Below, in pieces: positions 1 through 64,000 of a DNA stretch of 64,000 nt. Position numbers and translations under genes: made by a program. Source of the DNA: Deltaproteobacteria bacterium (GTDB lineage: Bacteria; Desulfobacterota; Syntrophobacteria; Syntrophobacterales; Syntrophobacteraceae); the NCBI GenBank assembly GCA_012517315.1, contig JAAYVE010000029.1, positions 186,001 to 250,000 of the forward strand, given 5' to 3'. Numbering within the stretch: the first letter of the stretch is position 1; every line of letters begins with the position of its first letter. The notes under the pieces were generated by a model, which made no database searches, was not told the origin of the DNA, and was given only the letters and a program-made list of their open reading frames with translations.

Positions 1-1257
1 GCGTCCGAGGAAAACATCAGGAAGGCGCTGGATGTCATTGAGCGTCAGCGAGGCGGGGGTGGGACGGAGCTGCTCCCCGCCCTCAAGAAGGCCCTCACTC
101 TTCCCCGGCGCGAAGGGACGAGCAGGACCGTTGCCATCGTGACGGACGGTTACGTGGCGGTGGAGACGGAGGCATTCGACCTCATCCGCAGGGAACTGGG
201 TCGTGCCAACTGCTTCACTTTCGGCATCGGTTCCAGTGTGAACCGTTTCCTCATTGAAGGAATGGCCAGAGCGGGGGTGGGAGAACCGTTCGTCGTGACT
301 CGGCCTGATGAAGCTCCAGCCGCTGCGGAACGATTTCGGAAGATGATTCTGAGTCCGCTCCTCACGGGGGTGACCGTGGAATTTGGGGGCTTCGAGGCTT
401 ACGACGTGGTACCCGGAGCCATTCCGGATGTTTTCGCACGACGGCCGGTCCTTGTTTACGGCAAGTGGCGCGGAACACCCCGAGGAGTCGTCACTGTGAA
501 GGGAACCGGCAGCGATCAAGTGTACAAGCACGATATCGATGTTTCCAGGGTGAAGCCCCTCGAAACCAATGGGGCCCTGCGCCATCTGTGGGCCAGATCT
601 CGCATTGCGGAACTCTCCGACTCTAACCTCCTCCATCCCCAGGACTCCCGGGTGCGCGAGATCACCCGACTTGGCCTGGATTACAGTCTCCTCACCGCCT
701 ATACCTCATTTGTGGCCGTGGATACTCTTGTCCGGCGCGAAGGCGGAGAGACGACCACAGTGCAGCAGCCCCTTCCTCTCCCGGAGGGTGTCCCCGATTC
801 CGCCATCGCCGCCTCCTCCGGACGGCTCATGCTCCAGGGGGCACACCCCATGGCGTCTCCCGAACCAGCGGTCATCAGGAAAAAGACGGAGGCTCAGGAA
901 AGTGAAGCGCCCAGCTTCGAGGGGAAGGGGGGAACACTTGCCCGGCAACCGGCACTCCGACTGGCGCGCGTTGCGGTGAGCCCAGGACTTTCGAAATCCG
1001 CTGTTCAAGTGGTGTTTGAGAGAGATTTGGAAAATATTCGCAGATGCCTGCTGATCGCGACTCAAAAGCGGAAGGAAATCCAGGTGATCTTAACCGTCGA
1101 CCGTTCGGGGAAGGTAACCGCGGTGCGAATCGCTCCGCTGAAAGGGATTTCCCGTGCGGTGGAGCACTGTCTCCGTGACACCATGATGTCGTGGATGTTC
1201 TCGCCCCCCGGCCAGGCCGCATCCGGCAGCGTCCGCATGACATTCACAATTGAATGA
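1..1257 (+). CDS. VWA-domain protein with AgmX/TonB-like C-terminus (5' partial)
   Basis: The reading frame is open from the first base of the window, so the N-terminus lies upstream; the GTG near 139 is internal. The first ~100 codons read as the end of a von Willebrand A domain (the TDGY strand and a FGIGSSVNR stretch), as in VIT-VWA proteins. The last ~90 residues (LENIRRCL, VILTVDRSGKV, CLRDTMMSWMF) match the AgmX/PglI-type C-terminal domain found in gliding and TonB-like proteins. A Pro/Ser-rich linker joins the two. It probably sits in the envelope, but the lost N-terminus would show whether a signal peptide is present. No partner gene is adjacent. Confidence 0.75.
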   Translation, partial: ASEENIRKALDVIERQRGGGGTELLPALKKALTLPRREGTSRTVAIVTDGYVAVETEAFDLIRRELGRANCFTFGIGSSVNRFLIEGMARAGVGEPFVVTRPDEAPAAAERFRKMILSPLLTGVTVEFGGFEAYDVVPGAIPDVFARRPVLVYGKWRGTPRGVVTVKGTGSDQVYKHDIDVSRVKPLETNGALRHLWARSRIAELSDSNLLHPQDSRVREITRLGLDYSLLTAYTSFVAVDTLVRREGGETTTVQQPLPLPEGVPDSAIAASSGRLMLQGAHPMASPEPAVIRKKTEAQESEAPSFEGKGGTLARQPALRLARVAVSPGLSKSAVQVVFERDLENIRRCLLIATQKRKEIQVILTVDRSGKVTAVRIAPLKGISRAVEHCLRDTMMSWMFSPPGQAASGSVRMTFTIE

Positions 1258-1376
1258 AAATTCGAGCGGTTGAATTGAAAACACCCTTGACACTCCCATG
1301 AACACGGAATACGCAAGAACCGTAAGCGCTTCATACAACATGGAACGGACCCACTGGCTGGTGGAGGGTCGAGGGC

Positions 1377-4300
1377 ATGGTCAGAAAACGCTCGTATGAG
1401 GAATTGGAAAAATACGCCCGGGGACTGGAGGCGGAGTGCAACCGCCTGGCAACAGTGGAGGCCGAACTGAAGAGGAGTCTTCGGTTTACGGAGTCCCTCC
1501 TCATGGCCATTCCCACGCCGGTCTTCTTTAAGGACGAAAAGGGACGCTACCAGGGCTGCAATCCCGCATTCACTGAAATGATGGGGGTGACCTCCGAAGA
1601 ACTGAAGGGAAAGACCGTTCATGAGTTGTGGCCCGGAGAGCAGGCGGAGGTCTACCATCAAATGGATCTCCAGCTCATGGGAAACCGTGGTCGGCAGATC
1701 TATGAGTTCGAGGTAACGGACAAGAATGGAATCACTCGACCGGTCGTGTTTTACAAGAGCGTTTACCATGACGAGCACGGGAAGGTGGCCGGCCTGGTGG
1801 GTGGGTTTGTGGACCTGACGGAACGCAGAAGGGCCGAAGGGGAACTACTGGTCTTTTTTGCCATGTCGCTGGACATGCTTTGCATCGCGGACATCAACAC
1901 GGCAAGCTTTGTCAAGGTCAGCCCCTCTTTCACCGAGACACTCGGATACACAGAGGAGGAACTTCTGGGGAGGCCCTTCACGGAATTCATCCATCCGGAA
2001 GATGTGGAACGGACTCTGGCGGTTGTGGAAGAATGCCTTAAGCGGGGCGAAAAAGTCTTTAATTTCCGAAACCGTTATCGCCTCAAGAGCGGCGAGTACC
2101 GCTGGCTCAACTGGGTTTCCCACCCTCTGCCCGAAAAGGGTCTGACCTATGCCGTGGCTCACGACATCACCGATGAAATCCAAGCCGGCGAAGCCCTGCG
2201 AAGTCAGCGGGATCTCCTCAACAGCCTGTTCGACAACCTCCTGCTGGGGGTCACCGTGTGGGATGCCGAAGGCCGCCTGCTCATGATGAACAAGGGCTTC
2301 ATAGAGCTGACGGGATACACTGAGGAGGACATCCAAAACTTGGACGACTGGTTCCCCAGAGCCTACCCGGACCCGGAATATCGCAGCACCGTGGTGGCGG
2401 ATTGGGAGGCAGTCAGGGGTTCGAAGGAGGCCGTGCGTGAATTCAGAATTGTTTGCAAGACGGGATCCGTCAAAGAGATGGAATTTCGCGCCACATTCCT
2501 TCGGGACGGGAGGGCCCTGGTGACCCTCGCGGACATCACCGATCGCAAGCGCGCCCGCGAGGAACTGGAAGCCTCGCACCATCTTCTTCGAAGCATTCTG
2601 GATGCCGTGCCCGATCTCCTCTTTGTGGTGGATCGAGACTTCAACATCCTCTTCAGCAACGACAAGGTTCTCAACTGCCATCAGACCGCTTCAGGGAATG
2701 GAGGAAATCGCTGCCACAGCCGCTTCCCGTCCCTCGTTGGCCCATGCGAGGACTGCAACGCCAAGGTTGTTTTCGAATCCGGTGAGAGTGTCGAAAGGGA
2801 AATGTTGAACCCTGCGGACGGCCGGGTTCAAGAAGTGCGCGCCTTCCCCATCCGCAATACCGCAGGCGAAGTCGTCCAGGTGGTAGAACACGTCCGCGAC
2901 TTGACCGAGCTCGTACGGACCCGGGAGGAGAGCCTCAGGCGTCAGCAGTTTCTGGAATCCCTCCTGTACCATGCTCCCGACGCCATTGTGACGCTTGATC
3001 CCGAACATCGGGTGATCGGCTGGAATCCCGGTGCCGTCAGGATGTTCGGGTATGAGACTGAAGAAGCTATGGGACAACAACTCGACGATTTGGTGGCGCG
3101 GGGGGAACACCATGTCGAGGCCGGCGCCAAGACGCGCCAGGTGCTCTCAGGCAGGCGGGTGGAAGCTTTCGAGACAGTGCGTTACAAGAAGGACGGGACC
3201 CCGTTGCGCGTCATTGCAGCCGGCTCCCCCATCATGCAAAACGGTGTTCTCACCGGAGTCGTGGCTGTCTACACCGACATCACCGAACGGGTGCGGGCCG
3301 AGACGGCCCTGAGGGAGAGCGAAGAAAGATTCCGCACTCTTGTGGAGGAGTCCCCGCTGGGAATCGCCCTCATGGCGACCGACGGGCGCTTTCTCTACAC
3401 GAGTCCAAGGTTTCTCAAGATGTTCGGTTACACCATGGAAGAGATCCCCACCCGCCATGACTGGTTTCAGGCAACCTTTCCCGGAGAAAGCCAGCGGGAC
3501 AAGGGGTACGACCTGTGGATCACCGAGCTGGACCAGGCCCTCGAGGGACAGGCCCTCTCCCGCATGTTCGTTGCGACATGCAAGGATGGGTCGCAAAAGG
3601 ACATCCACTTGAGGTTGGTCAGGATGGCGAACGCAGACCAACTTGTGATCTGTGAAGACATCACGGAGAAGACCAAGCTTGAGCGGCAGTTTCAGCAGGC
3701 CCAGAAATTCGAGGCCATCGGCACCCTTGCCGGAGGGATCGCCCACGATTTCAACAACCTCCTCATGGGCATCCAGGGCCGCGCGTCCCTCATCCTTGCG
3801 GACTTGCCCGCCTCTCATCCCCATGTAGAGCATCTGCGGGCGATGGAGGACCATGTCCGCAGTGCGTCGGACCTCACCAGGCAATTGCTCGGATTTGCCC
3901 GGGGCGGCAAGTACGAAGTGAAACCCACCGACGTCAACGGCCTCCTGGTGGAGACCGCCGACATGTTCGGCCGCACGAGGAAGGAGATCCGAATCCACAA
4001 AAAGACTTCTCCCCGTCCCCTCACGGCGGAGGTCGACCGACGGCAGATCGAACACGTGCTCCTCAATCTTTTCGTGAACGCATGGCAGGCTATGCCGGGG
4101 GGCGGGGATCTTTACCTGGAAACGGACGCCATCAGCCTGGACAACAATGGCGCCTTACCGTATGAAGTGCCACCGGGATCTTATGCCAGGATTTCGGTCA
4201 TAGACACCGGCATCGGCATGGACGAGGAGACGCGGCAGCGGATCTTCGACCCCTTCTTCACCACCAAGGAAATGGGGCGGGGCACGGGGCTTGGTCTCGC

Positions 4301-4811
4301 ATCCGCATATGGCATCATCAAGAACCACGGAGGCTTCATCACCGTATACAGCGAAGTGGACCACGGAACAGTCTTCCGCATTCATTTGCCTCTTACGCAA
4401 AAGGAGCCAGGCCGAGAAATATCCGTGGAAGGCCGCCTGCAAAAGGGCACAGAGACCGTCCTTCTCGTGGACGACGAAGCCATGATCCTGTCCGTGGGGA
4501 GGGCGATGCTGGAAAAGTTGGGATATCGTGTCATTGTCGCTGGCAGCGGAGAGGAGGCGCTCCAAATCCTTTCGGAAAAAGGGGCCGAAATCGACTTGGT
4601 GGTCCTGGATCTCATCATGCCGGGAATGTCCGGCAGCCAGGCATTCGACCGGATCAGGGAAATGCTGCCGGGGATGCGGGTTCTCCTCTCCAGCGGCTAT
4701 GCCGTCAACGGGCAGGCACAGGAAGCCCTCAACAAGGGATGCGACGGATTCATTCAGAAACCGTTCGATCTGATCCAACTCGCAGAGAAACTGCGCACTG
4801 TCCTCAAATGA
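1377..4811 (+). CDS. multi-PAS hybrid sensor histidine kinase
   Basis: This 1144-residue cytoplasmic hybrid kinase has no membrane segment. A short coiled coil (1-35) leads into six PAS domains at about 39-155, 158-270, 285-395, 405-515, 530-640 and 655-765. The dimerisation/phosphoacceptor helix carries GGIAHDFNNLL with His790. A HATPase domain follows (N-box LNLFVNAWQAM, G-box DTGIGMD, GTGLGLASAYG). A C-terminal receiver (TVLLVDDEA, VVLDLIMPG) has the phosphoacceptor Asp near 1078 and the KPF lysine. The fourth PAS contains a cysteine cluster (NCHQ, NRCHSR, GPCEDC) that could hold a metal or Fe-S group. The ATG at 1377 follows a GGAGGG purine run. No response regulator gene is adjacent, so the output is unknown. 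Confidence 0.9.
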   Translation: MVRKRSYEELEKYARGLEAECNRLATVEAELKRSLRFTESLLMAIPTPVFFKDEKGRYQGCNPAFTEMMGVTSEELKGKTVHELWPGEQAEVYHQMDLQLMGNRGRQIYEFEVTDKNGITRPVVFYKSVYHDEHGKVAGLVGGFVDLTERRRAEGELLVFFAMSLDMLCIADINTASFVKVSPSFTETLGYTEEELLGRPFTEFIHPEDVERTLAVVEECLKRGEKVFNFRNRYRLKSGEYRWLNWVSHPLPEKGLTYAVAHDITDEIQAGEALRSQRDLLNSLFDNLLLGVTVWDAEGRLLMMNKGFIELTGYTEEDIQNLDDWFPRAYPDPEYRSTVVADWEAVRGSKEAVREFRIVCKTGSVKEMEFRATFLRDGRALVTLADITDRKRAREELEASHHLLRSILDAVPDLLFVVDRDFNILFSNDKVLNCHQTASGNGGNRCHSRFPSLVGPCEDCNAKVVFESGESVEREMLNPADGRVQEVRAFPIRNTAGEVVQVVEHVRDLTELVRTREESLRRQQFLESLLYHAPDAIVTLDPEHRVIGWNPGAVRMFGYETEEAMGQQLDDLVARGEHHVEAGAKTRQVLSGRRVEAFETVRYKKDGTPLRVIAAGSPIMQNGVLTGVVAVYTDITERVRAETALRESEERFRTLVEESPLGIALMATDGRFLYTSPRFLKMFGYTMEEIPTRHDWFQATFPGESQRDKGYDLWITELDQALEGQALSRMFVATCKDGSQKDIHLRLVRMANADQLVICEDITEKTKLERQFQQAQKFEAIGTLAGGIAHDFNNLLMGIQGRASLILADLPASHPHVEHLRAMEDHVRSASDLTRQLLGFARGGKYEVKPTDVNGLLVETADMFGRTRKEIRIHKKTSPRPLTAEVDRRQIEHVLLNLFVNAWQAMPGGGDLYLETDAISLDNNGALPYEVPPGSYARISVIDTGIGMDEETRQRIFDPFFTTKEMGRGTGLGLASAYGIIKNHGGFITVYSEVDHGTVFRIHLPLTQKEPGREISVEGRLQKGTETVLLVDDEAMILSVGRAMLEKLGYRVIVAGSGEEALQILSEKGAEIDLVVLDLIMPGMSGSQAFDRIREMLPGMRVLLSSGYAVNGQAQEALNKGCDGFIQKPFDLIQLAEKLRTVLK

Positions 4812-4966
4812 CCCGTGAGCACCCGCTCTGGATAAAAGCAGGGTTCTCACTCCGATTAAGCATCAGGGAACCTGCCGGCGAGAGGACGGATGCGTTTCGT
4901 CCCCCCGCCAATGCACGGGGTTTCTTTTCCAAGGTTCTCAAATCTTGACTCTTTGCCGTTCCCCTT

Positions 4967-5263
4967 TCAATCGAAGTCAAAGAGATCCGCTAGAAAACCT
5001 TCTCGTCTCTTTTTCTTGTAGTGATCTCCGTGATGGGGATCCGGATACCTGCGGTCATCGAAATGCTGCCCGTGTTGTGGAGGTTGTTGAGCAACCGGGG
5101 CTTCCATCCGTGGGTGTGGACCTGCCGTCGCCGATCTTTCGATGATCTTGTCTAATTCCCCCCTGTCCAACCAGACGCCGCGGCACTGAGGGCAATAATC
5201 AATTTCGATTCCCTGTCGTTCACTCATGACCAGGTTGACGTTCTTGCAAACCGGACAGTTCAC
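4967..5263 (-). CDS. TFIIB-type zinc-ribbon protein
   Basis: This 98-residue protein starts with GTG at 5263, preceded by a strong AAGGAGG seven bases upstream; longer starts add residues that do not look like the family. The N-terminus has NCPVCKNVNL and YCPQCRGVWLDRGEL, the two CxxC knuckles and the GVWLDxGEL signature of zf-TFIIB (PF13453) proteins. A His/Lys-rich tail (HHGDHYKKKRR) and an acidic end (DLFDFD) follow. These proteins bind one zinc ion; their role is generally unknown. No operon partner is evident. Confidence 0.85.
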   Translation of the reverse strand: MNCPVCKNVNLVMSERQGIEIDYCPQCRGVWLDRGELDKIIERSATAGPHPRMEAPVAQQPPQHGQHFDDRRYPDPHHGDHYKKKRREGFLADLFDFD

Positions 5264-5504
5264 CTGTAATCCTCCTTGTGATGAACAAAAGTGGATGACC
5301 TGTGTGAAGGTGACCTCAAACCCTGACGGAATCTCCCAAAACAGTGACTTGGGTTCGTGCCACACCACAAGCCGGAATGATTCCAATTACCCGGCAAGGG
5401 AGCGTCGGATTCCGTCACGAAACCCACGCTTCCCGCCGCATTGCCCGGGCGGTAGTTTTCTGCATCCAGGAACCGTCTCAAGAGTAGCCGGGATGGGACG
5501 AACA

Positions 5505-5969
5505 TCATTCGGCAACTTGTCCCGGCTGGTGCATTTCCTGCCGACGCATGGGCATGCTGTCGATGACGGCAAAAATCTCCGTGAGCTTGATCACCCCCTG
5601 ACTCAGCTTAACCAAGCCGTCCTTGCCAATGAGTACCACCCGAAACGCATCCCCTTTCACTCCGAACTCTCGGCGGAGGCTTTCCGCCTCGTCTGGGGTC
5701 AGAACCCTCTCACCCATGCGGCTGAGACCGGAGTTCACAATGGAAAAGACGAGCAAGTGCCGCTCCGATACCCCCGTGGCTTGCTCGGACACGTGCTTCA
5801 TGAACTCCTTGAAAGCCGGGAACTCTTCCGACGGTGAAAAAACCAGGAGAAGGCGGTTCTTCCACCGATAAGCGGTCAGGTCTAGCCGATCCTCTCCTGC
5901 AATCGCGATGACCCCCTGCAAAGCTATGAGGACGGCCGGCGTCCCCAGCAATACCAGCCCCCACTTCAT
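5505..5969 (-). CDS. DUF4174-like exported protein
   Basis: This 154-residue protein starts at the ATG at 5969 because AAAGGAG lies at good spacing. The N-terminal MKWGLVLLGTPAVLIAL segment is a signal peptide or anchor. The body (LTAYRWKNRLLLVFSPS, then GLVKLSQGVIKLTEIFAVID) matches DUF4174, a thioredoxin-like fold family without the usual CxxC, and no CxxC is present here. It is probably periplasmic. Function is unknown. It stands alone between the zinc-ribbon gene and the ABC exporter. Confidence 0.75.
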   Translation of the reverse strand: MKWGLVLLGTPAVLIALQGVIAIAGEDRLDLTAYRWKNRLLLVFSPSEEFPAFKEFMKHVSEQATGVSERHLLVFSIVNSGLSRMGERVLTPDEAESLRREFGVKGDAFRVVLIGKDGLVKLSQGVIKLTEIFAVIDSMPMRRQEMHQPGQVAE

Positions 5970-6242
5970 TTCAAGTCCGCTCCTTTCGTTCTCAACAACA
6001 TGCATTCCGGGACTCAGGGGTTGTCCCCCATCCTCAAGAACCCATTTCGAGCGGTCCACCGGCGGGCCGGATGCGGATCAACCGCCCTATGTCCCCGTCC
6101 CTGAGCACGTCGATTAGGCCATCAGGCCCCCCTGGCGAACGTCCTGCACCCGGGCTCCGATGCGGATGGCCGCCTCCCCTGTCACACGACCCTCACTAGA
6201 AAGGGCGTTTTGCCTCCACTTCCTTTTCTTGCAGACTTCCGT

Positions 6243-6980
6243 TCACGCGATCCAACTCCGGTGGATGTTTCGCAGGCTCATGAAGAAAAGAAGAAGGCAC
6301 GCACCCGTGAGCACGGCGAAATCCAAGGCAAAAGGCATCGTGTGGTTTCCATGGGTTGTGCCGTGAAGAATGTCAACGCCGTAGGTCAAGGGGAGCACGT
6401 AGGACAGAGGTCGCAGGAAGACCGGAAGAGACTCGACGGGGAAGAAGAGCCCGCAGAGAAAAATCATGGGAAACCGGAAGAAGTTGGAGAAGGTCTGGGC
6501 TTCAAAGACTTCGCTCACGGAAACGGCGATCCAAAGGCCGAGAAAGGTCGACACAACGGCGATCAGCATCACGGCGGGTAATAACGTCAACCAATCGATC
6601 GTGGAGAGGTCCGCGAGAAAAAGGGCAACAAAAATAGGCACGAAGGCGTTGAGGAACCCGAAAAAGATCGCCCCCCCCGTCTTTGCCAGCATCAACAACT
6701 CCAAGGGAATGGGTGCGAGCAGCAGACGTTCGAAAGAGCGGTTCTTCTTCTCGAAGGTCACGGTCACTGCCAGCATGGAAGTGGTCCCGAACAAAACGGA
6801 AATGGAGACAACTCCTGGGAGCAGAGAGGGAATGCTTTCAAAGCCAAGGCCTGAACGGATGAAAAACATTCCCGTCCAAGCGACGGGAAACATCAGACCC
6901 CAGCTGATGTTCGGCGGCTTGAGATAGTAGGCACGCATGTCTTTCAGAACAATGTTCCAGAAGGCGATCCACCATTTCAT
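6243..6980 (-). CDS. ABC-2 type transporter permease
   Basis: This 245-residue integral membrane protein has about six hydrophobic segments, among them PSLLPGVVSISVLFGTTSM, FVPIFVALFLADLS, LLPAVMLIAVVSTFLGLW and LTGACLLLFFMSL, plus the EKKNRSFERLLLAPI cytoplasmic loop typical of ABC-2 (drug/daunorubicin or NodJ-like) permeases. It forms the channel of an exporter with the ATPase encoded just upstream; its ATG overlaps that gene's TGA (ATGA), so the two are translationally coupled. The substrate cannot be told from sequence. Confidence 0.9.
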   Translation of the reverse strand: MKWWIAFWNIVLKDMRAYYLKPPNISWGLMFPVAWTGMFFIRSGLGFESIPSLLPGVVSISVLFGTTSMLAVTVTFEKKNRSFERLLLAPIPLELLMLAKTGGAIFFGFLNAFVPIFVALFLADLSTIDWLTLLPAVMLIAVVSTFLGLWIAVSVSEVFEAQTFSNFFRFPMIFLCGLFFPVESLPVFLRPLSYVLPLTYGVDILHGTTHGNHTMPFALDFAVLTGACLLLFFMSLRNIHRSWIA

Positions 6981-7987
6981 TGGCTGCCTCCGCTCTTTTC
7001 CTTTTCCTTACGCATGGCGTCGAGTTCTATATCGGTGATTCGGACAAAAACCTCCTCCAGAGACGGCGTCAGTCGACGGGCTTCGGTGACCTCGATCCCC
7101 TGATCCTCCATGAACCTCACCACCGGGCCGATGCTGATGGAATGCGCCGACTCGATGCGAAGCTGCCGCGAGGAGACGGTGCTGCATTCCAGCCCGGGGA
7201 AGGCCGCCGCCAGCTTGCCGCACAAATCGCCGAACATGTTCGAGACGGAAAAGAGCATCGCCTTTTTCTGCTGCACCGGCTGCAGCAGGTTGGCGACGGT
7301 GTCCATTTGCACCACTTTGCCTTTCACGACAAAAGCAATCCTCTCACAAAGGCGTTCTGCTTCCTCGATGTAGTGGGTGGTGAGAAAAATCGTGGTTCCT
7401 CCCTCGTGCAGGCCGGCGATGAGCTGCCTGATCTGGCGGGCGCTGGCCACGTCGATGCCGGTGGTGGGCTCGTCCAGGAAAAGGATTTGGGGCGAGTGAA
7501 TGATCCCGGCGGCGATCGTCAGCTTGCGTTTCATTCCCTTGGAGTAGCCTCCGAACTTGCGCTGTGCGGCATCGCTCAGGCCAACGGTTTTCAGCAGTTC
7601 CGCCGCTCGGATCCTGCGCTCCCGCTTGGGCATGCCATAGAGTGCGGCGCAGAAGCAGAGGTTCTCGAAACCGGTCAGTTCAGGATAGAGATTGCTCTCG
7701 TCAGGGACGACTCCCATGAGATGCTGAGCAACTCTGGGGTTCTGGGTGCATTCCAGACCGCTGATCCTGAAATTTCCTGAATCCGGCCTCGCTAGCCCCG
7801 TGACAACATTGATGGTCGTGGTTTTGCCTGCGCCGTTGGGACCGAGAAAGCCGAAGAGTTCCCCCTGGAACACATCGAAGGTGATTCCATCAACGGCGGT
7901 GACCTCTCCAAACCTCTTGGTCAATTGCCTCACCTCGATGACGGGACGGCGATCGTCTGAAGACGAATGGGTGGACTCATTCTTCAT
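6977..7987 (-). CDS. ABC-2 exporter ATP-binding protein
   Basis: This 336-residue ATPase has Walker A GPNGAGKTTTIN, the signature YSKGMKRKL, Walker B ILFLDEPTTGID and the H-loop TTHY, in the DrrA/NodI/CcmA arrangement. A C-terminal extension of ~90 residues is usual for DrrA-like exporters. I chose the ATG at 7987 because the conserved start (VIEVRQLTKRFGEV) follows about 15 residues later; the frame stays open further upstream, but that part reads as decayed sequence. The Shine-Dalgarno is weak, so translation may be coupled to a frame ending at 7977. It overlaps the permease gene by four bases. Confidence 0.92.
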   Translation of the reverse strand: MKNESTHSSSDDRRPVIEVRQLTKRFGEVTAVDGITFDVFQGELFGFLGPNGAGKTTTINVVTGLARPDSGNFRISGLECTQNPRVAQHLMGVVPDESNLYPELTGFENLCFCAALYGMPKRERRIRAAELLKTVGLSDAAQRKFGGYSKGMKRKLTIAAGIIHSPQILFLDEPTTGIDVASARQIRQLIAGLHEGGTTIFLTTHYIEEAERLCERIAFVVKGKVVQMDTVANLLQPVQQKKAMLFSVSNMFGDLCGKLAAAFPGLECSTVSSRQLRIESAHSISIGPVVRFMEDQGIEVTEARRLTPSLEEVFVRITDIELDAMRKEKEKSGGSQ

Positions 7988-8276
7988 AGAGACGAAATCC
8001 CGGGTCGTGTTTCTTGGCACACGTGTGACAGATGCAGTGGGTGAACCCCGCTTCGGAATACTGTTGGGGGACAACCAAAACGTTGGTGATGACATGCACA
8101 GCGTCTTACCATTGCCCCAAGGATATTGTCGGCAATGTGCATCGTCTTCACTTCGACTGCTTCCATTGCCCCTTCCCTTCCGCAATATGGTCTCTCCCCC
8201 AACACCCTGATCATCACGTTTCGAAGAAACGAGGAGAACCGTTTCAAAAAGAGGTCGCCGTTCTGAGGTATTCCTC
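7977..8276 (-). pseudogene. decayed coding remnant upstream of ABC exporter
   Basis: No single frame reads as a protein here, but pieces of two frames do. One frame gives MEAVEVKTMHIADNILGAM (around 8110-8168) after a GGAAGGGAAGGGG purine run. A second frame, open from 8105 to the TGA at 7977-7979, gives VLVVPQQYSEAGFTHC and CHTCAKKHDPGFRLYEE. That frame's stop overlaps the ATPase start codon, as expected for an operon gene end. I read this as one small gene, or the tail of the CBS gene, broken by at least one indel near 8108. A sequence error would look the same. Confidence 0.4.
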
Positions 8277-9172
8277 TCATTGGATGGACATGATACGGCT
8301 GGTGACACACGGCTGGCAGGTTCCCGACCGCACCAGGGCGGCATCCGAGAGGGAGAGGACCCCGATCATCCTGGACGCGTCTTTCCCATGAACAAAAAGG
8401 CGTTGAACATCCCCCAAGAGCATCCACTGGAGAGCGTCGGCCACGAAGGTGTCGTTTCCGCAGGAAACCACGGGGCCACTCATGATAGTCCGGGCTTCCG
8501 CCTCGAGGACGGTGCAGTGGCGTAAGCGATGAGGAGATCCGTCTTCGATACCACGCCCGCCGCTTCCCCATCGCGTCCCTGAATGAGCACCGCCCCAAGG
8601 CGCTGGCTCGTCAGCCCCTCGGCCACCTCAGCAAGGGAATCCGTCTCCCGGCAGAAGACCACCGACCTGGTCCTGGCCTCCTCCACCCTGAGGCGCATTG
8701 ACGCATCCCAAGAGGCTTCCGACGCCTTTCCTGCCCCGACCCGCCTGGGGCAGGCTCGGCAAAAACGGTACAACACGGCCACGGCATCCTCGTAGGAAAG
8801 TGCTCCTGTAAGGGAACCCTCCTCAGCACCCTGCAAATACAGCTGGTGGATCCCTGCCTTGTGCATACGCTCCAAAGCGGCCTCCAGCGGTTCATCGGGG
8901 AAACAGGTGGCAGCGGGCCCATTCATCACCTCCTTTAGTGAGGTCTCCAAGGGCAGACCTCCATAAAATGCGGCGACGATGTCGGTCTTGGACACCACGC
9001 CAAGGGGGCTCCCCATGTACCCCACGACCAGTAAGGCGTTCACCTTGAACTTGATCAAATACTGGATGGCTTGGCTGACTGAGGCCTTTTCATAGAGTTG
9101 GAGCATCTGGCGGCGCATGGCCTCTTTCACAAGCATCCCGCTCAGGACACTTCTTGACTTCACGACCGGCAT
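8277..9172 (-). pseudogene. frameshifted multi-CBS-domain protein
   Basis: The frame from the ATG at 9172 (MPVVKSRSVLSGMLV) encodes two CBS domains and most of a third (VVSKTDLLIAYA), then leaves the family alignment and stops at 8480. The overlapping frame, open to 8277, continues the CBS pattern without a gap: EAEARTIMSGPVVSCGN, MLLGDVQRLFVHG, RMIGVLSLSDAALVRSGTC, then a Cys pair (CQPCVTSR). A single-base indel at roughly 8510-8525 joins the two. CBS domains bind adenine nucleotides and regulate partner proteins. It begins four bases after the intact CBS gene, so the two once formed an operon. It could be a true pseudogene or a sequencing error. Confidence 0.7.
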
Positions 9173-9176
9173 GGTT

Positions 9177-9638
9177 TCACACGAATTTCTTAAACAACCG
9201 GTGGAATACATCGGACACGTAAACGATGCCCACAACGTTGCCGCCGTCCGCCACGGGAAGGCGCCGAATGTGGCGTTTGATCCTCAAATCGGCGATGACG
9301 ATGAAGTGGGTGTCGGGCTTGACCGTGACCACTTCGGTCGTCATGAGATCGCCCACCTGGATGGACTTGACCCGCTCGAGCATTGCGTCGAACGCACTGT
9401 CCGGCTCGAACTCCTCCACCTCTCCCCAGAGATGCACATGCTTGGGCTGGACAAAAACAAGGATATCATACATGGAGAGCATGCCCACCAAGTGGTCTTC
9501 GTCGTCCGTGACCATCAGGCCAAAGATGCGTTTGCCCTCCTCTTCGCTGGCGCGGTGAAACATCCGGACCGCCTCGCCGATGCTCTGATGGGGCCGCAGC
9601 GTATGAAAACGGGTGTCCATCAGATCCCTGGCAAACAT
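9177..9638 (-). CDS. CBS-domain pair protein
   Basis: This 153-residue protein consists of two CBS domains: MFARDLMDTRFHTLRPHQ through LVGMLSMYDILVF, and VGDLMTTEVVTVKPDT through VVGIVYVSDVFHR. The two match the standard Bateman fold that binds AMP, ATP or SAM. I chose the ATG at 9638 because it follows GGAG and begins exactly at the domain edge; a TTG at 9692 would add 18 residues. It is followed after four bases by a second, broken CBS gene. The target it regulates is unknown. Confidence 0.85.
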   Translation of the reverse strand: MFARDLMDTRFHTLRPHQSIGEAVRMFHRASEEEGKRIFGLMVTDDEDHLVGMLSMYDILVFVQPKHVHLWGEVEEFEPDSAFDAMLERVKSIQVGDLMTTEVVTVKPDTHFIVIADLRIKRHIRRLPVADGGNVVGIVYVSDVFHRLFKKFV

Positions 9639-9729
9639 GGTGCCTGCACTCCTGTCCCCAGCCTTTACCCGTGAGGAGCGACGCTTCGGCAAACGGGAGG
9701 AAGGTAGGATTGCTCAAACGAATGACGGA

Positions 9730-10926
9730 TCATCTGCGACCGACCGGCCTTCCTTTCCCGGTGGCTCCCGTTGAACGCCGACCGGACCCTCCGGGGTCGC
9801 CGCCCATGATGCCCAACCGTCGCAGTTCCGCCTGGATCTTCACCATTGCCTCCGAGACATCCTTCTGGAAGTCAACGGTCGAAATCCCTGCCAGGTCCGA
9901 GGGGAGTTCCGTCCCTGCTTTCTTGACCACGCAGACCCGTTCTGGACCAAAGCGGCCGTAAAACCAGCCGAGTTCGAAAAGAACGTTGGGACGGGCCTGA
10001 AAATAGCTCTCACCCTCCTTTTCCACAAAGTCGTCCGGGGTCAGCAGGGCGAAAGCAAAGCAACACCGATCCGCCTCATCCTCGAACTTCCGAATGAGAA
10101 CCGCCGATGCCCCCGCTTCCTCCTTGAGCACGATCGTCTTCAAGCCCAGCTGATCCTCTACCAAGTCTCTGAGTTCACGCCACTTCGCCTCATCGTGGCC
10201 ATGAACGATAAAAATGCTGTCACCGCTTGGGTATATGCGTTGGAGACCCTCCTTCTGCTTTGCGCTGAACTCTCGAATACGCCTCTCAAGGCGTCCGGCA
10301 TGGTTCGCGCAAAACCCGACCAGGGCAAGGAACGTCGTGTCCATGCTGGGCGGAAGGCGTTCCGCCCGGCGAAGTTCCTTCACAGCTTCGCGAAGCAACT
10401 GGACGTACCGGGTGATGTTGCCCTGATAGCCGAAGATCTCGGCGCGAACGGCCGCGTTGTAGCCCCTGAAAAGAACGGGGAAAATGGAATAGACGGGCTT
10501 GAGACTTAGGAGCGGTTCGGCGTCCGCATCGGGCATTTGAGCATACTCTTCGAGGGCTGCAATACCTTCATTGCAGGTCGCCAGTCCCCTCTCCAGTTCC
10601 CCGCACGCATACTCAAACTGTCCCTCCGTCTGGAAAACCAAGGCGCGGGTGAGGGGAGCATAAAGACAGACCAGCTTTGAGAGGCTTTTCAGGAGGGGCA
10701 ATTCAGTGGGAGAGGCTTTTTGTTTTGACGCTTCATAGAGCGCCTCTGCGGTGCGGGCTACCGTGTCCGCCTCACGCTCGTTTTGCAGATTAAGATGGAC
10801 AACGGCCTGCTGCAATAGATCCGAAATCTTGGCAAACGCCTCACTCAAACCACCTCCATCGGCGGTGTCGACCGATGCCGAGCCGGAATCAGGGGGGGCC
10901 ATCCCTTTTCTTCTGCCCTTGGCCAT
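9730..10926 (-). CDS. TIR-like (CAP12/PCTIR family) putative NAD-cleaving effector
   Basis: This 398-residue protein has a C-terminal TIR-like domain at about 237-372: FIVHGHDEAKWREL, then LKEEAGASAVLIRKFED, FALLTPDDF, PNVLFELGWFYGRFG with Glu318 in the position of the TIR catalytic Glu, and ELPSDLAGIS. This is the COG4271/PF10137 pattern found in bacterial CAP12 and Pycsar TIR effectors. Residues 25-225 are all-helical and may be a TPR-like sensor; no STING or cyclic-nucleotide-binding motif is visible. A Gly/Arg-rich tail ends the protein. The ATG at 10926 follows AAAGGAGGG. No cyclase or other defence gene is adjacent, so an antiphage role is inferred from the family only. Confidence 0.8.
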   Translation of the reverse strand: MAKGRRKGMAPPDSGSASVDTADGGGLSEAFAKISDLLQQAVVHLNLQNEREADTVARTAEALYEASKQKASPTELPLLKSLSKLVCLYAPLTRALVFQTEGQFEYACGELERGLATCNEGIAALEEYAQMPDADAEPLLSLKPVYSIFPVLFRGYNAAVRAEIFGYQGNITRYVQLLREAVKELRRAERLPPSMDTTFLALVGFCANHAGRLERRIREFSAKQKEGLQRIYPSGDSIFIVHGHDEAKWRELRDLVEDQLGLKTIVLKEEAGASAVLIRKFEDEADRCCFAFALLTPDDFVEKEGESYFQARPNVLFELGWFYGRFGPERVCVVKKAGTELPSDLAGISTVDFQKDVSEAMVKIQAELRRLGIMGGDPGGSGRRSTGATGKGRPVGRR

Positions 10927-11331
10927 GGTTAGACCCTCCTTTCCTTCAGCTTATGAGCCGTTGAAGGTTCTCTACTCCGCAGGGAGCATGGTCCACGGCT
11001 GAGAAAGGGACCCACCCCCCTTTTCCATGCGTCGGATGTAACGAAGCAGCGGTTTGCATGCGCTCTGCAGAGCACCCAAAGGACGTTCCCCCCATGCCCT
11101 TCGAGCGTTCAGTCGGCTGAAAGCGTTTGTCCTCAAAAAATCGGGTCACAACGATGAGTTCGATCTTTTCGATGAATGGGTGGAATTATGCAAGAGAGGC
11201 TATGGAAAGTCAACAACGGGAAGACTCCTGGGTCGCACGGAACCGGGTCTCCTGATGAATGGGCAAGCGCCGCAAACGATCTTCCATCAGCACAGGGAGG
11301 AGTCTCTTTCCGTTCCCAAAAAAGATTTGTA

Positions 11332-11360
11332 TTGACAACTTGACTAGTTGCTGGTAACAG
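11332..11360 (+). promoter_or_regulatory. sigma-70-type promoter for gntR-trpBA
   Basis: TTGACA at 11332-11337 is followed after 17 bases by TAACAG at 11355-11360. It points toward gntR and is the best promoter-like sequence in the gap. Confidence 0.55.
11336..11350. promoter_or_regulatory. inverted repeat, candidate GntR operator
   Basis: CAACT-TGACT-AGTTG is a perfect 5-bp inverted repeat lying between the -35 and -10 elements. GntR-family dimers of the HutC type bind such short palindromes, and the repeat is ~200 bases ahead of the gntR start, so autoregulation of the whole operon is a reasonable inference. Confidence 0.5.
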
Positions 11361-11554
11361 GCATCCGTCTGGTGCGGCCGAGGGATGAGAAGCCCCGTTC
11401 AGACGGGTGCAAAAGGCTTCAGCCGGCCACGGTCTGTGGAACCTTTCATGCAACAGCGGTTTCAAGGGTTCCCCTTGCCCGGTCCCTTCGGCCGGAAACG
11501 GCCAAACGCCCATTTGAGGCAATCCTTTCCAGAACATGAGGATTTGCGACACCC

Positions 11555-12286
11555 ATGCTCAACCCTCAGTCGCCCATCCCGTTGTACCATCAGTTAGCGG
11601 ACATCCTCCTCGTCAGAGTCCGTTCCGGGGAATACCCACCCGGCAGCCGCATACCCTCGGAGCACGCCCTTGCAGCCTCGTGCGCCGTTGGGCGCCCGAC
11701 GGTGCGCCAGGCCGTCGAAGTGTTGGTGCGCAAAGGCATCCTGGAGCGCCGCCGGGGTTCGGGGACTTATGTTGCCAGGGACCCGCGGGAGGTGGATATC
11801 TTTTCCCTGGCGGGCACGCTGTCCGCCTTCCAGAGAGGGGGGGTCCCCGCTTCCTCGAAACTCCTGCGCAAACCGCGATTGGTGAAGGTTCCCTCCGACG
11901 GGGAAAACCCGTTTTCCGGCGAAAGGGCATATTTTTTGTCCCGTTTGAGCATTGTGGAGGGTACCCCTGTGCTCCTGGAGGACTTCTATCTGCACCCGGA
12001 CCATTTTGCAGGCATCGAAGAAGTGGATTTTGAAGACCGGTCCCTTTCCCACGTGGTGGACGAACTCTATTTCATGCGCCCCACGGGAGGGCGGCAGACA
12101 TTTCGCATCGCCACGGTGAAGGGGAAGCGGGCGAGGGCTCTGGCCGTTTCGTCCGAGACAGCCATCCTGTTGGTGAAGCGTTATCTTCATTTCCCCCGCA
12201 TAGAGAACGGTGTCTATTCGGAACTCTTCTGTCGTACCGACCGGTTTGTCTTTTCCCAGACCATCGGAGGCGTGACCCATGATTGA
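11555..12286 (+). CDS. GntR-family (HutC-type) transcriptional regulator
   Basis: This 243-residue regulator has an N-terminal winged helix (PLYHQLADILLVRVRSGEYP, PSEHALAASCAVGRPTVR, then the wing LERRRGSGTYV) and a C-terminal UTRA effector-binding domain (~95-240: RLSIVEGTPVLLEDFYLHP, TAILLVKRYLHFP). It overlaps trpB by eight bases (ATGATTGA), so regulator and enzymes are made together. Control of tryptophan synthase genes by a GntR protein is unusual. The effector is unknown; tryptophan, indole or a pathway intermediate are possibilities. Confidence 0.88.
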   Translation: MLNPQSPIPLYHQLADILLVRVRSGEYPPGSRIPSEHALAASCAVGRPTVRQAVEVLVRKGILERRRGSGTYVARDPREVDIFSLAGTLSAFQRGGVPASSKLLRKPRLVKVPSDGENPFSGERAYFLSRLSIVEGTPVLLEDFYLHPDHFAGIEEVDFEDRSLSHVVDELYFMRPTGGRQTFRIATVKGKRARALAVSSETAILLVKRYLHFPRIENGVYSELFCRTDRFVFSQTIGGVTHD

Positions 12287-13505
12287 TCGCGGCTATCATT
12301 CAGGTTTTGGCGGTGCGTTTCTTCCGGAAATCCTCGTGGCGACTTTCGAGGAACTGGAGCGGGTCTTCCGGGAGGCCAAGGGGGACCCGGCCTTCTGGCG
12401 GGAATACACGGATCTCATGTCCACCTACTCCTGCAGGCCCACACCTCTCACTTACGCCGGAAACCTCACCCGCCATTTCGGGGGGGCAAGGATCTACATC
12501 AAACGGGAAGACCTCAACCACACGGGGGCGCACAAGGCGAACAACGTCATGGGCCAGGGGCTTCTGGTGAAGCGCATGGGCAAGACCCGGGTCATCGCGG
12601 AGACAGGTGCAGGCCAGCACGGTGTGGCGACCGCCACCATGGCGGCGAAGTTCGGTTTCCAGTGCACCATTTACATGGGCGAAGTGGACGTGGAGCGCCA
12701 GAGGCCGAACGTTTTCTGGATGGAACGCCTGGGCGCCCAGGTGGTTCCGGTGCGGGAAGGGACGCGCATTCTCAAGGACGCCATCAATGAGGCGTTCCGG
12801 GATTGGGTGGGCAACATGGACACCACGCACTATGTCCTGGGAACCGCATGCGGCCCCCATCCCTACCCCGAGATGGTATCCTACTTCCAGTCCATCATCG
12901 GTAGGGAAGCCCGGGAACAGATCTTGGAGCGGGAGGAGTGCATGCCCTCCCGCGTCTATGCCTGCGTGGGGGGCGGTTCCAACGCCATGGGGATCTTTTC
13001 CGGTTTCTTGGAGGAGCCGGTGGAGTTGGTGGGGGTGGAAGCCGGGGGCAAGGGTCTCCGTTCGGGGCGCCACGCTTCCCGCCTTTGCTCGGCTGACGCG
13101 AGTGTGGGCGTCGCCCAGGGATACAAGACCTATTTCCTCCAGAACACCGACGGCCAAATGCTGGAGACCCACAGCGTCGCGGCGGGCCTGGATTACGTCG
13201 GGGTTTCTCCTCTTCTCGCCCATTTCAAGGAAAACGGCCGTGTGCGCTTTGAGGCGGCTACGGACCAGGAAGTGGTGGAGGCCCTGGCACTCACCATGCG
13301 CATGGAAGGCCTGATCCCCGCTCTGGAATCCGCCCATGCCTTCGCCCAGGCTTTCAAGGAGGTCTCCGAGCTCTCTCGGGATGAAGCTGTCATCATCAAC
13401 CAGTCGGGCCGGGGGGACAAGGACATTTTCACCATTGCAGACGCTTTCGAGGATCCGGCGTGGAAGGACTTCATCAGGAAGAAAGCGGAGAAAACCCATG
13501 CTTGA
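12279..13505 (+). CDS. trpB: tryptophan synthase beta chain
   Basis: This 408-residue TrpB (TrpB1 length) catalyses PLP-dependent condensation of indole with serine. The PLP lysine is Lys86 in HTGAHKANN, the catalytic Glu lies in AETGAGQHGVA, and the phosphate-binding loop is GGGSNAMG. Its start overlaps gntR and its end overlaps trpA, each by eight bases. No trpC, trpD, trpE or trpF gene is nearby, so this is a split pathway or a salvage/indole-using unit. Confidence 0.96.
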   Translation: MIDRGYHSGFGGAFLPEILVATFEELERVFREAKGDPAFWREYTDLMSTYSCRPTPLTYAGNLTRHFGGARIYIKREDLNHTGAHKANNVMGQGLLVKRMGKTRVIAETGAGQHGVATATMAAKFGFQCTIYMGEVDVERQRPNVFWMERLGAQVVPVREGTRILKDAINEAFRDWVGNMDTTHYVLGTACGPHPYPEMVSYFQSIIGREAREQILEREECMPSRVYACVGGGSNAMGIFSGFLEEPVELVGVEAGGKGLRSGRHASRLCSADASVGVAQGYKTYFLQNTDGQMLETHSVAAGLDYVGVSPLLAHFKENGRVRFEAATDQEVVEALALTMRMEGLIPALESAHAFAQAFKEVSELSRDEAVIINQSGRGDKDIFTIADAFEDPAWKDFIRKKAEKTHA

Positions 13506-14259
13506 AGCATACGTGAAAGAGAGGCGGAAGGAGAGGGACATCCTGCTCATGACCCACATCGTTCTGGGCTACCCGTCGTTCGAGGAATCTCACAACCTGG
13601 TGAAGACAATGGTGGAAGCCGGGGTCGACCTGATGGAATTGCAGATTCCCTTTTCCGAGCCCATTGCGGACGGTCCTGTGATCCTTCACGCCAACCAGCA
13701 GGCCCTGGCGGCAGGGGCCACAGTCAAGCAGTGCATGGACTTCGCCGGGGATGTGGCACGGTCGTATCCCATCCCCTTCCTGTTCATGAGCTATTACAAC
13801 ATCCTGTTCAAATACGGGGTGGAGCGGTTCGCCGAGGAAATGAATCGACGTGGTTTGAAGGGAGCCATCGTGCCGGACCTTCCTCCCGAGGAGGCGAACG
13901 GCTACCTGAGAGCCATGGAACGATTCGGACTGGATCCGGTCTTTATCTTTTCCCCCACCACCCCCGACACGCGCATGGGGGAGATCGCCGCAGTGGGACG
14001 AGGGTTCATCTACTGTGTCGCCCGGAAGGGCGTGACGGGGCTCGACACCCACTTCACCCGGCAACTGGAGGAATACCTCGCCCGATGCCGGCGGGCCACT
14101 TCCCTCCCCTTGGCTCTGGGCTTCGGTGTCAAGAACCGCACGGACATCGACTTCCTCCGCGGCAAGGCCGACATCGCCATCATCGGCACTCAGACCATTC
14201 GCCTCATGGACGAGGGAGGCATCGATGCGGTAAGAGCGTTCATCGAAGGACTGCGCTGA
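13498..14259 (+). CDS. trpA: tryptophan synthase alpha chain
   Basis: This 253-residue TIM-barrel protein cleaves indole-3-glycerol phosphate to indole. The catalytic acids are Glu47 (LMELQIPFSEP) and Asp58 (IADGP); the phosphate loop appears as LGFGVKNRTD and IIGTQTI. The ATG at 13498 overlaps the trpB stop by eight bases, which supports coupled translation of the alpha2beta2 complex. It is somewhat shorter than the usual ~265 residues. A strong terminator follows 18 bases after the stop. Confidence 0.96.
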   Translation: MLEAYVKERRKERDILLMTHIVLGYPSFEESHNLVKTMVEAGVDLMELQIPFSEPIADGPVILHANQQALAAGATVKQCMDFAGDVARSYPIPFLFMSYYNILFKYGVERFAEEMNRRGLKGAIVPDLPPEEANGYLRAMERFGLDPVFIFSPTTPDTRMGEIAAVGRGFIYCVARKGVTGLDTHFTRQLEEYLARCRRATSLPLALGFGVKNRTDIDFLRGKADIAIIGTQTIRLMDEGGIDAVRAFIEGLR

Positions 14260-14276
14260 ACACAAGGGGGCGTAAA

Positions 14277-14327
14277 AAGAAGCCCCTGGGAGGAATTCAA
14301 GAGAGCCTCCTTCCCAAGGGCTTCTTT
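14277..14327 (+). terminator. rho-independent terminator after trpA
   Basis: AAGAAGCCC and GGGCTTCTT form a long stem with an inner GGGAGG/CCTCC pairing, ending in a short T run. Because the hairpin is nearly symmetrical (A run on the left, T run on the right), it may also end minus-strand clpB transcription. Confidence 0.8.
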
Positions 14328-14395
14328 GGAGCTCCCACCGTGTGGATACTAAACTGCTTCCGGTGAAGTTCCTCCTCGGTTTCTTGCGCAGGCGG

Positions 14396-17011
<2,616 letters not shown>

Positions 17012-17149
17012 TGATCCTGTTTCCTCCCCAAAATCTCTTGTCTTATGTTAATCGCCGAGCGTGCCGCTCAAATGCCGTTCGGCGAGCAATCGTGATTTTC
17101 CGGGCACGCCGGATTCACGGCCCAAGTGTGCGGAGTGACACCGGCCCCA

Positions 17150-17488
17150 TCATTCACCGGCCCTCAATCTGCGTTCCAAATCGCGAATACGGGACTCCAG
17201 GGTGTCAATCCTGGCCATCAATTCCAGGATCACCCCCACACCTGCGTAGTTCACGCCCAACTGGTTCCGGATGCGCAGGATCCTCCTGATGACGGGGATG
17301 ACTTCGTAGTGGAAGAGGGCCTCTCCTGCAGCGTCCCATTCCACCGCATCGATCAGTCCCATGCGGATGAATCGGTCGATCAGTTCCGGATGGACACCGC
17401 AGCGCCAGGCCACCTCCCTCAAGGTGAGGCACGGCAGGGCTCCATGGGCCTCCTTCACCTGGACCATGATGTATTTCTGATCTGCCAT
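17150..17488 (-). CDS. cbpM: chaperone modulator CbpM-like protein
   Basis: This 112-residue protein of the MerR_2/CbpM family has an N-terminal helix-turn-helix-like segment (LTLREVAWRCGVHPELIDRF) and a C-terminal coiled coil (LELMARIDTLESRIRDLERR). In enterobacteria CbpM binds and inhibits the J-domain of CbpA. The ATG at 17488 follows GGAGGA and lies 22 bases after the cbpA stop, which fits that partnership. It is probably not a DNA-binding activator. Confidence 0.85.
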   Translation of the reverse strand: MADQKYIMVQVKEAHGALPCLTLREVAWRCGVHPELIDRFIRMGLIDAVEWDAAGEALFHYEVIPVIRRILRIRNQLGVNYAGVGVILELMARIDTLESRIRDLERRLRAGE

Positions 17489-17510
17489 GGCAGCCAATCC
17501 TCCTCCAATC

Positions 17511-18494
17511 CTAGGCGCGGGGATCAAATGTGGAGACATCCTGGAGTTCCTGGAACAGTTTTCTTTCCTTCTCCGACAGCCTCCTGGGGACAACGATATG
17601 AATCAACGCAAGGAGATCCCCAGACGCGCCCTTGGGGTTGGGGATTCCCCTCCCCCGGAGACGCAGCTTTTGACCGCTCTGGGTTCCGGGAGGAATCTTC
17701 AAGGTGACGGCCCCCCCCGGGGTGGAGATCTGCACCTCTTTTCCCAGGGCTGCCTCCCAGGGGGCCACAGGCAGATCCATGAGGAGGTCGCGACCTTCCA
17801 CCCGGTAGATGGGATGGGGATCGTACTCCACCTTCAGGTAGAGATCCCCCCGGGGTCCCCCGCCCGTACCGGCTCCGCCCTGCCCGGAAAGACGCACTTT
17901 CTGCCCCGGAAGAATCCCCTTGGGAATTTTCACCTCGTAGCTCTTCTCCTTTACCGAAATCTGACCCTGGGGGGTCACCGTCTGCTGCTGGAGGGTGATG
18001 GACTTGGTGGCACCCCTCAGCGCATCTTCAAGGGATATGCGGATGGTTGCCTCCTGGTCCGCCCCTGCCTGGCTCCAAACGGGACCACGGCCGCCCCGCA
18101 TCCCCGCAAAAGAGTCCCTGAAACGGCCTCCGCCCTGCCCCCCGAAAAGCATTTCGAAGAAATCGCTGAATCCCCCCGTGCCTCCCCACTGGAACTCGGT
18201 GTGACCCGGCCCTCCTCCGAACCCGTACTGGAATTCCCAACCGGGTGGGGGCCTGAATTCCTGACCGGCCTTCCAGTCTGGTCCCAGCTGATCGTACTTC
18301 TTTCTTTTTTCCGGATCCTTGAGGACCTCGTAGGCCTCGTTGATTTCTTTGAATTTCTCCTCAGCGTCGCTCGACTTGTTCACATCGGGGTGATACTTGC
18401 GGGCGAGCTTGCGATAAGTCCTTTGAATTTCCTCCTGGGAGGCCGTTCGAGGAACGCCGAGCATTTCGTAGTAGTCTCTGAATTTGATAGCCAT
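17511..18494 (-). CDS. cbpA: DnaJ-type co-chaperone (CbpA-like)
   Basis: This 327-residue J-protein has a J-domain at 1-70 with the HPD motif (YHPDVNKS), a Gly/Phe/Trp-rich linker, no zinc-finger CxxCxGxG repeats, and two C-terminal substrate-binding beta domains ([42 protein letters not shown]). The missing zinc domain makes it CbpA-type rather than canonical DnaJ. It stimulates DnaK ATPase activity; dnaK lies upstream on the same strand and cbpM immediately downstream. Confidence 0.93.
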
Positions 18495-18697
18495 ATCAGT
18501 TCATCATGCCTTCTGGGAGTTGTGGTTTCCTGGAGGCCGCCTCGAGACAGTTCGCTTCGCTCATCCATGCAACCCGTGTGCGGCGGCCTGGAACATCACC
18601 GCGTTATTTGTGTTGGATCAGTTCTTTTGGTTGCTACCATTCAAATTCCCACTGCACACGATGCAAAGTGTACGAAAACTCATGGAGCCCTCAGGGA

Positions 18698-20599
18698 TCA
18701 TCGTTCAGTGAATTCCGCGTCGATGACGTCCTCACCTCCAACCCTCTTCATCCCACCTGCACGTCGGGCGGACTCGCCGTACACCCCGCCTCCCCCATGG
18801 GCGTACGCACCGGATGCAATCATCTGAAGGGCCTGCTGCAGATCGCTCGACAGTCCCTGGTATCGGTCCCTGTTAGCACCTTCGTCCCGCACCGCACGAC
18901 GTGTTTCCTGGATCAATTCCTCGCACCTGGCTCTTTCGTGAACGGGAACCTTCTCCCCCAAATCGCGGAGAGTGCGCTCCAGTTGATATGCCAGGCTGTC
19001 CGCTCGGTTCCTTGCCTCCACGACCTCTTTGCGCTTCCGGTCCTCTTCCGCGTGGGCACGGGCAGCCGCCACCATCCGTTCCACTTCTTCCTTGGGCAGG
19101 TTGGTGGATTCGGAGATGGTCACTTTCTGTTCCTTTCCCGTTTCCTGGTCACGGGCGGTGACGTTGAGAATGCCGTTGGCGTCGATGTCGAAAACTACCT
19201 GTATCTGCGGGACACCACGGGGTGCCGGCCGGATGCCCTCCAGTCGGAACCTGCCCAACACACAGTTGTCGGCGGCCATTTCCCGCTCCCCTTGTAGAAC
19301 CACGATATCCACCGCCGTCTGGTTGTCTTCCGCTGTGGAGAAAATTTCCTCGCGTCGCGCGGGAATAGTCGTGTTGCGCTCAATCAGGCGGGTCATCACC
19401 CCACCGAGGGTTTCCAGTCCAAGGGAAAGGGGCGTCACGTCGAGGAGCACCACATCTTCCACTTCACCCTTGAGAATGGCCGCCTGGACAGCGGCCCCCA
19501 CAGCCACCACTTCATCGGGATTGACGCTCATGTTAGGCTGCTTTCCTCCCGTCAGACTTCTCACCAGTTCCTGCACGGCCGGAACGCGGGTGGAACCTCC
19601 GACCAGGATGACCTCGTCGATTTCTCCGGCCGTGAGGCGGGCATCGGAGAGGGCCTGTTCCACAGGTTTTCCCAGGCGTTGTACCAGGTCGTGAACGAGG
19701 TCTTCAAACCTGCCACGGGTCACCCTCTGGAGCAGATGCTTCGGACCTGTGGCATCCGCCGTGATGAACGGCAGGTTCACCTGCGTTTCCATCATGGTGG
19801 AGAGCTCGCACTTGGCCTTCTCCGCCGCTTCGTAGAGCCTCTGAAGAGCTTGCCGGTCGGACCTCAGATCGATCCCCGTCTCGTTGCGAAACGTATCGGC
19901 CAGCCAGTCCACCAGGCGTTTGTCGAAATCGTCGCCGCCCAGGTGCGTGTCTCCAGACGTGGCCCTTACCTCGCAAACCCCATCCCCCACGTCAAGGATG
20001 GAAACGTCGAAGGTTCCTCCTCCGAGGTCAAACACGAGGATCGTCTCGTTCTTCTTGCTTTCGAGCCCGTAGGCGAGGGCTGCAGCCGTGGGTTCGTTGA
20101 TGATGCGAAGAACCTTCAGGCCCGCGATTTCTCCCGCGTCCTTGGTTGCCTGCCGCTGTGCGTCATTGAAATAAGCGGGAACGGTGATCACCGCTTCCCT
20201 CACTCTTTCCCCCAGGTACTTGGATGCATCGTCAACCAGCTTGCGCAGAACCTGCGCGGAAACTTCTTCGGGTGCCACCGCTCTACCCCGCACGTCGAAG
20301 CGGATGGCGTCGCCAGGCCCTCGCTGGACCCTGTAAGAGACGATAGTGGACTCCTCGTCCACCTCACCCCACTTTCGCCCGATGAACCGCTTGGCGGATG
20401 TGATGGTTGCGGCCGGGTTGAGGATCGACTGTCTGCGGGCCACTTGCCCTACCAGGCGCTGCCCGTCCTCCGTGTAGGCCACTACCGAGGGCGTTGTGCG
20501 GGACCCTTCCGCGTTGGGAATCACCGTTGCCTTTCCGTTCTCCCAAACAGCCACAACCGAATTGGTCGTCCCAAGATCGATTCCAACTGCTTTGGCCAT
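18698..20599 (-). CDS. dnaK: Hsp70 chaperone DnaK
   Basis: This 633-residue Hsp70 starts at the ATG at 20599, eight bases after AAGGAGG. Signatures present are [43 protein letters not shown], the linker [14 protein letters not shown] and a helical lid. The C-terminus (DAEFTER) lacks the usual EEVD-like or long Gly/Gln tail. It is the first gene of the chaperone block on the minus strand, with a candidate promoter at 20706-20734. Confidence 0.97.
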
Positions 20600-20705
20600 G
20601 TCGTGCGCCTCCTTGCAATCCATGAAACTGCATCGCCCTGGCCGGCGTGCCTTGCACCATCCCCGACCTTTTTCAGGCAGCGGAAGAGATAAAGGCAGCA
20701 GACTC

Positions 20706-20734
20706 AGGATATCATTCAATAAAAACCGGCTCAA
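20706..20734 (-). promoter_or_regulatory. candidate dnaK promoter
   Basis: On the minus strand TTGAGC (20734-20729) and TATCCT (20711-20706) are 17 bases apart. The -35 lies within a small GC hairpin (CCGGC-CTTGA-GCCGG) followed by five T, which could instead act as a weak terminator. I see no CIRCE repeat and no clear sigma-32 CCCCAT box. Confidence 0.4.
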
Positions 20735-20802
20735 GGCCGGGCTTGGTGATTCACCGACAGGGCATTCCCATCGTTCATCGCTTCCGCATCATTGCGGCGC
20801 CG

Positions 20803-20817
20803 TTTTCATAATGAAAA
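20803..20817. promoter_or_regulatory. perfect 15-bp AT palindrome
   Basis: TTTTCATAATGAAAA lies between the divergent dnaK and nrdJ genes. Its symmetry suggests a protein-binding site. The remaining ~535 bases of this gap hold no convincing gene. Confidence 0.35.
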
Positions 20818-21014
20818 TAATCAGTGCAAAAGGATTTGCCAGAGGCTTGAAACGATATCGGGAAAAGATTGGTTCTTTTTTTGCATAGAAGCATCGTTGC
20901 TCGTGCATCCCAAGGTGCCGACGGCATGAGGTCTCGTTCCACGCGCCCCCAAACTTTTCCATTGGAATCATGCCGTTGAGGCAAAGCCTGCCGATTTGCA
21001 GAAAAAATTACTTT

Positions 21015-21042
21015 TTGACACCCCCCTTTTTTTTCCTATCAT
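21015..21042 (+). promoter_or_regulatory. sigma-70-type promoter for nrdJ
   Basis: TTGACA (21015-21020) and TATCAT (21037-21042) are 16 bases apart, with a C6/T8 tract between them. They lie ~95 bases before the nrdJ start. No cobalamin riboswitch consensus is visible in the leader. Confidence 0.65.
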
Positions 21043-21134
21043 GGAAAGCCATAATTTTGTGAGGCGGCTCGTGCTGTTCCATCAAAAGCCTGTCAACGCT
21101 GTTCCGACGAAAAAACGGAGAGGAAGATTTCATC

Positions 21135-23399
21135 ATGACGGATCTCGGACAGAGCAGTGCAAAGGAACCATCTAAACCCCGGTCCTTAACGGGTTCTTCG
21201 GGGAAGAAGCGAATGGCCTTGGTTCGGCGCGAACCTCCTTTGCGCCTCACGGCCAACGCCCTGGTCGTTCTCAAGAAGCGCTATCTCAGAAAGGACGAAC
21301 GAAACAAGCCCATCGAGACTCCTGAGGAGCTTTTTTGGCGGGTGGCCAGAGCCATCGCGGAGGCTGACGCTTTCTTTGAGGGTCCCGAGAAGGTGGAGGA
21401 GACTGCCGAGCGGTTTTACCGCCTGATGGTTTCCCTGGATTTCATGCCCAATTCCCCGACGCTGATGAATGCGGGGCGTCCCTTGGGCCAGTTGTCTGCA
21501 TGCTTCGTGCTTCCCGTAGATGATTCCATCGACAGCATCTTCGAAGCGATCAAGCATGCGGCCATGATTCACAAGAGCGGCGGCGGCACGGGCTTTTCAT
21601 TCTCCAGGATTCGCCCCGAGAAGGACAAGGTGCTCTCCACCCAGGGAGTGGCCAGCGGTCCCGTGAGTTTCATGACCGTATTCGATACGGCGACGGAGAC
21701 GGTCAAGCAGGGGGGAACGCGTCGCGGCGCCAACATGGGCATTCTCCGCATCGACCACCCGGACATCGAGCGCTTCATCACCTGCAAGACGGACAACGAT
21801 CGCCTCAACAACTTCAATATTTCCGTTGCGGTGACGGACGCCTTCATGGAAGCGGTGCAGAAGGACGAGGCGTATGACCTCATCAACCCCCGCACCATGG
21901 AACCCGTGAAAAGGCTGCCCGCAAGGGAGGTGTTTGACAAGATCGTCCAGTCGGCGTGGAAGAACGGAGAACCGGGGATCATCTTTCTGGACGCCATGAA
22001 CCGGGACAATCCCACTCCTCTCGTGGGCCGGATCGAAAGCACGAACCCTTGCGGGGAACAGCCCCTTCTACCCTATGAATCGTGCAATCTCGGCTCCATC
22101 AACTTGGCCAACATGGTGGACGACGGCAGGATCGTCTACCCGCATCTGAAAGAAGTGGTATGGGAGGCTGTCCATTTCCTGGACAACGTCATCGAGGTCA
22201 ATCGGTACCCTTTGTCCAAGATCGAGGAAATGACCCGGGGCAACAGAAAGATCGGTCTTGGAGTGATGGGCTTCGCCGACCTGCTCATCGCCCTAAGAAT
22301 CCCCTATAATTCGGAGGAAGCGGTCCAGACGGCCGACGACATCATGTCTTTCATTCAGAGGGAAAGTAAGGCCGCTTCGGCCAAGCTGGGAGAGAGCCGG
22401 GGGAATTTCCTCAACTACACGGGGTCCATATATGACCGGCCTGAAACCCCTTTCATGCGCAATGCCACCACCACGACCATCGCCCCCACGGGCACAATCA
22501 GCATCATCGCCGGCTGTTCCAGCGGCATCGAACCCGTGTTTGCCATCAGCTTCGTGCGCAAGGTCCTGGACAACCAGGAACTGCTGGAAGTCCATCCCAT
22601 CTTTGAGAAGATCTCCAGGGAAAAGGGCTTCTACTCCGAATCCCTTATGAAGAAGATTGCCGAGAAAGGGAGCATCGGAGACTTCGAGGAAATTCCGGAA
22701 GATGTGCGCCGGGTGTTCGTGGTCTCCCATGATGTGAGTCCTGAATGGCACATCCGTATTCAGGGCGCGTTTCAAAGGCACACCGACAACGCCGTGAGCA
22801 AGACGATCAATTTTCCCAACAACGCTACTCCGCAAGACGTTCACGACGCCTATCTCCTGGCCTATTCCCTCGGATGCAAGGGGCTGACCATTTACCGGGA
22901 CGGCAGCCGGGATGTGCAGGTCCTCAACATCCAGCGAAAACCTCAATACCCCCAGGTGGAACCCAGACCCCGTCCCGATCGCACCACCGGTGTCACCGAG
23001 CGAATCAACACAGGGTGCGGAAAACTGTATGTTACAATCAACTCCGACGAATATGGGTTCTGTGAGGTTTTCGCCCAGATGGGCAAGGCTGGCGGTTGTG
23101 CCTATTCCCAGATCGAAGCCACCAGCCGTTTGATTTCACTGGCACTGAGGTCGGGTGTCAAGGTCGAATCCATCATCAAGCAGCTCATGGGTATCCGCTG
23201 CCCGTCACCGGTTTGGCAGAACGGGACACAGGTGGTTTCCTGTTCCGATGCCATCGCACAGGTGCTCAATCACTACGCGGATGCGAACATCACCACCGTA
23301 AAAGACGAAATGGGCGCCTGCCCGGACTGCGGGGCAGCGGTGGAGCACGAGGGGGGCTGCATTGTTTGCCGCTCTTGCGGATTCTCACGCTGCAGCTGA
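21135..23399 (+). CDS. nrdJ: adenosylcobalamin-dependent ribonucleotide reductase (class II)
   Basis: This 754-residue enzyme reduces ribonucleotides to deoxyribonucleotides using B12, independent of oxygen. The motif [18 protein letters not shown] contains the catalytic Asn/Cys/Glu set, PTLMNAG and [11 protein letters not shown] hold a redox Cys, and [10 protein letters not shown] lies in the C-terminal third. The C-terminus has a zinc ribbon ([23 protein letters not shown]) with extra cysteines that deliver electrons to the active site. Some residues ([15 protein letters not shown]) are typical of NrdJ rather than NrdA. It has its own promoter and is not linked to other dNTP genes. Confidence 0.95.
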
Positions 23400-23459
23400 C
23401 GCTGTGTCTTTTACGTGGTTCGACGAAGGGTCTCGCCTGCCGCACGCACTGTGATGTCC

Positions 23460-24152
23460 ATGATCCAGCCCCACAACTGGGATTTATCCCCTGGCGAGGC
23501 CAAGCTTCTTCAGTGCGACTTGGCGACGCGTGTGCGGTTTCAGCCTCTGCCCCGTCATTTCCGTGTCCTTGGGGCTTCGGATATCGGATATGCCAAGTCA
23601 TGCGACAAGCTGGTCGCCGTAGTGGTCACCTTCACATGGCCTGATCTGAGTTCTCTTGAAGCCGTATACGAGGTTGCGACCGCTCGGTTCCCATACGTCC
23701 CCGGCCTTTTGTCCTTCCGGGAAGCCCCGGCACTCATTGCGGCTTTTGAGAAGCTGAGGGATCCCCCTGAGGTTCTGTTGTGCGACGGCCAGGGGATTGC
23801 ACACCCAAGGCGGTTTGGGCTGGCTTCCCATGTGGGCCTTTGCCTGGGCGTTCCAACGGTGGGTTGCGCCAAGAGAAGGCTTTGCGGTGAGCACGGCACG
23901 CTGCGGCCCGAGCGGGGCTCCTCCACGCCGCTCATGTTGAACGATGAGGAAGTGGGTTGCGTGCTGCGTTCGCGTGACGGCGTCAAGCCCATCTATGTTT
24001 CACCCGGGCACCTGGCTGACGTGAGCAGTTCCGTGGAACTCGTGACCGCTTGTCTCAGGCGCTTTCGGATTCCGGAACCCCTCCGCAGGGCTCACAACCT
24101 TGCTACGGAGTTGAGAAGAAGACTGGCTTCTTCATATGCGGGCCCGTCTTGA
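23460..24152 (+). CDS. nfi: deoxyinosine endonuclease V
   Basis: This 230-residue nuclease nicks DNA one base past deoxyinosine, starting alkylated/deaminated base repair. Catalytic residues are visible at Asp41 (GASDIGYAK), Glu88 (YVPGLLSFREAP, the substrate wedge being the YVPG loop) and Asp109 (CDGQGIAHPRRFG, LASHVGL). The start is uncertain: ATG at 23460 or 23454, or GTG at 23415; I prefer an ATG just ahead of the conserved region. It follows nrdJ by ~60 bases and may be cotranscribed. Confidence 0.93.
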   Translation: MIQPHNWDLSPGEAKLLQCDLATRVRFQPLPRHFRVLGASDIGYAKSCDKLVAVVVTFTWPDLSSLEAVYEVATARFPYVPGLLSFREAPALIAAFEKLRDPPEVLLCDGQGIAHPRRFGLASHVGLCLGVPTVGCAKRRLCGEHGTLRPERGSSTPLMLNDEEVGCVLRSRDGVKPIYVSPGHLADVSSSVELVTACLRRFRIPEPLRRAHNLATELRRRLASSYAGPS

Positions 24153-24266
24153 CCCGTCTCCATGCCCCCCGGCACATCGCCACGATGGACAGGAAATGTC
24201 CCTCCCAGTCCGCCCCTGAAGACTTCGAAAGGAAGACGGGATGGACATCGCTTACGGGGGCGGGTA

Positions 24267-24527
24267 TCAGAATGAGACAGCGGCCGCATACAGGTCGGGG
24301 CAGAATATGGCACCGACGAGAGCCAGGCAACGGTCCCTGTCCTCCGCCCATCTGGCCTTTGACCAGCTGTGCGGTGCGAAGGCATTGCAATCACCGCAGG
24401 AAAAGTTCTCCCAACCGTTGAAGACAGCGCAGTTCAGACATCGGTCGTAATGGCTGCAAAGAAATCTTCGGTTCAGGGAATGAACACTGGACGCTCTTGG
24501 GGCTTTGACCGGATTGGGGCAATTCAT
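24267..24527 (-). CDS. small cysteine-rich protein
   Basis: This 86-residue protein starts at the ATG at 24527, seven bases after GGAGG. It has cysteines in FLCSHYDRCLNCAVFN and NFSCGDCNAF plus two later single Cys. The spacing suggests a zinc or Fe-S knuckle. I recognise no family with certainty. It lies convergent to endonuclease V and divergent from the EVE gene. Confidence 0.6.
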   Translation of the reverse strand: MNCPNPVKAPRASSVHSLNRRFLCSHYDRCLNCAVFNGWENFSCGDCNAFAPHSWSKARWAEDRDRCLALVGAIFCPDLYAAAVSF

Positions 24528-24655
24528 GAAAAAACCTCCGTGGTGCCGGGAATCGCAAAAAGAAATGAACATCCATACTTGCCCATATGATCGGCACCCA
24601 CGAGCCTTGCCATGAGCACGTTGTTCCGGGACCACTCGAGATACGGAGGAACAAA

Positions 24656-25150
24656 GTGGGAAGACCCCGACATTGGTTGTTCAAATCAGACCCGGAGGAA
24701 TTCTCCGTAGAGGACCTTAAGGCCGCGCCCGGCCGGACAGCCTGCTGGGACGGGGTCAGGAATTATCAGGCGAGAAATTTCTTGAGGGAGGAAATCGGCG
24801 AAGGCGATAGGGTGCTCTTTTATCACAGCCGGAGGCGACCATCCATCGTGGGCGTGGCAAGGGTAGTGAGAGCGGGTTATCCGGATCATACAGCCATGGA
24901 TCCGCAAAACCCCCACTTCGATCCCCGGAGCACCCCTGAAAACCCCCTTTGGTACATGGTGGACATTCGCCTGGAGGCTGTTTTCAAGGAACCTCTGCCC
25001 CTCTCCCTCCTCAGAACCATACCGGAACTGAAGACAATGGCCCTCTTGAGAAAGGGGAACCGATTGTCCGTGCAACCCGTCACCCCGAAAGAATTCGAAA
25101 TGATTCTGCTTCTCGCCCGCAACACACCGGAAAGGACGGTTGAACGATGA
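24656..25150 (+). CDS. EVE-domain protein
   Basis: This 164-residue protein is a single EVE domain (PUA-like): RHWLFKSDPEEFSVEDL, WDGVRNYQARNFL, GDRVLFYHSR, IVGVARVV and WYMVDIRLEAVF. EVE domains read modified bases in DNA or RNA and are related to YTH domains. A GTG start at 24656 follows GGAGGA at ideal spacing and begins at the domain. The ATG of the next gene overlaps the stop (ATGA). Confidence 0.9.
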   Translation: MGRPRHWLFKSDPEEFSVEDLKAAPGRTACWDGVRNYQARNFLREEIGEGDRVLFYHSRRRPSIVGVARVVRAGYPDHTAMDPQNPHFDPRSTPENPLWYMVDIRLEAVFKEPLPLSLLRTIPELKTMALLRKGNRLSVQPVTPKEFEMILLLARNTPERTVER

Positions 25151-25488
25151 GCATCCCCGGCAGGCAAATGCGAACGGCAAAGATGTTCGCACACCACATG
25201 GAACGCATGCATCCCGGAGCAATGGGCGTCGCCCTCATCTTTCTCGACTGCGGCTGCATCCAAGGTGGGCCGTTCGACGCAGAGGGCAACCCCATGGCGC
25301 CCCTCACCCACCTTGGCCAAACGGAAAAGGGAGAAATCAAGGTTTGTGAGGATTGCCTGCGGGACGGGGGGGCTCCCGAAAGGGTGACGGACTCCTCCCT
25401 CATTTTCTTCCGATCCGGTGAAGTGAGCGAGGAGAAGAAGGCGTGGATCGGCAAAAAGATCTTTTCTCAAGGACGGAATGAGATCTGA
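25147..25488 (+). CDS. conserved small protein coupled to EVE gene
   Basis: This 113-residue protein has Cys residues in FLDCGCIQGG and VCEDCLRDGG, a possible zinc site. The rest is mixed hydrophilic with no membrane segment. It overlaps the EVE gene by four bases, so the two are coupled and may act together, for example on modified nucleic acid. I do not recognise the family. Confidence 0.7.
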   Translation: MSIPGRQMRTAKMFAHHMERMHPGAMGVALIFLDCGCIQGGPFDAEGNPMAPLTHLGQTEKGEIKVCEDCLRDGGAPERVTDSSLIFFRSGEVSEEKKAWIGKKIFSQGRNEI

Positions 25489-25579
25489 ATGCCGGCGAAG
25501 AGGACAGGAGGGGCCGGACTACCCTGACCTCCCCTTGGCGGGCACGGACCCTGCCTGCCGAGGGGGGTTCCCGAAGTCT

Positions 25580-26017
25580 CTACGGCCGATTGGTCCCGCT
25601 CATCACCAGTTCGAATGAAGGGGTGACCGGATCGTTGGTCATCACGAGAGTTGTCTTTCTGACACTGCCCTGACAGCTGAGCAGGTTCACTTCGACGCGG
25701 ATCGTTCCCTCCCCACCGGGAGGAATTTCCCGATCGTATCGGGACACGGTGCAGCCTCATTCGGGAGCGATGTCCTCGATGCGAAGGGTTCCATCGCCCA
25801 AGTTCCGTATATGAAAATCATGGCTGATTTCCGTTTGGCCGGAAGCGTAGGCGAAATCAAAAACGGAATGCAGAACCTCCACTGAGGGCACGGCAGTTTT
25901 CCTAAGCCTCGTGGAGGTCTCCTTCGCCATTTGGAGCGGCTCCCCGGCTGTGGCCAACCCGTGGGAGGCCAAGAGGCAAAGGCACAGGAACGGTAAAAGT
26001 TTTGACCACTTGCACAT
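25580..26017 (-). CDS. putative selenocysteine-containing DUF1573 protein (in-frame TGA)
   Basis: The frame from the ATG at 26017 reads through one TGA (25757-25759, codon 87) to a TAG at 25580. It encodes a signal peptide (LLPFLCLCLLASHGLATA) and an Ig-like DUF1573 domain: HSVFDFAYASGQ, FHIRNLGDGTLRIEDIAPE, then U-GCT, SRYDREIPPGGEG, VNLLSCQGSVRKT and MTNDPVTPSFELVMSG. The family motif is CGCT; here the first Cys is TGA, the second is kept. Homology continues smoothly on both sides of the stop. A hairpin follows 12 bases after the TGA. A nonsense-mutant pseudogene is the main alternative. Confidence 0.72.
25728..25744 (-). promoter_or_regulatory. candidate bacterial SECIS hairpin (DUF1573 gene)
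   Basis: In the mRNA, TCCCGA-TACGA-TCGGGA forms a perfect 6-bp stem with a 5-base loop containing one G, beginning 12 bases after the TGA. Bacterial SECIS elements lie at this distance inside the coding sequence. Confidence 0.55.
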
Positions 26018-26908
26018 GGGAACACCCTTTTTCCGACATGTTTGATTTCCGTGATTGAGTTTCTGACCATCAAATGACTTGTCCCCCGATGCCCCCACAT
26101 CCTCCTGACGGCCTTCGCCGCGTAATTTTTATTCTCCTGCCGGCGAGTCGTGATCGATCAAACCGTCCCATCCCGGCTTCCACAAAAGCAATCATCGGCT
26201 CTCCCCTCCTCCACCTTAAAGAATTGTGTCAGCCGATTCCTTCATGTTCGCTGAGGGAAATGTGAGGGAGGGGATGCCTCAGGGTCGGCTCCGTCCGCCG
26301 CGGACAGCTCCGGGTCGTGTCCAAGGGTGTTCCAAGACTAAAACGGGGGTCAAATGGGGACTGCGAGGAGACTTCCTTGCAATGGCAACGTGAAGATGAT
26401 CCAAGGGCATGCAACGGCCACGAAAACCCCGTGACACTGTAAAAATGAACTGCGTGGCCCGTTTACCTCTTCGCGACCTTGGCAGGGGAATCAATGGGCG
26501 TCGATTGCCTGGCCAGGGTCAGGTCCATCCAGAGTCCCATCGATCAGGCATCCGTACGATGGTCGAGACGCCGGGGTCCTCTCTGGCAACGGAACCGGCC
26601 TCTTCAATTCCTCCTTGGAAATACCCGCTTTTTGTGTCTGCCGGGGGGATCGGTTTTTTGGCTCCGCATCAAGTGGGGTATAGGGCGGCGGAGTTTCTGT
26701 GAAAAAGTCACGATCGTCCAGAACAAAACTGCTGAAAAAGCCCAGAAACCGGGGATCTCGACAGGGCAAGGAACGACGCTTTCCGTCCCTGATGCCCTGT
26801 CTCTCCCCGTTTCGATGATGCGCGCCCCTTTTTCAACCTCCCGCCTGCCGAAGGAAAAAAGAGGAGCATCCGTAACGGCACCGGGAACGCATTCCCATCT
26901 TCCCTGGG
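26018..26908. other. long intergenic gap
   Basis: I see no gene here on either strand. Frames are open only in high-GC patches and none has a start signal with a protein-like sequence. It may hold the promoter for the DUF1573 gene near 26030-26100. Confidence 0.4.
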
Positions 26909-27271
26909 TCAATCAGACGGGTTCTCCTTTTCCAACTCGGCGAGACGCTGGCGGATCGCTCCCAATTCCCCTTCCAGGCTCGAGGCGTATGCCCGCAGGT
27001 GCTCGAGTTCAGATTGGGAGGACCATGGGCCCTGAACGCCCCAGCCGCCGTAGGGGCCCATCCAACCTCCATAGGGTACCCTGGCCCACCCGGGCATTCC
27101 GGTGGCGAAGTACCAGTTCCTCCAACCCCTACCGAAAGCTCGCCCAAAGCCACCGCCTCCCCACAAACGCCCCCGGGGACCCCAGCCCGTCCCTGCTCCT
27201 GCACACCATCCTCTTCCCCATCCTGTCATGGGACCCATTCCCATTGGTCCTGTCCTGTCGCCTCCTGGCAT
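26909..27271 (-). CDS. DUF5320 Gly/Trp-rich protein
   Basis: This 120-residue protein starts at the ATG at 27271 after AAAGGAG. The N-terminal MPGGDRTGPMGMGPMTG and a run of Gly, Arg, Trp and Pro are diagnostic of DUF5320. The last ~35 residues form a coiled coil (LEHLRAYASSLEGELGAIRQ). Such proteins are common in anaerobes next to NifX/NifB-type and dinitrogenase cofactor-binding proteins, but no such neighbour is present here. Function unknown. Confidence 0.85.
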   Translation of the reverse strand: MPGGDRTGPMGMGPMTGWGRGWCAGAGTGWGPRGRLWGGGGFGRAFGRGWRNWYFATGMPGWARVPYGGWMGPYGGWGVQGPWSSQSELEHLRAYASSLEGELGAIRQRLAELEKENPSD

Positions 27272-27633
27272 GATTTGACTCCTTTCCTGTTGAGACATCT
27301 GTCCGACATGGCGTTAACGCCCAATGAAACGCTGAGGGCAAAGAAAATGCCAGGCGGACATCTCATCGCAAATGGGCCACCCAGGAGAACACGACGGAAT
27401 CCTCACCCGGCGTCCGTCCCAGATCCCATGGTGCAGAATGCACCAAAAAAGCACAAGATGCGGAACAAATCGCCTCTCCCCTGAGTAGCACCTTGAGGGT
27501 TTGCGCACAGCCGGGAAGGAAGCGAGGGGTATGGGCAACCCCAGCAGAAAACGGCATCCGGTCCCTATTTTTCCACTTAGCGAACGGAACCCTCCCATCA
27601 AGACGAGAGGGTGCAGACCAGATAGGGTAGACG
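27272..27633. other. intergenic gap
   Basis: No gene seen. The stretch separates two small minus-strand genes; I found no riboswitch consensus or strong terminator. Confidence 0.4.
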
Positions 27634-27894
27634 TCACTTTTTGGGGGACACCAAACGTCCGTCGATGTTTGATGGCCCTCCGCACTCCGGGATGTAACAA
27701 GTCACGTTCCTGAAATCGCACTTGGCCTTACACTCTGGGCACACTTCGGGAACTCTTGCCGCCGTGATGATGAATCCGCAGCTCTCGCATTCCCAATACG
27801 TCAGGCCGCACTCAGGGCAAATGTCCCCGGTGAACCCGCCCGACTCCGTGTAACCGCAGTGGGCGCAGACCCACTCTTCCCTCTTGGTTTCCAT
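27634..27894 (-). CDS. double zinc-ribbon/rubredoxin-like protein
   Basis: This 86-residue protein has six CxxC-like knuckles or single Cys: WVCAHCGYTE, ICPECGLTYWECESCGF, VCPECKAKC and a final CYIPECGG. The first four resemble the rubredoxin-type iron or zinc site of rubrerythrin tails, without a rubrerythrin diiron domain. It might carry electrons or bind metal. ATG at 27894 follows AGGAGG. It stands alone. Confidence 0.78.
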   Translation of the reverse strand: METKREEWVCAHCGYTESGGFTGDICPECGLTYWECESCGFIITAARVPEVCPECKAKCDFRNVTCYIPECGGPSNIDGRLVSPKK

Positions 27895-28010
27895 AAATAA
27901 TGCTCCTCCTTTCCTGGAATTGCTCAGGCCAGGCTGAGCCGTAAGGCTTTCATGACTGCTTCCGACAAGATGGAAATCCGGAAGCGACCCATGGAATCCC
28001 TTCGGGGGAA

Positions 28011-28700
28011 TCAGTCTGCTGGATGCTTCAAGTAGCGGTAATAACTCTCATACTGAAATACTGCGGCCAGGGGGTTATGGCCGAGAAGCCTGTCCTTTAC
28101 GGCTAGGACTGTGCATGGGGCTTCAGAGTTTTGAAAGAAAAGGGAATCATGCCCCACGCACAGACCGAGGAGCACGTTGAACTGTGACCGGCAACGATTG
28201 GCGATGAGGGCCTGCAGAACCGGATTGCACATGGACTCGAAGCTATCGCGGCTGATCTGCTGGTCACGTGTCAGTTGGAGGAATTCCTTGGATACTCTTC
28301 CCACTTTGCAGACAATGGAGAGGACATGGAGCCCGTGTTTCTTGAAGATTTCCTCCACCACGGCAGCCTCGCGGCGGAGTCCGACGCAAAACACAAGAGC
28401 GATCCGCTCGAAATGCATCCGCTTGGCAAATTCCATCACTTCAACAAGGCGCGGTTTGACGGGGCGCACCTGCCCATAGCCTCGCTCCTTGAACCCGTAG
28501 CCCTCCGCTTCTTGGATGGAAGCCTGACGGGCAAATTCCAGGGTTTCGGGATCCTTCATTTTCTCCGCGGCCTCGTTCACCAGATCACGATGGCGCAACG
28601 ACGGACAGTCTTCAGGCGCCTTCCCCTTTTCTTTGCGGCAGAATCTTTCGGACCAATCGTAAGGACAGGATGCACAATGCGGATTCACTGGGTTCTCCAT
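28011..28700 (-). CDS. DUF1847 protein
   Basis: This 229-residue protein starts at the ATG at 28700. Conserved features of DUF1847 are HCASCPYDWSERFC with four Cys-type ligands near the N-terminus, a long helix (LVNEAAEKMKD), FERIALVFCVGLRREAAVV, CNPVLQALIAN and NVLLGLCVGHDSLFF. The family is common in anaerobes and is probably metal-binding; its function is not established. It lies upstream of the rubredoxin-like gene on the same strand. Confidence 0.88.
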   Translation of the reverse strand: MENPVNPHCASCPYDWSERFCRKEKGKAPEDCPSLRHRDLVNEAAEKMKDPETLEFARQASIQEAEGYGFKERGYGQVRPVKPRLVEVMEFAKRMHFERIALVFCVGLRREAAVVEEIFKKHGLHVLSIVCKVGRVSKEFLQLTRDQQISRDSFESMCNPVLQALIANRCRSQFNVLLGLCVGHDSLFFQNSEAPCTVLAVKDRLLGHNPLAAVFQYESYYRYLKHPAD

Positions 28701-28957
28701 GGGTGTCGTCTCCGGTTCAAGAAAGGCCTTTCCAATGCAACTCCCCGTGTTTAGATCTGCCGCGGCCAAACATTGCCGGTGACGACCGCCTCATCCCTCG
28801 TCCCTGCGAGAACATGGGGGGCTTGCCCCCCGGCTCTCCCGGCCGACGAGAGGAAGAGGGTTTCAGAATAGGGAGATGCTGCCAGGATGAGTGTGGGCGG
28901 AGCCATTTGGGGGAGGCCGGTGGGGCGACCCCTTGCGAAGCTGAGCGCCTCAATTGT

Positions 28958-30100
28958 TCACTTGGGGAGGAATACGGTGAAAGTCGTTCCGCGACGGGGT
29001 TCGCTCGCTACCAACACGCGACCTCCGTGTCCCTCCACGATGGCCTTCACGGTTGCAAGCCCCAGACCGTGCCCCTCCGTCCCCTTGGCATTGGGTCCCC
29101 TGTGGAAGATTTCGAACACATGCGGCAGATCTTCCGGCCCGATCCCGATCCCTTCGTCTTGGACACTCACCACGACTTCGTCCTGGGTTTCGTGGGCGGA
29201 CACAGTAACCCTTGCACCGCTCGGCGAGAATTTCAAGGCGTTGTCCAAAAGGTTTGCAAACACTCTCCGCAGCTTGTGGGCGTCCGCCTCGATGACCGGA
29301 AGCATCTCCTCGATTCTCATGGTCAATTCAATCCCCTTTTGATCGGCCCTCGCCCGATAGACCTGGAAAAGCTCCTCGAGTTCGCTGTCGAGGGAGGTAG
29401 CACTGAAGTTCAGTTTCATGTTTCCCGTTTCCAGCCGGGAAAACTCCAGGAAGTCGTCCACGAGAGATTCCAGTTTTGCCGCCTCCCTCGTGAGGATTTC
29501 GAGGTTCTTCACCCGCTTTTCCAGATTGGTGTCCGCAACATCCCTCAAGAGCCGAAGACCGATGCCGTGGATGCCCGTGAGGGAGGATCTCATGTCGTGG
29601 GCGAACATGGAGATGATGTTGGCCCTCTCCCTCTCCAGGTTTTTTAGATCGCTGATATCTACGAAGGTCTCTACGCCGCCGATCAGTTCCCCGCTTTCCC
29701 GGAAGATCCCTGCGGTGCCCATTCTCACGGGAACGACCTTGCCTTCTTTGTCGTGTATGATGGTCTCGAGTTGGACGAAGGGTTTGCGCTGATTGATGAC
29801 TGCCTTCAATGGACAGTCGACACCGCACATCCCCCCCTGCAGGATATGTCCACAATACATGCCCATGACCTCCGAGGCCGAATAGCCTGTGATCTTTTCG
29901 GCCCATGGACTGAATTCGACGATTCTCAGGTCGGGGCTGAGGGCGACCACACCCACGGGCATGCTCTTGACCATGGATCTACAAAAGACCAGATCGTCTT
30001 CCAGCTGCTGGCAAGGGTCTTCACCCTCCTGAACATCTCCCCGCCTCCGTCCCTCTTTTTCCCACACTCTCCGGAGCTGATCTCCCTTGATTTTTCCCAC
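28958..30100 (-). CDS. PAS-domain sensor histidine kinase
   Basis: This 380-residue cytoplasmic kinase has one PAS domain (~40-150) with a Cys-containing segment (MYCGHILQGGMCGVDCPL), as in many deltaproteobacterial redox or Fe-S-like PAS sensors. The phosphoacceptor helix is IISMFAHDMRSSLTGIHG. The ATPase domain shows LLDNALKFSPSG, VQDEGIGIG and GHGLGLATVKAI. There is no receiver, transmembrane segment or adjacent response regulator. Confidence 0.9.
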   Translation of the reverse strand: MGKIKGDQLRRVWEKEGRRRGDVQEGEDPCQQLEDDLVFCRSMVKSMPVGVVALSPDLRIVEFSPWAEKITGYSASEVMGMYCGHILQGGMCGVDCPLKAVINQRKPFVQLETIIHDKEGKVVPVRMGTAGIFRESGELIGGVETFVDISDLKNLERERANIISMFAHDMRSSLTGIHGIGLRLLRDVADTNLEKRVKNLEILTREAAKLESLVDDFLEFSRLETGNMKLNFSATSLDSELEELFQVYRARADQKGIELTMRIEEMLPVIEADAHKLRRVFANLLDNALKFSPSGARVTVSAHETQDEVVVSVQDEGIGIGPEDLPHVFEIFHRGPNAKGTEGHGLGLATVKAIVEGHGGRVLVASEPRRGTTFTVFLPK

Positions 30101-30228
30101 GGTGTCCCCCAGTCAATTCCTGAAAACGGTGCGTCGACTCTCCCACACGGGGCTCCACGGTCGCTCAAACGCAATTTGGCATGAATCATGCCAAAAATTC
30201 AGTGGATCTGGAGAGACTGACGATGCAC

Positions 30229-30882
30229 TCACCAAGCCCGAGCCCTCCTGGCTCTTACGCGACCGGTGAAGTGTCCCGAGCATAGAAATACGGGATTGAG
30301 GATCACCGGGAAGTGGACTCCGGGTCGAGATGCTTCCGGAACCTCTGTGCGCCTGTGGCGGTTATCACGTCTAGAGCGTGTTCCCAAGCTACTCTCATGG
30401 TTCTTGGGTGAGAAACGACGCGTGGCGGGTGTCTTTCGGTCCGGATCTTCTGAGTTTCCCGCGTCGAAAACGAGGGAGGCACCACTCCGAAGGCGGAAGC
30501 AGCAGGCCGTCTCCTCGGGGTGTTTTGCAGCAGCTTCTTCCAATAGCCCTTCTCCCCGGACCCGATGGACCTTTTCGGAAAGAACGGGCAATCTCTGGAT
30601 GAAATCCCTCAAAGCGGCACCGCCCTTGCTGTCAAGATGGGAAAGCGGCACACAGCAACCGTCCACCGGGAAAAAGCCGATTCTACCCCGGGAAATCCTC
30701 CGGCGGCTCCCATCCTCTCCCATCATTGCGTGCATGCTCCTCGGAATGGACCCACGGGAAAGGGCCATGTTAAATTGTTTGTTATTTCCTAGAGTTTTCG
30801 TCGCTGGTTCCTCAAAGATTTTGCACCATCGAGAGGCCACGACCTCAGGGGATTCTGCGGCCAGGATTCGCAGGGCGTGCAT
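30229..30882 (-). pseudogene. pgl: decayed 6-phosphogluconolactonase
   Basis: The ATG at 30882 sits four bases after the zwf stop with GGAGGG upstream, the usual zwf-pgl arrangement. The first ~130 residues keep the lactonase pattern: SRGSIPRSMHAMM for the SGGSTP loop, FFPVDGCCVPLSHLDSK for VDERCVP-DSN, and EKVHRVRGEGLLEEAA. The active-site motif GxGxDGHTASLFP is missing from this frame, but a trace (GPKDTRHASF) lies in another frame at 30410-30442. The C-terminus is meaningless. Substitutions plus frameshifts indicate loss of function. Confidence 0.72.
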
Positions 30883-30886
30883 TGCT

Positions 30887-32458
30887 TCAACCCTCCTCCA
30901 GTCGACTGGCTTCCGCCGGCCCCCAGGTGCCCGCTTCATAAGGGAAGATCATGCGGCTCCTGTCAGTGCAGGTTTCGCAGCGTTCGAGAATGGGTGAGAG
31001 AAAAGACCAGGTAAGTTCAACGGCATCCTGTCTCCAGAAGAGCATCTGGTCGCCCCTCATGCAGTCGATGAGCGCCTTCTCGTAGGCGTCCAACAGCGGG
31101 CCGGCGTAGTTCTGGCTGTAGTGGAAATCCATGGTGACGGGACGCAGCCGGAGGGTCGCCCCGGGATTTTTGGTCTGGAACACCAGGCTGATTTTCTCGT
31201 CGGGATGAATGCCCAGGGTGAGCACGTTCTTGTGAATCCTTTGGCCGATGACATGCCTGAAGATGGAGTGGGGCACTTCCCTGAAGTGGATCTGAATTTC
31301 GGTGAGCTTCTTGGCAAGGCGCTTGCCCGAGGTCAAGTAAAAGGGAACACCCTGCCACCTCCAGTTGTCGATGAAGACTTTCATGGACGCAAATGTGGGA
31401 GTGAGGGAACCGCTGCTGACACCGGGTTCTTCCAGGTAGCCGGGAACCCTGGCGCCGTCCACGATACCTGCTTCATACCTGCCGGAAACCAGAAACTCAT
31501 ACAGCTGTTCCACCGGAAAAGGCCTCAAGGCTCGAAACACCTTGCTTTTCTCATCCCTTACCAGCTCCGTCTCGAAGTGCGAGGGGGGTTCCATTGCGGT
31601 GAGGGACAACAGTTGCATCATGTGGTTCTGAAACATATCCCTCAAGACCCCCGCCTCTTCATAATAGCCCGCACGCTTGCCCACTCCGAGGGTCTCCGCG
31701 GCAATGATCTTGACCTTCTCGATAAACTGCCGGTTCCAAACGGGCTCGAAAATGGAGTTTGCAAAACGAAGCATGAGAACGTTCTGCACCGTCTCCTTGG
31801 CCAGGTAGTGATCGATGCGGAAGACCTGGTGTTCCAGGAAGTTCTCGTGGAGCACACGGTCGAGAACCGCGGCGCTCTCCAGGTCCCGCCCGAAGGGTTT
31901 TTCCACGACGATCCGGGACCACCTCTTCCCGTCCATTCCTTCCTGGGCGAGACCCGCCGCGCCCAGGCAGCGCGAGACGGTTTCATACAAAGCCGGTGGG
32001 ACGGCCAGGTAGAAAATCCGATTTCCCTGGGTTCCCGATTCTTCGTCCAGCTCTTCGAGGTATCGCGCCAGGAGACGGTAGTCTCCAGGATCCAGGTATT
32101 CCAGGGGACGGTAGCGGACACAAGCGGCGAAAGCGTCCCAGCAGGAAACGTCGTGCACGCCCCCGGCCAGGACGCCTGTTTTGAGCGATTCCCTGAATTC
32201 CCCGTCGTCCATGGGTGTCCTGGCGCATCCCACGATGCGAATGGGATGGGGCAGACCCATGTTGCAATGAAGACGGAAGAGCGCAGGAATCAGCTTTCGA
32301 AATGTGAGGTCGCCCGACGCGCCGAAGATGATGATGATGCAGGGCGAGAGGGGTTCACCCCCCAGGCAGTTTTGTGGGGCGATGCCGAAGTCCTCCACTT
32401 GGCATGAGGCCGTCGCAGGCTGCGGCTCAATCCCCTCTTCAAAAGGGGCCGTTTTCAT
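30887..32458 (-). CDS. zwf: glucose-6-phosphate 1-dehydrogenase
   Basis: This 523-residue enzyme oxidises glucose 6-phosphate to the lactone with NADP+. The NADP site is IIFGASGDLTFRKL, the catalytic segment RIDHYLAKETVQNVL holds the catalytic His, and SGKRLAKKLTEIQI and the WRDD-like C-terminal region are in place. The first ~38 residues precede the conserved start and may be partly untranslated. It lies between tkt and a broken pgl on the minus strand; the lactone may hydrolyse spontaneously or another lactonase may serve. Confidence 0.95.
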   Translation of the reverse strand: MKTAPFEEGIEPQPATASCQVEDFGIAPQNCLGGEPLSPCIIIIFGASGDLTFRKLIPALFRLHCNMGLPHPIRIVGCARTPMDDGEFRESLKTGVLAGGVHDVSCWDAFAACVRYRPLEYLDPGDYRLLARYLEELDEESGTQGNRIFYLAVPPALYETVSRCLGAAGLAQEGMDGKRWSRIVVEKPFGRDLESAAVLDRVLHENFLEHQVFRIDHYLAKETVQNVLMLRFANSIFEPVWNRQFIEKVKIIAAETLGVGKRAGYYEEAGVLRDMFQNHMMQLLSLTAMEPPSHFETELVRDEKSKVFRALRPFPVEQLYEFLVSGRYEAGIVDGARVPGYLEEPGVSSGSLTPTFASMKVFIDNWRWQGVPFYLTSGKRLAKKLTEIQIHFREVPHSIFRHVIGQRIHKNVLTLGIHPDEKISLVFQTKNPGATLRLRPVTMDFHYSQNYAGPLLDAYEKALIDCMRGDQMLFWRQDAVELTWSFLSPILERCETCTDRSRMIFPYEAGTWGPAEASRLEEG

Positions 32459-32530
32459 GCGCTTCTCTTCCCTGTTCCAAATGGCTCTCGCCGGTTCCTG
32501 TCAAATCACGCAACCGGGGATACGTGCTGT

Positions 32531-34546
32531 TCATCGCTCGCCAAGGAGTCTTTTCGCCCGCTTTGCGACCTCGTGAGATGTGATTCCGAATCTTTCATAG
32601 AGGATTTCACCGGGGGCGCTGGCACCGAAACCTCGCATGGCCACGATATCTCCACGGAGTCCCGTGTAGTGTTCCCAACCCAGACCGACACCCGCTTCCA
32701 CTGCGACTCTCGCAGTCACCGCCCGCGGCAGCACTAGCTCCCGATAATCCTCATCCTGCCGGTCAAAGAGTTCCCAGCTGGGCACAGAGACAACCCTCAC
32801 GGCCACCCCCTCTTCCGCCAGCATCCTTCCCGCCTCCAGGGCCACGGAGACTTCCGATCCGGTTCCCATGATGATGACCTGAGGTTTTCCTGCACCGGAC
32901 TCCCATAAGATATACGCCCCCCGATGGAGGCCGTGGGCGGAAGCCACTGTCGATCGATCCAGCTGAGGGACGTCCTGTCGACTCAGCACCAGGGCGGTGG
33001 GACCCCGCGCGTTGAGAAGGGCGGCCCGCCAGGCTTCCGCTGTTTCCGCTGCGTCCGCCGGCCGGATGACGGTGAGGCCGGGAACCGTCCGCAACCCCAT
33101 CAACTGTTCCACCGGTTGATGCGTGGGACCGTCCTCCCCGAGTCCAATGCCATCGTGAGTGAAGACATAGATCACCCGGATTCCCATGAGGGCCGCAAGC
33201 CTCATGGGAGGGCGCATGTAATCGGAAAAGGTGAGGAAGGTCGCACAATAGGGGATGAGGCCCCCGTGGAGGGCCATCCCTCCTGCAATGGCGCCCATGG
33301 CGTGTTCCCTTACTCCAAAGTGCAGGTTGCCGCCTTTGACATCCTCGGGACTCTGGTCTCCCCTTCCAGAAATGAGGGTCTTGGTGCTGGGTGCCAAATC
33401 CGCCGACCCGCCGATGAGAAAGGGGATCCGTTTGGCAAGGGCATTGAGAACCAGCCCGGAACTCACTCTTGTGGCTGCCGGCTTCGAACTTCCTGAGACG
33501 ACCTCCGCAACTTCACAGTCCCATCCGGCAGGGAGTTCCCCGCGAAACTGTGCCTCCAGTTGCTCCGCCTCTTCCGGATATTCCGTCCGGTAAGCTTTCC
33601 ATTTTGCATTCCAACGGGACTCTTCGCGTTGCCCACGTTCAAGGGCCATGCGCATGTGTTGGAGCACCTCCCGGGGAACGTGAAAAGTGGGCTCCTCAGG
33701 CCAATGGAGAGCCAGTTTCGCAGCCCTTGCATTTTCCTCTCCGAGGGGTTCCCCGTGCACCTTCGCGGTGCCTTGGAGGGGACTGCCGTATCCAATCACC
33801 GTTCTGCAAATGATGAGAGAGGGTTGATGCGGGTTTTCCACTGCGGTCCTCAATGCATCGTGGACGGCATCCAGGTCGAAACCGTCGATGGGTCCGCTCA
33901 CTGCCCACCCATAGGCCCGGAAGCGCAGAGCCACGTCCTCGCGGAAAGTCAGTCGAGTGCTCCCCTCGATCTGAATGCCGTTGTCGTCATAAAGGCAGAT
34001 GAGCTTCCCAAGGCCGAGCGTTCCTGCAATACTGGCGGCTTCACCGGCAACCCCCTCTTGCATGTCCCCGTCGGATACCAGCGCGTAAGTACGGTGGTTC
34101 ACGACATCAAAACCGGGCCTGTTGAAATGGGCGGCGAGCCATCGTTCCGCGAGGGCCATCCCCACGGCGTGAGCCAGGCCCTGTCCCAGGGGACCCGTCG
34201 TCACCTCCACACCCGGTGTAACCCCGTACTCCGGGTGGCCTGGTGTCCGGCTCTCCCACTGCCGAAAGTTCCGGATCTCCTCCAGGGGCAGGTCATAACC
34301 CGTCAAATGGAGCAAGGCATAGAGGAGCATGGACGCATGGCCCGCGGACAGAACGAACCGATCCCTGTCCGGCCAGGCGGGGTTGGCGGGGTTGTGTTTC
34401 AGGAAGCGGTCCCAGAGTACAAATGCCATCGGGGCTGCTCCCATAGGAGCTCCCGGATGTCCCGAGCGGGCCTGCTGCACGGCGTCTACGGCAAGGAATC
34501 GGAGGGTGTTGATGCAAGACTCCTGGAGGCTGTCCTCTCGGTGCAT
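32531..34546 (-). CDS. tkt: transketolase
   Basis: This 671-residue ThDP enzyme moves two-carbon units between sugar phosphates. It has [21 protein letters not shown], the ThDP motif [17 protein letters not shown] through [20 protein letters not shown]-like [19 protein letters not shown] with THQPVEQL, and a C-terminal transketolase domain. Length is standard. It is the first gene of the tkt-zwf-pgl run on the minus strand, 72 bases before zwf. Confidence 0.96.
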
Positions 34547-34887
34547 GCTCTTCTCCTGTCAGCATGGATCAAAAATAGTCGTCCTGTTCACGTCCCGGGC
34601 GAACCAAAGCAAGTTGTCCGGACCTCAAGGGGAAAAACGATCGGTGACGCGCACGCCGGAGGTCATGCAGGCGGTGTGTTCTTCCCTGTTCCACCTCCCA
34701 TCATAATCGCTGAGGGAACACTTTGTCGACGGATTCCGCACGAGAGGCGCCCGGGACGTGTTCAAGCCCGCGAGGATACGCTTGAAAGGAGATGACTCCG
34801 GAGGTATGATCCACACTCGCTTCACACGTGTGTCTCTGTCCACAAGTGAGGATGAATCAGGCAGAACGAAAAAACGGAGCGTCAAGC
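34547..34887. other. divergent intergenic gap
   Basis: This gap separates tkt (minus) from the NTF2-like gene (plus). No gene is supported. I did not find a promoter I would defend. Confidence 0.4.
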
Positions 34888-35253
34888 ATGGCGTGTGCTG
34901 TTACGAGAGAGATGATCGAGGAGTTTTACGATCTGTTAAGTACTCAGGATCTCGCAGGATTGGAGGCGGCCCTGATACCGGAGGCCGTGCTCCTCTTTCC
35001 CAAAACCCAGCCTCTGAACTGTAGGGAGAAGATTCTGAAGTTCTTCAGGCTGCTTTTCAGGCAGTACCCTCAGCTGACTTTCAAGGTCCGGAGGAGTGTG
35101 ATTCAAGACGGTTGGGCTGCAGTCCACTGGACCAATGACGGCTTCACCAGAAAAAAGGAAGCTTACTGCAACGAGGGCGTGACTCTGATTGAGTTCAAAG
35201 AGGGAAAGGTTTCCTTTCTCAGCGACTTCTTCAAGAACACTGAAGTGTTTTGA
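34888..35253 (+). CDS. SnoaL/NTF2-like protein
   Basis: This 121-residue protein (ATG at 34888 after GGAG) has the alpha+beta cone-fold pattern: REMIEEFYDLLSTQDLAGLE, AVLLFPKTQPLNCREKILKFF, a VIQDGWAAVHWTNDGF strand and ITLIEFKEGKV-like TLIEFKEGKVSFLSDFF. Family members are small-molecule enzymes or binding proteins; catalytic residues cannot be assigned. It is convergent with the Cache kinase gene. Confidence 0.78.
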   Translation: MACAVTREMIEEFYDLLSTQDLAGLEAALIPEAVLLFPKTQPLNCREKILKFFRLLFRQYPQLTFKVRRSVIQDGWAAVHWTNDGFTRKKEAYCNEGVTLIEFKEGKVSFLSDFFKNTEVF

Positions 35254-35273
35254 CGGATTGTGCGCACTGCCGG

Positions 35274-38200
35274 TTACACCTCCGAGACATTTTCTGGCCT
35301 GATCTCTTGGGACGCCTGGGCGCGGCGTGCAATTCCCGTCGGCGTGCTCTCCAGAGCAGCTTTGATCAAACGTCCCAGTTCCTCGTGACTCAGAGGTTTC
35401 ATGGCGAGGGCGAAAATGCCGCCTTCGGCCATCCCGTCTTCGGTCATCTTTTCACTGTAACCCGTGCAAACGATCACCGGCAGCTCCGGCCTGATGCGGT
35501 GCACTTCTTTTGCCAGTTCGACTCCCGTGAGGCCAGGCATGGTGAAATCACTGATGAGAAGATCGAAAGCTTCCGGTCCGGAACGGAAGAGGTCGAGAGC
35601 TTCCCGGCTGCTGGTCGCCGACTTCACTCTGTAACCCAAGCGTCGCAGGAGTTTCCCCCCGAGGTCCGCAATCATTTCCTCGTCATCGACGAAAAGAATC
35701 CGCCCCGTCCCCCTGGAGGGGCCACAGGCAGGCTCCTGGTCGAGTTTTTCCTGAGTCTCCAGCCGCGGAAGATACACGTCGAACCGGGCTCCTTTTCCCG
35801 GTTCGCTCTCCACGATGATCGCACCCTCGTGGCGTTTGACGATTCCATGGACCACCGCGAGACCGAGGCCGGTGCCCTTCCCCTTATCCTTGGTGGTGAA
35901 ATATGGTTCGAAAATCCGCTCCATCACGGAAGGACTCATCCCGTGACCCGTGTCCCGAACCGAGAGGTGAATGTAACTTCCGGGCCGGATTTGCTGCAGG
36001 AGGCGGGAAGATTCGGCTCCCACTTCCACCGGCGACAGGCTGACGGTGAGAGTGCCTCTATCGTTCATGGCATGGGCGGCGTTGGTGCACAGGTTGAAAA
36101 CGATCTGGTGGATCTGGGTGGGATCGCTCATCACGGTTTCCGTTTCGCAGGAAATGTTCCACTCCATGGCGATGGTCGTGGGAAGGGAGGCCCTTAGCAT
36201 CTTGAGGGCCTCTTTGATCACGGGGGCCACCATGACGGGATGCTTCTCCTGCTGGTCCTTCTGGCGACTGAAGGCAAGGATCTGCTTCACCAGGTCCCGG
36301 GCGCGCCGGGCTGCCGTCAAAACCTGTTCCAGGTCACTCCTGGCATGACTGCTCTCAGGCGGAAGACCTCCAAGAGCCATTTCCGTGTAGCCCATGATGG
36401 CTGCGAGGATGTTGTTGAAATCGTGAGCGATTCCACCTGCCAGGGTCCCGATGGCCTCCATCTTCTGTGCCTGGTAGAGTTGGATCTGCAGCCTCTCCTT
36501 TTCCTCCTCCGCATTTCTCCGCTGCAAAATCCGCCACATGGCGTCCATCAACAGTGTCAACTGACGCTGATCCGACTCGTCGTAAGGCTGTTCCTTGTTT
36601 CCCACCCCCGCCACGACAACGATTCTCCCCCCGTCGAAAATGGGTACGCTCATGTGTCGCAGGATCTCCACATGGCCTTCCGGGTAACCCTTCTTGAACG
36701 GGTTCGGCGCACGGTAGTCATTGGTGATGACGGCTTTTCGCTGACGTATGGCTTCTCCCCACAAACCCGTCTTCTCCACTTCATAAATCAGGGGCTTGTC
36801 CACTATGGCACATTGTTCCATGGACTTCTCAGACCACGCATACATTTTCAGTTGCGATTCGTCTTCATTGGCAAAGGCGAGATAGCCGACCTCACTTCCC
36901 GTCAGGCGAACCCCTTGTTCCAGAGCGAAGCTGGCCACCCGGTGGGGTGAGAAATCGGCCATCTGGCTGATGCTGAGAAGAGCTTCCAAGCGCATTTCAT
37001 TCAGTCTAAGGATCTCTTCCGCTCGCTTGCGCTCGGTGATGTCGCTCAACACATGGACCGCTCCGACGCCGCTTCCTGCTTCGTCGAGGAGAGGCGAGAT
37101 GGTCACATGAAAGACACGCCCCCCATGGGCCCATTCCTTATCCCGCTTGAAAACGATTTGTCCGTTCTGCACCGGCTCGACGGCGGGGCACCCGTACACC
37201 CACATCTCCCCCCCGGACATGAGTTCGTGGATCGATTTTCCAACGCTCTCCAACGAACCTTTTTCGAAGAAGTCCATTGCAGCCCGATTCAGGCGGAGGA
37301 TACGGTTTTCCCTGTCCAAAATGACGATCATATCGGGCACTGAGTCGAACGTGCGGATCCAGTCGCGGGCGGCGCTGTCCAGAGATCGCAGAGCGCCGCC
37401 CAGTTTTTCGCACATTTCGTGGAAGGCGTGGACCATCACTCCCACTTCATCCCCACCCCTGATTTGCGCCAGGTCCGCTTCGAGTGCTTCGGCCACGCCC
37501 ATGAAGGGAGCGGCCCCCCCGGCGACGGAATCCCCAATGTTCAGAGCGACGCTTCTGAGCTTCATCAAGGGTGCCGTGATCCTGCGAATGACCAGAGTGC
37601 TGAGGCCGATGACGGCCAAGAGAAACACGAGAACGCTTGTTGTCAGGCGGAAGGCGGCCTGGGCGATGGGAGCGTAAGCTTCCCGGATGGGTTGCTGGGC
37701 GACGAAGATCCAGTCCGTCGAGGGAATACGCCGGACCGAAGCAAGCATGGTGATCCCCCTGGAATTGACCGTCTCTTTCTCTCCTTCAAAACCTTCCAGA
37801 GCCTCGTCCCAGAGGATGTTGACCCCGGGAAGAACATCCCATTTGAGGACTCTTTCGTCTTCCGGGTGAAGGATCATCATTCTGGTGGTGTCGAAGGCGT
37901 AAACATAACCGGTTCGTCCGATTTTCGTCTCCCTGAGACCCCCGAGAGCGTCGCGGGAAAACAGCCTCATGGAACACCCGAGAACCCCTAACGGCTTTCC
38001 GGAGGCATCCTTCAAAAGAGAGGTGAAAGTGAGGACGGGTTGGCCCGTTCTCAGCGAAACATAAGGCTTTCCCACTATTCCGCGCATTTCACTCACGGTC
38101 CGCTGGAAGTACTCCCGATGGGCCAGGGAGCTGCCCCTGGTCTCGGGATGCGCTGGGTAGTCAACCCAGAGGGTACCCTCCATGTCCAGAAGAAAGACGC

Positions 38201-38510
38201 CGTTTTCAAAGCTTGGAAAAAACCCCAGCATGGCTTGAAGCTGCCTTTCCACTGCAGCAGTGTCTCTCGTTTCCAACGCCGCTCGGGAAAGTGAATGAGC
38301 GACGACCTGTGCTTCGTTGAGCCTGTCCTCCATGAACTTGGCCGCCGCTCTGGCGGAAGTGGACGTGATACTGCTGAGGCCGGAGAAAACCGAGGCCCGT
38401 AAGGAATTCCTCAGATGCAACAGATAAAAGGCGCCGGTGACGCTGTAGGCGCAAAGAATGGTCACCGTTAAGATCAACGATGTCTTGGTGCGCAGGGTCA
38501 TGCAACTCAC
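35274..38510 (-). CDS. Cache-HAMP-PAS-GAF hybrid sensor kinase
   Basis: This 1078-residue membrane kinase has an N-terminal membrane segment (SLILTVTILCAYSVTGAFYL), a periplasmic double Cache ligand-binding domain (~35-280, with FPSFENGVFLLDMEGTLWVD and VYAFDTTRMMILHP), a second segment (LTTSVLVFLLAVIGLSTLVI), HAMP, a PAS domain, a GAF domain (EQGVRLTGSEVGYLAF), the phosphoacceptor TLAGGIAHDFNNILAAI, HATPase (DTGHGMS, GTGLGLAVVHG) and a C-terminal receiver (ILFVDDEEMI, LLISDFTMPGLTG). Ligand and output are unknown; no response regulator gene is adjacent. Confidence 0.93.
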   Translation of the reverse strand: MSCMTLRTKTSLILTVTILCAYSVTGAFYLLHLRNSLRASVFSGLSSITSTSARAAAKFMEDRLNEAQVVAHSLSRAALETRDTAAVERQLQAMLGFFPSFENGVFLLDMEGTLWVDYPAHPETRGSSLAHREYFQRTVSEMRGIVGKPYVSLRTGQPVLTFTSLLKDASGKPLGVLGCSMRLFSRDALGGLRETKIGRTGYVYAFDTTRMMILHPEDERVLKWDVLPGVNILWDEALEGFEGEKETVNSRGITMLASVRRIPSTDWIFVAQQPIREAYAPIAQAAFRLTTSVLVFLLAVIGLSTLVIRRITAPLMKLRSVALNIGDSVAGGAAPFMGVAEALEADLAQIRGGDEVGVMVHAFHEMCEKLGGALRSLDSAARDWIRTFDSVPDMIVILDRENRILRLNRAAMDFFEKGSLESVGKSIHELMSGGEMWVYGCPAVEPVQNGQIVFKRDKEWAHGGRVFHVTISPLLDEAGSGVGAVHVLSDITERKRAEEILRLNEMRLEALLSISQMADFSPHRVASFALEQGVRLTGSEVGYLAFANEDESQLKMYAWSEKSMEQCAIVDKPLIYEVEKTGLWGEAIRQRKAVITNDYRAPNPFKKGYPEGHVEILRHMSVPIFDGGRIVVVAGVGNKEQPYDESDQRQLTLLMDAMWRILQRRNAEEEKERLQIQLYQAQKMEAIGTLAGGIAHDFNNILAAIMGYTEMALGGLPPESSHARSDLEQVLTAARRARDLVKQILAFSRQKDQQEKHPVMVAPVIKEALKMLRASLPTTIAMEWNISCETETVMSDPTQIHQIVFNLCTNAAHAMNDRGTLTVSLSPVEVGAESSRLLQQIRPGSYIHLSVRDTGHGMSPSVMERIFEPYFTTKDKGKGTGLGLAVVHGIVKRHEGAIIVESEPGKGARFDVYLPRLETQEKLDQEPACGPSRGTGRILFVDDEEMIADLGGKLLRRLGYRVKSATSSREALDLFRSGPEAFDLLISDFTMPGLTGVELAKEVHRIRPELPVIVCTGYSEKMTEDGMAEGGIFALAMKPLSHEELGRLIKAALESTPTGIARRAQASQEIRPENVSEV

Positions 38511-39023
38511 TCCCGGTGTTCATCGGCCCCCTGAGCTGCGATGGTTCCTCAAAAGGAAGCCCTCTAACGATTTCCTTCTAAGACCCAGGTCCAGTTCCAT
38601 GCAGAAAGTCATTCTCTCAAGAATGGAATCTTTGCTGGCCGTCTTCCATATCATTTATCAACTCTCATGCCAACCAGGCTTCTTTTCATACAAAAAACCC
38701 GGGGAGACTGCAAGACGATACCCACAGTCGGCTGGATGTCGTGGACTCGAACCATGCTGCGGAAAGGGTTTGCAAACGGGAGGGGTTGCAAGAGAGGGAA
38801 AGGAGGGGGAACTCAAGAATTCCGGAACGTCATGGCAACAACCTTCTCCGTGACACCTCCAGGGGAAAAAGGGCGGAGACGAGCTGTGGAAAGGTCCCTC
38901 AGCGCCTGATGCTCTTTTCTCCACCCTCCAAAAGCAACAGCGCCCAAGCGAAACGCTGGGGCACCTCCGCCTGGTTCCTTGGATCTCAGAGGGCCTTCGG
39001 ATCCCGTGAGTCCGCAGGTCCGG
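38511..39023. other. intergenic gap
   Basis: No gene is supported on either strand between the Cache kinase and the cNMP-binding gene. A GGTTCGAGTCC element on the minus strand near 38745 resembles a tRNA T-loop but no tRNA can be folded around it. Confidence 0.4.
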
Positions 39024-39482
39024 TCACACCTTCCCCGCAACGCTCAAGAACTGCATTCCCACCGCCTGGAGGCGCTGGAAGATGATGTTGGCAACCCGCT
39101 TCATGAGCTCCAAGCCCACACTCGGGTTCTTTTCAAACTCGTTCATCAGCGATTTGGCATCCAGAGCGACCAGCCGCGTGGGGACCGTCGCTTTTGCCGC
39201 CAGGTACCAACGATGGGGGGGGAACAGCCAGGACCAGCCCACCACGCCGCCACCCTCCACCGTCAGGATCGTGATGGGATGTTTGCCAGGCACGTCCAGC
39301 TCCAGGGCCACTTTTCCTTCCTGCACCAGGAAGAGCCGATCGGCATCTCCCCCTTCCCTGAAGAGATAATCCCCCGCCCCGAGGCTGATGCTGTGGGCGC
39401 AATGGGTAAACTTCTCCACCTCCTGTGGGTTCAAGTCCTTGAAGAAGGGGTGGTCCGCCAGACGCAACTGAGATTCGCTCAT
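39024..39482 (-). CDS. cyclic nucleotide-binding domain protein
   Basis: This 152-residue protein (ATG at 39482 after AAAGGAG) is a single cNMP-binding beta-roll: HPFFKDLNPQEVEKFT, YLFREGGDADRLFLVQEGKV, VVGWSWLFPPHRWYLAAKA and RLVALDAKSLMNEFE. The phosphate-binding cassette is degenerate (GWSWLF for GExAL), so it may not bind cAMP. There is no DNA-binding helix-turn-helix, which separates it from CRP. It diverges from the CDF transporter. Confidence 0.88.
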   Translation of the reverse strand: MSESQLRLADHPFFKDLNPQEVEKFTHCAHSISLGAGDYLFREGGDADRLFLVQEGKVALELDVPGKHPITILTVEGGGVVGWSWLFPPHRWYLAAKATVPTRLVALDAKSLMNEFEKNPSVGLELMKRVANIIFQRLQAVGMQFLSVAGKV

Positions 39483-39861
39483 GTCAACTCCTTTGCGGCA
39501 CGAAATGGGAAAGATGAGGTAGAGCATTTGCCGAGGACAATAGGAGTCAACGAATTGACGAGAAATGTATTTCCTCCCAGACCTTCGTGAGATTTTTCGC
39601 TCGAGCGTCTCACAGGATAGAGGCTGAATGCGCAACGAGTCCTCGGCAGCGGCAAAATCCCCCTTTGGGAATTTGCCCACCTTAGAGCTATGGATTATAG
39701 AGGCAAATCTTCTAAAACGCAAAAGAAACGCTGAGATTGTGTCCTTGCGTTTTTTCCACCCGTGCAACATAATCCGGGGCGTATCAGTTCGTTTGCCCCG
39801 GCGGCGGGACCATTCTGATTATTTCTCCCTTCATCCACGGACCGATTCATCACCGACACTT
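39483..39861. other. divergent intergenic gap
   Basis: This region holds the start signals of the cNMP-binding gene (minus) and the CDF gene (plus). No other gene is supported. Confidence 0.4.
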
Positions 39862-40935
39862 ATGGAAATGGCATCCAAAGAGACCCTGGATGAATTGCAG
39901 CCCCCCCCTGCGGTCAATGGCCAGCAATTCAGAACCAAACTTGCCGCAGGCATCGCCTCCCTGGTGGTGGGGGGTTGCCTCATGGGAGCCAAGTTCTACG
40001 TATACCGGTTGACCGGCTCCTCGGCATTTCTTTCCGATGCCCTGGAATCCATTATTAATGTGGTCGCATCGAGCTTCGTCCTGGTGAGCATCGTTCTCGC
40101 CTCCAAGCCACCGGATGCTTCCCACCCTTACGGACATGGCAAGATCGAGTATTTTTCCGTCGGCTTCGAGGGAGCCCTCATCATTGGAGCCGCCGCGGGC
40201 ATCTTCCACAAGGCGTGGCCTCAAATCCTTCATCCTAAGGCTCTCCCCAACCTGGAGAGCGGCATTCTCATCTCATGCGCCATCAGCGCCGTCAACCTCA
40301 TTCTCGGTCTGGCGCTCATCTATTTGGGAAAACGCACCAAATCCATCACATTGGTGGCTGACGGCAGGCACCTTCTCACCGACGTTTTCACCTCTGGGGG
40401 CGTAGTAGCAGGAGTCTTCCTGGTGTGGCTCACCGGCTGGCTTTGGATGGACGGGACCGTGGCCTGCCTGGTGGCCTTGAACATTCTTTTCACGGGATGG
40501 CGCATGATACGACACTCTTTCGCCGGGCTCATGGATGCCTCCGATCCCGCGCTGCTTCAAGAGATCACCCGAATCCTGGCAAGTCACAGGAAGCGTGAGT
40601 GGATCGATGTACACCAGTTACGTGCGCGCCGCTACGGCACCCACGTACACCTGGATTTCCATCTCATTCTCCCGAGGGAGTTCACCCTGGAGGAAGGGTA
40701 CCGGGAAGTGAAGGAACTCCAGAGCATCTTTAGGGAACAATACGGTTCCGGAGCAGACGTGAACGTTCATGTCGACCCTTGCACTTGCCGCGAATGTCCC
40801 CTTTGCGGCCGCACCCCCTGCCTGTGCAGGGAAAAACCTGCCGGCAGGCAGCGCCTCTGGACCCAGGAGGTTGTCACACGAGGACCTGAGGCTCCCCGGC
40901 AAGCCGAGGAAGACTCAAAGGAACCCAATCGTTGA
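39862..40935 (+). CDS. cation diffusion facilitator (CDF) metal exporter with Cys-rich tail
   Basis: This 357-residue membrane transporter has the CDF pattern: LTGSSAFLSDALESIINVV with the first metal-binding Asp, DASHPYGHGKIEYFSVGFEG with the HxxxD-type loop, VADGRHLLTDVFTSGGV with the second metal site, and a cytoplasmic dimerisation domain (LRARRYGTHVHLDFHLILP). It exports Zn, Fe, Co, Cd or similar ions. The C-terminus adds a Cys cluster (PCTCRECPLCGRTPCLC), absent from most CDF proteins and likely metal-binding. The start at 39862 is one of two nearby ATG codons. Confidence 0.92.
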   Translation: MEMASKETLDELQPPPAVNGQQFRTKLAAGIASLVVGGCLMGAKFYVYRLTGSSAFLSDALESIINVVASSFVLVSIVLASKPPDASHPYGHGKIEYFSVGFEGALIIGAAAGIFHKAWPQILHPKALPNLESGILISCAISAVNLILGLALIYLGKRTKSITLVADGRHLLTDVFTSGGVVAGVFLVWLTGWLWMDGTVACLVALNILFTGWRMIRHSFAGLMDASDPALLQEITRILASHRKREWIDVHQLRARRYGTHVHLDFHLILPREFTLEEGYREVKELQSIFREQYGSGADVNVHVDPCTCRECPLCGRTPCLCREKPAGRQRLWTQEVVTRGPEAPRQAEEDSKEPNR

Positions 40936-41365
40936 GGCGTCGTTGAAGGGGGTAGTCCTCCAAATTATCCTGCTTTCCCCCCTTTTACTCACTTTCCACA
41001 CGCATGGATGTCCCCCACTTCCAGTTTCCCTGCAACGGAGCAGTGCATAGGTCCGCCAAATCCCTGTCCCATTTCTTCGGATTTCCTTTGGCCTAGGTCA
41101 CGCTCTTTCGCGGCACATCAGCGTCATCTCTATAAACGCCGCCCCCTGCCAGGGAATTCCTTTCCATAAGCATTGAAATGCACGTGCCAGGAGTTTAAAA
41201 ACAAGGCAAACGATCATGTTGATGCAGCATGAAAATGCTTCCGTTTTCCTCCAGTGCGGCATCCATTGAAATAAATCACGGAGGAAGGGATTCCATCGGA
41301 ACCATGTTCCTATCGACACCGATTCCATTCCGGATGCACCGTATCCTCCCGAGGAGGCTCCTGTC
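40936..41365. other. leader region of the hyd block
   Basis: No gene is supported. The hyd transcript probably starts here. I found no convincing sigma-54 or sigma-70 box pointing at hydG. Confidence 0.4.
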
Positions 41366-42769
41366 ATGAATTCATCCGAGACCACGCACACGTTCATCGA
41401 CGAATCCCGAATCTTTAAAACGTTGGCCCAAAAGGAGAGTGCGAGCGCGGCCCGCGTCCGGGAAATCCTCGCCAAAGCAAGAGAACTCAAGGGCTTGGAT
41501 TCTTCCGAGGTGGCTGCACTCACGACTGTCGACCATCCCGGCCTCCTCGAGGAATTCTTCGCAACCGCCCGTTTCGTAAAAGAATCCATCTACGGACCCC
41601 GGATCGTCCTTTTCGCCCCTCTCTACATTTCCAACCTATGTTCCAACGAATGCCTTTACTGTGCGTTTCGAGCATCCAACCGCAACATCCAGCGCCGTGC
41701 CCTCACGCAAGAGGAGATCGCCGGGGAGGTGGAAATCCTTGTCAAGCAAGGCCACAAAAGAATTCTTCTGGTCTCTGGCGAGAGTTACCCGGGCGCGGAC
41801 GGATTTGATTACATCCTAAAGGCCATCGATACCATCTACCGCACCAAGGCGGGTAACGGAGAAATCAGAAGGGTGAACGTGAACATCGCGCCTCTTCCCC
41901 TGGAGCAATTCCGCCGACTCAAGGGAGCGGGGATCGGCACCTACCAGGTCTTCCAGGAGACCTACCACCGGGAGACATTCGCCCGCATGCACCCGGGGGG
42001 CCGCAAACGGGACTACGCATGGAGAATCACGGCCTTCGACCGCGCCATGGAAGCCGGGATCGACGATGTGGGTGCCGGCCTCCTGTTCGGTCTTTACGAC
42101 TGGCGGTTCGAAATCCTCGCACTCCTGCAGCACGTGGAACACCTGGAGAGGGTCTTCGGAGTCGGACCCCATACCATCAGCGTCCCCCGCCTGGAACCGG
42201 CGGCCGGTTCCGCAGTCGCCAACAACCCCCCGTACCCAGTGAGTGACACCGATTTCCAAAAAATCGTGGCCATCCTGCGTATGGCCGTCCCTTACACGGG
42301 TATCATCATGTCCACCCGGGAAACCCCCGACATCCGCAGGTCCACCTTCGCCTTGGGCGTTTCCCAGATTTCTGCGGGCAGCCGTACCAACCCCGGCGGG
42401 TATACGGACGGTGTCAACGAGGAGGATGCCCAATTCCAGCTGGGGGATCACCGCCCTCTCGACGAGGTCATCCGGGACCTGGCGCAGATGGGATATGTCC
42501 CGTCCTTCTGCACCGCCTGTTACCGCCTGGGACGAACGGGTCACGATTTCATGGAACTGGCCAAACCGGGAGAGATCAAGACGCGTTGTGACCCAAACGC
42601 CCTCTCGACCTTCGTTGAATATCTCGAGGACTATGCATCGCCCGGAACAATGCGCGCCGGGGAAAAGCTCATCGAGGAGCGTCTAGCCCGGATGGACCCC
42701 GCCGTGCGAAGAACGGCCTCCGCAATGATCGACCGGGTGCGGAGAGGACGCCGGGACGTCTTTGTGTAA
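41366..42769 (+). CDS. hydG: [FeFe] hydrogenase H-cluster maturase HydG
   Basis: This 467-residue radical-SAM enzyme cleaves tyrosine to make the CO and CN ligands of the H-cluster. The SAM cluster cysteines are Cys92, Cys96 and Cys99 (LCSNECLYCAFR). The C-terminal CTACYRLGRTGHDF and KTRC form the CX2CX22C motif that binds the second cluster and separates HydG from the related ThiH. The ATG at 41366 follows GAGGAGG. It is the first gene of the hyd run, 24 bases before aspA. Confidence 0.95.
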   Translation: MNSSETTHTFIDESRIFKTLAQKESASAARVREILAKARELKGLDSSEVAALTTVDHPGLLEEFFATARFVKESIYGPRIVLFAPLYISNLCSNECLYCAFRASNRNIQRRALTQEEIAGEVEILVKQGHKRILLVSGESYPGADGFDYILKAIDTIYRTKAGNGEIRRVNVNIAPLPLEQFRRLKGAGIGTYQVFQETYHRETFARMHPGGRKRDYAWRITAFDRAMEAGIDDVGAGLLFGLYDWRFEILALLQHVEHLERVFGVGPHTISVPRLEPAAGSAVANNPPYPVSDTDFQKIVAILRMAVPYTGIIMSTRETPDIRRSTFALGVSQISAGSRTNPGGYTDGVNEEDAQFQLGDHRPLDEVIRDLAQMGYVPSFCTACYRLGRTGHDFMELAKPGEIKTRCDPNALSTFVEYLEDYASPGTMRAGEKLIEERLARMDPAVRRTASAMIDRVRRGRRDVFV

Positions 42770-42793
42770 GGCTGCGCGGCGGAGAAGAAGGAG

Positions 42794-44215
42794 ATGAGAT
42801 CGAGAGTCGAGGAGGACCTCCTCGGAAAGGCCTTTTTACCTCAAGAATCCCTGTACGGCATCCACACCCTGAGGGCCCTGGAGAATTTTCCCATCACGAG
42901 AAAGCCGCCCCACCCATCTCTGATCGAGGCATACGGCGATGTGAAGCTGGCCTGTGCCCGGACAAACTGCGACCTCGGCGTCTGGAGGGACGACCCGCAC
43001 AAGGCCCAGGCCATCCAGCGGGCGTGCATGGAAATGGCCCAAGGTCTCTTGAACGAACACGTGCTGGTGGATTGCCTCCAGGGGGGGGCCGGCACCTCGA
43101 CGAACATGAACGTGAACGAAGTCCTGGCCAACCGGTCGTTGGAATTACTCGGAACGGAGCACGGCCGTTACGACAGGGTTTCGCCCCTGGACGACATCAA
43201 TCTGCACCAGTCCACCAACGACACGTATCCCACCGCTTTGCGGATCGCCGCCATCCGCCGATTGAGAACCCTCGAGGCCTGCCTCGTCGTCCTTCAGGAA
43301 GCATTTCAAGACCTGGAGAGGCGTTTCGCCCACGTGGTCAAAGTTGGACGCACCCAACTGCAGGACGCCGTCCTGACCACACTGGGCCGGTCGATGGGCG
43401 CCTACGCAGAGGCTTTCGGCCGAGACCGCTGGCGCATTTGCAAGTGCCAAGAAAGGCTTCGGGTCGTCAACCTGGGAGGCACCGCCATCGGTACGGGTCT
43501 CGGCGCACCCCGCGATTTCATCTTCCGAGTGACGGAGGCACTGCGCTCCATCACGGGGATCGGCCTCGCCCGGGCGGAAAATCTTCTGGAAGCGACCCAG
43601 AACGCCGACATCTTCGTTGAAGTTTCGGGGATCCTCAAGGCCTGTGCCGCAAACCTTCTCAAAGTCTCCACCGATCTGCGTCTCATGGCCAGCGGCCCGG
43701 AAACCGGCCTGGCAGAGATTCGCCTGCCACAGCGCCAAGCCGGTTCTTCCATCATGCCGGGGAAAATCAACCCGGTGATTCCGGAAGCTGTTTCCCAGGC
43801 CGCCATGATGGTTTTCGGCCATGACGCCGTGTTGACTCTGGCATGCGCATCGGGGAACCTTGAGCTGAACCCCTTTCTCCCCTTGATCGCGTTGTGCCTC
43901 TTGGAATCCATCGATCTCCTGGCTGCCGCCTGTGATATATTGAACAGGCATTGTGCCGCTGGCATCGAAGCCGATGAGGACCGGTGCCGACGTCATGCGG
44001 CCAATTCCACTGCCACGGCGACGGCTCTCCTGCCGGCCCTGGGATATGACACTGTGTGCCGCATCGTGACGGCTGCCCGGGATCAGGGAAAGACCGTCAA
44101 AGAAGTGGTTCTGGAAGGGGGCTTCTTGACCGAGAAGGCGTTCGAGCAACTCATCGGGGCAGAGGCTGTTTGCCGCCTTGGCAGCCCCACCCTCCTCGGG
44201 GGAAGTCTTCGTTGA
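42794..44215 (+). CDS. aspA: aspartate ammonia-lyase
   Basis: This 473-residue enzyme converts aspartate to fumarate and ammonia. The fumarase/aspartase signature GSSIMPGKINPV is intact, as are the N-terminal EEDLLGKAFLPQ, the SSTNDT-like LHQSTNDTYPTAL and TVLKVGRTQLQDA-type segments. Aspartase is often encoded among hydE/F/G genes; ammonia or a derived nitrogen for the dithiomethylamine bridge has been proposed, but this is not shown by the sequence. The gene ends at hydF with no gap for a separate promoter. Confidence 0.93.
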   Translation: MRSRVEEDLLGKAFLPQESLYGIHTLRALENFPITRKPPHPSLIEAYGDVKLACARTNCDLGVWRDDPHKAQAIQRACMEMAQGLLNEHVLVDCLQGGAGTSTNMNVNEVLANRSLELLGTEHGRYDRVSPLDDINLHQSTNDTYPTALRIAAIRRLRTLEACLVVLQEAFQDLERRFAHVVKVGRTQLQDAVLTTLGRSMGAYAEAFGRDRWRICKCQERLRVVNLGGTAIGTGLGAPRDFIFRVTEALRSITGIGLARAENLLEATQNADIFVEVSGILKACAANLLKVSTDLRLMASGPETGLAEIRLPQRQAGSSIMPGKINPVIPEAVSQAAMMVFGHDAVLTLACASGNLELNPFLPLIALCLLESIDLLAAACDILNRHCAAGIEADEDRCRRHAANSTATATALLPALGYDTVCRIVTAARDQGKTVKEVVLEGGFLTEKAFEQLIGAEAVCRLGSPTLLGGSLR

Positions 44216-44244
44216 AGCGAGTTCTCAACACGGCAGACGGTTCC

Positions 44245-45501
44245 ATGCAGAAGACACCGAGAGGATTGCGCGTCCACATCGGCATCTTCGGTCGCCGCAA
44301 TGTGGGGAAATCCAGCCTCCTCAATGCCGTCACCCGGCAGGACGTAGCCATCGTCTCACCCCAGGCTGGAACCACGACGGACCCGGTCGAAAAACCCATG
44401 GAAATGCTGCCTCTGGGCCCCGTTCTGTTCATCGATACGGCAGGCATCGACGACGAGGGGGCCCTGGGGGCGCTCAGGGTTCGACGGACCCGCCAGGTCT
44501 TTGACCGCACAGACTTGGGGATCTTGGTCACAGAGGCAGGCAGTTGGGGAGTTTTTGAAGACCGCATTCTCGGGGAGCTGCAGGCGAGGGGAATTCCCGT
44601 CGTGGTGGTGATGAACAAGATCGATGTGGAGACTCCCAGCACCGATGCATTCCATTCCCTATCCCTGAGAGGGGTGCGCGTCGTTTGCACGAGCACTCTG
44701 TCCGGAGAGGGTATTTTCAGTCTTCGCCAAGCCCTTCTGGACAGCATTCCTGCCTCTTTTCTCGATACTCCCTCCATCGCCGCCGACCTGGTAGGACCCG
44801 GTGGCATGGCGGTTTTGGTCGTTCCCATCGACAAGGAGGCTCCGAAAGGGCGTTTGATCCTGCCACAGGTTCAGACCATCCGGGATCTCCTGGATCACGA
44901 CTGTTTCTCCCTGGTGGTGAAAGAAAGGGAACTGCGCCTGGCTCTGGAGCGGCTCAAGTCCCCCCCTGCACTGGTCATCACCGATTCCCAGGTCTTCCTG
45001 AAGGTCGCCGCCGACGTGCCACCCCCAATCCCCATGACCAGTTTTTCCATCCTTTTTTCCCGCTTCAAGGGCGATCTCCTCACCCAGGTGGAGGGAGCCC
45101 TGGCCATCGATTCTCTTAAAGAAGGAGACCGAATTCTCATCGCCGAGGCATGCAGCCACCATCCCATTGCCGACGACATCGGCCGGGTCAAGATCCCCAG
45201 GTGGCTGACCCAATACGTCGGCGTGAAACTTCAGTTCCAGCACATCCAGGGACACGACTTCCCGGAAGATCTTGACGCCTACGGTCTCGTCATTCACTGC
45301 GGGGCGTGCATGATCAACCGGCGGGAGATGCTCAGCCGCATTCTTCAATGCCGGCGGGTCGGGGTTCCCGTCACCAACTACGGTGTGGTCATCGCCTACA
45401 GCCTGGGTATATTGGAGCGTGCCCTTGAGCCTTTCCCTTCGGCGCGGGATCTCTACAGACAGGCTCGGCTCGCGAGAGGTGCCCCAGGGGGGCTTCCATG
45501 A
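44245..45501 (+). CDS. hydF: hydrogenase maturation GTPase/scaffold HydF
   Basis: This 418-residue protein assembles the diiron precursor and passes it to the hydrogenase. The GTPase domain has GRRNVGKSSLLN, DTAGIDD and NKID. A dimerisation region follows, then the cluster ligands EACSHH and HCGACMINRREML. The ATG at 44245 is the likely start; a TTG at 44212 overlapping the aspA stop is possible. The end overlaps hydE by four bases (ATGA). Confidence 0.94.
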   Translation: MQKTPRGLRVHIGIFGRRNVGKSSLLNAVTRQDVAIVSPQAGTTTDPVEKPMEMLPLGPVLFIDTAGIDDEGALGALRVRRTRQVFDRTDLGILVTEAGSWGVFEDRILGELQARGIPVVVVMNKIDVETPSTDAFHSLSLRGVRVVCTSTLSGEGIFSLRQALLDSIPASFLDTPSIAADLVGPGGMAVLVVPIDKEAPKGRLILPQVQTIRDLLDHDCFSLVVKERELRLALERLKSPPALVITDSQVFLKVAADVPPPIPMTSFSILFSRFKGDLLTQVEGALAIDSLKEGDRILIAEACSHHPIADDIGRVKIPRWLTQYVGVKLQFQHIQGHDFPEDLDAYGLVIHCGACMINRREMLSRILQCRRVGVPVTNYGVVIAYSLGILERALEPFPSARDLYRQARLARGAPGGLP

Positions 45502-46580
45502 ACGCGGATTTTGACCGGCGATTCCTCATGGACTGGCTCACGGAAGAGGACCCACTTCGCCTCGCGGACCTCTGGAGAATGGCCGATACCAGTCGCAGGG
45601 AAAACGTTGGTGAAGACGTCCATCTGCGTGGGCTTTTGGAGATTTCCAATTTCTGTATCCGGCAGTGTGCCTACTGCGGCCTGCGCGCACCCAATATGCA
45701 GCTCCAGCGCTATCGCATGACGGAAGAGGAGATCATGGAGTGTGCCCGGAAAGCCTGGAAGCTGGGCTGTGGCACGCTGGTGCTTCAAGGAGGCGAAGAT
45801 CCCGGGCTCACCCGGAAGGCGGTCGGGGCAGTGGTCAGGCGCATCAAGGAAGAGACCCCCCTGGCGGTCACCCTCAGCCTGGGTGAACGCCTTTTCGATG
45901 ATCTGGCACACTGGCGCAGGGCGGGTGCGGACCGTTACTTCATCCGTTTTGAAACCTCCGATACGGAGCTTTACCGCAGGATACACCCCTCGCTGCCCTC
46001 ACGCTCCTCGGCCCGCTTAGCCATTCTTGAGGCCCTCAAGGAACTGGGCTACGAAACGGGAAGCGGAATCATGATCGGGATTCCCGGCCAGCATGTGCAT
46101 AGCCTTGTGGAAGACCTGCTGCTCTTCCGTTCCCTGGATCTCGACATGATCGGAGTCGGCCCCTACCTCCCCCACCCAGAGACCCCGCTCGGCAGAACCG
46201 GGGCGCCTTCTCCCCAATCTTTCTCCGATCAGGTTCTCAATTCGGAGACGATGGTTTATAAGGTGATGGCGCTGTCACGGCTGTTGTGCCCCGAAGCCAA
46301 CATACCGGTCACGACGGGGCTTGCCACCCTGAACCGGGAAGGGGGTTACGAACAGGGCCTCCAGCGCGGGGGAAACGTCATCATGCCCGGGATCACACCC
46401 CTTCACTTTGGGAGGAATTACGAGATTTACCCGGGAAAGGTCCGTTTCCTGGAGATCACTTCCGCCGTGGAGGAGATTAAAAAACGCATCCGCTCCATCG
46501 GTCGAACCGTCGGAAGCGGGCCGGGGGAACGCCAGCGACATGTGCAGGGGACCCTACCCGGCAGGGTTTCTCTGGAATGA
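45498..46580 (+). CDS. hydE: [FeFe] hydrogenase maturase HydE
   Basis: This 360-residue radical-SAM enzyme takes part in making the dithiolate ligand of the H-cluster. The SAM cluster motif is CIRQCAYCGLRAPN. GCGTLVLQGGEDPG and FIRFETSDTELYRRIHPS are typical of HydE and the related BioB. Its start overlaps the hydF stop, and a small [2Fe-2S] gene follows 17 bases later. Confidence 0.94.
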   Translation: MNADFDRRFLMDWLTEEDPLRLADLWRMADTSRRENVGEDVHLRGLLEISNFCIRQCAYCGLRAPNMQLQRYRMTEEEIMECARKAWKLGCGTLVLQGGEDPGLTRKAVGAVVRRIKEETPLAVTLSLGERLFDDLAHWRRAGADRYFIRFETSDTELYRRIHPSLPSRSSARLAILEALKELGYETGSGIMIGIPGQHVHSLVEDLLLFRSLDLDMIGVGPYLPHPETPLGRTGAPSPQSFSDQVLNSETMVYKVMALSRLLCPEANIPVTTGLATLNREGGYEQGLQRGGNVIMPGITPLHFGRNYEIYPGKVRFLEITSAVEEIKKRIRSIGRTVGSGPGERQRHVQGTLPGRVSLE

Positions 46581-46597
46581 GCCAGTGGAGACGCGCC

Positions 46598-46861
46598 ATG
46601 AGCAGCAAGAAACAACCGGTGGAACTGGCCATCTGCATGGGCAGTTCATGCTTTTCCAGGGGGAACAAGAACAACATCAAGGTCATCAAGGCATACATCG
46701 CCAGACACGGGGTATGTGACAAAGTGGTCCTCAAAGGACATCTGTGCGAAGGCCTGTGCAAAGAGGGGCCCAACATCACCATCGAGGGAGAGGTTTTCCA
46801 CGCCGTCGACGGAACCACCCTGCCCGCCCTGCTGGACCAGCACCTGAAAAAACAGGATTGA
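46598..46861 (+). CDS. thioredoxin-like [2Fe-2S] ferredoxin
   Basis: This 87-residue protein matches the NuoE/HndA-type ferredoxin fold: ELAICMGSSCFSRGN and LKGHLCEGLCKEGPN provide the four cluster cysteines. It should hold one [2Fe-2S] cluster and pass electrons. I prefer the ATG at 46598, which follows GGAG, over an in-frame ATG at 46577 overlapping hydE. It lies between the maturases and the sensory hydrogenase, so it may feed or drain that protein. Confidence 0.85.
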   Translation: MSSKKQPVELAICMGSSCFSRGNKNNIKVIKAYIARHGVCDKVVLKGHLCEGLCKEGPNITIEGEVFHAVDGTTLPALLDQHLKKQD

Positions 46862-46870
46862 CGTGACGCC

Positions 46871-48586
46871 ATGAAACACTCAGGACCTATCATTTACACG
46901 GAAAGAACGGAATGCCAGGACTGTTTCAAGTGCATTCGGGAGTGTCCCGTCAAGGCCATCAAGGTGGAGAACGCGTGTGCGGCGGTGATCCCTGAACTCT
47001 GCCTCTCCTGCGGACACTGCGTGGAAGTCTGTCCCAACGGCGCAAAACATGTTCGCGACGATCTACAGAAGGCTCGGCGGCTACTTCGGGAGAAGGACAA
47101 GGTTTTCGTCTCCCTGGCGCCCTCCTTTGTGAGTGAATTCCCGGAGATTCCCGTTCCCGCCATCATCCGGGCATTCAAGACGCTAGGTTTCTACGGGGTT
47201 TCCGAAACCGCTCTCGGGGCGGAAATGGTTTCGGCCAGCATGGCGGAACTCCTCAGGGACAGGACTCCGAGACCCATATTTTCCACGGCCTGCCCCGTGG
47301 TGGTGGATTACGTGCGCAAGTACTACCCCCAGTACGCAGGGTGCCTCGCCCCGTTCGTCTCCCCCGTGCTCGCCCATTGCCGCCTTCTGCGGGAGATTTA
47401 CGGTCCTTCCATCGGCATCGTCTTTTTCAGTCCTTGCATCGCCAAGAAGGTGGAAGCCGATGCTCACCCCGAACTCCTGGACGTCGCCCTCACCTTCGAG
47501 GACATGCGGCGCTGGTTCATGGAAGACCTGATCACTTTCGAAACCATCGATGGCAACGGTGAGTCCTTTGTGCCCTACCCGGCCAATGAGGGCGCTCTGT
47601 ACCCCATCGATGGGGGGATGGTTGCCGGTATCAAGGCCGGCTGCAGCGTGATGGAATCGGAGTGCATGTCCTTCTCCGGGATTCGCAACATTCAAAAGGC
47701 CATGGCAGGGCTCATGGATCTCAAACTCGCCCACCCCGTATTTCTCGAACTGCTGGCCTGCGAGGGAGGGTGCGTCAACGGTCCGAAGGCCAGCCAGCGG
47801 GACGCCACCGCCTGGAAACGGTACAAGGTCATCCACTATTCCAACTATCCCAAAGAGCAGATCCCCCGCTCCGAGGGCGCCCCACCCTGGGAAAATCTCA
47901 GGCCGGACCCCGTGCCTTCAAAGGAATACAGCGAAAACATCCTCAAGCAGACTCTCCAGACCATCGGAAAATACGGCCCTGAAGACGAACTCAATTGCGG
48001 CGGCTGCGGCTACGACAACTGCCGGGAATTCGCCAAGGCCCTCATCGACGGCAAGGCCGAAAAGGTCATGTGCGTGGCCTACATGCGCAAACTCGCCCAG
48101 AAAAAGACCAACGCCCTCATGGAGAAGGTTCCCAGCGCCATCGTCCTGGTTGACGATGAACTCAAAATCATCGAATGCAACTACAATTTTGCCCGCATTC
48201 TCGGTCCCGACGTGGAGAAGGCGTTCAAACGGATGCCCGGTCTTGAGGGAACATATCTTATTGAAATCGCTCCATTTTACTCTTTGTTCAAGAGCGTGCT
48301 GGAAAAGGGCGAAGACATTCTCAACCGGGACATCCGACATAAGCAGTCCGTTCTGCACATGGACATCTTCTCCATTGAGGAACACCGGGTGGTGTGCGGG
48401 ATTTTTCAGGACATCACCAAGCCCACCATCCACAAGGAGGCCATGATCCAAAAAGCGCAGGAAGTCATCCGAAAGAACCTGGCCACGGTGCAGCAAATCG
48501 CCTATCTCCTGGGGGAGAATGCCGCAGAATCGGAAGTGATCCTCAATTCCATCATTCAGTCCATGGCCAAGACGGAGCTGGAATGA
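46871..48586 (+). CDS. hydS: sensory [FeFe] hydrogenase with PAS domain (group C3-like HydS)
   Basis: This 571-residue protein has two [4Fe-4S] ferredoxin motifs (Cys15-25 and Cys44-54), then an H-cluster domain with Cys141 (STACPVVVDY), Cys189 (FFSPCIAKKVE) and Cys297/Cys301 (LLACEGGCVNGP). A further Fe-S site (CGGCGYDNC with Cys401) and a PAS domain (~418-530) follow. Its cluster motifs differ from catalytic group A enzymes (TSCCP, ExMACxxGC), which together with the PAS domain and phosphatase neighbour matches phosphatase-linked sensory group C3. It is therefore predicted to sense H2 or redox state, not to produce H2. The stop overlaps the phosphatase start (ATGA). Confidence 0.88.
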   Translation: MKHSGPIIYTERTECQDCFKCIRECPVKAIKVENACAAVIPELCLSCGHCVEVCPNGAKHVRDDLQKARRLLREKDKVFVSLAPSFVSEFPEIPVPAIIRAFKTLGFYGVSETALGAEMVSASMAELLRDRTPRPIFSTACPVVVDYVRKYYPQYAGCLAPFVSPVLAHCRLLREIYGPSIGIVFFSPCIAKKVEADAHPELLDVALTFEDMRRWFMEDLITFETIDGNGESFVPYPANEGALYPIDGGMVAGIKAGCSVMESECMSFSGIRNIQKAMAGLMDLKLAHPVFLELLACEGGCVNGPKASQRDATAWKRYKVIHYSNYPKEQIPRSEGAPPWENLRPDPVPSKEYSENILKQTLQTIGKYGPEDELNCGGCGYDNCREFAKALIDGKAEKVMCVAYMRKLAQKKTNALMEKVPSAIVLVDDELKIIECNYNFARILGPDVEKAFKRMPGLEGTYLIEIAPFYSLFKSVLEKGEDILNRDIRHKQSVLHMDIFSIEEHRVVCGIFQDITKPTIHKEAMIQKAQEVIRKNLATVQQIAYLLGENAAESEVILNSIIQSMAKTELE

Positions 48587-49770
48587 TACAGGCGACCGCC
48601 GACTTTTTCCTGGACATCGACCACTACCAGCACTGCAAGCACCGCCAGAACATCGCGGGAGACGTGTTTCTCACCCACAAGATCAAGGAGGAAAAACGGG
48701 TCATCGCTGTCCTTTCCGACGGACTGGGAAGTGGAATCAAGGCAAGCGTCCTGGCCACCCTCACCGCCACCATGGCCATCAAGTACATCTCAAACTACAT
48801 GGATGTGAGGGAGACAGCGGAAGTCATCATGGACACCCTCCCCGTCTGCAGCGAAAGGAAGATCAGCTATTCCACCTTCACCATTGTGGACATCAACAAC
48901 GCAGGTCACGCTCGGGTCATCGAGCACGGTAACCCGTCTTACGTGCTTTTGAGAGGGACGGATACGGTCCCCGTCCAAAAGACTCCCATTCACCTGGACA
49001 GATGGCAGGATCGGGAGGTGGAGTTTTCCGAATTTGATCTGCAGGTGGGAGACCGCATTCTCTATTTCTCCGACGGAGTCAGCCAGGCGGGCATGGGGCG
49101 CAAAGAGTTTCCCCTCGGATGGGGAACCAAGGAGGTCATCAGGCAGGTCCGCAAGTGGATTGCGTGGCAGAATGCCATCTCCTCCCGGCAACTCGCCATG
49201 AAAACAGTCATACGTGCCCGCCAGATCGACGACTACGCGCCCAAGGACGACATCACCTGCGGCGTGATTTACATGCGTCATCCCCGTTCCCTCCTTGTGG
49301 TCACCGGCCCCCCGTTCTCCGAATCCAAGGATGGGGAACTGGCACAGTTGGTGGCCTCCTTCAACGGGCGCAAAGTCATTTGCGGAGGTACCACGGCCTC
49401 CATCGTTGCGCGGGAACTGGATCGGGACATCGACATGGACCTGGATTCCATCGACCCGGAAATCCCTCCGCCGTCCCAAATGGAAGGGGTCGACCTGATC
49501 ACGGAGGGCACCATCACTCTGAGCAAGGTCGCCCAAATCCTGGAAAAGGGCTGGAATCCGGAATCCATGCGATCCAACGCCGCAACGGCCCTGGCCTCCA
49601 TCATTCTGGACAGCGACATCATCTTCTTCGTAGTCGGCACCCGGGTGAACGAGGCCCACCAGGACCCCAACCTTCCCATCGAACTGGATATTCGCAGAAA
49701 CATCATCAAGAAGATCTCCCTGTTGCTGGAGGAAAAGTATCTCAAAGAGACTCACAGGCGTTTCATTTGA
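48583..49770 (+). CDS. SpoIIE/PP2C-type serine phosphatase
   Basis: This 395-residue protein starts at the ATG overlapping the hydS stop. The phosphatase domain (1-230) has VLSDGLGSGIKASVLATLT, DRILYFSDGVSQAG and DDITCGVIY, which supply the metal-binding Asp residues. A second domain (~235-395) is less familiar (FNGRKVICGGTTASIVAR). It is predicted to dephosphorylate a Ser/Thr target such as an anti-sigma antagonist under control of HydS. The target is not in this window. Confidence 0.9.
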   Translation: MIQATADFFLDIDHYQHCKHRQNIAGDVFLTHKIKEEKRVIAVLSDGLGSGIKASVLATLTATMAIKYISNYMDVRETAEVIMDTLPVCSERKISYSTFTIVDINNAGHARVIEHGNPSYVLLRGTDTVPVQKTPIHLDRWQDREVEFSEFDLQVGDRILYFSDGVSQAGMGRKEFPLGWGTKEVIRQVRKWIAWQNAISSRQLAMKTVIRARQIDDYAPKDDITCGVIYMRHPRSLLVVTGPPFSESKDGELAQLVASFNGRKVICGGTTASIVARELDRDIDMDLDSIDPEIPPPSQMEGVDLITEGTITLSKVAQILEKGWNPESMRSNAATALASIILDSDIIFFVVGTRVNEAHQDPNLPIELDIRRNIIKKISLLLEEKYLKETHRRFI

Positions 49771-49921
49771 GATTTTCGGGGAGCGGGGGGGGGGAGGGGA
49801 CCGTTGCCCACAGTCCGAGAAGGTCCCCGATTCTCTCCGTTCTCTCCCAGAAGGGTCTTGCCGGGTGCCGTGGAAAAGGCCCTATTCTTTCGGCCGTGAA
49901 CGAGCACGCCCGTGAGGAGCC

Positions 49922-50605
49922 ATGAGGCTGCCTGTTTGCATCCCTCTGGGCATTGCCGTCCCCCCGCTCTTTTTCTGGGAGAAAAGAAGAAGGGATCTTT
50001 TGCGCATCCGGTGGGCAGGCGGCTTTCACCCCTTTCATGCCACCACCCTTCTCACTCTCCGCCTCATGGACGAAACCCTTCGAAACCCATGCTGCGAGCG
50101 TCTCCTGGACGTGGGATGCGGGTCCGGAATTCTGGCTCTTGCCGCTGCGTTCATGGGGGTGCCGCAAGTCGTGGGTGTCGACGTTTCCCCCAGGGCCATC
50201 CGGGAATCCCTCGCCAATGCACGATTGAATGCTTTGGAGGAAAAAACCTTATGGCTGGTGGGAAGCACCGATGCATTGGCGGGTGGCCATTTCCACTGCA
50301 TCGTGGCCAACCTCAGGTTTCATCTCCTGCAAGCCATGCTCGATGACCTGGTTCGTCTCATGGACCGCTCGGCAAGGGAGCCCACTCTGATTCTCTCCGG
50401 CTTCCATGACACGCAATGGCCCCTGCTGGAGTCCCTCTGCCGCCTCGTCGGCCTGGAAGCGGTTCGCATCCTGAGCCAGGACCAGAGCTTTTACGGTATC
50501 CCTCCATCGGGAAGTTTCACGTGGGTTGCCGCTCGCCTGAGGTTTGGCGGTCCCGACGGAGCTCCTGCCGAGGAATGCTTGCCAGTGGACCCGCAAAGAG
50601 AGTAA
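49922..50605 (+). CDS. SAM-dependent methyltransferase, PrmA-like
   Basis: This 227-residue protein has the class I methyltransferase motif LLDVGCGSGILALAAA and motif II VVGVDVSPRAIRESLANARLN, with a motif IV segment CIVANLRFHLL (PrmA has NILA). The pattern resembles ribosomal protein L11 methyltransferase but lacks its N-terminal domain. The substrate is not certain. ATG at 49922 follows GAGGAG. It lies between the hyd block and the E1 genes on the same strand. Confidence 0.82.
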   Translation: MRLPVCIPLGIAVPPLFFWEKRRRDLLRIRWAGGFHPFHATTLLTLRLMDETLRNPCCERLLDVGCGSGILALAAAFMGVPQVVGVDVSPRAIRESLANARLNALEEKTLWLVGSTDALAGGHFHCIVANLRFHLLQAMLDDLVRLMDRSAREPTLILSGFHDTQWPLLESLCRLVGLEAVRILSQDQSFYGIPPSGSFTWVAARLRFGGPDGAPAEECLPVDPQRE

Positions 50606-50693
50606 AAGGTGAAGACGCTCTCTGCCTCCGCCCTTTTGCATGCCTTGTCCGGGGGTGGATTGGTTCATCCTTGATGTGGGAGGAAAAACACAC

Positions 50694-51665
50694 ATGAAAG
50701 TGCCCGCTGAAAAGAAGATGGAGATGCTGCGATCCATGCTGCTCACCCGGGCATTCGAGGACGCGCTGCAAGTGCTGTGTCAAATCCAGGGCAAGATCCC
50801 TGGAATGATGATCCTTTGCACCGGGCAGGAGGCCGTCGCCTCGGGCGTCTGTGCGGCATTGCAAAATGAGGATTTCATCATCTCCAACCACCGGAGCCAC
50901 GGCCACCTCCTGGCAAAGGGCGCGGACCCCAAAGCGCTTATGGCTGAAATCTATGGAAAGCGGACCGGCTGCAACAAAGGCAAGAGCGGTACCCTTCACT
51001 TGGCGGTTCCCGAAGTGAACGCCCCCTGCACGACCACTGTCGTGGGAGGTGGACTTCCCATCTCCGTTGGAGTGGCCTTTGCCCAGAAATATCGAAAGGA
51101 ATCAGCCGTGACAGTCTGCCTTTTCGGCGACGGGGCTGCGGACGAAGGGTCCTTTCACGAATCCCTCAACCTCGCCAGCCTCTGGCAGTTGCCGGTCTTG
51201 TTCGTCTGCGAAAACAACCTGTACGCCGGGGCCCAACGCTTCGAAGAACACACACGAGTGAAAAGCATCGCCGACAGGGCGGCGGGGTATCCTATGCCGG
51301 GCGTGGTGGTGGACGGAAACGACGCTCCGGCTGTCTACACCGCCACACTCCGGGCGAGGGAAACGGCCGCCAACGGGGGCGGACCGACCCTGCTGGAGTG
51401 CAGGACGTATCGATGCCGAGGCCATGGGGAAGCCGACCCGCAGCACTATCAGCCAAAAGAGGAGATCGCCCTGTGGAAGCAGCGCTGTCCCATTTTGAAA
51501 CTGGAAAAGGAAATGCTGCAGAAGGGAATCCTTTCGGCCGAGGAACTGGAAAAGCTGAGGGAAGATTCGCGCAAGGCGGTCCAGGAAGCCGTCCGTTTCG
51601 CCGAAGAGAGCCCCTGGCCGGACGTCGCCGAAGCCTTTCAAGATGTCTACGTCAGCGACCTTTGA
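50694..51665 (+). CDS. 2-oxoacid/acetoin dehydrogenase E1 alpha subunit
   Basis: This 323-residue ThDP protein starts at the ATG at 50694 after GGGAGG. It has the ThDP motif VCLFGDGAADEGSFHESLNLA through VCENNLYA, plus GHLLAKGADPKALMAEIYG and the YRCRGHGEADPQHY phosphorylation-loop region. The alpha subunit belongs to the PDH/AcoA family. The beta subunit follows after 40 bases. No E2 or E3 gene is nearby. Confidence 0.93.
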   Translation: MKVPAEKKMEMLRSMLLTRAFEDALQVLCQIQGKIPGMMILCTGQEAVASGVCAALQNEDFIISNHRSHGHLLAKGADPKALMAEIYGKRTGCNKGKSGTLHLAVPEVNAPCTTTVVGGGLPISVGVAFAQKYRKESAVTVCLFGDGAADEGSFHESLNLASLWQLPVLFVCENNLYAGAQRFEEHTRVKSIADRAAGYPMPGVVVDGNDAPAVYTATLRARETAANGGGPTLLECRTYRCRGHGEADPQHYQPKEEIALWKQRCPILKLEKEMLQKGILSAEELEKLREDSRKAVQEAVRFAEESPWPDVAEAFQDVYVSDL

Positions 51666-51705
51666 TCTTCCGTGATGTTCGATTCCAGTGAGGGAGGGTG
51701 CACGC

Positions 51706-52683
51706 ATGCAGCAACTGGGGATGGGTCAGGCAGTGCAACAGGCTCTCAGGGAGGAAATGCTCAGGGATCCCAATGTATTTCTCGCGGGGGAAGGCGTGGG
51801 AGTAAGCATCCACTTCAACCCCTATCTCCCTACGCACGGCCTGTTGGAAGAGTTCGGACCGGAGCGCGTCAAGGATACACCGGTTTCTGAACAGGCCATT
51901 GCCGGTCTCGCTGTAGGGGCCTCCGTCGCCGGGCTGAGACCGGTTGTGGAAATCATGTTCAATCCTTTTTTCACCCTGGCATCCGATATGATCGTCAATC
52001 ACGCCGCCAAACTCCGGTATCTATCGGGAGGCAAGTCCACCTTTCCTCTTGTGGTGCGCATCAAGACGGGGGCGGGCTTCGGAGCCGGCTGTCAGCATTC
52101 CCACAACCTGGAAGCCTGGGTAGCTCACTCCCCGGGTCTCAAGGTGGTCATGCCGTCCAGCCCCGCCGACGCCAAGGGACTTCTCAAATCCGCTATTCGA
52201 GACGAAAACCCGGTGGTCTTTCTGGAAGACATGACCCTCTATTTCATGCCGGGACCGGTTCCCCAAGAGGAATACCTTACCCCCATCGGAAAGGCCGAAG
52301 TGAAACGGGAAGGCACCCATGTGACGGTAGTCGCCTGGTCCAAGATGGTGGGTGTCGCCTTGAAGGCTGCTTCACAACTGGCGGAAGAGGGTATCGATGT
52401 GGAAGTGGTGGACCTGCGGAGTCTTGTGCCGCTGGACAAGGAAACACTCCTGGGATCAGTGCGCAAGACGGGCCGCTTGGTTGTGCTTCATGAAGCAACT
52501 CGAACGGGCGGGTTCGCCGGAGAGATTTGCGCCGTTGTGATGGAAGAGGTCTTCTGGAACCTCAAAGCCCCCTTTCGCAGGGTCACGGGACCCGACATCC
52601 CGGTGCCCGTCAGCCCTCCCCTCGAGCGTTTCTACATTCCCGATGAGGAAAAGCTTAAAGCCGCTATCAGGGAAATCATCTGA
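51706..52683 (+). CDS. 2-oxoacid/acetoin dehydrogenase E1 beta subunit
   Basis: This 325-residue protein (ATG at 51706 after GGAGGG) is the E1 beta partner: GQAVQQALREEMLRDP, FLAGEGVG, DTPVSEQAIAGLAVGAS, PVVEIMFNPFFTLASD and VVDLRSLVPLDKETLL are family blocks. With the alpha subunit it forms an alpha2beta2 ThDP enzyme decarboxylating a 2-oxoacid or acetoin. The missing E2/E3 must be encoded elsewhere. Confidence 0.94.
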   Translation: MQQLGMGQAVQQALREEMLRDPNVFLAGEGVGVSIHFNPYLPTHGLLEEFGPERVKDTPVSEQAIAGLAVGASVAGLRPVVEIMFNPFFTLASDMIVNHAAKLRYLSGGKSTFPLVVRIKTGAGFGAGCQHSHNLEAWVAHSPGLKVVMPSSPADAKGLLKSAIRDENPVVFLEDMTLYFMPGPVPQEEYLTPIGKAEVKREGTHVTVVAWSKMVGVALKAASQLAEEGIDVEVVDLRSLVPLDKETLLGSVRKTGRLVVLHEATRTGGFAGEICAVVMEEVFWNLKAPFRRVTGPDIPVPVSPPLERFYIPDEEKLKAAIREII

Positions 52684-52870
52684 CACCATCCCCAAGAGAG
52701 CAACTCAAGATCCTCCGCCCTCAATCCCCGGACTTGGTCTCCACCCCTTCCGGGGAAGAAGCCAATCCCGCCCGACCCGATCCTGCAGCTTTTTGCGTTC
52801 TTCTCCCGCAAGTCCTAACTTACCTGTGTGACGAACTTATGCATTCCATTTGGGTAAGAAGGAGACGCAG

Positions 52871-53269
52871 ATGAAAAATGCATGGATCTTGCTGGTATTG
52901 GCTGCCTTTCTGCTCGCTGGCGCGAGTTTTTGCAGCGCGGGAGGAGACGAGACAATGAGCAAGGAGGAGCTCAACTCGCTTCTCGGCAGTCCGGATTTGC
53001 GGGTGATCGACGTGCGCACCGGAGGGGACTACCGGTCCAGCCCCCTCAAAATAAGGGGAGCCGTCAGGGAAAACCCACTCGATGTGAACGAGTGGGCGGG
53101 GAGGTATCCCAAGGACAAGACCATCGTCCTTTATTGCACCTGAAAGAACGAAGCCACCAGTCTTCGGGTGAGGCGGGAACTCGCAGCGAAAGGCTTCATG
53201 AACGTCTACGCATTGAAGGGTGGGTGGCTGGCCTGGTTCATGGCAAAGTATCCCACCGATGAGAAATGA
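52871..53269 (+). CDS. putative selenocysteine-containing rhodanese (in-frame TGA)
   Basis: The frame from the ATG at 52871 (AAGGAG upstream) continues through a TGA at 53141-53143 (codon 91) to a TGA at 53267, giving 132 residues. It has a signal peptide (AWILLVLAAFLLAGASFCSA) and a rhodanese domain: LLGSPDLRVIDVRTGGDY, IRGAVRENPL, KDKTIVLYC89-T-U91, KNEATSLRVRRELAAKG, then MNVYALKGGWLAWF. The catalytic loop Cys is Cys89 and the TGA is two residues later, where homologues have CxC or CxU. The domain runs on after the TGA and ends correctly, which argues against a pseudogene. Confidence 0.8.
53153..53174 (+). promoter_or_regulatory. candidate SECIS hairpin (rhodanese gene)
   Basis: GC-CACC, loop AGTCTTCG, GGTG, a two-base bulge and GC form a stem-loop starting nine bases after the TGA at 53141. 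The stem is shorter than that of the DUF1573 gene, so support is weaker. Confidence 0.4.
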
Positions 53270-53288
53270 TGGACATGTTTCTGACCCT

Positions 53289-53316
53289 TTGACAATTCTC
53301 TCCTGGGAAGTATGAT
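53289..53316 (+). promoter_or_regulatory. sigma-70 promoter of small lipoprotein gene
   Basis: TTGACA (53289-53294) and TATGAT (53311-53316) are 16 bases apart, close to consensus. The ~125-base transcribed leader before the ATG at 53449 contains a GC-rich inverted repeat (CGCCGCCG with CGGGCGGCG, about 53360-53405). Confidence 0.7.
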
Positions 53317-53448
53317 GGTTGGAAGGAGCGTAAAGGGAAACAAGGCAAGCAATGTTCCCCTCACGCCGCCGTCCAGGAATCTTGGCTGCTGTCGGGCGGC
53401 GGAGAACCTCAAAGGATTTCGAAGGACATCCACAAGGAGAAGCGGTCC

Positions 53449-53586
53449 ATGAAGCTCCTTACCCTGATACTAGCCCTAGTGCTATCCATGGCCGCCTGTG
53501 CCACAGATGGGGGAAACAGATTTGACCCTCAGGTGCAATATGGAGGGACCTACCAAATAAGGGTGCTCTCCGAGAGCGTCCCCTGA
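53449..53586 (+). CDS. very small lipoprotein
   Basis: This 45-residue protein (MKLLTLILALVLSMAAC) has a lipoprotein signal with lipobox LSMAAC and only ~28 mature residues (FDPQVQYGGTYQIRVLSES). The ATG follows AAGGAG and lies behind a near-consensus promoter. No family is recognised. Such proteins are often stress- or envelope-related; that is not shown here. Confidence 0.6.
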   Translation: MKLLTLILALVLSMAACATDGGNRFDPQVQYGGTYQIRVLSESVP

Positions 53587-53809
53587 ATCTTTTCCTGGGA
53601 TCCTCCTTCATTTGCGTCCCAAGAGCCAGGCATCGTTTTCTCCAATGATTCCAACCCAATCCGGATCGTCGCCATCTTGGTGATGATCCCCTTCCGTTCC
53701 CACAGCGCTGGGCGATTTTCAAGGCCGGCCAAAAGCAAATCTTTGCAGGTGAACCGGTTCGCCGGCAACTTGTCCTTCTAAATCGATGACCCTTCGTGCG
53801 TGACTCCCA

Positions 53810-54646
53810 TCAAAGGAATACTTCCGTCGATTTCGCCTCCTGGCTTTCGGCGGCCCTGAGGCGAATCCGCTCCTCCACGGAAGAGAGGTCCATGGGCATG
53901 GCGGCTTCCGGGCAAATCCTGGAACAAAGGAGGCACATGATACAGTCCTCTCCCACTTGGGGATAGGGATTCAGAACGATCGCCTCTACGGGACAATTCT
54001 CGGCACACTCCCCACAACAGGTGCACCTTTCGGTATCCACCTGCAGGGGGGGATAAAGCTGCTTGGCCATGGCGATGCTCTTCTTCACGGCCTGTTCTTT
54101 CACATGATCCGGCTGATAGTCCAGCCTCTCCAAGGGCAGAGGAGGCGGGAGTCCTCGAGAGAGCTTTTCATGGATCGTTTCCGCAAGCCGGCGAACCGCA
54201 TCGGCATCCGACTCGTCAGGATGCCCCTCTCCCAGGGGATGGGGTGACTGCCACATGGATGAGTGAACAGCAAGCACTTTGGCGGCGCCAAGGAGAATGC
54301 AATCTTTTTGCTGCAACATCGTGGCCATCTCGTGGAGTGCAATGCCGCTGCAGGCACCTCCCCAGGTCACGAACGGCACGGCAAAGCATTTGCCCCCTGG
54401 CGCAATGAGAGAGATGAAGCGGTTGACCGGCGGGACAGGCCGATCGACATACACGGGAGACCCAATCCAAAGGCAACACGGCTCTCTTTTCTGCAGCACT
54501 CTTCTTTCAGCCTGTTCCCGCTCACGCCTTTTCCCCAGGTCAAATACCTGAACCGAATTCCCCAGTTCTGCAAGTTTGCCGGCAATCACCGAGGCCACAA
54601 AACGGGTGGACCCGTTGGGCGAGCAAAAAACAACCAGGTGTTCCAT
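53810..54646 (-). CDS. EFR1-type flavodoxin-ferredoxin
   Basis: This 278-residue protein joins an N-terminal flavodoxin-like domain (VVFCSPNGSTRFVASVIAG, WIGSPVYVDRPVPPVN, AVPFVTWGGACSG) and a C-terminal ferredoxin domain with two [4Fe-4S] motifs (CTCCGECAENCP, CIMCLLCSRICP). This is the EFR1 family. It should carry one FMN and two clusters and shuttle electrons between low-potential carriers. No partner is adjacent. Confidence 0.92.
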   Translation of the reverse strand: MEHLVVFCSPNGSTRFVASVIAGKLAELGNSVQVFDLGKRREREQAERRVLQKREPCCLWIGSPVYVDRPVPPVNRFISLIAPGGKCFAVPFVTWGGACSGIALHEMATMLQQKDCILLGAAKVLAVHSSMWQSPHPLGEGHPDESDADAVRRLAETIHEKLSRGLPPPLPLERLDYQPDHVKEQAVKKSIAMAKQLYPPLQVDTERCTCCGECAENCPVEAIVLNPYPQVGEDCIMCLLCSRICPEAAMPMDLSSVEERIRLRAAESQEAKSTEVFL

Positions 54647-55017
54647 TTGATTCTCCCGTAGTATTCTGTACCGCTGAAGAAAACCTTCATCCGCGACGTG
54701 CTACTCATCCACAGAAAAAAGCGTTTGAATGCCTACAGTCGATAATCACGGGCGATGAAGGGAGAACTCTACACGCAGGATAATCAGACTTCGGTAACCG
54801 AGCCGAGAAAAACCGGGAAGTCCCCGGTATCGTAAAATCCTTGAAGGTCAAACGGGCAAGGGTTATTTTTGCTTTTGCCGGTTGGGAGAAAGGAAACATA
54901 CGATAGGCTCAGCAAATTGATATCGATTGTAAAATTTTCCAGTGCCTGGAACTGGGCCCATTATGAAATATTGATCGTAGGAAAGCAAAGGGAATCACGG
55001 GTCGATCAGAAAGGTAC
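54647..55017. other. divergent intergenic gap
   Basis: This region is more A+T-rich than the genes around it. It separates the EFR1 gene (minus) from a lipoprotein gene (plus). No gene is supported. Confidence 0.4.
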
Positions 55018-55950
55018 ATGAACGCAATGGTCCGTCTTTCAGCTCCTCTCATGGTCGTCTTTCTTTTTGCTTCCGCGCTCATTTCCTCCTGCACGGAATC
55101 GAAAGGGACAAAAGGAAACAGCGACCCTGCCCAATTGATCTCCCAATCCTCCTATTATGCCCCCCGGTTAGAGAATCACCTCGATGGTGAAGAACCCTTC
55201 CTGAGAGGATTCATCATTAATTCACGCTACCTGCTGGCCCCATTCGTTCAAAGACAGGACGGGGCGGTAGATCATCTGGTTTTGAGGGAGACGGTGCACC
55301 TGCAAGAGTCGCCTGGCCGTGAGAGGGAGAACGGACGGGTTTCGGTGGAAGCCTTCCCCGCTGCCCGCGCCGGAGAATCCGAACGCCTGTGGAAGTTTGA
55401 ATCAGAAGGCATTGCCGGAAACATTTACGACGGCAACCTTTACAGCGTCCAGCAGGCTGCATGCTGCGGTTCCTCGGAGCGCACCGTTCAGTACAGTCTC
55501 AGCAACGGGGAGAGACTGTTCTCTTCGACGATTCCCGTCGCCTTCATTGAGCATGCGGGTACGAGGGTGAAAAGGTACATCGGCTTCGACGACGGGTATG
55601 GGAATCTTCAGCCACCCGAAGTGCCCTCCGATGGAAACGTCCTGGGGGTTCTCTATTACAGCAGCGAGTTTGAGCTTCTCTACAGGGCGGTTCTGACCGG
55701 CAAGAGGAGTCGTGAATGCCGAGCTGCCGGCACCAGCATGAGTCTTGGCAATAGCCGGAGCGACCATCCCCAGGTCACTCTCTTCCGCTATGAAGCCACC
55801 CCGACCTTTGACGGCATCGAAATCATCGTCGAGATGGAATGCATGGCCGACGGCACCAAGGAGCAATGTAGGATTCCCATTCTCGGGGACTCGCTGGACA
55901 TCTCCAAAGCCACAACCAGCGCAGGAATTCACGTCTCCCTCCTGAAATAG
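55018..55950 (+). CDS. lipoprotein of unknown function
   Basis: This 310-residue protein has a lipoprotein signal (LMVVFLFASALISSC) and then no recognised domain. It contains a repeated beta-rich pattern (FLRGFIINSRYLLAPF, VEAFPAARAG, YSVQQAACCGSSERTV, RVKRYIGFDDGYGN). A vicinal Cys pair (AACCGS) is unusual. It probably faces the periplasm. The sequence is coherent across its length. Confidence 0.7.
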   Translation: MNAMVRLSAPLMVVFLFASALISSCTESKGTKGNSDPAQLISQSSYYAPRLENHLDGEEPFLRGFIINSRYLLAPFVQRQDGAVDHLVLRETVHLQESPGRERENGRVSVEAFPAARAGESERLWKFESEGIAGNIYDGNLYSVQQAACCGSSERTVQYSLSNGERLFSSTIPVAFIEHAGTRVKRYIGFDDGYGNLQPPEVPSDGNVLGVLYYSSEFELLYRAVLTGKRSRECRAAGTSMSLGNSRSDHPQVTLFRYEATPTFDGIEIIVEMECMADGTKEQCRIPILGDSLDISKATTSAGIHVSLLK

Positions 55951-56439
55951 AACCAGCGCGATCCTCCCCAGACTCCCAAATGGTCTGCCACAGGCGCCTT
56001 CCTGTTGTGCGACGAGGGAACTGCCATCCCGTGTGCCTTACCCTCCATTGGTTTTCCGCCTCCTGAGCCTGAGGGGACGCTTGTCCGGTCATTAGGTGGA
56101 GTTGAAGAGGACTGGGCGTATCAAGACGTATCAATATGGCATAAAATTCTTTTTCAAATATTGTATTGCCGGCTCTTTACATCTTCTCAGATATCAACTA
56201 GAATTAACTAATAGAAGTGGATTTAGCTACACTCAAACAAATAGCATTTTGTTAGTATAAATGATGACTATTTCGCCTTGTTGCAAATAACTCAAGATTG
56301 ATACGTTCATTTTTTTGATACCAGCACCATCAAATTCTTCAAGTTCACCTGTATCCACTCGTGGACAACGGTTTTTGCGCAAGGCGTGCCCCTGAGGGCA
56401 TGAAACCAAAAACCCTGGAATGCAGGATGGAGGTGTGTC
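55951..56439. other. A+T-rich intergenic island
   Basis: About 56110-56350 is markedly A+T-rich compared with the GC-rich genome. No gene is supported. A minus-strand frame ending at 56233 (CPQGHALRKNRCP, ILSYLQQGEIVIIY) is a possible relic of something acquired. Confidence 0.4.
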
Positions 56440-56658
56440 ATGATGGAGGTGACTATAAAGAACAACATTTGCGGGGGGAATCAGCCGTGCGCCATCTGTG
56501 GCGGCAGCGTGGACACATGCATGGGACCCGACCTGTTTGTGGAAGGAACCATGCAAGTGGTCTGCCGGGCTTGCGGGAAGGATTATGCTCCCAATTTGGT
56601 CGAACTGCTGGAGCTCTCGGAAAAGGCGGTGAGGTATTCAGAGCGTCGTGCAGCCTGA
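56440..56658 (+). CDS. small zinc-ribbon-like protein
   Basis: This 72-residue protein has CAICGGSVDTC and VVCRACGKDYAP, which form a four-Cys zinc knuckle, followed by a helix (LVELLELSEKAVRY). The ATG follows GGAGG. Function unknown. It is convergent with the large PAS kinase gene. Confidence 0.65.
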   Translation: MMEVTIKNNICGGNQPCAICGGSVDTCMGPDLFVEGTMQVVCRACGKDYAPNLVELLELSEKAVRYSERRAA

Positions 56659-56730
56659 CGGCGAGGGTTCGGGGGAATCTCGGCAGGCGTTGTGACCGAT
56701 GCAGACCTCTCATGATCGCTTAGTGAATCA

Positions 56731-59700
56731 TCACATCCCCTTTGTTTTGGGTTCGGTTCCTGGGACCAAGGGCTGGAGTGCCCCCGTCTGGGGGAGGAAT
56801 ATCTTCACCCTGGTGCCGCAGGATTCTTGACTCTCGATCTCAACGCTCCCCCCGTGTTCCTTGACGATCTTTTGAACGATGGCCAAACCAAGCCCGGTTC
56901 CCCGGGCCCTCGTCGTGAAAAGGGGCTCCATCGCCCTTTTCAATGTCTCCTTCTCCATCCCGATACCGTTGTCCTCGACCAGAATGACCGCCATGGTCCC
57001 CGTCCAATCGGTTTGAACCGTGATTCGCGCTTCATAGGCGGGAGTGCTCTGTCCTGCGATGGATTTTCGCATCTCTACCGCCTGATGTGCGTTCTGAATG
57101 AGATTGAGCATCACCCGACGCATCTTTTCCCGATCGAAGGAAATGAGGGGCATTTGACCCGATAGCTCCCACTTGGTCCGCACATTGTGAAAATCACAGA
57201 TCTGCGGGAGGAGTTCCCGGAGCCAGGCGTTCATGTCTCCGCCGCTCATGTCCGCGTGACGCCCCCTGGTGAACTCCAGGAGATCCTCCACAATGGCGTC
57301 GCACCGGGTCACCTGCTCATCGATACGGTTGAGGTGCTTGCGCGTTTTTTCGTCCGCGTCTTTCACCCTCTTCTGGAGATAGTAGGCGGAGGAGCGGATC
57401 ACCCCCAGGGGATTGCGAAGCTCATGGCTCACGGTGGCCGTCAATTGGCCCAGAACGGCCAGTCTTTCCCGCTTGAGAAGTTCCGCCTGGGCTGTCTCCA
57501 GTTCCAAGGTCCGCTCCCGAACCAGTTCTTCCAATTGGTCGCGGTGCCTGGCGAGTTCTTCCTGCGCCGTTTTGAGTTCGGTGATGTCCGTGCCCACCCC
57601 AATGATGTAAAGAGGATTCCCCCTTTCGTCGCCGGCCAGCTGAGCCTCGTCGTGGAACCACAGGACACGCTCATTCCTGGAGATAGTCCGGTACTCACAC
57701 AGGAACGGTTGTCCGGTGCGCCGGGAAAGTTCCATTTGTGACATATAGAGAGAGCGGTCTTCCGGATGCACCCTTGAAAGCCAGAGGTTGGGATCCGCCA
57801 GATATTGTTCGGGGGAGAAGCCGACCAGTTCTTCGATCTGCGGACTGATGTATAGCGTGCTTCTCTTCTCGTCGAGGCCAACCATGTAGACGAATGCGTT
57901 GGGCATCTGTTCCACGAGGGTCCGAAACTTGACCTCAGAGGCTTTGAGGGCTTCCTCCGCCTTCTTGGTTTCGGTCACATCATACAAAAGGGAAAGAAGC
58001 ACCCGACGGTTTTCCAGAACGATGATTTCACCCGACCAGAGGCCGACGATGATTTCACCCGTCTTTCTTCGGAAACGTATGGGGACATCCCTAAAAGATC
58101 CCTTCTCATGGAGCACCCGGATCATCCGATCCCTCGCCTCGGGATCTTCCCATATGCCCACTTCCTTCGAGGTCCTGCCGATCAGTTCCTCACGTTCGTA
58201 TCCCAGCATTTGAAGCCAACGGTCGTTCACGTCGATGAAAACACCCGTTTCAATCTCAGAAATGACGATGGGAGCCGGACTGGACTTGAATGCCTTGGAG
58301 AAACGCTCTTCGCTTTGTCGCAGCGCCTCCTCCGATTTCCTGCTCTCTGTAACGTCTATGAACGTCCCCACGATCCCGGCGACTTGCCCCTCTTCATCCC
58401 TGAACACGTCCTTGATGAAGACTGCATCCCGCTTGTTTCCGTTCTTGTCCATGACCGCAAAATCATACTTTTGACGTTCCCCCGTTTGGATGATTTCCAA
58501 GTCCCTTTGGCGGTAAAACTTTGCGTACTCGTCGGGCCAGCATTCATCCAGGCGCCGCCCCTTGAGTTCTTCGGCCGCAATTCCCGTGACCTCCGTGAAT
58601 GCTTTGTTACACCCCAGGTAGACCCCTTCGACATCCTTGAAGAATACAGGGGTAGGAACGGCGTTCAGGAGGGCTTCCGTGAATTCAAAGTTGCGCCTGA
58701 CGCGTGCGTGGGCTTCCCTGATCGCTTCCTCCGCAACCTTGCGGTCCGTAATGTCCCGCCCGGCACAGTAAAGGAGATTTTCGCGAGCATACGAATGCCA
58801 TTCCACCCATCGGTAGTCCCCGTTTTTGCAGCGATAACGGTTTGTGAAATTGAGGACCTCCCCCTTGCCGTGAACGGCAATGAGGGCCTTTTCCGAAGTG
58901 GATACGTCTTCAGGATGCACCAGGTCCAAGAACCGCGTTTCTTCCATCTCCTCATCTGAATAGCCCAAGGTTTCCGTCCATTGGGGATTGAGCCGGAGAA
59001 AACGGCCTTCCCCGTCGGCAATGCAAAGGAGGTCAGGCGCCAGGGTGAAGAAACGATCCAGTTCTTCTGTTTTTATCCGGATCTCCTCCTCCCTCGCCTG
59101 GATTTTCAATGACATCTCGTTGAAACGTACAGCGATTTCAAGCAGCTCCGAGTAGCGCACGCTTTGAAAAGCGGTACCATAGTCTCCCTCGGCCAGGGCG
59201 TCCATGCTCCGCTGGAGAATCCGCAACGGCCTCCGCAGAAAGGCTCCAAGAAGGAACCCCGTGGAGCTGACGATCAAAACGAGGACAATGAGCAGAATGA
59301 TCAGGTTGGAGCGAACCACCAAAGCGAGTTGATCCTTCATGGGCACCGTGGTGAAACCGATATCCACACGGCCAAGAACCCGATCGTCATAGACAACGTT
59401 TGTTGCTCTCCTCACCTGGAGGCAGTCTTGGGATTTGTCCCGGGTTTCAAAGAGAATCTCGTCATCCTGGCCGGTGATGGACACCTCACAGATGTCCTCG
59501 TTTTCGATGAAGACGTTGCCGATGAGGCGGATCTGGCTCAGGTCCAGGTTCCACATGGGCAGGGCGAGAATTTCACTGACTCTCGTGATGTACTCGTCCG
59601 CCTTATTTTCCAAGTCCCTCTCCACGCGTCGTTTTTCCTGAACATAACCGGCGACGGCCAGCACAGAAGTCCCGGCAAACACAAGGATTGCGAGACTCGT

Positions 59701-59781
59701 GGTGAGGTTCCTGGAAATGGACCTGCCCGCCGGCCTTGCACGGGGAGGCGATTTGGGGGCTTTAGCCAGTCTCTTCAACAC
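56731..59781 (-). CDS. membrane multi-PAS sensor histidine kinase
   Basis: This 1016-residue kinase has an N-terminal membrane segment (LTTSLAILVFAGTSVLAVAG), a short periplasmic region, a second segment (LIILLIVLVLIVSSTGFLLG), HAMP, then several PAS domains from ~240 to 760 (FTLAPDLLCIADGEG, LLNAVPTPVFFKD, FKSSPAPIVISEI, VEQMPNAFVYMVG), the phosphoacceptor TATVSHELRNPLGVI and HATPase (VEDNGIGM, GTGLGLAIVQ). There is no receiver domain. A periplasmic binding protein gene ends 12 bases before it, which suggests the two sense together. Confidence 0.93.
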   Translation of the reverse strand: MLKRLAKAPKSPPRARPAGRSISRNLTTSLAILVFAGTSVLAVAGYVQEKRRVERDLENKADEYITRVSEILALPMWNLDLSQIRLIGNVFIENEDICEVSITGQDDEILFETRDKSQDCLQVRRATNVVYDDRVLGRVDIGFTTVPMKDQLALVVRSNLIILLIVLVLIVSSTGFLLGAFLRRPLRILQRSMDALAEGDYGTAFQSVRYSELLEIAVRFNEMSLKIQAREEEIRIKTEELDRFFTLAPDLLCIADGEGRFLRLNPQWTETLGYSDEEMEETRFLDLVHPEDVSTSEKALIAVHGKGEVLNFTNRYRCKNGDYRWVEWHSYARENLLYCAGRDITDRKVAEEAIREAHARVRRNFEFTEALLNAVPTPVFFKDVEGVYLGCNKAFTEVTGIAAEELKGRRLDECWPDEYAKFYRQRDLEIIQTGERQKYDFAVMDKNGNKRDAVFIKDVFRDEEGQVAGIVGTFIDVTESRKSEEALRQSEERFSKAFKSSPAPIVISEIETGVFIDVNDRWLQMLGYEREELIGRTSKEVGIWEDPEARDRMIRVLHEKGSFRDVPIRFRRKTGEIIVGLWSGEIIVLENRRVLLSLLYDVTETKKAEEALKASEVKFRTLVEQMPNAFVYMVGLDEKRSTLYISPQIEELVGFSPEQYLADPNLWLSRVHPEDRSLYMSQMELSRRTGQPFLCEYRTISRNERVLWFHDEAQLAGDERGNPLYIIGVGTDITELKTAQEELARHRDQLEELVRERTLELETAQAELLKRERLAVLGQLTATVSHELRNPLGVIRSSAYYLQKRVKDADEKTRKHLNRIDEQVTRCDAIVEDLLEFTRGRHADMSGGDMNAWLRELLPQICDFHNVRTKWELSGQMPLISFDREKMRRVMLNLIQNAHQAVEMRKSIAGQSTPAYEARITVQTDWTGTMAVILVEDNGIGMEKETLKRAMEPLFTTRARGTGLGLAIVQKIVKEHGGSVEIESQESCGTRVKIFLPQTGALQPLVPGTEPKTKGM

Positions 59782-59793
59782 TGCCGGACTCCT

Positions 59794-60573
59794 TCACTGG
59801 CTCTCGCTTTGCCCATTGCTCCGATATTGGGCAACGATCCGTTCAATGCTTCCATCCTCCCACATTTCCTTTATCACCGTCTCAAGGCGTGGAACAATCC
59901 CGGCAAAAGGGGATCGTTTCCCGATGAGCATATGGAAATCGCTCGTTGCCACCACGCCCTGGGTGGGAACAACTTTGTCCTCCAACCCCAAATGCTTCAG
60001 GGCAGGTGCAGCCAGAATGCCGTCTTCGAGGAGGATGTCGCCCCTTTTTGCGGCAAGCATTCGATACATTCCATCCACCATCGTCGCATTGAAAATACGA
60101 ATTCCTGCATCTTCCAGGTGCGTTTTGGACCAACCGTTTCCGATGTAAGAAATCACGGTGACCCCATGGCTCTTGAGATCCCCGATGGACGACATGGCAT
60201 CGAAGGACTGTCTCTGCGGATGTCCTTCATAGGTGTGAATTCGCCATTCCTTCACCCAGATGGGCCGCTGGGGCGTCACCGTGAACACCGATCTTTCAGG
60301 CGTAGGGATTGTGGTGAGCATGTCCGCCTCACCCTCCTCCACGAGCATCTGACATCGCTTCCAGGGAAAAATGGCAATGCTGAGCGGTATCCCCAGTCTC
60401 TTCGTAATCGCTTCCCTGACAATGTCCACAAGGAACCCCCTGTATTCCCCGTCATGACTCCGATAGTTGGCAGGTGGGTAGTGAGTGAAAACATACTTCA
60501 ACGTCTCCCTTTCCGCCGAACTTTGGGAAGTGAAGGCAAGGATGAAGATGAGACAAAAGGCGACCTTGGACAT
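59794..60573 (-). CDS. periplasmic solute-binding protein (PBP2, amino-acid type)
   Basis: This 259-residue protein has a signal peptide (VAFCLIFILAFTSQSSA) and a PBP2 fold: YVFTHYPPANYRSHDGEYRG, FLVDIVREAITKRLGIP, MLTTIPTPERSVFTVTPQ and GVTVISYIGNGW. It binds a small solute. No transporter permease or ATPase is nearby; the next gene is a sensor kinase, so a ligand-sensing role is more likely than uptake. Confidence 0.88.
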   Translation of the reverse strand: MSKVAFCLIFILAFTSQSSAERETLKYVFTHYPPANYRSHDGEYRGFLVDIVREAITKRLGIPLSIAIFPWKRCQMLVEEGEADMLTTIPTPERSVFTVTPQRPIWVKEWRIHTYEGHPQRQSFDAMSSIGDLKSHGVTVISYIGNGWSKTHLEDAGIRIFNATMVDGMYRMLAAKRGDILLEDGILAAPALKHLGLEDKVVPTQGVVATSDFHMLIGKRSPFAGIVPRLETVIKEMWEDGSIERIVAQYRSNGQSESQ

Positions 60574-61284
60574 GCTTCCAATCCTCGGTGTGCCGGAGAT
60601 AAAACATGGCAGACAATGATTAACGGGCCAAAAGGATGATGGGGAACCTGGTGATCCGGCCAAGGGGGTCTGATTCCCCAATTACGGTCCGTTGCCTGAC
60701 AATGTGGATTTCTTTCATTACACGATCCCCATAGCAAAAGAAACACCAGGTGTTCTGGAAAAAGAGCTCACGGGCGTATTCGTGGAGGCTTGTCCGCCAC
60801 CCTGTCTGCTATTTCAGACTCGATTCCGGATTTACGGAATCCGCTCTCTGCGCAGATGCCGGCAAGGGCCCCATTCCCCTCCAACCGGCAAGGAGGAAGA
60901 GGGGCCGAATCCAAAACCATTGAGGCGCCGCCTTTCTCCATCACCATCAGGCCACCCTCCTTTCTTGTCCCCACGGATGGATGGGAGCGGTCGGTCGCCC
61001 GTCACGCCGGAGGATTTCAGCCTTCCCCGGGAATGTGCGTCAAAAGATTTTTTGTCCATGAAGCAGACGTCTCATTGGGAACGCTTCGGTTCATTCAAGG
61101 AAAGATAGATCTTGATGATTTCACCGTTCAACCTTGTTGCCGGGTTATGATATACTGAATCAGCGGGATGTGGGTCACGTGGCGGGTTCCTATCCGGGGT
61201 GAGTTCTTTTGACAGAAACCCGCAACGGAATTATTTTTGCATAGAGGGAGGTCAAAACCTGTTAAAGCTCTTGGGAGGGTTCAG
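60574..61284. other. divergent intergenic gap
   Basis: No gene is supported on either strand in these ~700 bases. A promoter for the small membrane protein probably lies near 61150-61240 but I cannot define it well. Confidence 0.4.
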
Positions 61285-61458
61285 ATGGCTGCGGTGTGGT
61301 TTTGTCTCGGTCTTTTCCTCGGTACAATAGCGGGAGTCTTTGTGGTGGCGCTCTTTCAAATGACCTCCAGGGAATTTCCTCACCCCGATCCGGATGGCAT
61401 GACATTGGAGCCATTTCCTTCCGTCATGTCAAAAGTGGGTGACTTGGGGAGGGATTGA
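61285..61458 (+). CDS. small single-pass membrane protein (DUF3789-like)
   Basis: This 57-residue protein has one membrane segment (FCLGLFLGTIAGVFVVALF) and a short tail (REFPHPDPDGMTLEP). The ATG follows GGGAGG. The segment length and position resemble DUF3789. Function unknown. Confidence 0.6.
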   Translation: MAAVWFCLGLFLGTIAGVFVVALFQMTSREFPHPDPDGMTLEPFPSVMSKVGDLGRD

Positions 61459-61482
61459 TCGAAGGGCAGATCGGACCATGGT

Positions 61483-61758
61483 TTACCGGTTTTTGAGGTC
61501 GTCCCAAGGCCCCGTGATCGCATTCTGAAAATGAAAGCCCAGTCCATCTGAGACGATCCATTTGTTTATGGGATTAAAGGGACCAGTGGACTGGGCGACG
61601 TCAACCGGCGTCCCAAAAGGTTCTCGGTGTTTTTTCGGGGCGTCGTCGTACAACGATTCGCCACACCCAACTCTTACCCGAACGCCTGGTGCTCTATCGG
61701 TGTTTTTCAACTCTTCTTCACCCATCTCCGCAAGGGCAATGCACCAATTTGACGCCAT
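61483..61758 (-). CDS. doubtful small ORF
   Basis: This frame is open for 91 residues (MASNWCIALAEMGEEEL, DDAPKKHREPFGTPVDV). It has no good ribosome binding site. No family is recognised. It may be a relic or non-coding. Confidence 0.2.
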   Translation of the reverse strand: MASNWCIALAEMGEEELKNTDRAPGVRVRVGCGESLYDDAPKKHREPFGTPVDVAQSTGPFNPINKWIVSDGLGFHFQNAITGPWDDLKNR

Positions 61759-61868
61759 AGCCGAAAGAGGATTCTCTCCATTAGCTCTTCGTCAATAATG
61801 TGACATCACTGCCATCTCTTCGCTGGAAGCGTTCCGATGTTTTTTAGCCCTCGAGGCAGAGAGTCATT

Positions 61869-62276
61869 CTATTGACTACCGGGACCGATTTTGAATCCGC
61901 ACTCATTGATGCAACGGAATGATGGGAGACCATCTTCGTGAGGAAAGGGCGTACGGTCGATGACCGGTTGCGGCAATGAAGACTCGTCATCGAATATCCT
62001 GAAAGCGAAGTGAAGCAGATTGAGCCGCTCCGAGTAGCGCTTTTCCAGCAGAAAGCAATAGAGCGCCCGTACAGCGGCCCCTATATCCCATCCCTGTGTG
62101 AATTTCTTTGCCAGGAAATGTTCCACGAAATCCGGAAGCGGATCCTCCAGAGCACGGACAAAATCCTGACCATTCCATTGCAGGTCCAAGGGCTCGGGCT
62201 GGAACCCTTCGAACTCCTGCAAGAGACGATTCCATTCGATTGCCTCACCCACGACGCCTCCCTCAATAACGTGCAT
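61869..62276 (-). CDS. hypothetical protein
   Basis: This 135-residue frame has a protein-like composition (EPLDLQWNGQDFVRAL, PLPDFVEHFLAKKFTQGWD, LYCFLLEKRYSERLN). The ATG follows GGAG closely. No family is recognised. It diverges from the GspA-like ATPase gene. Confidence 0.4.
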   Translation of the reverse strand: MHVIEGGVVGEAIEWNRLLQEFEGFQPEPLDLQWNGQDFVRALEDPLPDFVEHFLAKKFTQGWDIGAAVRALYCFLLEKRYSERLNLLHFAFRIFDDESSLPQPVIDRTPFPHEDGLPSFRCINECGFKIGPGSQ

Positions 62277-62370
62277 TGGCTCCAGTTGCCAGTTAGGTCT
62301 TGTAGCACATTCACCCGTTCAATATAATCCGCAAAACGTATGATTCCATCGCGTCGAGGTTGCAGTGTCC

Positions 62371-64000
62371 ATGTATCGAGACTACTTCGGTTTCCGAGAG
62401 GCGCCTTTTTCCATTGCTCCCGACCCGCGCTACCTCTACATGAGTGAAAAGCATCGGGAAGCCCTGGCGCATCTGCTCTTCGGTGTAAGGAGTGAGGGAG
62501 GATTCGTGTTGTTGACCGGCGAGGTGGGTGCCGGCAAGACCACAGTCTGTCGATGCCTCCTGGAGCAATTGCCAGAAAACGTGGACGTTGCATTCATTTT
62601 CAACCCAAAGTTGACGGTTGAGGAACTCCTCTCGACTATCTGCGACGAGCTTGGAATCCCGTATCCGGAAAAACAAAAAAGCGTGAAGTTGTTCGTGGAC
62701 CGCTTGAACGGCCACCTTCTGGAAGCCCACGCCAGAGGCCGCAGTACCCTTCTCATCATCGATGAGGCTCAAAACCTTTCCCGGACCGTGCTCGAGCAGA
62801 TTCGCCTGCTGACCAATCTGGAAACGAACCGGCAGAAACTCCTTGGGATCATTCTCCTGGGACAACCGGAACTGCTGCAGACGCTCTCCGAACCCAAGCT
62901 GCGCCAGTTGTCTCAGCGCATCATCGCACGCTACCACCTGGGGCCACTTTCCAAGAGGGAGGTGGGCGATTACATAAACCATCGGCTCAGCGTGGCAGGG
63001 GCCAGGGAAGCGCTTTTTCCTCAAGCGGTCACGGCAAGGATTTACAGGTTAAGCGGAGGCATCCCGCGCCTAATCAACCTGCTTTGCGACAGGGCTCTCC
63101 TGGGAACTTACGCACAGGGAAAACGCACGGTGGACATGAAAACCTTGAAGAGGGCGGCACGGGAGGTTCTTGGCCATCTTCGCCCAGGCGTGTCCGTTCT
63201 CTCCCCCATGCACTGGTGGAAAGCCGCGGCCGTTTTTCCCCTGGTACTCATTTCCGGTTGGGTTGCCACACACTATTGGCAAACGGGGCGGCCGTCCGTG
63301 GAACATCTCTTTCGACCCTTTTCCGGAACGGCCCCCTCCGTCCATCGCAGACCTATTCCTATTTTCATGAAACCATCTCAAGGCATGGATCCCCAGGTGA
63401 ACGGTTCCCCTACAGCCAGCTCGGCCGCCGGCACTGAAACGGAGTCTCCCCCTTCGCTTCGTCCCGGAGCCCTTGCCGAGGGTTCCAGCGGCTTTTCCGC
63501 TGAAAAAGCCGAAGGGGGCCTTCCCACTGGGAGCGAGGGTAGGGAAACGGCGCCGAACGGAATCGCTCTACTGGAGAAGTCTGCAGGTTCCAGGAGTGAG
63601 GAGATGGCTCTTCGCAAGCTTTTGAGCCTATGGGGATTGGAACCTGTTCAGGAGCAGGACTGGAGGACGTGCAGCGGTATCGATTCCTTCGGCCTCCGTT
63701 GTCTTTCCGACAGGGGGAACCTCCAGGAACTGCGGGTTCTTGATCTGCCGGCGGTGCTGAGGTTCCGGGATTCCCAGGGAAGAGACTTTTTTGGGACCTT
63801 GACATGGCTCGGGGAAAACGAGGGGACCATCCTTTGCGAGGACCGTTCCATATCCGTCTCCCTGAAGGAACTGACTGACAAATGGAATGGAGATTACACC
63901 CTTTTTTGGAAGCCACCCCCCGATTACCGGGGGAGCATGCGGGAGGGGGATGGGGGTGCCCTCGCCAGGTGGGTGGCGTTTCGTCTTGCACAGGTGCATG
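62371..64000 (+). CDS. GspA/ExeA-like AAA ATPase (3' partial)
   Basis: This ATPase begins at the ATG at 62371 and runs past the end of the window (at least 543 codons). The AAA domain has FGFREAPFSIAPDPRYLYMS, Walker A LLTGEVGAGKTT, Walker B LLIIDEAQNLS and LLGQPELLQTL. A membrane segment follows (AAAVFPLVLISGWVATHYW), then a Pro/Ser-rich linker and a periplasmic domain (LLSLWGLEPVQEQDW, LDLPAVLRF). This is the ExeA/GspA layout, which helps peptidoglycan remodelling for type II secretion or pili. A partner GspB may follow outside the window. Confidence 0.88.
   Translation, partial: MYRDYFGFREAPFSIAPDPRYLYMSEKHREALAHLLFGVRSEGGFVLLTGEVGAGKTTVCRCLLEQLPENVDVAFIFNPKLTVEELLSTICDELGIPYPEKQKSVKLFVDRLNGHLLEAHARGRSTLLIIDEAQNLSRTVLEQIRLLTNLETNRQKLLGIILLGQPELLQTLSEPKLRQLSQRIIARYHLGPLSKREVGDYINHRLSVAGAREALFPQAVTARIYRLSGGIPRLINLLCDRALLGTYAQGKRTVDMKTLKRAAREVLGHLRPGVSVLSPMHWWKAAAVFPLVLISGWVATHYWQTGRPSVEHLFRPFSGTAPSVHRRPIPIFMKPSQGMDPQVNGSPTASSAAGTETESPPSLRPGALAEGSSGFSAEKAEGGLPTGSEGRETAPNGIALLEKSAGSRSEEMALRKLLSLWGLEPVQEQDWRTCSGIDSFGLRCLSDRGNLQELRVLDLPAVLRFRDSQGRDFFGTLTWLGENEGTILCEDRSISVSLKELTDKWNGDYTLFWKPPPDYRGSMREGDGGALARWVAFRLAQVH

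Follow-up and report, generated by a model that had tools for sequence, protein, structure and literature searches.

A short DUF1573 gene from a deltaproteobacterium with an in-frame UGA that is very probably read as selenocysteine

The window analysed here is a stretch of 64,000 nucleotides on contig JAAYVE010000029.1 of a deltaproteobacterial genome assigned to the Syntrophobacteraceae. Within it, a minus-strand gene running from 26017 to 25580 encodes a DUF1573 protein, provided that the single in-frame TGA at codon 87 is translated as selenocysteine (Sec). The original prediction, made from the letters of the sequence, had located this gene correctly and left its strand unstated. Its placing of the TGA within a PE-U-GCT motif (residues 85-90) was borne out, and the gene contains neither a second stop nor a frameshift over its length, including the 58 residues from Sec to the TAG. 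DUF1573 homology was said to continue through this last part, and the Pfam match (PF07610, residues 49-141) does span the TGA, with an E-value of 1.7e-16 and a score of 60.5 bits against a gathering score of 26.1. Inspection of the N-terminus, which has a basic start, a hydrophobic core, and an ATA-like cleavage site, indicates a likely signal peptide. The Pfam search found no enzyme domain in this protein. The neighbouring genes encode EVE-domain, DUF5320, rubredoxin-like, and DUF1847 proteins, and these flanking genes give no clear hint of an operon or a function.

Table 1. Features of the DUF1573 gene (window positions) and of the selC*-type tRNA loci in the same analysis.
Feature	Position	Strand	Details or basis
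Probable DUF1573/OS_HP2 selenoprotein gene	25580..26017	-	145 aa with TGA read as Sec; ends at TAG
In-frame TGA, codon 87, probable Sec in PE-U-GCT	25757..25759	-	Sequence and homologue alignment
Likely N-terminal signal peptide, about residues 1-25, MCKWSKLLPFLCLCLLASHGLATAG	25943..26017	-	Read from sequence
DUF1573 Ig-like (ASH/PapD-like) domain, residues 49-141	25595..25873	-	Pfam, AlphaFold pLDDT, 2qsv match
Cys89, Cys of the U-G-C motif	25751..25753	-	Sequence, family Cys comparison
Cys115, alternative Sec partner typical of the short subfamily	25673..25675	-	Family Cys comparison
Candidate SECIS hairpin, perfect 7-bp stem, 3-nt loop	25728..25744	-	Folding, family covariation
Second predicted hairpin, TTCCTCCC-GGTG-GGGAGGGA, in PPGGEG codons	25706..25725	-	Folding, inference
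selC*-type tRNA	L075:5591-5682	-	With selB* at L075:3505-5514 (-)
selC*-type tRNA, further loci	L176:3400-3491; L166:4962-5053		

The family to which this protein belongs has a published history. Two reviews list DUF1573 (pfam07610), with the motif UGC, among selenoprotein families; the first credits a 2007 study of an Olavius symbiont as the source, and in the 2008 GOS study the family is listed as OS_HP2 (pfam07610, UxC). The corresponding NCBIfam model, NF041425 (OS_HP2_seleno), matches the protein over model positions 3-96 of 98 with 89.4 bits (E 1.4e-25), below the curated cut-off of 100 bits, in a search that represented Sec by Cys, possibly at some cost in score. Among paralogues in the same genome, two short Sec forms scored 77.6 and 74.8 bits, and a long Sec form scored 121.8. 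The proposal of a new selenoprotein family is thus contradicted by the 2007 listing, by OS_HP2, and by NF041425: the gene is a new, slightly unusual member of a family known since 2007. It shares with OS_HP2/NF041425 the domain, the position of Sec in the UGC motif, and the occurrence in Deltaproteobacteria, but differs in its score, its single-domain length of 145 aa, and its extra Cys115. A possible novelty is the subfamily of short exported proteins or lipoproteins that lies below the NF041425 cut-off. A gene caller to which UGA is a stop would cut the protein off after residue 86, and those short forms that were tested score under the NCBI model cut-off; annotation has thus probably missed part of this multi-copy group of exported selenoproteins in Desulfobacterota.

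Homologues were surveyed in 98 genomes, comprising the genome under study and its relatives, and were present in 61 of them, with exactly one TGA in most matches. The original prediction suggested checking whether Cys and TGA alternate at the codon-87 column, and they do: among the 108 aligned rows, a few of which are one gene captured in two loci, TGA occurs in 82, TGC or TGT in 23, and TGG, ACA, and TCA in one row each. The UGA aligns to the first Cys of CGC, and the Cys-form relatives have Cys where this gene would have Sec. A second set, from a named genome collection, has TGA in 54 of 67 aligned matches, drawn from Desulfobacterota and from records labelled Acidobacteria, Gemmatimonadetes, Myxococcales, and candidate division CSSED10-310. 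Genes for Sec synthesis and insertion are all present in the genome: selA (SelA, 632.8 bits), three SelB-like proteins, and a canonical tRNA-Sec (selC), whose absence had been named as grounds for rejection, and also two SelD. Four of its five DUF1573 genes carry TGA. From these comparisons, this is very probably a genuine selenoprotein gene, with the in-frame UGA read as Sec at the first Cys position of CGCT in an exported protein, as predicted. The codon would be decoded by the canonical tRNA-Sec, SelA, and a SelB.

The distribution of tRNA-Sec among the relatives adds little to this picture. One genome (G089) has only Cys forms and no tRNA-Sec was found in it; in another (G039, 89% complete) the tRNA-Sec search found none, and a TGA form is present. 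Nearly all relatives have tRNA-Sec, so its co-occurrence with TGA forms gives no contrast. One of the two selD genes (L054, G000:C42:27607-28530) also has an in-frame TGA and is probably a selenoprotein gene itself. Two DUF1573 relatives have the TGA codon replaced, by ACA (L025) and by TGG (L026).

Insertion of Sec at codon 87 would be directed by a hairpin just 3′ of the UGA. The perfect hairpin claimed in the original prediction to start 12 bases after the TGA is indeed there, beginning exactly 12 nt downstream (TCCCGAT-ACG-ATCGGGA, 25744-25728). Taken from this gene alone it is weak evidence for a SECIS element; its fold z-score is -1.23, which is not significant for single-sequence folding, and a stem of at least 7 bp arises in 5% of synonymous recodings (P about 0.05). 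The relatives are more informative. RNAalifold gave no useful consensus fold on 73 ungapped sequences, those of non-redundant Sec relatives with standard spacing, and base pairs were therefore tallied column by column. Columns 15 and 33 are wobble sites, the third bases of codons +4 and +10 downstream of the UGA. They form a pair in 56 of the 73 compared with 29.7 expected, a count reached in none of 2000 shuffles that ignore the relatedness of the sequences, and they rank top of the 598 column pairs scanned. These sites are mostly synonymous (GTG with GCC, GTC with GCG, GTT with GCA), so that selection for RNA pairing is the simplest reading. Judged by this covariation, the hairpin is conserved across the family through compensatory wobble changes and is not due to chance.

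Details of the element vary within the family. In this gene the 15-33 pair is a G-A mismatch and the helix is extended on the loop side instead, an arrangement shared by several relatives that have Arg-Glu there. Among the distant long DUF1573 selenoproteins of the second set, the pairing of columns 15 and 33 does not hold (10 of 54), which indicates that this form of SECIS is lineage-specific. Bacterial SECIS elements have a consensus G within the first two positions of the apical loop. The hairpin resembles them in lying immediately 3′ of the UGA within the coding region, but differs in that its apical loop has no G at those positions and in the restriction of its stem pattern to one lineage. 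It is uncertain whether the second hairpin is a functional element, because the PPGGEG protein motif itself favours complementary codons. In the relative with ACA in place of TGA, the hairpin still pairs at 7 of 7 positions and looks like a fossil SECIS left after recent loss of Sec.

Two size classes can be recognised among the Sec members, a long one (mostly about 360-420 aa) and a short one (mostly about 140-210 aa), and they differ in the cysteines that could partner Sec. Among 81 Sec members of the first set, 50 have only Cys89, two residues after Sec, 27 have only Cys115, 28 residues after Sec, 4 have both, and none has neither. All 49 long forms have Cys89 and none has Cys115. By comparison, 27 of the 32 short forms lack Cys89 (with Ser, Thr, Leu, Val, or Ile there), and all 27 have Cys115; four short forms, including this gene, have both, and one has Cys89 only. 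This complementarity gives a Fisher p of 1e-17 with relatedness ignored, and the pattern largely tracks the long and short subfamilies, so that few evolutionary events may lie behind it. In the second set, which consists almost entirely of long forms, Cys89 is present in 53 of 54 and Cys115 in 0 of 54. A cultured relative, Desulfacinum infernum, has a long Sec form. Two short Sec paralogues in the same genome (L057:1781-2392 and L060:1400-1963), with UGV and UGT motifs, have Cys at the Cys115 position, and both score under the NF041425 cut-off. Among the short relatives, several to many begin with a lipobox-like sequence in place of such a signal peptide. The chances are about even that these short exported or lipoprotein forms are a distinct subfamily whose Sec partner has shifted from Cys89 to Cys115, with this gene as an intermediate. 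If so, the partner would lie 28 residues from Sec, on a separate loop at the end of the domain where Sec lies. The alternation of Cys89 and Cys115 provides a testable hypothesis for the Sec partner in a family with no assigned function.

In the AlphaFold model, which has pLDDT above 90 over the DUF1573 domain, the turn that joins strand 78-85 to strand 89-94 holds Sec87, and Cys115 lies in the segment linking strands 103-111 and 117-127; from the topology of an Ig-like sandwich, both loops would be expected at one end of it. In the PDB, a sequence-profile search gave no match. The best match among solved structures is 2qsv (Z 13.8, rmsd 1.8 over 102 residues, 24% identity), followed by VesB/VesC, ASH, PapD-like, and MSP domains. 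The 2qsv protein, from Porphyromonas gingivalis, has the same fold but is an uncharacterised protein with a larger chain, compared with the single domain here. The product is predicted to be exported and to fold as one Ig-like (ASH/PapD-like) domain with Sec in an inter-strand turn.

Ig-like domains of the ASH/PapD-like type usually mediate binding. This, together with the lack of an enzyme domain in the protein and the possibility that soft metals could be bound by a Sec-Gly-Cys site, would suit a role for Sec in metal binding or structure rather than in a redox cycle. We regard such a role, which concerns the function of the protein and not the decoding of its UGA, as rather unlikely. All 81 Sec members keep Cys at 89 or 115, and most bacterial selenoproteins are thought to be redox-active, according to PMC9312934. 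The conservation of these cysteines favours, with some reservation, a periplasmic or membrane-anchored selenol/thiol redox centre, in which Sec87 would form a selenenylsulfide with Cys89 or Cys115. The Sec-Gly-Cys redox pair of the original prediction is one possible form of it; the second candidate partner, Cys115, had been overlooked.

Two other readings concern the UGA itself. It might be a genuine stop codon or an error of sequencing, leaving a pseudogene or a short truncated protein; the frame before the TGA would give an 86-residue exported fragment, and a close orthologue of this gene was not among the sequences compared. This is extremely improbable, as TGA is the commonest codon at the column in the aligned homologues, domain-level homology runs to the end of the protein, and the gene itself shows no further nonsense or frameshift change. 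The other reading is that the UGA is read by a second tRNA, of the selC* type, inserting a residue other than Sec. The genome does contain such a tRNA, with a UCA anticodon, discriminator A73, and an 8/4 cloverleaf (8-bp acceptor; T stem of 4 bp with a bulged A); it precedes a divergent selB*, which adjoins formate dehydrogenase genes. In selB*, however, the motif GHVDHGK has become GHVAHGK and the switch I Thr is lost, so that its product may be unable to act like an ordinary SelB. Furthermore, TGA DUF1573 genes of the same kind occur in four relatives (G014, G019, G021, and G024) for which the search gave a single canonical tRNA-Sec match and no second tRNA of this type. For this reason it is unlikely, on these comparisons, that the selC*-type tRNA decodes the DUF1573 gene, and insertion of a non-Sec residue at codon 87 is very improbable. 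Overall, the best explanation, which we hold with high confidence from the sequence comparisons, is a functional DUF1573/OS_HP2 selenoprotein gene with Sec at UGA 87.

The selC*-type tRNAs vary among the genomes. The form with a UCA anticodon and A73 was found in three genomes from two families (G000, G001, and G036), and seven others (G003, G026, G028, G030, G032, G034, and G038) have a GCA anticodon in the U73 form. A review of selC* describes U73 with GCA or UCA anticodons. The A73 discriminator is neither the Ser/Sec-like G73 nor the Cys-like U73. A fourth selB match (contig C53) proved to be EF-Tu and not SelB. The third selB-like gene (L061:2097-4100, minus strand) has no tRNA-Sec beside it; it has an intact GTPase motif, adjoins a gene with an HdrA-like product, and lies near a transposase-like gene.
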